DNA of 32,360 bases, taken from NCBI GenBank assembly GCA_002723195.1, contig PBNR01000081.1:1-32360 (forward strand), in the 5' to 3' direction. A program made the translations under genes and the position numbers. The notes under the pieces were generated by a model. That model was not told the origin of the DNA and did no database searches. It worked only from the letters and a program-made list of their open reading frames with translations. Every line of letters begins with the position of its first letter. Position 1 is the stretch's first letter. This document shows, piece by piece, positions 1 to 32,360 of the stretch. The DNA is from Gammaproteobacteria bacterium (GTDB lineage: Bacteria; Pseudomonadota; Gammaproteobacteria; Pseudomonadales; Pseudohongiellaceae).

Positions 1-29
1 AGCATTGAGAGCTATGTTGAGGAGTAGGG

Positions 30-34
30 TGTTT
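30..34. repeat. Left copy of putative 5-bp target-site duplication TGTTT
   Basis: TGTTT directly abuts TGACG; same pentamer directly follows CGTCA at 28942..28946. Confidence 0.75.
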
Positions 35-135
35 TGACGCCTTGAAATTAAGTTTGTGAACAGTTAATTAGTTTGTGAATGGAATTAGTTAGTGAACGAC
101 ATTAATTAGTTTGTGAATAAAATAAGTTTGTGTAC
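35..135. repeat. Left transposon end with five packed TnsB-like sites
   Basis: Sites 46..61 aattaagtttgtgaac, 65..80 taattagtttgtgaat, 82..97 gaattagttagtgaac, 103..118 taattagtttgtgaat, 120..135 aaataagtttgtgtac; all same orientation, 17-21 nt spacing. Confidence 0.8.
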
Positions 136-138
136 AAA

Positions 139-216
139 TGTGCAGCGTAATTAAGTCCGCGACTGAAAATAATTAAGTCTGCGACAACAATTAAGTCTGC
201 GACTGGAAGGTCAAAT
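139..216. repeat. Second class of terminus-like array (three aattaagtcYgcgac sites), direct repeat copy 1
   Basis: Sites at 149..163, 171..185, 189..203; 78 bp match 28946..29023 with 3 mismatches. Confidence 0.85.
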
Positions 217-225
217 TAGCCAGAT

Positions 226-254
226 AAAAACCCGCTATTTTAGCGGGTTTTTTA
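226..254. terminator. Rho-independent, probably bidirectional terminator
   Basis: aaaaacccgcta-tt-tagcgggtttttt hairpin with T/A tracts on both sides; lies downstream of the minus-strand hsd operon. Confidence 0.8.
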
Positions 255-307
255 TCTGTTAGAACTCATATCTAAAAAACATCTTGGCAGGCGTGTCTAA
301 AAATAAT

Positions 308-904
308 CTACGATTCTTTTTTCTCACTTTTTTTGTTTGCATGATAAATTTCTAACCAGCCAGCCACTCTGTATATGGCCATAGTTGCAGCTAGTGCTGA
401 TAATATTGCGTAGGTAAATAAAAAATAGCCAAGAAAATTCGTCGTATAGTTTAACCCTAAATAAAAATCTAACATCCAAGGTGTAAGCTCTAAAAACCAC
501 TTTTGTAACTCAATAGGGCTGCTACTAAGAGGTTTTGATTTCGATATGAGAGCAAAAAGAAGGGAAAATATCTGCAATACAATGAAGTGAATAAAAGCAG
601 CGTTAACCTTCATAAAAGGTGAGTCATCTCCTGTTTTTGTTTTACCAGATATACTGCTACGAAATTTATCATCCCCCAATGCCAACCATATAGCATACCC
701 CCCAAGAGAAAAACCAATTACGTTAGGTAAAACTGAGATTGGTATTTCCACCCAAGAGTTGTCCAACCATACACCGTATGAAAGTAGTGTTAGAAGCAAA
801 GAAATATGCATGTACGGTGATGCTAAGATTGATTTAACACCACCATAGCTTTTCCAATATCTTAGAAATAACTTCTTAATACCTACATATTCTTTTTTAA
901 TCAT
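308..904 (-). CDS. Predicted multi-pass membrane protein, last gene of hsd operon
   Basis: 198 aa with several long hydrophobic segments (HISLLLTLLSYGVWL, FIHFIVLQIFSLLFALI, FLGYFLFTYAILSALAATMAI); 2-bp gap to the upstream gene. Confidence 0.7.
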   Translation of the reverse strand: MIKKEYVGIKKLFLRYWKSYGGVKSILASPYMHISLLLTLLSYGVWLDNSWVEIPISVLPNVIGFSLGGYAIWLALGDDKFRSSISGKTKTGDDSPFMKVNAAFIHFIVLQIFSLLFALISKSKPLSSSPIELQKWFLELTPWMLDFYLGLNYTTNFLGYFLFTYAILSALAATMAIYRVAGWLEIYHANKKSEKKES

Positions 905-906
905 TA

Positions 907-1803
907 TTATCTTTGACTCCGCGCCATACGACGAATTTTACCTATGATGCCGTCTGCCATTGTTATTAAAAAGTCTCTAGCAGATATTTCACCTGATACA
1001 TATTGACCACTTTCTACGAATGGGTGTTGTTTTGTAGATCTTACTGCTCTTTTACCATTGTCGTCATATCCGGTGGAGGTTACAACGCCATTGAGTTGAG
1101 CAACGTGGCTAAGTCCTCTAGTTTCATCGTCAGCCTCAAGTGATAATCCTTTCTGAGCTTTAAGCGTGATGACTTCTTCTTCAGCATTTTGGTTGTTTAA
1201 TCTCTCTAACACCTCATCTTCAAGGTCTTCTAAACCATCAGTATTGGGCCGTCTAATAACAATCTCCAAAGTATTAACTTGAGATAAAGACAGCACTGAC
1301 TCTAATTGATCAGTACTTGGTACTAATGTAACTTCTACAGTGTTGAACTCTTCTATAATTTCTTCACTTCCAAAAAGCTTAGTGAAAAAAATTTCTAAAT
1401 ATCTGGGGCTGATTTGGCCGAATTTATCTTTACATTCAATGACTAATAAATGGTTTTTCGGATAAAAAACAAAGTAAAAATCTGTGAAGTTTGGTCTTAA
1501 AGCCTCTGGTATTACAATTTGTTTAGTCTCATCTTCTTCAGCTGCTCGTAACTCATTCAAGTTAAACCATTTGCCAGACTCAATTCGGGTAAATTTAGCG
1601 ATTTCTCCCGTGATGCCGTCTATAGCCTCATCTTTCAAAGGGCTAATTTTCTTTAAAATAGCAAACGTGTCTCCACGTAGTTTAATCTGCCTCTTAAGTT
1701 TGAAGGCTGCATTCATAAGCTTAACGTAAGTGTCAGGACTATGAGGGTGAGTTCTAATATTAAAAGCCGTATAGTTGACCGTCGTTTTTCGTGCCATAGT
1801 CAT
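907..1803 (-). CDS. DUF4747-like protein
   Basis: N-terminus KTTVNYTAFNIRTHPHSPDTYVKLMNAAFKLKRQIKLRGDTFAIL resembles DUF4747 proteins as recalled; 26 bp downstream of hsdS. Confidence 0.6.
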   Translation of the reverse strand: MTMARKTTVNYTAFNIRTHPHSPDTYVKLMNAAFKLKRQIKLRGDTFAILKKISPLKDEAIDGITGEIAKFTRIESGKWFNLNELRAAEEDETKQIVIPEALRPNFTDFYFVFYPKNHLLVIECKDKFGQISPRYLEIFFTKLFGSEEIIEEFNTVEVTLVPSTDQLESVLSLSQVNTLEIVIRRPNTDGLEDLEDEVLERLNNQNAEEEVITLKAQKGLSLEADDETRGLSHVAQLNGVVTSTGYDDNGKRAVRSTKQHPFVESGQYVSGEISARDFLITMADGIIGKIRRMARSQR

Positions 1804-1829
1804 TCCTTTTGCTATTTTTGATTTTTTGG

Positions 1830-2990
1830 TTAACTTTCTTGTATTGTAATTTGACCATTCATTAACATTGGTAGTAGCCAGTCTCGAAGCTTTATCAGCT
1901 CTCTATTCTCAAGGCTTCGCTCAAATATCATGTTGTTGTAATTAGTAACAATATCATCATACTTTCTTAATAAAGCCGATGACGGATAGGCAAGAGTGAG
2001 TGAATGCAAATCGTTTTTGGTGATCGAGCCGAAGGTTGTACCTTCAGAGTTTCGACGGTCAAATATCTGTTTAAAATACTTCATTACGTAAAACAAGAAA
2101 CCGTCAGATCCAGATTTGCTATTTAGTGCGGCTAGCCCCCGACCAATACAGCAATCTGAATTAGCAATATTCATATCACCTACTGGTGCCCGCACACTCA
2201 ATAGTATGTCTCTTTTTTTGGCCATGCGGTTAGGCTCAGTAGTGTATTTTCGTGTGGTAGGAAATAACCAGCCAAAATCTGTTGAGCCTTGGTAAAAAAC
2301 AGTCCCTAATCCTTCCTCATTCAAGGAACTCCCGCTTGGAGACTGCCCCATCGTAATGTTCGCTATTTGAGATAGTTTTTTATTAGTCCAGCCTTCCGGT
2401 ATTTCACGCTTAAGCTCTTCGTTGAAAACCATCTTGCCGCCGGAGGATTTGTAGGGCTTGCCGTTGGCGTCGGGGAAGTCGAACTGAACGAACCAGTAGT
2501 CGTAAATCAGCTTTGCCATGGCTTCTAGCTCGGCATTGATTTTGTTGTTGAGGTCTATTTTTTCTTCTATTGCCCATAATAGGTTTCTGACGGCAATCTG
2601 CGACTGCTTATCTTCAATAGCAGGAACAGCCATCTCGTGCAATTCATTACGATTGACTCCGGGAACAGCGCTCTTGTCAGAAGTTCGAATTCGGCCAATG
2701 CAGCTTAGAAGGTAGTAAATGTACTTGGGGTCGTTACCTTTGAAGTCCTTGACATACAAAGCGGTGTTATGAGGCCAGTATTTACCGTCAACGAAGTACA
2801 TTTTCCCCAAAGTGCCATATCGGCCAGTGATCACGCCTTCGCCTTCAACTTTGAAATCGTTATGATATCCAGAAATACCAGAAGAGCTAATTACAGGAAA
2901 CTCTCCATCAATACGATCCTTTTCAGGCAGGTCGTATCCTCTTTTTAATGTGATTAGATCGCCAAGGCGCTTGGGGTTAACGTCGCTCAT
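1830..2990 (-). CDS. hsdS: Type I restriction enzyme specificity subunit HsdS
   Basis: Two TRDs with central AVRNLLWAIEEKIDLNNKINAELEAMAKLIYDYWFVQFDFP and C-terminal IKLRDWLLPMLMNGQ repeats; likely start MSDVNPKRLG at 2990 (ORF open to 3017). Confidence 0.93.
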   Translation of the reverse strand: MSDVNPKRLGDLITLKRGYDLPEKDRIDGEFPVISSSGISGYHNDFKVEGEGVITGRYGTLGKMYFVDGKYWPHNTALYVKDFKGNDPKYIYYLLSCIGRIRTSDKSAVPGVNRNELHEMAVPAIEDKQSQIAVRNLLWAIEEKIDLNNKINAELEAMAKLIYDYWFVQFDFPDANGKPYKSSGGKMVFNEELKREIPEGWTNKKLSQIANITMGQSPSGSSLNEEGLGTVFYQGSTDFGWLFPTTRKYTTEPNRMAKKRDILLSVRAPVGDMNIANSDCCIGRGLAALNSKSGSDGFLFYVMKYFKQIFDRRNSEGTTFGSITKNDLHSLTLAYPSSALLRKYDDIVTNYNNMIFERSLENRELIKLRDWLLPMLMNGQITIQES

Positions 2991-4605
2991 ATTTGAGTCC
3001 TGCCAACTGCTTTTCAATACTTATTTCTAATGCACGGGATTTCCCAAAAAGCTCAGTTAAGTTCGATTCGATGTTTCCAAGTCTCGAATTGAATTCTTCT
3101 TCTGTTATATCTACATACTCAATCTTCACTTCAAAATACTGGCCCGCGCTGAGCGAGTAATTTTTGGCAGCAATGTTGTCATAGCTAACGACTACGCTGA
3201 AATTATCCACCACTTCTTTATTGTTAAAAGTATTGATGATTTGGTCTTCTTCGGCATGCGTCAACACAGTCTTTTGATTTTTGCCGTCTTTAATAGTCTC
3301 GCCAAGGTTGGATGCGTCTATTAGTACAACGTCACCTTGGTTTGCCTTGTCGATAAACAGAATAGAGACGTTAGTGCCTGTGTTAGCAAAAATATTGGAC
3401 GGCATGCTCACGACGCCAGCCAGCATTTTTTCATCTATAAGCCTCTGTCGTATCTTCTTATCAATGCCGCTCTGCGCTGTGATGAAGCCTGTAGGCACGA
3501 CGATGGCGGCCTTACCGTTATCTTTGAGTGAATGCATGATGTGCTGAATGAACATCAAATAGATTGCCATCGACTCTTTCTTTTTGGCTGGGACTTTCGG
3601 AATGCCTGCAAAGAAGCGCTCTTGGTTCTCTTTGGTATCAAGATCTGCGCTGAAGTCAGAGAAATCTAACTTGAAAGGTGGATTGGAGACGATGTAATCG
3701 AACGTCTCTAGCTCGCCATTGGCTTGCTTGTGATACGGGTCAAGTATTGTGTTGCCTTTGATGATGTTATGGATCGAGTGAACAAGGTCATTCAACACAA
3801 GATTCAGGCGCAATAAGCTTGATGATTTTTGAGAAATGTCCTGAGAGTAAATAGTGCATTTATCTTCACCAATTTGGTGAGCTAGGTTCATTAACAGAGT
3901 CCCTGAACCTGCCGACGGGTCGTAGCAGGTGACGTTATTCACTTCACCGTTAACCAAGCAACGCGCCATGATTTTCGACACGGCATGCGGGGTAAAGTAT
4001 TCCGCGTATTTACCACCACTGTTGGTGTTGTAGTCTTTAATCAAGTACTCAAAGATAGTGGCGTAGAAATCGAATTTCTCGTCGAATATATTTTCAAAGC
4101 TGAAATCTACTAGCTTGTTTACGATTGCTTTGCAGAACTGGTCACGATTGTCTGTAACGTATTTACTTAAGTTTTCGAAAAGAACAATCTTCTCGCCGCC
4201 TTCAGTTAATACCGAGAATATATCGCTGTTGTCTTTTGCAATATATGTCAGCGTGGTATCGAAAATCTCAGCAAAGTTAGGCTTATCCTGCTTATTGAAG
4301 AGGGATGATATAAAGTGATCTGGCCGTATCTTTGCGACGCTTGGCTTTAATCGCATATTGAGCTTTGCGACTTCTTTCTCTGAGAAAGTCGCAAAAACTT
4401 CTTCCCAGTTGTCAGCCTCAGTAAGGCGCTTATCCATCTTCTTAAGCTCAAAAACGTATTTGTCGTTCAGGAACTTGTATAGGAAAACCTGCGTGATGAC
4501 CTTAAACTCGTTTCCGTCATTACCCAGACCGAAATTAGCACATACTTTTTTGATGTTATCTATGAGCGCTTTAGTTTGCTGCTCAAACTGCTGTGTCTTT
4601 GTCAT
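2977..4605 (-). CDS. hsdM: Type I restriction enzyme methyltransferase subunit HsdM
   Basis: N6-adenine MTase motifs DPSAGSGTLL and SNPPF; GKYAEYFTP motif. Confidence 0.95.
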   Translation of the reverse strand: MTKTQQFEQQTKALIDNIKKVCANFGLGNDGNEFKVITQVFLYKFLNDKYVFELKKMDKRLTEADNWEEVFATFSEKEVAKLNMRLKPSVAKIRPDHFISSLFNKQDKPNFAEIFDTTLTYIAKDNSDIFSVLTEGGEKIVLFENLSKYVTDNRDQFCKAIVNKLVDFSFENIFDEKFDFYATIFEYLIKDYNTNSGGKYAEYFTPHAVSKIMARCLVNGEVNNVTCYDPSAGSGTLLMNLAHQIGEDKCTIYSQDISQKSSSLLRLNLVLNDLVHSIHNIIKGNTILDPYHKQANGELETFDYIVSNPPFKLDFSDFSADLDTKENQERFFAGIPKVPAKKKESMAIYLMFIQHIMHSLKDNGKAAIVVPTGFITAQSGIDKKIRQRLIDEKMLAGVVSMPSNIFANTGTNVSILFIDKANQGDVVLIDASNLGETIKDGKNQKTVLTHAEEDQIINTFNNKEVVDNFSVVVSYDNIAAKNYSLSAGQYFEVKIEYVDITEEEFNSRLGNIESNLTELFGKSRALEISIEKQLAGLKYERR

Positions 4606-4636
4606 AGTACTTCTTAATATTTTATAGGTTTAGCGC

Positions 4637-7600
4637 TTATTGATATCCCGATAAACCGTGATATTCGTTCATGTATTCTCTGACGATGAGCTGGTTAATC
4701 ATATCGACTGAATCAATCTCAAGGTCAATGCCTTGCTTGTCTTCAAACTCGTCAAAGATAATGGGTGGGATCATCTGCTTGATGAAATTTTCATTATCTA
4801 GCATTCTTGCGTTTTGCTGTATTTGCATGTCCACCGCTGTTTTAAGGCCTTTTAGCGCCTCGAATAACTTGCTTTCACTGTCGGTAAGAGGATCTTTCTC
4901 CATCAGTCGTTTATGCAAGCGTGCATACTTTTCATCGTTATCATATTTGGCTTTTAACAACTGATTTCTGCGTTCCAGCTCTTTGGCTCTATTGTAAATG
5001 GCATTTAGCGCTGCGATATTGCTTTCCATTTGCTCTTTGGACACTTCATTGAGGTTCTTCTTCTTAAACAAGCGTTCAAGCTCTTTTTTAAGTGAGACAA
5101 ACTCAGGATCACTCGGATCGAAGTTTCCACCGAGTTGCTCTCGTGTTTTTTGAAGCGTATTTTTTAACGCATCAGCAAGGACAAGCTCTTCTTCTTTCAC
5201 CTTGGTGAACGCGAACACAACATCCTCAAGTGCGACATTCAGCAAGTTGGTTGTATCTACGCTGTGCTCTAATGCTTCTTTTGTATTGATTAACGCCAGC
5301 CGATTATTGGCTTCTCTTGAGAGCACCGTCAGCTTCTGAAAATCCAGTTTTTTGAGCATTTCATAGTCGCCAGATAAGCGGATAAGATTATACAGGCTTT
5401 TGGCATTGTTTAACGCCTGTGTGACTTTGAGTATTTCGCCGCGAGAGTCTATCTGACTGATTTGCTCTGAAAAGTTTTCTGCATTTTGCGTGTCGAAATG
5501 AAACAGTACATCCTTGATGTTGGCGATTTCTTGTTCAATTTCTTCCTTGGTTTTAAACAGATTGCTGTAATGTTCAATCTCATCACCAAGTTCAGATTGC
5601 AGCTCTTTGAAGTAATCTTTGTTGGTTTTCTCAAATTCACTCTCGATATCAGCAAAATCGACCACATAGCCATAGCTAAAATTCTTATACGTTCGGTTTA
5701 CACGGGTGAGGGTTTGTAGCAGGTTATGCGAGCGAATGACTCGACCCAAATACAGTTTTTTAAGGCGTGGTGAGTCGAACCCAGTCAGCAGCATGTTATA
5801 AACGAAAAGGAAGTCGATTTTACCTTCTTTAAACTCTTCAACGAGATCTTTTCGTTCTTGTTTCGTGCCAACATCGTGCAGTATGAGCGCAGCATTGGTG
5901 ACACCACTGCTGAGTTTCTTAAAGGCGTGATAGCTTTTCGGTTGCTCGCCAATTCCGCCTGTTTGATCTGCTAAAGGCAGGGCTTTGGCATACTTGTGCT
6001 GAAAAATCTCATACATCATCTTAGCTTGCTCAGATGAGTCGCACACCACCATGCCACCGATTGAGTTGTCGTTCGTTGAAATACGCGCTTGCTCGAAGTC
6101 CTTGACGATGTAATCGAGCATCGGCTCAACAAACTTCTCATGGGCATACACCACTTTTTTATCAGCGTTGCCTTTGAGGATCTCGATTTCTTCTAACGTT
6201 TTCTGCAAATTCAGTTTATAGCTAGTTTCAATGTCCTCTCGAATAAGACGCAGGGTATAGCCGTCTTTAATTGACGCGTTGTAGTAGTATTTATGGATGT
6301 AGCCACCAAACAGGGACTTGGAGTCATACTCATCACCTAACAGTGGTGTTCCGGTAAGACCAATCTTGATTGCATTAGTATCTGCTTGTTCCAGATTCGC
6401 TAGGAAACTGCCTCGCGGATTATAACTGCGATGCACTTCGTCTAAGAAGAAAACCCGCTGTACGTTGACGTTGTAGTCCACGTTCTGAATGACCGCAGGG
6501 TCGTCTTGAAACTTTTGTATATTGACGACGGTGATCTCTCGCTGGCCTGAGGCGTTATGCACTGCGGCGGTTTGCTTAATATCGTTGGCAAAGGCTTCAC
6601 GCGAATCGATGTTATGAACTTTAAGGCCTCTGGCTTTGAACTCTCTGCCAGCTTGAATCAATAGATCTATTCTATCGACGACGAAATAAAATTTAGCGAT
6701 GACGCCTTTATTTTGAAAATAGCCAGCAAGGTATTTCACGTTGTAATAGGTGAGGGCTGTCTTACCACTGCCTTGTGTATGCCAGATGATCCCTTTTTTA
6801 ACGCCTTCATTTAACTTATTTTCTATTGCTTTTGTTGCAAATATCTGCGGATAACGCATGACATGCTTCTGTAAGCCTTTTCGTTCTTTTACATAGGCAA
6901 GTGCATATTGCAGAACAAAAGACAGTCTTGAGCGCTGCAAGAGGGACGTACAAATACGATTGGTCGGAGTCAGCGGTGACTTATTCTTTGCAAACTCGGG
7001 GGACTGTTTAATGCTGAGTAAATTGTTGTCTTTTAACACAGTCAGTTCGTCAGCTTCACTTACACCCGATAACAGCTTGCCTAGGTCAAACTCTTCTTCT
7101 TCTCGGAAGTAGTTGAAACCGGGCTTTTGATAAGATGCCGTGGCATAAAAAGCGCCCTCAATAGGACGTGGAGAACTATCGTCGTATTCCATATTATTCG
7201 AGAAAATCATCAACTGGGTGATGTTAACGAAGTTTCTGAACTTTGCGTTTTCAAAGCGTGTTTGAATACGTTTGTGCTCGGCAAGCACGCCATCTTTATT
7301 ATTAGGGCGTTTTACTTCGACAAATACCAGTGGCATGCCGTTGATAAGTAGGGTGATGTCAGGGCGAAATTCTTCATCGTCTTTTTTGTAAGTGAGTTCG
7401 GTTACAACGTGGAAACTGTTGTTATTGAAATCCTCAAAGTCAATGAGGCGAACACCAGAAGTGGCGGTTAGCTTTTCGTAGAAGGCTTTACCTAAGTCCG
7501 CATTTTCTAAGCTCAGCGTAACCTCATCGAGGCACAATTTTGCCTCAGCATCCGTAAGAGCTGGGTTTATGCGCTTGATACTCTCGTCGAATATCGTGGT

Positions 7601-7732
7601 AAAGATGTTTGTAGCGTCGTCCCATGTAACAGTTGGGTCTTTCAGCGAGATGTACTTATAGCCAAGCTGCATGAGATGCAAGATAGTGGGGATCTTGACG
7701 CGAGAATCTTCATTGAACTTCATATTCCACAA
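4637..7732 (-). CDS. hsdR: Type I restriction enzyme endonuclease/translocase subunit HsdR
   Basis: Walker A IIWHTQGSGKTAL, DEVHRS box, SF2 TGTP motif, N-terminal nuclease region FRPDITLLINGMPLVFVEVKRP. Start may be Met4 (MKFNEDS). Confidence 0.95.
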   Translation of the reverse strand: MWNMKFNEDSRVKIPTILHLMQLGYKYISLKDPTVTWDDATNIFTTIFDESIKRINPALTDAEAKLCLDEVTLSLENADLGKAFYEKLTATSGVRLIDFEDFNNNSFHVVTELTYKKDDEEFRPDITLLINGMPLVFVEVKRPNNKDGVLAEHKRIQTRFENAKFRNFVNITQLMIFSNNMEYDDSSPRPIEGAFYATASYQKPGFNYFREEEEFDLGKLLSGVSEADELTVLKDNNLLSIKQSPEFAKNKSPLTPTNRICTSLLQRSRLSFVLQYALAYVKERKGLQKHVMRYPQIFATKAIENKLNEGVKKGIIWHTQGSGKTALTYYNVKYLAGYFQNKGVIAKFYFVVDRIDLLIQAGREFKARGLKVHNIDSREAFANDIKQTAAVHNASGQREITVVNIQKFQDDPAVIQNVDYNVNVQRVFFLDEVHRSYNPRGSFLANLEQADTNAIKIGLTGTPLLGDEYDSKSLFGGYIHKYYYNASIKDGYTLRLIREDIETSYKLNLQKTLEEIEILKGNADKKVVYAHEKFVEPMLDYIVKDFEQARISTNDNSIGGMVVCDSSEQAKMMYEIFQHKYAKALPLADQTGGIGEQPKSYHAFKKLSSGVTNAALILHDVGTKQERKDLVEEFKEGKIDFLFVYNMLLTGFDSPRLKKLYLGRVIRSHNLLQTLTRVNRTYKNFSYGYVVDFADIESEFEKTNKDYFKELQSELGDEIEHYSNLFKTKEEIEQEIANIKDVLFHFDTQNAENFSEQISQIDSRGEILKVTQALNNAKSLYNLIRLSGDYEMLKKLDFQKLTVLSREANNRLALINTKEALEHSVDTTNLLNVALEDVVFAFTKVKEEELVLADALKNTLQKTREQLGGNFDPSDPEFVSLKKELERLFKKKNLNEVSKEQMESNIAALNAIYNRAKELERRNQLLKAKYDNDEKYARLHKRLMEKDPLTDSESKLFEALKGLKTAVDMQIQQNARMLDNENFIKQMIPPIIFDEFEDKQGIDLEIDSVDMINQLIVREYMNEYHGLSGYQ

Positions 7733-7898
7733 TATCCTTATTCACTCGAACATTACAACGAACACATCAAGCATACTGTATTTATTAGAATTTTTCGCTG
7801 TTTAAAATTATGAAAAATTGAATGCAAAACTGACGCGCGAAAAAAATATGCTTAAATAGGAGGTCACTTGATAACTAGCATGTTAAGGAAAACGTTTT

Positions 7899-8243
7899 TT
7901 GAAAACAAAATTTAATGATATTTCAGAGCTTTTTGATCATTTATTTGCTGGAGACTTACTTTTCGAAAATGAAGAATACACACGGACGTTTGTGAACTCC
8001 TTTAATGACGGTCACCTTAGTTGAGAGAGCTTTTACACCGACCTAAAAGGTTTTGGTGGAGCTGATAATTTAGATGAATGGTTCTATGAGGTCTGGGCGG
8101 ATAGTTATAACAGGTATTCGGTTCTAACATCAGAGTTTGACGTTCCAAGCGTAGCCTGTGAAGTAATACAATCAAGTAATTTACATGGACCCTACACTTC
8201 TGAAGATGCACAACAATACTTAGGGTTAACTCTTGCTTATTAG
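7899..8243 (+). pseudogene. Small acidic hypothetical protein interrupted by an in-frame TGA
   Basis: Frame from TTG 7899: KTKFNDISELFDHLFAGDLLFENEEYTRTFVNSFNDGHLS*ESFYTDLKGFGGADNLDEWFYEVWADSYNRYSVLTSEFDVPSVACEVIQSSNLHGPYTSEDAQQYLGLTLAY*; TGA at 8022..8024. Confidence 0.45.
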
Positions 8244-8408
8244 TTGCAGAAAACCAGACAAGCATTAAAGAGTAATCTTTAATCATGTTCTGTTAATATC
8301 AGATTTGCCCCATTGATGGTGACAGATGCCTTTAGTGACAGGTATTTTTGTAAAGGTAAAAGCTTCTGATGGCTAAAATGGGCTTGCATTTAAATTCAAG
8401 GAATAGAT

Positions 8409-10784
8409 ATGCCACACTTTGATTCGATACCCGCAATGATCTCTGAATGCTTTGATAGAGACATCAGTCGAGAGAGACATTGGTATCAACGATACAAACA
8501 AACTCACGAAAAAATCATAGCAGATCCCATATCTGACGACGCTTTAGAGCTACTGTGGTATGTCAGAGATAATGCGGTATCGAGTCTTATGCAAGGTAAT
8601 ACATCAAAAGAGGAATTTGAACGGGCTAAACCTAGGTTACGTTTATTAACAAAAAAGCTCATTGAGTCACCTTCGTCAGAAACGTACGAAGCTGGTATTC
8701 AAGAGATGAGAGACTTAAAAAGTGAGGGCACGCTTAGACAGTTCTACGGTGCACTTCTTAATAGAGCATTTGCGGCTATAGTTCCCGATAAAGTCACTTC
8801 CTCAGTAAAAGAACCTGCATTCAATATGGCTGCGAACTTTATCAATGGCCATTTCAATTTAGGGCTTAATCTTAATGGCAATTGGTATGAGAATAATTTT
8901 GCACTGAAAAACGCACTGAGAGAAAAGGTTTCTGACGAATTTGATGACTTCAAAATCAATATTGCCGTGTGGAATGTTTTTGAATTATTGGAAGAAGAAA
9001 ATAAGATTGATGACAGTCTTATTGAGTCTGAAATAAACCAGCAAAGAGTTAAACCCTTAAGCCTCACAGTGGAGCAGTACAAAGAAGTGCTAAAAGCTGA
9101 TGGAGTGGTTAACAAAAATAGCCGTAAATTATTGTCTGCGATGGGTAACTCTTCTGTATCAAAAATAACGGCGTCTCAGTTGGCAAAAGATTTAGGTCTA
9201 GCGCACGTGGGGCCAGTGAATGCAAGAATTGGCCAACTGAGTAAACGCATCGCTAATTACTTTGGTATCGATAAGCAGGATATTAAAAACCGCTTTACGG
9301 GTTGTTGGCAATTGATAGCTGATGGCGAGCATTTGCCAGAGGGATTTATATGGCGACTAAAAGACAACTTGAAAACAGCATTGGCAGAGCTAGGAATAAT
9401 TGATGATATAGATATGCAGGGTATAAAAGAAAAAAGTCAGGATTATTCAGCCCAAACTGCCCTAAACCAAATATTCTATGGCCCGCCGGGCACAGGTAAA
9501 ACGTACCGTACTATCGAGGCCGCTGTTTTAGCCGCTGAGCCTTCATTTACCTATACCTCGCGAGAAGATCTCAAAGCAAAGTATAACGAACTCGTCTTGC
9601 AAAGACGAATTCAATTTGTCACTTTTCATCAAAGCTATGGATACGAAGAATTTGTTGAGGGGCTGCGTGCGGTAACAGAAGATGGACAAGTAAGTTATGA
9701 AGTCCAAGGTGGGATCTTTAAACGTATATGTGCATCAGCTATGAGCAATATTGCTAAATCTCAATCAATTACACAAAAGAGTTTTGAAGCCTGCTGGGAT
9801 GAATTTTTGGGTGACTTTGATGATGAAGATGGAGTTAAAGTCACAACGAAAAAGGGATGGTTTAGAATCACAGAAATAAATGGGAACACAATTTATTTCG
9901 AGAAATCTAACGGCAATAGTAAACATACATTCAGTATCAAGACCCTCAAGGCACTCTTTAATGGAACTCGAGTTCTTAAAGGAGGCATGAACGCTTACTA
10001 TCAGCCATTGGTTGAACATCTAATGACTTACGCTGAATTTGAACGGGGTATTATAGAACCGACGAAAAATTTCGTACTCGTTATCGACGAAATTAATCGC
10101 GGAAACATTTCAAAAATATTTGGCGAACTTATTACGTTGATTGAAGATTCAAAGCGCTCGTTTAATAAGACGACAGAATCTATTGAGGTTACCTTACCAT
10201 ATTCAGGAGATTCTTTCTCAGTGCCAGCGAATTTGTATCTAATCGGAACGATGAACACCGCAGATCGCTCTCTCGCGATGATGGATACCGCACTCAGGCG
10301 TCGTTTTGATTTCGTTGAAATGATGCCTAATTACTCACTTTTGTCGGGGCAAGTGGTAAAAGGCATTCAATTAGATGCATTACTGCACAAGATGAACGCA
10401 AGAATTGAGGCCTTGTATGATCGTGAGCACACCTTGGGGCATGCCTTCTTTTCACCTGTCGTAAAGGCTATTCAAAAGGGCGATGAAGCTAACGCTTTTA
10501 ACTCACTGAAGCTGGTGTTCCTCAATAAAATCATTCCGCTTCTCGAAGAATATTTCTTCGATGATTGGAACAAAATCCGTCTTGTATTGGGCGATAACCA
10601 GAAGCCTGACGAACTACAGTTTGTGAAAATATTATCAACGAGTTTTGATGAATTGTTTGGTTCGAATCATGAGTTGGATAGCTTTGTGAATCAAAATGAG
10701 ACGTTTGATCTTGCCCTCCCGTCAGCTGATGTTTGGGATAATCCGCTCGCATATCAAAATATCTATAACCCAAAAGCTGAGTGA
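8409..10784 (+). CDS. mcrB: McrB-like AAA+ GTPase subunit of type IV restriction system
   Basis: FYGPPGTGKTYRTIEAA, VTFHQSYGYEEFVEGLR, VLVIDEINRGNISKIFGELITLIE, LIGTMNTADRSLAMMDTALRRRFDF. Confidence 0.93.
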   Translation: MPHFDSIPAMISECFDRDISRERHWYQRYKQTHEKIIADPISDDALELLWYVRDNAVSSLMQGNTSKEEFERAKPRLRLLTKKLIESPSSETYEAGIQEMRDLKSEGTLRQFYGALLNRAFAAIVPDKVTSSVKEPAFNMAANFINGHFNLGLNLNGNWYENNFALKNALREKVSDEFDDFKINIAVWNVFELLEEENKIDDSLIESEINQQRVKPLSLTVEQYKEVLKADGVVNKNSRKLLSAMGNSSVSKITASQLAKDLGLAHVGPVNARIGQLSKRIANYFGIDKQDIKNRFTGCWQLIADGEHLPEGFIWRLKDNLKTALAELGIIDDIDMQGIKEKSQDYSAQTALNQIFYGPPGTGKTYRTIEAAVLAAEPSFTYTSREDLKAKYNELVLQRRIQFVTFHQSYGYEEFVEGLRAVTEDGQVSYEVQGGIFKRICASAMSNIAKSQSITQKSFEACWDEFLGDFDDEDGVKVTTKKGWFRITEINGNTIYFEKSNGNSKHTFSIKTLKALFNGTRVLKGGMNAYYQPLVEHLMTYAEFERGIIEPTKNFVLVIDEINRGNISKIFGELITLIEDSKRSFNKTTESIEVTLPYSGDSFSVPANLYLIGTMNTADRSLAMMDTALRRRFDFVEMMPNYSLLSGQVVKGIQLDALLHKMNARIEALYDREHTLGHAFFSPVVKAIQKGDEANAFNSLKLVFLNKIIPLLEEYFFDDWNKIRLVLGDNQKPDELQFVKILSTSFDELFGSNHELDSFVNQNETFDLALPSADVWDNPLAYQNIYNPKAE

Positions 10785-10790
10785 CATTGA

Positions 10791-12134
10791 ATGCAGGTAG
10801 GATATGAACAGGTTTTTGAGTTTGGCTACGTTTGCTCGGTTTGCAATGACAGAGCCATACCCAAAGTCAGTGTCATTCCAGAAAAAGCGTATCAATACCT
10901 GCGCCATTTGAGCCTATGTGATGATGACGAATCTAAGCTATTGCGTCTGAAAAGTGTTGGTGGTGTAGAAACTATACAGTTTCTCAACTATGTCGGCGTT
11001 ATAGTAACGCCAGATGGTTTTCAGATAGAGATCTTGCCTAAAATAGTCAAACATGCGGAGCATAACGATGCGGTTTCAGATTCAAGACGATCGCTACTGA
11101 ATATGCTTAGAACGCTCGGCATGTATCGTCATATTCAAACAGCCGCTGCACACCTTGAGAAGTACAAGATGCCGCTGCTTGAGATCTTCATCGGGCAGTT
11201 TCTGTCGAGTGTAAATCAGTTGGTTAAACGTGGCATAAAACGGGACTATCAGCCTCAATCGGATAATCTCTTCTATTTGAAAGGCAAATTGAATATCAAT
11301 GCGCAGCTTAAACACAATCTCGTCCAACAGCATCGTTTTTGCGTTGATTATGATGAATACGTGCCTGATATCATTGTCAACAGGCTAATCAAAGCTGCGC
11401 TGCAAAAAGTCTTGTTGATGACGCGCTCTGCTCAAAATCAACGATTGGCGCGTGAGCTTGAGTTTGTTTTCGCTGATGTTAGTCCCATAATGGTGCAGGC
11501 CATATCAAAGGAAACGCTAAACTTATCTCGGGGCATGGAACATTACCAAGTGCCCGTTGCATGGTCACAGCTCATTTTAGAAGGAATCTCTCCGCTTTCT
11601 ATGCGCGGCGATGCTCATGCCTTTTCGCTGCTATTCCCATTAGAGTCGGTCTTTGAAAGCTACGTGGAGTCGGTCCTTCGACAAACACTACATCCACCAA
11701 TCACCGTAAAAGGACAACTGCAAACATCACATCTTGTGACGTATGATGCGAAACGCATGTTTAGGCTTAAGCCAGATATTGCAGTCTACAACGGCGGCGA
11801 GCTTAAGCTTGTGCTGGATACTAAGTGGAAATTGATTGATGCCAGTAAAGCGAATGGAACCGATAAATTTTTACTCTCTCAGCAGGACTTCTATCAAATG
11901 CATGCCTATGGGCATAAATATCTTCAAGGTGAAGGTGATTTAGTACTGATTTACCCCTCGAATGATAAGTTTACTGCGCCACTGACTAGTGCGTTTGAGT
12001 TCTCGTCTTCACTCAGGTTATGGGTTGTCCCTTTTGATATCCATCATCAAACTTACGATGTAGACCGACTTAAACTACCTTCTCAACTAAATGGTCAGTT
12101 AACTCATGCCCCCGATATATCAATGGTGTTTTAA
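10791..12134 (+). CDS. mcrC: McrC-like nuclease subunit
   Basis: Follows mcrB after 6 bp; McrC-type protein with KPDIAVYNGGELKLVLDTKWK (PD-(D/E)xK core). Confidence 0.9.
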   Translation: MQVGYEQVFEFGYVCSVCNDRAIPKVSVIPEKAYQYLRHLSLCDDDESKLLRLKSVGGVETIQFLNYVGVIVTPDGFQIEILPKIVKHAEHNDAVSDSRRSLLNMLRTLGMYRHIQTAAAHLEKYKMPLLEIFIGQFLSSVNQLVKRGIKRDYQPQSDNLFYLKGKLNINAQLKHNLVQQHRFCVDYDEYVPDIIVNRLIKAALQKVLLMTRSAQNQRLARELEFVFADVSPIMVQAISKETLNLSRGMEHYQVPVAWSQLILEGISPLSMRGDAHAFSLLFPLESVFESYVESVLRQTLHPPITVKGQLQTSHLVTYDAKRMFRLKPDIAVYNGGELKLVLDTKWKLIDASKANGTDKFLLSQQDFYQMHAYGHKYLQGEGDLVLIYPSNDKFTAPLTSAFEFSSSLRLWVVPFDIHHQTYDVDRLKLPSQLNGQLTHAPDISMVF

Positions 12135-12140
12135 ATCGAT

Positions 12141-13178
12141 ATGGCACAGATACTTAAGTTCACATATCCCACAGGTAAAATATTCATCGGCATTTGCTCT
12201 GATGAAGGTTGGGAAGATTTTAGCGCACTTGATTGGCCAAAATATCGAGCTGAAATTGCCACGCTTCCAGTACATGAGCGAGTCGATTACACGATACGGC
12301 GACAAGTACTCTGGGAAGACCATGAGGTTTCCTCAGATGAGCTTTTCCAACGCTGGCAGGACATTGTCAGTGACTACAACGCCTCCGACCCGGAGGTAGG
12401 CTACAACATGCCCTCCGATAATTTGAAAGCCGTTTGTAAGGCTGATGGGTGGAAGTTTGGTGTGGATGGGTGTCGCGCAGGTTGGTTTTATATCGGATCT
12501 CAAGGCTCTGACATCAAATACGGTATTGTAAAGACGATTGCTGAGCTGTTTGACAGGTTTAAAAATATTGATGAAGTAGTCATCGATATTCCTATCGGCC
12601 TGCATGACGAAGGTGCACAAGCGCGTAGTTGTGATTCGCTAGCCCGCAAAGCACTCAAGCCGAGAGGCTCTACAGTGTTTCCTGCGCCAGTAAGGCCTTG
12701 TCTTTATGCAGACACGTATGAAGAGGCATGTCGGATCAGTGAGCGATTAACAGGTAAAAAGCTCTCGCAGCAAGCCTATAACATTTTTGCCAAAATTCGT
12801 GAGGTTGACGAGTTGTTGCAGCGTGATGCGTCTTTGCGTTCGGTGATCAGCGAGGCCCATCCAGAGCTCGGGTTTTGTATGTTAAACGGTGGTAACCCCT
12901 TGCTGACCAAAAAGAAAAATTCGGATGGGATCGCAGAGCGATTGGCATTGCTTAAGAGGTATTTGGAGTGGGCCCCCCAGTTGTATGAGGAAGCGACTGG
13001 TCAGTATGCTCGACAAGTGCTGGCAAAGGATGACATCGTAGATGCGATGATGTGTCTGTGCATCGCTCAAGCGCCTGAGCGTGAGAAAGAAACAGTCCCC
13101 GCCCCAGTGATACATGATGGTCAAGGTATTGAGATGGCGATGCATATTTTTTCGCCTAGTCAGCAAACTGGAGACTGA
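12141..13178 (+). CDS. Fusion of a GIY-YIG-like N-terminal domain to a DUF429 domain
   Basis: N-term ILKFTYPTGKIFIG...RRQVLWEDHEVSSDELFQRW...NASDPEVGYN resembles small GIY-YIG proteins; C-term FGVDGCRAGWFYIG...EVVIDIPIGLHDEGAQARSCDSLARKAL...STVFPAPVRP is DUF429-type. 6 bp after mcrC. Confidence 0.65.
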   Translation: MAQILKFTYPTGKIFIGICSDEGWEDFSALDWPKYRAEIATLPVHERVDYTIRRQVLWEDHEVSSDELFQRWQDIVSDYNASDPEVGYNMPSDNLKAVCKADGWKFGVDGCRAGWFYIGSQGSDIKYGIVKTIAELFDRFKNIDEVVIDIPIGLHDEGAQARSCDSLARKALKPRGSTVFPAPVRPCLYADTYEEACRISERLTGKKLSQQAYNIFAKIREVDELLQRDASLRSVISEAHPELGFCMLNGGNPLLTKKKNSDGIAERLALLKRYLEWAPQLYEEATGQYARQVLAKDDIVDAMMCLCIAQAPEREKETVPAPVIHDGQGIEMAMHIFSPSQQTGD

Positions 13179-13190
13179 GAGAGGAGTAGT

Positions 13191-13247
13191 ATGTTTGACA
13201 TTATTGGTGATGTCCACGGGCACGCAGACAATTTGATCCAGCTGTGA
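13191..13247 (+). pseudogene. N-terminal remnant of a metallophosphoesterase
   Basis: ATG at 13191 gives MFDIIGDVHGHADNLIQL then TGA (13245..13247); GDVHGHADNL matches the metal-binding motif of calcineurin-like phosphatases; remaining similarity fades into RKLGRIL. Confidence 0.6.
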
Positions 13248-13333
13248 AGAAAGCTAGGCCGGATTCTAAATAAGGCGGAGTGTGGTCGCACCTTTGCAAA
13301 TTGACAATATAATAAATACAGGGAAAGTAAATA

Positions 13334-16300
13334 ATGAATGTGACATATAAAGTAAGGATCGTTGTACCGGAGATTTGGTCTCAAGAGATTAAAGTTGAAG
13401 GCAACAAGGTAGAGAGGTTGCTGTTCACCGAAAAAGAAAGTGAAGTAACAATTATCCCAACAGAAACAAAGGGTGTATTGAAGGCAACAGTAGTTGATGA
13501 TGCTAATCACGGCGATTATTTAATCATCAAAAATAATAAATGCGATACTAGCCAATATCCCGACTTACCTATCTTAAAAGTAAGAAAAACATCAGATTTT
13601 GATTCTATTTCAAAGGACACGAAACTGTCGTGGTTAAAGTCTCCGTCGGAATTTACTCCTAAACTCTCTCCATCTGAAGTAGCAAAATCATGGGTTAATA
13701 AATTCAGTTTCAGAGAAGAAAACGAAAAACTACTAATTCGTGGTCTTAGAACACCTCAGGTAGGAGCTTTACACGCGATATCGGCCGAGTTTTCAAAAAG
13801 TAATGTTGAACCTTGTACCGTTGTTCTGCCAACAGGCACCGGGAAGACGGAAACCATGCTTTCTACAACTATTTATCATAGATGCAGTAAAGTTTTGGTA
13901 CTGGTTCCTTCTAATTCACTAAGGGACCAAATAGGCGAAAAGTTTAAGACACTTGGCTGCTTGAAAGAGCTGGGCGTTATAGAGCAAGATACGCTATACC
14001 CTGCGGTCACCAAGATTAAGCAGGGCATTAAATCTGTAGATGACGCAAATCAAATTTTAGATAGCTCAAATGTCATCATAGCCACGCCACAAATTCTCAA
14101 TTCAAAATTTTCTAAACCTGATGTGCTGACCACCCTTTGTGAGGGTTGCGATTACCTGTTCGTTGATGAAGCTCATCACATATCGGCTAAGAAATGGAAT
14201 GAAATCAAGGAACAGTTTAAAGGAAAGCGCGTTTTGCAATTCACAGCAACGCCTTTTAGAAATGATACAGAGAGCCTTGGTGCCAAGATTATATACAACT
14301 ACACCATGGGTGAAGCACAGCAAGCTGGATACTTTACAAGCGTCCAGCTAGAGCCTGTTGAAGAGTATTTCCAAGAGCAAATGGACGAGGCAATAGCCGA
14401 AAAAGCTCTTGTTTTATTGAATGAGGACCTCAAAGATGGCTATGACCACCTGATGATGGCTAGAGTTCGTAGTAAAGCGCGAGCGGAGCTTGTGTATAAG
14501 CTATATCAGCGTCTTGCGCCCGAGTTAAATCCAATATTGGTTCATTCAGATTTATCTAAAACTGAGCAGAATAGACGCTTAAATCTTCTTAAAGCTAAGA
14601 CCTCTAAACTAGTTGTCTGCGTCGACATGCTTGGTGAAGGTTATGATCTTGCCAATTTAAAAGTGGCTGCAATTCATGATCACCATAAGAGTTTAGCGAT
14701 TACATTGCAGTTTATTGGTCGTTTCACACGCGTATCGAGAGAGCAGAATCTTGATGTAGCAAAAGTCGTGGTCAATATCGCAGACCCCGGTGTAGAAGGC
14801 GCTTTGCAAAAACTGTATGCCTTAGGCGCTGATTGGGACGTTGTATTAAGACGTCTGTCAGAAAATCAAATCGAACGTGAAGTGCGTTTACAGGAAGTTG
14901 TCGATTCACTTAAAAGTGAAGGCGATCTTCATGACCAGCTCTCTCTGTGGAATCTTAGACCATCTCACTCAGCAATGCTTTTTAAAACCGATTGTGACAA
15001 ATGGCAACCAGATAGATTTGCAGAGCTAGATCTCTCCTTCGATGAATACTGGCACTCAATATCAATGGAAGAGAACATTCTGGTGCTATTAGCAGTCAAA
15101 AGCACGGCGGTAAAATGGGGCCACTTTAAAGAAATTAATGATATTAACTACAAGATATTGATTGCTCATTGGGACGAAACCAGAAGAGCTCTGTTTGTAT
15201 ATTCCAATGATTACAAGCGATTCCAAGTAGAAAAGTTGGTCGAAAAAATATGTGGTGAAACTGCCTTGGTAATGTCTGGAAAACAAATATTCAATGTTTT
15301 GAACAACATTGAATACCCCCTCGTGACAAACTTAGGCTCCGCTCAAAACGGTGCCATCAGCTTTACCCAGTTTTTTGGGCCTAACGTTACTGATGGATTA
15401 AGTGCTGTCGAAAGATCTGCATCAACACTGAGTAATATTGCCGCACTGGGTTATGAAAATGGCGAAAAGGTTTTGTGGGGATGCTCGGAAAGAAAAGGCA
15501 AAGTATGGTCGCCACAGGCTGGCACTATAGCGGATTGGCTCAATTGGGTGAAGGAAGCATGGGATAAAGTAGCGAATGGAGAGGCTGATGAGGCCAACAT
15601 CACCCGCGATTTTTTGCGTCCAACGAGAATTGATAAGCCTCACAATTTCAAACCTGTATCCATTCAGTGGGGAGAGCAGCTCCAGCAAAGGTTTGAGGAT
15701 GGCGTAAAGATTTATTTTGGCAATGAACCTACATACTTGTATGAAGTGGATCTAAAGGTCAATTGGGATGAATCGAACAAGCGCCCCCTTTTGATTTTTC
15801 AGTCTGAAAAGAACAAAACTGTTTACGAACTGGTAATTGATGGAGAACTACCAAAGGGCTTCGAGTATGAGCTTAAGGAAGGCGAAGAAATCAAGGTCCA
15901 AATAGGCAACTCGGAAGAAGTCTCTTTAATCGAAGAAATGGTTAAAGACCCAATATTTATATACTACGCGGATGGGTCATTTTCCTACAACTGTTACTGG
16001 GTCGAAGTCAAAAACAATATCGGTATGTTTGACGCTGAGCATTTAACACCTATCGAGTGGACGGTTGATATTACGAGTGAATCGATGGGAGCTAGTCAGA
16101 AAACAGATACTGTTCAATATCAGACTTGGAAAATAATTGAAGATGATTTCGATATCATCATTAATGATGACGACAGTGGGGAAGCTGCTGACCTTGTCGC
16201 TCTTAAATCTTTACCAGACAAGATAATATTGAGCCTATACCACTGCAAGTACTCTCATGGGGCCACCCCCGGTAGAAGGCTGAATGATTTATATGAAGTT

Positions 16301-16609
16301 TGTGGACAAGCTCAACGTTCGGTACGGTGGAAACATGTTGGCTTAGCATATGTCTATAGGCATGTCAAAAAGCGAGAGTCAGCTTGGCGAGGTAAAGGGC
16401 AAAGTCGATTTCTAAAAGGTAACATTGCTACATTTGAAAATCTGAAAAATAGAGCGCGAACAACACCCATTGAGTTTCAGGTAACGATAGTTCAACCGGG
16501 TGTCCTTAAACCTTCAATCACTGAAGAAATGCTTAAGCTTCTGGGCACAACAGAATTATTCATCAAGAAGACGACTATGGCAGAGCTACAAGTTTGGTGT
16601 TCTGAATAG
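13334..16609 (+). CDS. Large SF2 DEAD/DEAH-type helicase
   Basis: Walker A VLPTGTGKTETM, DEAHH box, QFTATPFRND, motif VI-like LQFIGRFTRVS; about 600-aa C-terminal extension of unknown function. Confidence 0.88.
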   Translation: MNVTYKVRIVVPEIWSQEIKVEGNKVERLLFTEKESEVTIIPTETKGVLKATVVDDANHGDYLIIKNNKCDTSQYPDLPILKVRKTSDFDSISKDTKLSWLKSPSEFTPKLSPSEVAKSWVNKFSFREENEKLLIRGLRTPQVGALHAISAEFSKSNVEPCTVVLPTGTGKTETMLSTTIYHRCSKVLVLVPSNSLRDQIGEKFKTLGCLKELGVIEQDTLYPAVTKIKQGIKSVDDANQILDSSNVIIATPQILNSKFSKPDVLTTLCEGCDYLFVDEAHHISAKKWNEIKEQFKGKRVLQFTATPFRNDTESLGAKIIYNYTMGEAQQAGYFTSVQLEPVEEYFQEQMDEAIAEKALVLLNEDLKDGYDHLMMARVRSKARAELVYKLYQRLAPELNPILVHSDLSKTEQNRRLNLLKAKTSKLVVCVDMLGEGYDLANLKVAAIHDHHKSLAITLQFIGRFTRVSREQNLDVAKVVVNIADPGVEGALQKLYALGADWDVVLRRLSENQIEREVRLQEVVDSLKSEGDLHDQLSLWNLRPSHSAMLFKTDCDKWQPDRFAELDLSFDEYWHSISMEENILVLLAVKSTAVKWGHFKEINDINYKILIAHWDETRRALFVYSNDYKRFQVEKLVEKICGETALVMSGKQIFNVLNNIEYPLVTNLGSAQNGAISFTQFFGPNVTDGLSAVERSASTLSNIAALGYENGEKVLWGCSERKGKVWSPQAGTIADWLNWVKEAWDKVANGEADEANITRDFLRPTRIDKPHNFKPVSIQWGEQLQQRFEDGVKIYFGNEPTYLYEVDLKVNWDESNKRPLLIFQSEKNKTVYELVIDGELPKGFEYELKEGEEIKVQIGNSEEVSLIEEMVKDPIFIYYADGSFSYNCYWVEVKNNIGMFDAEHLTPIEWTVDITSESMGASQKTDTVQYQTWKIIEDDFDIIINDDDSGEAADLVALKSLPDKIILSLYHCKYSHGATPGRRLNDLYEVCGQAQRSVRWKHVGLAYVYRHVKKRESAWRGKGQSRFLKGNIATFENLKNRARTTPIEFQVTIVQPGVLKPSITEEMLKLLGTTELFIKKTTMAELQVWCSE

Positions 16610-16638
16610 CCCTACAGAAAATAGGATAAAGATAGTCT

Positions 16639-17541
16639 ATGGAATTAACGAAACAATCTGATATTTGGGGTTACCACTACACTCATTTGGAACAGAAAAG
16701 ACAGCGTTACGAGATCAAGGACGAGATATTAGCAAACTGCATCGGCATTGGGGCGGGTAGTTTAAAGTCAGTAGACAAGCCAATTGTGGGATTTAGTTAC
16801 AACAAGGACAACGGTTATCAATTATTAGCATATCTAACTGAGCTTGCTTTAGGTTTTAAAAGGCTCCCTTGGTGCCAAGATAGAAGCTATCTCAGTTCTA
16901 AATGCAAAGACGAAACTATTATCAATGCAATCTTAAATCAGCTCACCGAACAAAAGATTGATGAGTTGGTTGCTGAAGTGACGACGATCTATGCGCATAC
17001 TCAAACTGAGCTGAAAAAAGCTGGCTTGAAAACAGTAAAGTTAGTTCGACACATTGCTGCAACAGATAACGATTATGCACAGACAATCATGGGAATAAGA
17101 GACTGTGCTGAGATATTGGGTCTTGATTATATTGAATTCGAAATGGATACACTTAACTCTTTTTCGTGCGAAAACGGCGCATATAGCCATTTGTCTGATA
17201 TTCAAATCTATCACGAGTTTGATGTTTCAGATGTTCTCTATTGCAGTAGTTTGCTTCACTTTGGCGACAAAAACTCTATTTTCATGGAAAGTGGAGAGTG
17301 GGTCATAATCAATCGCTCAGCAAACGGAGTTATACAGCTACCAATTGACTCGGTCACATATGATAAGACCAAATGGCTAGATGGACTCGATCTTAAGTCA
17401 AGTGTTGCTAAGGCAGAACAAGTTATCGCAGAGAGGACTCCTTTTCATATCAGGCAAGAATGGGATTTTGACAACAGCTATGCTTCTTTCGGAAAACGTC
17501 CTAGCTGGAAAAGGAAACTAGCGGAGTTTCTACTCAAATGA
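16639..17541 (+). CDS. Hypothetical protein paired with the helicase, tentatively ADP-ribosyltransferase-like
   Basis: Starts 29 bp after the helicase. Possible R-S-E layout: TELKKAGLKTVKLVRHI, LNSFSCENGAYSHL, MESGEWVIIN. Assignment is weak. Confidence 0.7.
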   Translation: MELTKQSDIWGYHYTHLEQKRQRYEIKDEILANCIGIGAGSLKSVDKPIVGFSYNKDNGYQLLAYLTELALGFKRLPWCQDRSYLSSKCKDETIINAILNQLTEQKIDELVAEVTTIYAHTQTELKKAGLKTVKLVRHIAATDNDYAQTIMGIRDCAEILGLDYIEFEMDTLNSFSCENGAYSHLSDIQIYHEFDVSDVLYCSSLLHFGDKNSIFMESGEWVIINRSANGVIQLPIDSVTYDKTKWLDGLDLKSSVAKAEQVIAERTPFHIRQEWDFDNSYASFGKRPSWKRKLAEFLLK

Positions 17542-17554
17542 CCGTGAGGGCAAT

Positions 17555-17857
17555 ATGAATCCAGAAGACTACCTTATATTTTGCCAAGCAGAACTGCGAA
17601 AAATCTTTGAGCGTACCCGTGCAGGCCAGCCAGATGACAAGCTCAAATATCGCGCTGAAGGGCTTTTGCATGCGGCGCGATTACTCGGTCTGGCATCTGC
17701 CGAGCAACTCAGTGAGTTGCTTGAGGCAGAGCATCAGGCCGTGTTTGGTGAAAGTGTGGCGACACGGCAGGCGCGTAAGGCGGCATTGACGGAACTCAAA
17801 GAAACCGATCCCGATGCGTACTTTGATATTCCTACCGTGGAGCGAAAACCTCGCTAA
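17555..17857 (+). CDS. Small hypothetical protein (100 aa)
   Basis: 13 bp after the previous gene, same strand, RBS-like gtgagggc upstream. Confidence 0.6.
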   Translation: MNPEDYLIFCQAELRKIFERTRAGQPDDKLKYRAEGLLHAARLLGLASAEQLSELLEAEHQAVFGESVATRQARKAALTELKETDPDAYFDIPTVERKPR

Positions 17858-18447
17858 ATCAGGCGGATGTGAAGGGCATTGAACATAACACCGGTTATTA
17901 GTTCATTACCCTTTCACTGTCAGGACCACCTTTAATTACGTCTGTGTTATCACTATCAAAAGCACCTCAATAAAACGTAATTTCAACCTCTCAACGGCCA
18001 CGACTTTATTAGTGTACTGCGTTTTCTCCTGTGTACTTTCTGCTGTTATGCGCATTGCGTATAGCGAACCCTAGCACCCACAGACGCACTAAGTTTGGGA
18101 TCACGGGGGATGAAATAACTTCAAACGTCAAGGCTTGTTCATCCATTATTAGACTCACACTTCAACAAGTAATCTTATCGAGTGTACAGCAAGTGTTTAC
18201 CAAAGGAGAAATGGATAAGCGCTGTGATCCGTTTCTCCTATATGGGAAGCAAGCAAAGCACAGTCTGGCCATTCCGTTTTCATGTTTGGAACTACAACAT
18301 ATGCATTTTGATTTTAGACAAAGAGCAGCTTTTTCTTATGTTGGGTAAAAAGACGGCATAGCAAAATGAGTGTTTCGTCTGTTTTTTTGTCGCTTAGGCG
18401 CTCATGTCGCACTAAGCTTGCAAGACTAATCTATTGGAGCCCTAGTT

Positions 18448-19629
18448 ATGTCCGTGTCCACTCTGACTGCTGCTGAATTGTATGAGGCCATTTGGTCTAC
18501 GCCTTTAAGTCACCTCGCAGCACGCTGGTGCGTAAACGCACATGCACTGGGCCAGCTCATTGATCGTGTTGGCATGCCTCGCCCTAAAAGCGGGTATTGG
18601 ACCCAAAAAGCGTTAGGTAAACCTCTGACGGTAAGTGCTATGCCAGACACACTGTCACCCACACGGATCATCGATTTGACACCACTACAATCGACAAAAC
18701 GAGAAAAAACAAGGTTAACATCAGCGCCACTGGCCACACCCACCACCTCATTGCGAGCCTATCCTTTACTCAAGGGAATAAAAACCTCGATGAAACCCCC
18801 GTCGTTTAAATATGATTTTTTGATGGTACAAGCTTATAACAACGACTCAGTGGCTAGGTTAGATGTCTCACCAGCGACGCAGTCAAGAGCCATTGTCATT
18901 TTGCACACATTATTCTTTCATTTTCAGCAAAAAGGATGGACCGTGTCTGTGGACAAGCATCGCTATGCCAAGCGGTTAACAAATATTGTGAAAATTAACG
19001 ATGAGTCAGTACCATTTAGGCTGCGAGAACGCCTTCGTCAGGTGCCTCGCGAATTAGACAAAAAAGAGCAGGAAGAGAAAGCCAAGGGCAAGTCCATTTG
19101 GCACGAGAAAATCAATATACCTAGTGGTTGTTTACAGCTCATTGTGGAAGGGGCTCTGCCACGCGGTTCCAAGGGACTGTTTGAAGACAATGCCACACTG
19201 ACGCTTGAAACCCAATTGGCGCATGTAATCAATACTCTAGAAAATTCTGCTGAACATATGAAAGTGGTGAGGGCCGAGCGAGAGGCAGAAAAGCAGCGCT
19301 GGGAAACGCAGCGTCGTCAAAAAGAGGCGATAGAGCAACGCGTCAGAACTCAACACGCGCGTATTAACACGTTCACAGAGTTATTTACGCAATGGCGACG
19401 TGCCAATGATTGCAGAGCGTTTATTGATGCGCTTCTCAGTGCACCTGTTTATCAAGGGTGTATGCAAGAAGAAAAAGCGCGTTTTATGGTATGGGCGAAT
19501 GAGATTGCGGATGCTATAGACCCCACTGTGAATGGTTTAGCTTCAGCCTTGTTACAAGCTGGCAAGGAAGACAACTCGATAATGGCTGAGGCAATACGTC
19601 GATATCAAAAAGCCACTCGTACGCAATAA
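18448..19629 (+). CDS. Hypothetical protein with N-terminal HTH-like region
   Basis: TAAELYEAIWSTPLSHLAARWCVNAHALGQLIDRVGMPRPKSGYWTQKALGKP resembles a recurring HTH-like hypothetical family of mobile regions; charged coiled coil RAEREAEKQRWETQRRQKEA. Confidence 0.7.
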   Translation: MSVSTLTAAELYEAIWSTPLSHLAARWCVNAHALGQLIDRVGMPRPKSGYWTQKALGKPLTVSAMPDTLSPTRIIDLTPLQSTKREKTRLTSAPLATPTTSLRAYPLLKGIKTSMKPPSFKYDFLMVQAYNNDSVARLDVSPATQSRAIVILHTLFFHFQQKGWTVSVDKHRYAKRLTNIVKINDESVPFRLRERLRQVPRELDKKEQEEKAKGKSIWHEKINIPSGCLQLIVEGALPRGSKGLFEDNATLTLETQLAHVINTLENSAEHMKVVRAEREAEKQRWETQRRQKEAIEQRVRTQHARINTFTELFTQWRRANDCRAFIDALLSAPVYQGCMQEEKARFMVWANEIADAIDPTVNGLASALLQAGKEDNSIMAEAIRRYQKATRTQ

Positions 19630-20127
19630 TAAAAAAGCACATAGCATCAAAGAAGAACGTAGAAGGAGAAAATCGATATGACCTTGTAAGCACCGTGGTA
19701 ACTTAACAGTTATCGTATATCTTATCAGTATGAGAAAACTTTACGTAGCGAGTGATTTAACACGTATTTCTTCTGACGGGGCTATCAGTTTTCAGCTGAC
19801 TTGCAAAAGCGTTCTATATCGAAAATATCTTTCAATATCTTCTTAAGCCAGCTCGTCAACCTCTACATTAATCAACGAAGATAGCAATGCGGAATCAAGT
19901 CCCTGTAGCGTCTGGTACTCATTTTGTGTTTACTGCCGGTAATCACGTTGTGAAAAGCGACAACTGATGACTGTCAGTAATCATTAAGTGGTTACTGTAA
20001 CCGAAGAACGCGCAGAAGGCCTTCGCGATGAAAAATAACTATCGTCGATTAGTGTCGGCCATAGTTCATTCCAGCCTATTTTAGCAGCTAAACTTATAAG
20101 ACTTTTTGTGATTAATGAGGAATAAAA

Positions 20128-20343
20128 ATGGATCAGCGTGAGTGCAAGCCTGAAGTGACAACCGAAGCTCTAGAGGCAGAGATAGCCGATCTTATCGACG
20201 ACCCTGTGCTCAGAGAAGAATGGCTCAATACGAATATTCCCGTTCTGGAATTAAATGGGCCTAAGAGCTACTTCAATACTCCCACGGATAGAGCGAGGCT
20301 CATGCAAGTTGTGCTTGAAATGAAATTTGGTGAGATGGCGTAA
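20128..20343 (+). CDS. Small protein resembling the C-terminal part of DUF2384/MbcA-ParS type antitoxins
   Basis: EEWLNTNIPVLELNGPKSYFNTPTDRARLMQVVLEM pattern; isolated ORF, gaggaa upstream. Confidence 0.5.
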   Translation: MDQRECKPEVTTEALEAEIADLIDDPVLREEWLNTNIPVLELNGPKSYFNTPTDRARLMQVVLEMKFGEMA

Positions 20344-20890
20344 GCGGCGCTTATTCAAACGCCTCCTTACGCCAATAATTGCATAAGCTCCCAAAGCAAG
20401 TTTGCTCTCGACAAAATAATAACAACTATTATGACGTTCATAAAAACTTCAATTCTGATACTTCAGCGAGTCCGCTTGAAATGATTTTACCGCGCTCACA
20501 CGCAAGTTTTAGTCCTTTGTCCTTTGAGTAAGCATAACAACATAGCCCCAAGAGCGAGACATCAGCTTAGTTACACGCCATCAAAAGCTAACAATGAGCA
20601 GTTTATTTGTTTTGTCGTTTTGAAAAAAGACTCTGAACTAAGTAGCTCAACACCTATAAAAATTTCTTAAAGTCTTCGTGGTATATTGTTCCAATTCGCA
20701 CCCATATAGACTCAAGGTTAGGAAAGACAGCAGCATTGGAATGAGTGAACTCACATTGTTAAAAACTACAGCGATGATAAGTTTTGGTAGCCACAAATCA
20801 CCAAAACCACGTCGCTATCACTATAGCTCATAAATCAATAACAAACCTTCAAGCAGCGAAAAAGTACGCTCAACCAAATGCGCCCAGTAC

Positions 20891-21322
20891 TTAGTCATCT
20901 AGTTCGAACAGCTCAATAATTTGCAAAAGCTCTTTATTCGAGAGGCGTCGTAAGCTCAGTCCAGAGACGACTTTCCAAAACGTATCGGACTTAGCTACTT
21001 TTTGCAGCATATCAATATCTGCATACCCGGCAATAAACAGCGTCCGTTCAACGTCAATATTATACAGCTGACAAAGTTGCTCCAAAAAATCTCTCGCTGG
21101 TCTATATCGGCCGTTTTCAATTTTGTTTATAAAGCTACGCTTTACACCAAGACAACAAGCTACTTCAGTTTGGGTAAACTTTTTTAGAGGAGATCCATTT
21201 TTCGGTGATGATACTGGCCCAGATGTTGTCGCTTTTAATCTTTCACGATGTTTTCGAAGGAAGTCACCGAGTATTTTGTTTCGTGATTCATGATACAAAT
21301 TTTTTGATTTTGGTAAGGGCAT
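20891..21322 (-). CDS. XRE-family transcriptional regulator
   Basis: HTH KKFTQTEVACCLGVKRSFINKIENGRYRPARDFLEQLCQLYNI; divergent from tnsA. Confidence 0.8.
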   Translation of the reverse strand: MPLPKSKNLYHESRNKILGDFLRKHRERLKATTSGPVSSPKNGSPLKKFTQTEVACCLGVKRSFINKIENGRYRPARDFLEQLCQLYNIDVERTLFIAGYADIDMLQKVAKSDTFWKVVSGLSLRRLSNKELLQIIELFELDD

Positions 21323-21627
21323 ACTACAGGTTGCTTATATTTTGTTCGAATTAAAAGCGTCTGGTTTCATAGATTCTGGAATGAAGTGTTTCTTATAATT
21401 TAATTCATCAAAAAAAAGATAATTTATAACTTTATGTTATTTATGCGTTTTTCCGAAGTATAGCGTGAAATATTAACTGTAGTGAACTAGGCGCTGAGCT
21501 ATTCTACCTATTTAATGCAAAAAAAGATATTTAAAACAATGGGTTAAAAGTCTTTAAAAAATTTGCTGTCTCCTCATTTGACGTCTACTAATTATTACCT
21601 ACGACGAAATTTGAAGAGGTAGTAAAC

Positions 21628-22452
21628 ATGCAAGACAAACCGAAACAAAGGAAAATGCGCTCAGAAGCACGAAAACGGATCCTGCTTCCAAAAGCAGAGT
21701 GGAAACGCTATCGAAAATGGCGAAAAGACATAGAGGTAGGTCCGTACCGACCTTTCTTTGAAACCCATCAACTCCACTCGACGGGGCGTAAACACAAGTT
21801 TTTCTGTCCAAAGCAGCAACGAATTGTGCATTTGATGTCAGATGGTGAGTATAAGGTATATCAGGACATGATTTGGCGCCCTGACGTGGTGTCTATCGAC
21901 GAGCAGTACGCCCTTGACATCAAAGAGACGTGGAAGATTTGTCAAGAACTCAAGATTCATCACCCATACGAGTACCAGCGCGATATTCATCACATTATGA
22001 GTACTGATCTTATCGTGACACTAAACCGAAGCGGAGCGTTGGTTAAAAGGGCACACCCTGTCAAATACGAGATAGAGCCGGGTGCCAATTCCCGGACTAA
22101 TAACAAGCTTAAAGTTGAAACGGCATTCTGGACGGCTCGGAATATTCCATGCGAGCCGATAAGCGCTGTCAGGGTCGATAAAAATTGGATAAAGCATCTT
22201 GATTTTCTATCGATGCACTATGATCCATCTCTGTCGAGTAATGAGCTAACGCAATTCAGTGGGTTGTTTGCAAAGCGTTGGGCTAAAGCACCAAAACTAC
22301 CACTGCGGGCCATACTTACTCAAATAGCGCAATTGATAGGTGTCCATCAATTCACGGCAGAGAAAGTTTTTAAAAACGCGACCTTGGCTGGTCTTATTCC
22401 TCTCAAAGCACCGGTGCCACTGGTGTACCACAAACCCGTTTTGTTAGCTTAA
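21628..22452 (+). CDS. tnsA: TnsA-like endonuclease
   Basis: SDGEYKVYQDMIWRPDVVSIDEQYAL, STDLIVTL, HPVKYEIEPG; immediately upstream of tnsB. Confidence 0.85.
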   Translation: MQDKPKQRKMRSEARKRILLPKAEWKRYRKWRKDIEVGPYRPFFETHQLHSTGRKHKFFCPKQQRIVHLMSDGEYKVYQDMIWRPDVVSIDEQYALDIKETWKICQELKIHHPYEYQRDIHHIMSTDLIVTLNRSGALVKRAHPVKYEIEPGANSRTNNKLKVETAFWTARNIPCEPISAVRVDKNWIKHLDFLSMHYDPSLSSNELTQFSGLFAKRWAKAPKLPLRAILTQIAQLIGVHQFTAEKVFKNATLAGLIPLKAPVPLVYHKPVLLA

Positions 22453-22461
22453 GGAGGAAGC

Positions 22462-24786
22462 ATGCCGGTAAGACTTACACTTGTAAAATTTAAAGATACT
22501 TTTGATATTCCCACTGGATTTGGAAAAAAGGACGATGTTTTCGGCATCTGTTATATCGATTCCCTGACACTTAGTGTCGGGGTTGCCAACTACACCCAGT
22601 ATTTGGGGTACTCTCATGATACTGAGACTTTCGAACTAAAAAACCGTCAGGCACAGCCGTCTAAACCTCGCCTTTTCAGTCGCACTGAATTTGCCGAGGC
22701 CTTCGATATCATTAAAAAAGGTGATGATGCGCAAACCGTTATTATGCCGCAATTTCTGGGACTGTCTGATGAGGAATTACTAACTACTCGAACGAAAGAA
22801 TGGTTAAGCCGCCGTGATAAGGCGTTAGAGGTAATCAGGCCATTACTGCCCCAAGAGCATTATGAGCTCAGTTATTTTGTGATGCGATATCTTAGAGGTG
22901 AAGCGCATCAGGAAATAAAACAATATTGTTTAGAGGGAGGGCATGGGTCTACCACAACGATTACACGTAAACTAAATCTTTATATTGTATTTGGTTTCAC
23001 GGCGAATGCATTGCTGCCATTTGGTTTCGAATTCTGTGGTACTGAGAAGAGGGCGATTGATGGTAATAGCGAGACCAAGACCAAAAAAAACACCAAACGC
23101 AGGAAACGTGGGCGCCCCGGTACTTATTCAAATAACCGAGGGGCAAACGAGTCAGACAAAAGGATCATCAAGGATTTGATTCGAGATAACAAAGTATCGC
23201 TGCGAGGTGGAAAATTAGATATTTCTCGGCTCTATGATGAATATGTAGTTCGCTATGAAGATAAATTCGACTTACCTCACGCAACACTTAATAAGCAACG
23301 CAACTATGAATTTCCGTACCCAGAAAGCGAAATAATATCGCAAGATACGTTCAGGTATCATTTCAAAAAGCTTCTGCCTCTGGAAAAGTTTATTAAATTC
23401 AGGGATGGCCAGCATAAGTTTGATAAAGACCACAGGCCAAAGCGCGGAGACGCAAAAGATGGCGTCGTAGGTGCGGGCCATGTTGTTGAATTCGACCATA
23501 CGCAATTAGATTTGCACGCAAGAATGCCCGGTGTACATGACAAGCGTTTCTCTGCTGGCCGCCCTTGGCTAGTTATCGCCAAAGACGTTTACACTAAATT
23601 TATCCTTGGCTTCCACATCAGTTTCCGACCACCCTGCTGGGATAATATCGCGGAATGCATCATTAATTGCGTAGAGAACAAAGTCGAATTTGCTGCTCGC
23701 TATGGTGTTGAGTTAGCAGAGCGAGACTGGCCGTCGCGTCATCTGCACATGCTTTATAAAATTGATAATGGCGTTGAGTATCCGCATGAGCAGGAAAGTG
23801 AAATCATGGCATCGCCCTTTAAATTTCAGGGAAGTCAGCAAGTAGCGAAAGGGCGTGGCGATCTGAAGGCTGATTCGGAAAGTACGCTCGGAAAACTCAA
23901 CAGAATTGTCTCCAATAATCCCGGAGGGATTGATACGGGCAAAGATGCTATGGAACAGGACGCAAGTCAACAAGCGCTGTTAACGATTGAAGACATCACG
24001 GCACAGTTGATAGATGAAATTGTCTTGATGAACAAAACCGCAGACCGCGAGTGTTCATTGGACCAAGACATGCTTGCAGCGGGTGTTGAACCAACGCCAC
24101 TTGCGCAATGGAATTACAGTATTGAGCATCAAATGTCCGGCGGAAATCCGGTGTCTAAAGCGCAAATTCCGGAGCTTCAATATACATTATTGCCCAAACA
24201 AATGGCACGAATTGATGCTGATGGGATCACACTAAAAAAATACCCTCAACTGCAATATGACGGTGAATTCAAAGCGCTGGAAAATTGGTATTTACAGAAA
24301 AAGCACAAGGCTGCTGGTGCCATGTCTGAAATCAAGGTAGCTATAGCTAGTGGCAGTATTAAGCGTGTCTATTACCGAGACAACAACACAATCTACCCAC
24401 TCGACCTAAAGGCGCAAAATTCGCAATATGAAGATATGAGCTTTTTTGAATTTGAGCAGTCCGTGAAGGCACGTAAGCAAATTCAGCGTGATAGAAAAAA
24501 CAGCCAGCAGGCAGGACGGGTATATAACAAGCGACGCCAAAAAGAGCGTATAGAAGCTAACCAAGCGGTATTGGCAGGTGTGCCTTCTAATTCGCAGCGG
24601 AGTTATCAAAAGGAAATCAAAAATCACAATAGTATTATGCGTGGCGAACAAGCCTGTAGGGATGCACACAGAATCAATGAGTACATGTCACCTAATTTTC
24701 CTGAGCAGAGTGCAAACCCTTTAGAGCCGACCGCATGTGACTCTAAGGCACCTACTAAACCAAAATCATCAAGGGAGTTTTTCTAA
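22462..24786 (+). CDS. tnsB: TnsB-like DDE transposase
   Basis: VVEFDHTQLDLHARM, YKIDNGVEY, KADSESTLGKLNRI (DDE triad); 774 aa. Confidence 0.93.
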   Translation: MPVRLTLVKFKDTFDIPTGFGKKDDVFGICYIDSLTLSVGVANYTQYLGYSHDTETFELKNRQAQPSKPRLFSRTEFAEAFDIIKKGDDAQTVIMPQFLGLSDEELLTTRTKEWLSRRDKALEVIRPLLPQEHYELSYFVMRYLRGEAHQEIKQYCLEGGHGSTTTITRKLNLYIVFGFTANALLPFGFEFCGTEKRAIDGNSETKTKKNTKRRKRGRPGTYSNNRGANESDKRIIKDLIRDNKVSLRGGKLDISRLYDEYVVRYEDKFDLPHATLNKQRNYEFPYPESEIISQDTFRYHFKKLLPLEKFIKFRDGQHKFDKDHRPKRGDAKDGVVGAGHVVEFDHTQLDLHARMPGVHDKRFSAGRPWLVIAKDVYTKFILGFHISFRPPCWDNIAECIINCVENKVEFAARYGVELAERDWPSRHLHMLYKIDNGVEYPHEQESEIMASPFKFQGSQQVAKGRGDLKADSESTLGKLNRIVSNNPGGIDTGKDAMEQDASQQALLTIEDITAQLIDEIVLMNKTADRECSLDQDMLAAGVEPTPLAQWNYSIEHQMSGGNPVSKAQIPELQYTLLPKQMARIDADGITLKKYPQLQYDGEFKALENWYLQKKHKAAGAMSEIKVAIASGSIKRVYYRDNNTIYPLDLKAQNSQYEDMSFFEFEQSVKARKQIQRDRKNSQQAGRVYNKRRQKERIEANQAVLAGVPSNSQRSYQKEIKNHNSIMRGEQACRDAHRINEYMSPNFPEQSANPLEPTACDSKAPTKPKSSREFF

Positions 24787-26168
24787 TGTCATTTGCCGAA
24801 CCCTACGAGTGGTATCCAGCAGAGTATCGGACTCACTTTGACATTCAATGTCAGGGGAACCCTCTAATCGAAGCTCTATATCCTCAATACAGTGAAACGG
24901 AGTTTCAAAGTTTTATCACCAATACTCCCGAGCTGCCTCATAACTTTTTCAACCTGCCATTTGAGCATGCGCAACGTTCTATAAAGCGACTAGAAAAAGC
25001 GTATATTCCATCGCCACTTGATTATGAAATATATCGTCATATTCACAGTGAAATGGTCAACGGCTATGTGCATCGAAACCCGATAACACCCATGCAACAG
25101 GCGAAAATGCTTGGTGTCGCAAGAGGGCAGTTTGTGCCAAATCCACATAATAATAAGCAGACAGCGAGTGGCAGTTGTACCCTGCTATCTGGTATCTCTG
25201 GTATTGGAAAGACTGAAAGAGTCCAACTTATCCTTAAAATGTTCCAGCCCGTTATTCGGCACGAGCTGTATCAGGGACACCCTTTGATTATTGACCAAGT
25301 GCCCACAGTATCTTTCGAAATTTCAAACCTAAAAAGCGTCAAAGCGCTTGGCGTTAACTTTTTCAAGGCTACTGATAAGCTCGTAGGCACGAACTATACG
25401 CAGCAGTGGTATAAGGGTAAACAAGCAACGTATGCATTTCTAATCGAGATGCAGCTACTCGCTGAACGTTTCGGTATTGGCATCACGCACATTGACGAAT
25501 GCCAAAAATTGCTGGCAGAAGCTAAAAAAGACGACTCGCCTACCATCCAATATCTCGAGTCACTTTTTAACAACGTGGGTGTCCCCATTATCATGACCAG
25601 CACGGAAGAGGGCGTTGAACTTTTTGATAGCAAGAGTAACTCGGATGACGAGTCGCTTAGAAAGTTCACGACAACTCGGCGTCTTACCTCTGGGCGGGAC
25701 ATTCGGTGTGAAAGACTGTCTCTTTTTGATGATGAGTTTCAACAGTTCATTGATTGCTTTCTCCCACCATATTTATTTGACCGCACGCCCGCCCGATCTG
25801 AGGAGTTTAAAGCTCAATTGTATGATTACAGCCAAGGCGTACATCAGGTATTGAACAAACTGTTGCGTCTATTTCTGGATAACCTCCATCGCAAACGTCC
25901 TGAAGCGAGTCAATACAGTGATGTTCTCAAGGCCGTTTTTGATAATCAGTTTCGAAAACTCAAGCCTGCGCTTCGCGCATTAAAAAACAAGAGTGCTCAG
26001 GCGTATGAATTGGAAATGGAGAAACTCAGGGACTACAAAGATGATGAACTATCTCAGATGCGAGACGATAAGTTTGAATTAGCCGGTGAGCCTCTCGAAC
26101 CACGGACCTTACATACTAGCGTAAAAGGACCGCGAGTATGTTCGGAGAGGGAGTTGAGAAAACTATGA
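24786..26168 (+). CDS. tnsC: TnsC-like AAA+ regulator
   Basis: Walker A LLSGISGIGKTERVQLIL, Walker B GITHIDECQKL; overlaps the tnsB stop codon by one base. Confidence 0.92.
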   Translation: MSFAEPYEWYPAEYRTHFDIQCQGNPLIEALYPQYSETEFQSFITNTPELPHNFFNLPFEHAQRSIKRLEKAYIPSPLDYEIYRHIHSEMVNGYVHRNPITPMQQAKMLGVARGQFVPNPHNNKQTASGSCTLLSGISGIGKTERVQLILKMFQPVIRHELYQGHPLIIDQVPTVSFEISNLKSVKALGVNFFKATDKLVGTNYTQQWYKGKQATYAFLIEMQLLAERFGIGITHIDECQKLLAEAKKDDSPTIQYLESLFNNVGVPIIMTSTEEGVELFDSKSNSDDESLRKFTTTRRLTSGRDIRCERLSLFDDEFQQFIDCFLPPYLFDRTPARSEEFKAQLYDYSQGVHQVLNKLLRLFLDNLHRKRPEASQYSDVLKAVFDNQFRKLKPALRALKNKSAQAYELEMEKLRDYKDDELSQMRDDKFELAGEPLEPRTLHTSVKGPRVCSERELRKL

Positions 26169-27115
26169 CTTCATCAAAGCCTCGTTTTTTTCCGGTATTG
26201 CTTGATGGCGAATTTTTATACGGAACGATAACAAGATGGGCGGTTACTCAATCAGCCGTCCCCAAAATGCAATCAATTAACTCGAGAAAAGTGAAAACAA
26301 AAAACGCAACAGTGGACATCAGTGGCAAATGGATTGAGGTTGTTTCTACTATGACATCTGTCGACTTTACCCAATATGGTTCTGTATTAGAAAAAGCTAC
26401 TCAATTGCCTCTGTACAATACGTTTTTTAATGAACGACGAGCGCTTACCTACGCTTTGCCGGGTGAATATGCAGTTGCCACTGAGACAGCGCATAGTTTC
26501 CTGCGATATTGCCCTGTCTGTTTGAAGGAAAATGTGTCGACGTCTGGGCTTGGCTTTTGGAAAAACCTTCACCAGTCGCCGTTGCTACTGAGATGTCCTT
26601 TCCACAACACGAGATTAATCGCTTATCAAAAGGCAACGGCTGAGTTTCGCCGTCCATACTTACTTGAAATTAATGGTATTACTGATTTATGGCATGTTGA
26701 AGCGTGTTCAATTGACGCTCTTACTGATTTTCAGCAATGGTTAGAAACGCTGGCATTGAATAAAAAATTGTACCAGTGTCGAGGGTTAGCAAAGTCGATT
26801 ATTCAGCACCTCACTACGCTTTTAGGCACGCCTGACGATATTCGACAAGCCAGAAAAAGAAATACTAAACAGGTAGATTTCGATACTTCTGCTTTTGCGT
26901 ACAAGATTAGACAAGCCGGATATGAGGCGTTTCTTAAACGGGGCACTCGTTCCATTAATGAAATAAAGAGAGATCCTAAGTTTAGCCTTACTCAGATACT
27001 TTCACACCGCAAACGCTACTCGCCTGTCTTTTACCTTTTGCTGGTATGGGTGTTTTTAGGCCCCGACTTTATCGAATCGCAGACAATAGAACATAACGAG
27101 AGTAAGTGTGCGTAG
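26165..27115 (+). CDS. tniQ: TniQ-family protein (first copy)
   Basis: Zn-binding region YCPVCLKENVSTSGLGFWKNLHQSPLLLRCPFHNTRLIAY; start MTSSKPRF overlaps tnsC stop (ATGA). Confidence 0.85.
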   Translation: MTSSKPRFFPVLLDGEFLYGTITRWAVTQSAVPKMQSINSRKVKTKNATVDISGKWIEVVSTMTSVDFTQYGSVLEKATQLPLYNTFFNERRALTYALPGEYAVATETAHSFLRYCPVCLKENVSTSGLGFWKNLHQSPLLLRCPFHNTRLIAYQKATAEFRRPYLLEINGITDLWHVEACSIDALTDFQQWLETLALNKKLYQCRGLAKSIIQHLTTLLGTPDDIRQARKRNTKQVDFDTSAFAYKIRQAGYEAFLKRGTRSINEIKRDPKFSLTQILSHRKRYSPVFYLLLVWVFLGPDFIESQTIEHNESKCA

Positions 27116-28565
27116 TGTTCAACTGGGACGCTTTTTCCCAAGGCCATTTGCAGATGAGGCCCTGTTTAGCGTGATCCAGAGGGTCGTCCTTACTCACGGG
27201 GGAGGAAAGGATAAGCGCATCGTATCAGCACTATTTGGCTCACGCTCTCTTCAGTTTTGCTCGCAATTTCCTTCCGTCATTCCTCACTTAAAAGGCCAAA
27301 GTAACATTCCTTGCGATAGTTGGATTACAGAACACACTGTGTTGCCAATTTATCGCCTTTTTACCCCTCAAAAACGGTATGAGAGTGCAGTCGACGCGCT
27401 TAAAGTTGGCAAAGGCAACCATGTATTTAAAGCGCTCGGTATCACTGCGTCCAGAGAAAAGCTTACGCCTATAGCGAAATATTGCCCGCAGTGTGCACAG
27501 GCAGATGAAAAGAACTCTGGATTAGCATATTGGCATATCGGACACCAGTTACCCGGTTTAACCCACTGTGTTTTTCACAATGAACGTTTGTCTGTCATGT
27601 GTCTTAGTAGGAAGAAATTTGATGTTTGGCCTATAGTCAGCGATAGTAAATCGATAAAGGCACCCGAAGGTAGCGAAGCTGAACGTCACTTGTCATTGCT
27701 GATTAATGAGTCATTTATATTAGGCAAGACTGTAGGCCTGATACCTGATCTATATGAGCGTTACTTTTCAAGGCTGATCGCAAGAGGATTTACTACATCT
27801 TGTGGACATCTCAGGCTGCAACAGTTGCGGACAGAAATGTCAGCTTTCTGGCAAGGGCTGTCATATCATCCGTGTTTTAAGGATGCACTCTCAACGCAGC
27901 ACAGCCTTCCATTTCCCTCCAATCTTTTTGCCTATCAAGACGCTTGTCATTCCCCCATCAAACACTTGCTTCTGATAGGATTCTTGTTTGGTGATATCGC
28001 TACGCTAATGTCATTTCCAAATACCTCAGAACGGGTAAAAAAGTGTCCGCCAGTGACAAAGGTTCGGAAGCCAGAAGCTGACATTGAGGCGACCATTGTA
28101 GATGCATTGACAAGTGGACTGAGCTTAAGGAAAGTGTCAGAAAAGTTTCGTGTATCTATCGGATTTGTTAAAAAAGTGGCTGTAATACACAAAATTGAAC
28201 TCGATCTTCGTCCGCAGAAGATATTTAGACCAGAGCAAGATGAAATAATCGACAAACTGGCTCTTGGTTATCCAACTCAAGATATTGCCAAGCAGTGTCA
28301 TTGCTCAATAGGAGCTATTGAAACGATTTTGAGCCAGCACCCAGATATTGTTGAGTTGAGAGCAGATACTCGAAAGCTACGAAAGCGTGAGCGAATGCGC
28401 TTATCTCTTTTGACTACGATCAATGAGTTACAAAGCCCGCGACGCAATGACATAAAATTAAAAAATGGGACAGCTTACATGTGGTTGTACAAACATGACA
28501 AAGTTTGGTTATACGATCATCTGCCCGCTCAAATACCAAGATGTTACCGACGTAGTAAGATCTGA
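27108..28565 (+). CDS. tnsD: TniQ/TnsD-family target-selection protein (second copy)
   Basis: FFPRPFADEALFSVIQRVVLTHGG, YCPQCAQADEKNSGLAYWHIGHQLPGLTHCVFHNERL; C-terminal HTH-like repeats GLSLRKVSEKFRVSIGFVKKVAVIH and GYPTQDIAKQCHCSIGAIETIL. Confidence 0.85.
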   Translation: MRSVQLGRFFPRPFADEALFSVIQRVVLTHGGGKDKRIVSALFGSRSLQFCSQFPSVIPHLKGQSNIPCDSWITEHTVLPIYRLFTPQKRYESAVDALKVGKGNHVFKALGITASREKLTPIAKYCPQCAQADEKNSGLAYWHIGHQLPGLTHCVFHNERLSVMCLSRKKFDVWPIVSDSKSIKAPEGSEAERHLSLLINESFILGKTVGLIPDLYERYFSRLIARGFTTSCGHLRLQQLRTEMSAFWQGLSYHPCFKDALSTQHSLPFPSNLFAYQDACHSPIKHLLLIGFLFGDIATLMSFPNTSERVKKCPPVTKVRKPEADIEATIVDALTSGLSLRKVSEKFRVSIGFVKKVAVIHKIELDLRPQKIFRPEQDEIIDKLALGYPTQDIAKQCHCSIGAIETILSQHPDIVELRADTRKLRKRERMRLSLLTTINELQSPRRNDIKLKNGTAYMWLYKHDKVWLYDHLPAQIPRCYRRSKI

Positions 28566-28803
28566 ACAGTCTGAGGGTAACATTACTTAAAATGCCAATA
28601 GCGAAGTTGGGATACCAACCTCGCTCACGGTTTCATATCCAGCCGTGACATTCGACATGTCAGAATTTCAAATTAGTAGACTTAAATACTTGTAAATATC
28701 CCTTTTTGGTACTAGCCTTAGAATTCAAGGTTTATTATTTATTAAATTAATAAAATCAGTATGTTGGAGTTTGAAATTTGACATAAATTGTTGTTTCTTA
28801 AGC

Positions 28804-28941
28804 TGTTCACAAACTAATTTTTGTGAGCTTTATGAGGCTCTTTGTATAATTTTTGGTGTTCACAAACTTATTTCATTTGTTACTGCCCTCTAGCCTTTAT
28901 TCTATAAGGGGTGTGTTCACAGACTTATTTATATTTCGTCA
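28804..28941. repeat. Right transposon end with three dispersed TnsB-like sites
   Basis: gttcacaaactaattt 28804..28819, gttcacaaacttattt 28858..28873, gttcacagacttattt 28915..28930; inverted relative to the left-end sites, 54-57 nt spacing. Confidence 0.8.
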
Positions 28942-28946
28942 TGTTT
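28942..28946. repeat. Right copy of putative 5-bp target-site duplication TGTTT
   Basis: See 30..34. Confidence 0.75.
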
Positions 28947-29023
28947 GTGCAGCGTAATTAAGTCCGCGACCGGAAATAATTAAGTCTGCGACAACAATTA
29001 ACTCTGCGACTGGAAGGTCAAAT
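28946..29023. repeat. Second class of terminus-like array, direct repeat copy 2
   Basis: Sites at 28956..28970, 28978..28992, 28996..29010; begins TGTGCAGCG like copy 1. Confidence 0.85.
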
Positions 29024-29033
29024 AAAATAGAAT

Positions 29034-29060
29034 CAAAACCCGCTTTTTTGCGGGTTTTTT
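29034..29060. terminator. Rho-independent terminator
   Basis: caaaacccgc-tttttt-gcgggtttttt; counterpart of the hairpin at 226..254. Confidence 0.75.
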
Positions 29061-29411
29061 AGTATTTTCTTTCGGGGTGATCAAGCTGGCCCTATTTTAA
29101 ACCAATTGTGCCTAACAAGGTTTCGGTTAGCTTATTCAATTAATTCTATTTTCGAAAACTTCATCCCAAATAGGATAAGCATCTTGATTTATAAAAAAGT
29201 TGACTCTTAGGACACCCTTTGGTAGTCTACAAATCGAGCAGGAGTTATCTTCTGTTGCGTGCTCTTTCAAAATTCATCTCTTATTACTAAGAACTGCAAA
29301 AGGCTGCGAAGCCGTTCGCTTGATTTTTATTATGTGAACTAACTTTTCCAACATAAGGCAATGCCCGTGTGACATTGGTTGAGCGTTACATCTCAATCGG
29401 TAAGTGTCCAA

Positions 29412-29552
29412 GGTTAAGCAATCATCGTGGAATCACGTTAGATTTGGGCGGGAAAGTCCAGAGTAATTTTCTCTGGTGGTATTGGTCTGGTTTGTCTACG
29501 GCACTTCATTTCGGTTCCGGTAAAGCTAATGGGCGGGGGTTTTCCCTTAACC
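29412..29552 (+). ncRNA. Putative structured RNA upstream of the RT module (candidate retron msr/msd region)
   Basis: ggttaag (29412..29418) pairs with cttaacc (29546..29552); internal hairpins cgtg-gaat-cacg and ccagag-taatttt-ctctgg (29458..29476); gggaaa/tttccc pairing. Hand folding only. Confidence 0.35.
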
Positions 29553-29575
29553 GTGATAGCAAAGAGGTGTTTCAC

Positions 29576-29782
29576 ATGAAAGATCAAACGTTGAAAGCAT
29601 TGAAAGATGCTAGAGATAAATGCGCAAGAACCGTAGACAAAAGTACATTGGACGAACTCGATAAGGCAATTTTCAGTCTTGAGAGCCAATCATGTTGTAA
29701 ATCTAGTCAGGATAAATGGCTAGCCGTAGCGGTGAGAATACTGTTTCTCATTAAGTTGTTGGCTGGCTTCGATACTGAGTAG
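29576..29782 (+). CDS. Small protein with C-terminal hydrophobic helix (68 aa)
   Basis: RBS-like agaggtg, ATG 29576; MKDQTLKALKDARDKCARTVDKSTLDELDKAIFSLESQSCCKSSQDKWLAVAVRILFLIKLLAGFDTE. The longer ORF start at 29369 is probably not used. Confidence 0.5.
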   Translation: MKDQTLKALKDARDKCARTVDKSTLDELDKAIFSLESQSCCKSSQDKWLAVAVRILFLIKLLAGFDTE

Positions 29783-29823
29783 ATGCACAAAGTGACTACT
29801 ATCCAATCGTACAACCAGCCAAC
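29758..29823 (+). ncRNA. Long imperfect hairpin between the small ORF and XRE gene
   Basis: gttggctgg (29758..29766)/ccagccaac (29815..29823), cgat/atcg, agtag/ctact, cac-aaa-gtg nested. Confidence 0.4.
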
Positions 29824-29850
29824 TAAATCCATTGATTCTTGAGGTATAGT

Positions 29851-30126
29851 ATGTTGATTGGAAAAACGCTTAAAGAGATCAGAAGTGCCAAAGGCCTTTC
29901 ATTGGCCGCATTGGCTGAAAAATCAAATACTACGAAGTCATATCTTTCAAAGATAGAAAATGAAAAGCGCGATGCTTCTATTTCTACTATACGTGCTGTT
30001 TGTAAAGCGCTGGGAGTTCCACTTAACATATTCATTTTACTTTCAGAGGATGTCGAAGAAGACGAATATTTTGAGCTTAACATTACGTTAAAAGAGTTGG
30101 CTCGAAAGTATGTCATCACAAATTGA
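29851..30126 (+). CDS. XRE-family HTH protein of the RT module
   Basis: MLIGKTLKEIRSAKGLSLAALAEKSNTTKSYLSKIENEKRDASISTIRAVCKALGVPLNIFI; overlaps RT start by 17 nt. Confidence 0.85.
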   Translation: MLIGKTLKEIRSAKGLSLAALAEKSNTTKSYLSKIENEKRDASISTIRAVCKALGVPLNIFILLSEDVEEDEYFELNITLKELARKYVITN

Positions 30127-31225
30127 GTACCCTCAAGCAGGCATTGCGTCAATTGACTCGCTAGCAAGCGCTTTACGGATCCCATCAATTGAGCTTGTTG
30201 CGTTAGCTAACAACACGTCAAATTTATACCGAATATCAAAACAGATTGAAAAAGATGATGGATCAAAAAGAATAACCTATGACGCCTTACCTCCTTTAAA
30301 GATCGTATTATCAAATTTCAGGAAGCGAATTATTGATAAGGTTCTACTTCCAGAATATATATCGGCAGGTAAAAAAGGTAAATGCTACATAGATAATGCC
30401 GAAGTTCATGCTGGGAGCAAGGGACTATTGTCAGAGGATATCAAAAACTTTTTTCCTCAGGTTAGTTTTAAAAGTGTATTTGAAGCCTTCAAATATTTAT
30501 ACAAAATGTCGCCAGAAGTAGCTGAAGTAGCTGCTTTATTGTGTACTAAAGATGGTTATCTTGTTCAGGGTAGTCCTGTTAGCGGCTCGCTAGCTAATAT
30601 CATTTTTTATGCCAAAGAACCGTTATTGGTAGACAGACTTAAACTATTGGGCTTTCGCTACACGCGATATTACGATGATGTTCATGTTAGTCATGAATCA
30701 GCTGACTTTAGTCGTCACATTGGAGAACTTAGAACGAAAGTGTACGGGATTTTTCTTTCTCAAGGTCTTCAACCTCATAGAACTGCTAAAAAAAGTTATT
30801 ACGCGAATAGCAGCAGACGGATGTCTGTGCATGGCATTGTAACAAACAATGAGAAAATAAAGGCAAACCCCAAGAAGGTCTCAGACACTAGAGCGATGCT
30901 TTTTAAATTTGAACGATTGCTTGAAACAGATTACACAATTGACTCAGTAGTTAGCCTTTACAGGTCAATCAGAGGAAAAATACAAACCTTGAAAGCACAA
31001 GGCTCAACGAAGAGTGAAGCTTATCTCAAAACCCTCAACTCCCTGATGAGAAAAGTAGATGAGACCAAAGCTAAAAAGTTTGTACGAAAAGTCAGGAAAG
31101 TTAAGACTAGAAAGGAGTACAACAAGCTTTCATCAAAGTTATCAGTATTAAAAAAAATAAACGTCAAGGTCACGAGGGTTGTAAAAATAGAATGTGATTT
31201 GGCCAGAAAATCGCTTAAGGCTTGA
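30110..31225 (+). CDS. Retron-type reverse transcriptase
   Basis: NAEVH (retron NAxxH-like), DIKNFFPQVSFKSVF, QGSPVSGSLANIIF, YYDDVHVS catalytic box; VHGIVTN in place of the usual VTG motif. Confidence 0.85.
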   Translation: MSSQIEYPQAGIASIDSLASALRIPSIELVALANNTSNLYRISKQIEKDDGSKRITYDALPPLKIVLSNFRKRIIDKVLLPEYISAGKKGKCYIDNAEVHAGSKGLLSEDIKNFFPQVSFKSVFEAFKYLYKMSPEVAEVAALLCTKDGYLVQGSPVSGSLANIIFYAKEPLLVDRLKLLGFRYTRYYDDVHVSHESADFSRHIGELRTKVYGIFLSQGLQPHRTAKKSYYANSSRRMSVHGIVTNNEKIKANPKKVSDTRAMLFKFERLLETDYTIDSVVSLYRSIRGKIQTLKAQGSTKSEAYLKTLNSLMRKVDETKAKKFVRKVRKVKTRKEYNKLSSKLSVLKKINVKVTRVVKIECDLARKSLKA

Positions 31226-31315
31226 ATGGTAAGGAAGTAAGGAAAAAAAGTAGTAATTATATTTAAACCGGGAGATTGTGGTTGCTTGGCGCTTTTTGCT
31301 CGACAGCTTGTATAC

Positions 31316-31336
31316 CTCACGCCCTAAAGGCGTGAG
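31316..31336. other. Stable hairpin between RT and the second hsdS
   Basis: ctcacgcc-ctaaa-ggcgtgag, 8-bp perfect stem; may act as a terminator. Confidence 0.5.
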
Positions 31337-31400
31337 CGTCTTTGATAGTGAGGCTAAACTATAGTCCATTCAATTACTTCCTTTTTAGTCGCTTTTAGCG

Positions 31401-32360
31401 CTAACTATTGCTGATAGATACTTGACCGTTCATAAGCATAGGCAGAAGCCAGTCACGTAGTTGAATTAATTTTTGATTTTCAAGTTCTGCTAAACTTTGA
31501 CGTTCGGCAATACTTTCCATTCTATTGGTAAATAGCTCTATTATTGTGGCTGTGGGTAGACAGACCTTGACCGTCTTCAAAGTCGAGCCTGAAACTTCTT
31601 TGAATGTAGAACCAGACGAATACTGAACTATTGCCTTCATCACATGCTTAGCGGTATAAAAAATAAAATTGGATGAGAAGCCCTTATTTGGGATAAACGA
31701 TTTAAAGCCCTGATTAGTAGTTAAGCTGTTGCGAGCAATAGCCAAATAACCAATTGGTGCTCTGGAACTCATTAAAACTGTGCCTTTGGGGTATACTTTG
31801 AGAGAAGCTGATTTTATACCCGCATCACTAACGTTTTGCTCTCCGCGTGAGATGAATTTGTTGCCTACATTCTTAGATAGGTCTTTTGGTGTTATCCACG
31901 GGGTTCCATTTTCGCAAAAATTAGTTGAAACAGTTGTAGATGGGGTACTTCCCCCTACAATTTGCCCTAAATCATTCAATGTTCCAGCGCTCCACCCCTC
32001 AGGAATTTCGCGTTTAAGCTCTTCGCTGTACACCATCTTGCCGGTGGAGGATTTGTAGGGGTTGCCGTTGGCGTCGGGGAAGTCGAATTGTACGAACCAG
32101 TAGTCGTAAATGAGCTTGGCCATGGCTTCTAGCTCGGCATTGATTTTGTTGTTGAGGTCTATTTTTTCTTCTATTGCCCATAATAAGTTTCTGACGGCAA
32201 TCTGCGACTGCTTATCTTCAATAGCAGGAACAGCCATCTCGTGCAACTCATTACGATTGACTCCGGGAACGGCGCTCTTGTCAGAAGTTCGAATTCGGCC
32301 AATGCAGCTTAGAAGGTAGTAAATGTACTTGGGGTCGTTACCTTTGAAGTCCTTGACATA
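31401..32360 (-). CDS. hsdS: Second HsdS, 5' end cut by the window edge
   Basis: Same central region as the first HsdS, C-terminal IQLRDWLLPMLMNGQ; frame open to the window end; 32005..32360 aligns gap-free with 2401..2756. Confidence 0.9.
   Translation of the reverse strand, partial: YVKDFKGNDPKYIYYLLSCIGRIRTSDKSAVPGVNRNELHEMAVPAIEDKQSQIAVRNLLWAIEEKIDLNNKINAELEAMAKLIYDYWFVQFDFPDANGNPYKSSTGKMVYSEELKREIPEGWSAGTLNDLGQIVGGSTPSTTVSTNFCENGTPWITPKDLSKNVGNKFISRGEQNVSDAGIKSASLKVYPKGTVLMSSRAPIGYLAIARNSLTTNQGFKSFIPNKGFSSNFIFYTAKHVMKAIVQYSSGSTFKEVSGSTLKTVKVCLPTATIIELFTNRMESIAERQSLAELENQKLIQLRDWLLPMLMNGQVSISNS

Follow-up and report, generated by a model that had tools for sequence, protein, structure and literature searches.

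A type VI retron in which the small-protein gene probably lies within the msr-msd template RNA

Retrons are reverse-transcriptase systems that protect bacteria against phages. A retron in a gammaproteobacterial contig very probably carries the open reading frame (ORF) of its small protein (SP) inside its msr-msd RNA. We found this arrangement in the window, by which we mean the entire 32,360-nt stretch of DNA that was analyzed, and the reading is based on the identities of the genes, on protein-level selection in the SP families, and on co-variation of four helices (P1 to P4) with the SP ORF nested among them. The best explanation of the whole may be that one RNA serves as both msr-msd template and SP message, with silencing and a trigger; we regard this full account as evenly poised between right and wrong. 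The three-gene set of type VI retrons is already known; the new part is the RNA anatomy, which comes from comparison with ~24 relatives.

The locus (Table 1) is a single operon in which the genes for SP (68 amino acids), an XRE protein, and a retron reverse transcriptase (RT) follow one another head to tail, the RT start overlapping the end of the XRE gene by 17 nt. The classification of retrons into types is reportedly that of Mestre et al. 2020. PADLOC profiles place all three genes in retron type VI (RT_VI, 4e-70; HTH_VI, 2.3e-23; SP_VI, 1.8e-5), and the runner-up for the RT, RT_V (1e-50), trails RT_VI by 63 bits. The Pfam model RVT_1 scored slightly below its cutoff on the RT, the nearest solved structure was that of the retron Ec86 RT (9e-17), and the match to the Drt2 model was weak (3e-5, 23 bits against a cutoff of 390). 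The RT contains NAEVH, VQGSPVS, YYDD, and VHG, so that the catalytic DD is kept together with NAxxH and a VTG-like motif. Type VI has been described as comprising an RT, a DNA-binding protein, and a small auxiliary protein (PMC8541194). The window has an RT of the type VI clade, an HTH (XRE) gene upstream of it, and the small auxiliary SP, and it shares with retrons in general a retron-type RT with catalytic DD and an a1/a2-insulated structured RNA adjoining the RT gene. We are nearly certain that the locus belongs to type VI. A sequence-only reading of this DNA had proposed a retron-like module, of type VI, with the small ORF as a possible effector, and the independent profiles for all three genes bear it out; the NAEVH, QGSP, and YYDD motifs and the XRE overlap that it reported are present. 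It had also called YYDD and VHG notable deviations; neither is a strong anomaly, and both fall within the variation of the type. YYDD was found only in the window locus and its two near-copies, position 2 of this motif varies (V, I, or A) among SP-bearing type VI RTs, and VHG is also present in two relatives (L028 and L047). Because type VI RTs vary at these positions, YYDD and VHG were rejected as proof of a deviant RT.

Table 1. Features of the retron locus, in coordinates of the window
Feature	Position	Strand	Remarks
Putative promoter	29200-29228	+	-35 TTGACT (29200-29205), weak -10 TAGTCT (29223-29228); position conserved in relatives
Degenerate XRE operator TTGACTCTTAGGACA	29200-29214	+	Window copy 9/13, not above chance
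rrn-like boxB hairpin	29237-29256	+	7-8 bp, followed by boxA-like element
boxA-like element TGCTCTTTCAAA	29260-29271	+	Downstream of boxB hairpin
a1, 5' strand of P1	29482-29491	+	Partner strand 29814-29822; mean pair probability 0.91-0.96 across four sizes of fragment
P2 5' strand (TTGTCTACGG)	29492-29501	+	Partner strand 29631-29640, in the SP ORF; mean pair probability 0.94
P3 hairpin, can hide SP Shine-Dalgarno	29502-29569	+	29502-29507 x 29564-29569 and 29512-29516 x 29549-29553; local fold of the window
SP	29576-29782	+	68-aa small protein, hydrophobic C-terminus, probable effector; ORF within predicted msr-msd
P2 3' strand	29631-29640	+	Inside the SP ORF, codons ~19-22
Predicted msd domain, 170 nt	29643-29812	+	From SP codon 23 through the stop and 30 nt beyond; P4 closes it
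a2, 3' strand of P1	29813-29822	+	Co-variation across loci and pair probability
XRE/HTH_VI protein	29851-30126	+	91 aa; PADLOC HTH_VI 2.3e-23, Pfam HTH_3 2.7e-17; probable autorepressor
Retron reverse transcriptase, type VI	30110-31225	+	371 aa; PADLOC RT_VI 4e-70

Relatives were drawn from whole genomes searched with RT_VI and from plasmids and phages. The plasmid search yielded relatives at the protein level but none at the DNA level, and a scan of viral contigs found none. Among the control genomes, the RT_VI profile also matched, at strict cutoffs, in the archaeon Methanosarcina acetivorans. RT phylogeny, which the sequence-only reading had named as a check, placed the window RT with the other loci of its SP family, SP1. 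SP1 and a second, unrelated family of small proteins, SP2, each need only one change on the RT tree (20 and 6 rows, respectively), and the sister group of SP1 is a clade (L039, L040, and L050) with a third small hydrophobic protein, SP3, and without an HTH gene. The window RT is distant from the other members, on a long branch with ~33% identity to its nearest noncopies. It has near-copies in L001, from another MAG (RT 95% identical), and in L011; between the promoter and the HTH gene the window and its near-copy have just 6 differences, and these two loci therefore add no independent test. Those 6 changes lie in ~910 nt (29200-29782 and 29851-30109), against 60 changes in 1,099 nt of the RT gene of L001, which reflects either recombination or a far tighter constraint on the part upstream of the RT. 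L001 is filed as a Halobacteriovorax MAG, a placement that reflects transfer or mis-binning, and L011 is in a genome of the window's class. Another type VI locus, L049, has an additional ORF between a2 and the HTH gene (~792-1112, oriented).

Close pairs of relatives gave pN/pS values of 0.24 to 0.35 for the SP families, and since this is selection at the protein level, SP is a real protein and not RNA alone. An SP1 alignment of the window SP with 16 relatives has a conserved N-terminal helical region. The C-terminal hydrophobic stretch noticed earlier in the 68-residue protein spans residues 49 to 63 (mean Kyte-Doolittle hydropathy of 2.4); hydropathy is moderate in several SP1 relatives. PADLOC recognized SP1 but gave no match for SP2 and SP3 proteins, of which four were tried. 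SP is probably the effector, a toxin.

Retron RNAs are insulated by inverted repeats, a1 and a2, beside which the RT starts at a guanosine (PMC8989520). For P1 of the window alone, a shuffle test of a1/a2 was not significant, and we therefore moved the claim to tests of cognate against noncognate partners over the relatives, in which the pairing of a segment with its own partner is compared with its pairing with the partners of other loci, keeping composition and requiring no alignment. Co-variation of a1 with a2 peaked between the region from -125 to -50 of the SP start and the region from +0 to +50 of the SP stop (z of ~9). With the a2 side fixed there was no second peak, and with the a1 side fixed the single other peak coincided with P2. 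None of 100,000 permutations reached the signal of the cognate a1/a2 pairs (21 loci) or that of the SP1 loci minus the window, and for SP2 alone the true pairing was the best of 120. In the leader upstream of SP no comparable co-varying repeat pair was found (best z, 2.8), and a conventional msr-msd upstream of SP was rejected on this ground. Taken together, the peak and the lack of a comparable leader pair indicate that a1 and a2 flank the SP gene, with a1 ~90 nt upstream of its start and a2 directly past its stop. Thus, the a1/a2-insulated RNA contains the SP ORF, and the bracketed stretch is not noncoding. This alters the earlier picture of a structured leader, a small ORF, and an RT as separate modules: the leader is indeed folded, but the relevant RNA (29482-29822) starts inside it and ends past the SP stop, and the comparative evidence makes the 3' part of the leader and the small ORF one RNA. 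A window-specific complement of a2 near the 3' end of SP was also rejected, being absent across the relatives and not formed in the ensemble.

Two further long-range helices reach into the SP ORF, within which an earlier exploratory scan had indicated pairing. P2 links the segment right after a1 to the ORF (z of 9 and 0 of 20,000 permutations in SP1 loci; 0 of 100,000 without anchoring on a1) and is 8 to 15 bp long in most loci, as in L029 (GCATCGAGTTG x CAACTCGATGC) and L034 (ACTATCCAAAGTATT x GATACTTTGGATAGT). Under a null of synonymous recoding, run locus by locus, the mean z for P2 was only 1.1 to 1.5 and the window did no better than its recodings; because the fixed protein keeps much of the helix under recoding, this null was not used as support. 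Candidate branch guanosines in the 5' strand of P2 are 29494, 29500, and 29501, and in most SP1 loci a G stands at or near the P1/P2 boundary. P4 (29643-29652 x 29802-29812; mean pair probability, 0.97 to 1.0) closes the rest of the SP ORF, a domain of ~170 nt, against the bases directly 5' of a2. The base of this helix co-varies with a z of 5.7 in SP1 (0 of 20,000) and of 7.8 over all loci, shifted-window controls being flat with one exception at a z of 2.6, and in six loci (L005, L006, L007, L013, L031, and L042) the SP stop codon falls within its 3' arm. P3, the hairpin over the Shine-Dalgarno sequence, co-varies across loci with a z of 8.4; in the window it competes with the inner part of P2. 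The same RNA plan is found in SP1 and in the unrelated SP2 loci. P1 and P2 are also found in SP3 loci, where P4 was not found with the search as set up.

Folding of single sequences agreed with this plan. The window fragment from 29478 to 29826 folds at -113.3 kcal/mol (z of -5.6; none of 100 shuffles was equally stable), and its unconstrained fold joins P1, P2, and P4 in a junction that leaves hardly any base unpaired; with fragments of up to 895 nt, P1 and P2 still have pair probabilities above 0.9. In single-sequence folds of fragments cut at a1/a2, the msd-like domain started at +69 to +85 of SP in 15 of 15 SP1 loci and ended next to a2 in 14 of them. The window's own helices are not each beyond chance under every null, and the argument is carried by the relatives. 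Phage-borne type VI elements also have complementary segments around the small ORF, as judged by inspection after the main analysis, strongest in L055 (P1, 9 bp) and in L056 and L057 (P2, 8 to 9 bp). An Rfam scan of the region returned no family at or near its gathering score.

These helices could have a more limited meaning. P1 to P4 might only control translation of the SP message, perhaps while bound by the RT, with the template elsewhere or with no stable RT-DNA made. The RNA does sequester the Shine-Dalgarno sequence and take in coding region, and P1 and P2 could form an RT-binding translational switch that involves no copying. However, the RT retains the catalytic DD, the retron motif NAxxH, and one of VxG type; the order at the junction is that of retrons (a1, msr, msd, and a2), with the msd directly before a2; and the leader yielded no other repeat pair. 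We consider translational control without templating improbable and return to the nested msr-msd.

In the mechanism that we propose, the msr would consist of the 5' untranslated region and SP codons 1 to 22 and the msd of the remaining SP coding sequence with its stop, up to a2; P1 would bracket SP, and P2 would tie the base of the msr to codons 19 to 22. By analogy with known retrons, the RT would recognize this fold and begin at a guanosine next to a1, copying from the a2 edge backwards into the SP ORF. Both RT-DNA synthesis beside a1/a2 and removal of the template by RNase H1 are general retron features (PMC8989520), and the host enzyme would then remove the copied RNA. Because the predicted msd corresponds to the last two thirds of SP, the RT-DNA, of at most ~170 nt, would be antisense to that part of the message, which we think likely. 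Known RT-DNAs measure ~40 to 160 nt (PMC8989520), so the predicted 170 nt would match or exceed the longest of them. With the message made antisense and removed by RNase H1, reverse transcription would be a plausible antitoxin: since SP is encoded inside the copied RNA, copying could itself switch the toxin off, and our confidence that it does so is evenly divided. SP translation would be blocked twice, once by folding, which can sequester the Shine-Dalgarno sequence, and once by conversion of the hydrophobic part's coding sequence into DNA. A phage that blocks the RT, exhausts the dNTP pool, or destroys or occupies the RT-DNA would let intact message accumulate, and SP would then be made and damage the membrane, in the manner of abortive infection.

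The same nested anatomy and the same RT-DNA might instead serve control at the protein level. SP would then be produced in small amounts and kept inactive by a complex of RT, msr, and RT-DNA, phage damage would free it, and the overlap would keep toxin and template linked. In characterized retrons, a complex of RT, noncoding RNA, and RT-DNA does hold the effector (PMC12548924; PMC13405049), and the conserved N-terminal helical region of SP1 could bind a partner. However, msd copying with RNase H would eliminate the message for SP, which would set producer and template in competition; the Shine-Dalgarno hairpin points to translational control, and the RNA plan is common to three unrelated small proteins. 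We consider protein-level control rather unlikely and retain silencing by copying as the working model.

The XRE protein is probably an autorepressor of the operon, as judged from the motif TTGACTGNCAGTNAA, which occurs at the -35 region in 11 to 13 of the 13 SP1 relatives with an HTH gene and is absent from both relatives without one. The putative promoter was not listed by a consensus promoter scan. Most SP1 loci have, as rRNA leaders do, a variable 7- to 8-bp hairpin followed by a boxA-like TGCTCTTTAA; both elements are absent from SP2 loci. They may be an antitermination site for the long untranslated leader and would in that case keep transcription running through the untranslated stretch. 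XRE proteins are regulators or antitoxins in other defense systems, and the XRE protein could accordingly be the effector or sensor here, with SP as accessory or antitoxin, which the only moderate hydrophobicity of several SP1 proteins would suit. We consider this very improbable: L014, L037, and the SP3 clade keep a small protein and an RT without an HTH gene, and the two SP1 relatives without the HTH gene lack the operator motif, as would be seen with an autorepressor.

By inspection, the neighbors of the retron are those of a defense island (hsdRMS and McrBC-like genes). A Tn7-like element (40-136, 21628-28565, and 28804-28930) has TnsA-like, TnsC-like, TniQ, and TnsD genes and inverted end repeats (TGTTCACAAACTTATTT) on both sides. 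The contig starts with the sequence that ends a gcvP-like gene in L001, so the insertion is seemingly at the 3' end of gcvP. A second segment resembling a transposon end, with three AATTAAGTCTGCGAC repeats, is present in two copies (91% identical) at 139-254 and 28946-29061; the latter is directly 5' of the retron, and the segment also precedes the retron in L001 and L011. These observations point to an array of Tn7-like elements that carries the retron as cargo. Segments of the same hsdS gene, 95% identical, lie at 2387-2756 and 31991-32360, and the end of the contig interrupts the latter, which makes a second or phase-variable hsdS adjoining the retron likely.

The locus has the three genes of retron type VI as defined by PADLOC (RT_VI, HTH_VI, and SP_VI) in the same order, and its SP matches SP_VI; it differs in the long branch of its RT and in its degenerate XRE operator. 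In the literature searched, mostly open-access texts other than the type classification, we found neither a description of an SP inside msr-msd nor a paper on the mechanism of type VI retrons. Retron-Eco1/Ec86 and other characterized retrons have in common with this locus the retron RT motifs and the a1/a2 repeats around a folded template (PMC8989520), but in those retrons the template is a noncoding RNA and the effector a separate gene, whereas here the template would be the effector's own coding sequence. There is a functional analogy with type I toxin-antitoxin systems, which likewise combine a small hydrophobic protein, a structured leader with a sequestered Shine-Dalgarno sequence, and an antisense nucleic acid; there the antisense is RNA, and here we propose DNA that the RT makes from the same message. 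In DRT2, too, expression of a toxic ORF is linked to reverse transcription (PMC12039810), but there the cDNA creates the gene; in the window, the template would already contain an intact ORF, which copying would silence.

Should the effector ORF serve as template, this would be a new way to silence a toxin, in which the message is copied into DNA. Predictions of retron noncoding RNAs can then overlook a coding template, synonymous substitutions in small toxins of this sort would not be neutral, and a retron type that is hard to annotate gains a concrete msr/msd map. More tentatively, and with slightly less than even confidence, we suggest that type VI retrons may be toxin-antitoxin systems at the nucleic acid level, with reverse transcription as the antitoxin and unrelated small toxins plugged into one RNA scaffold.
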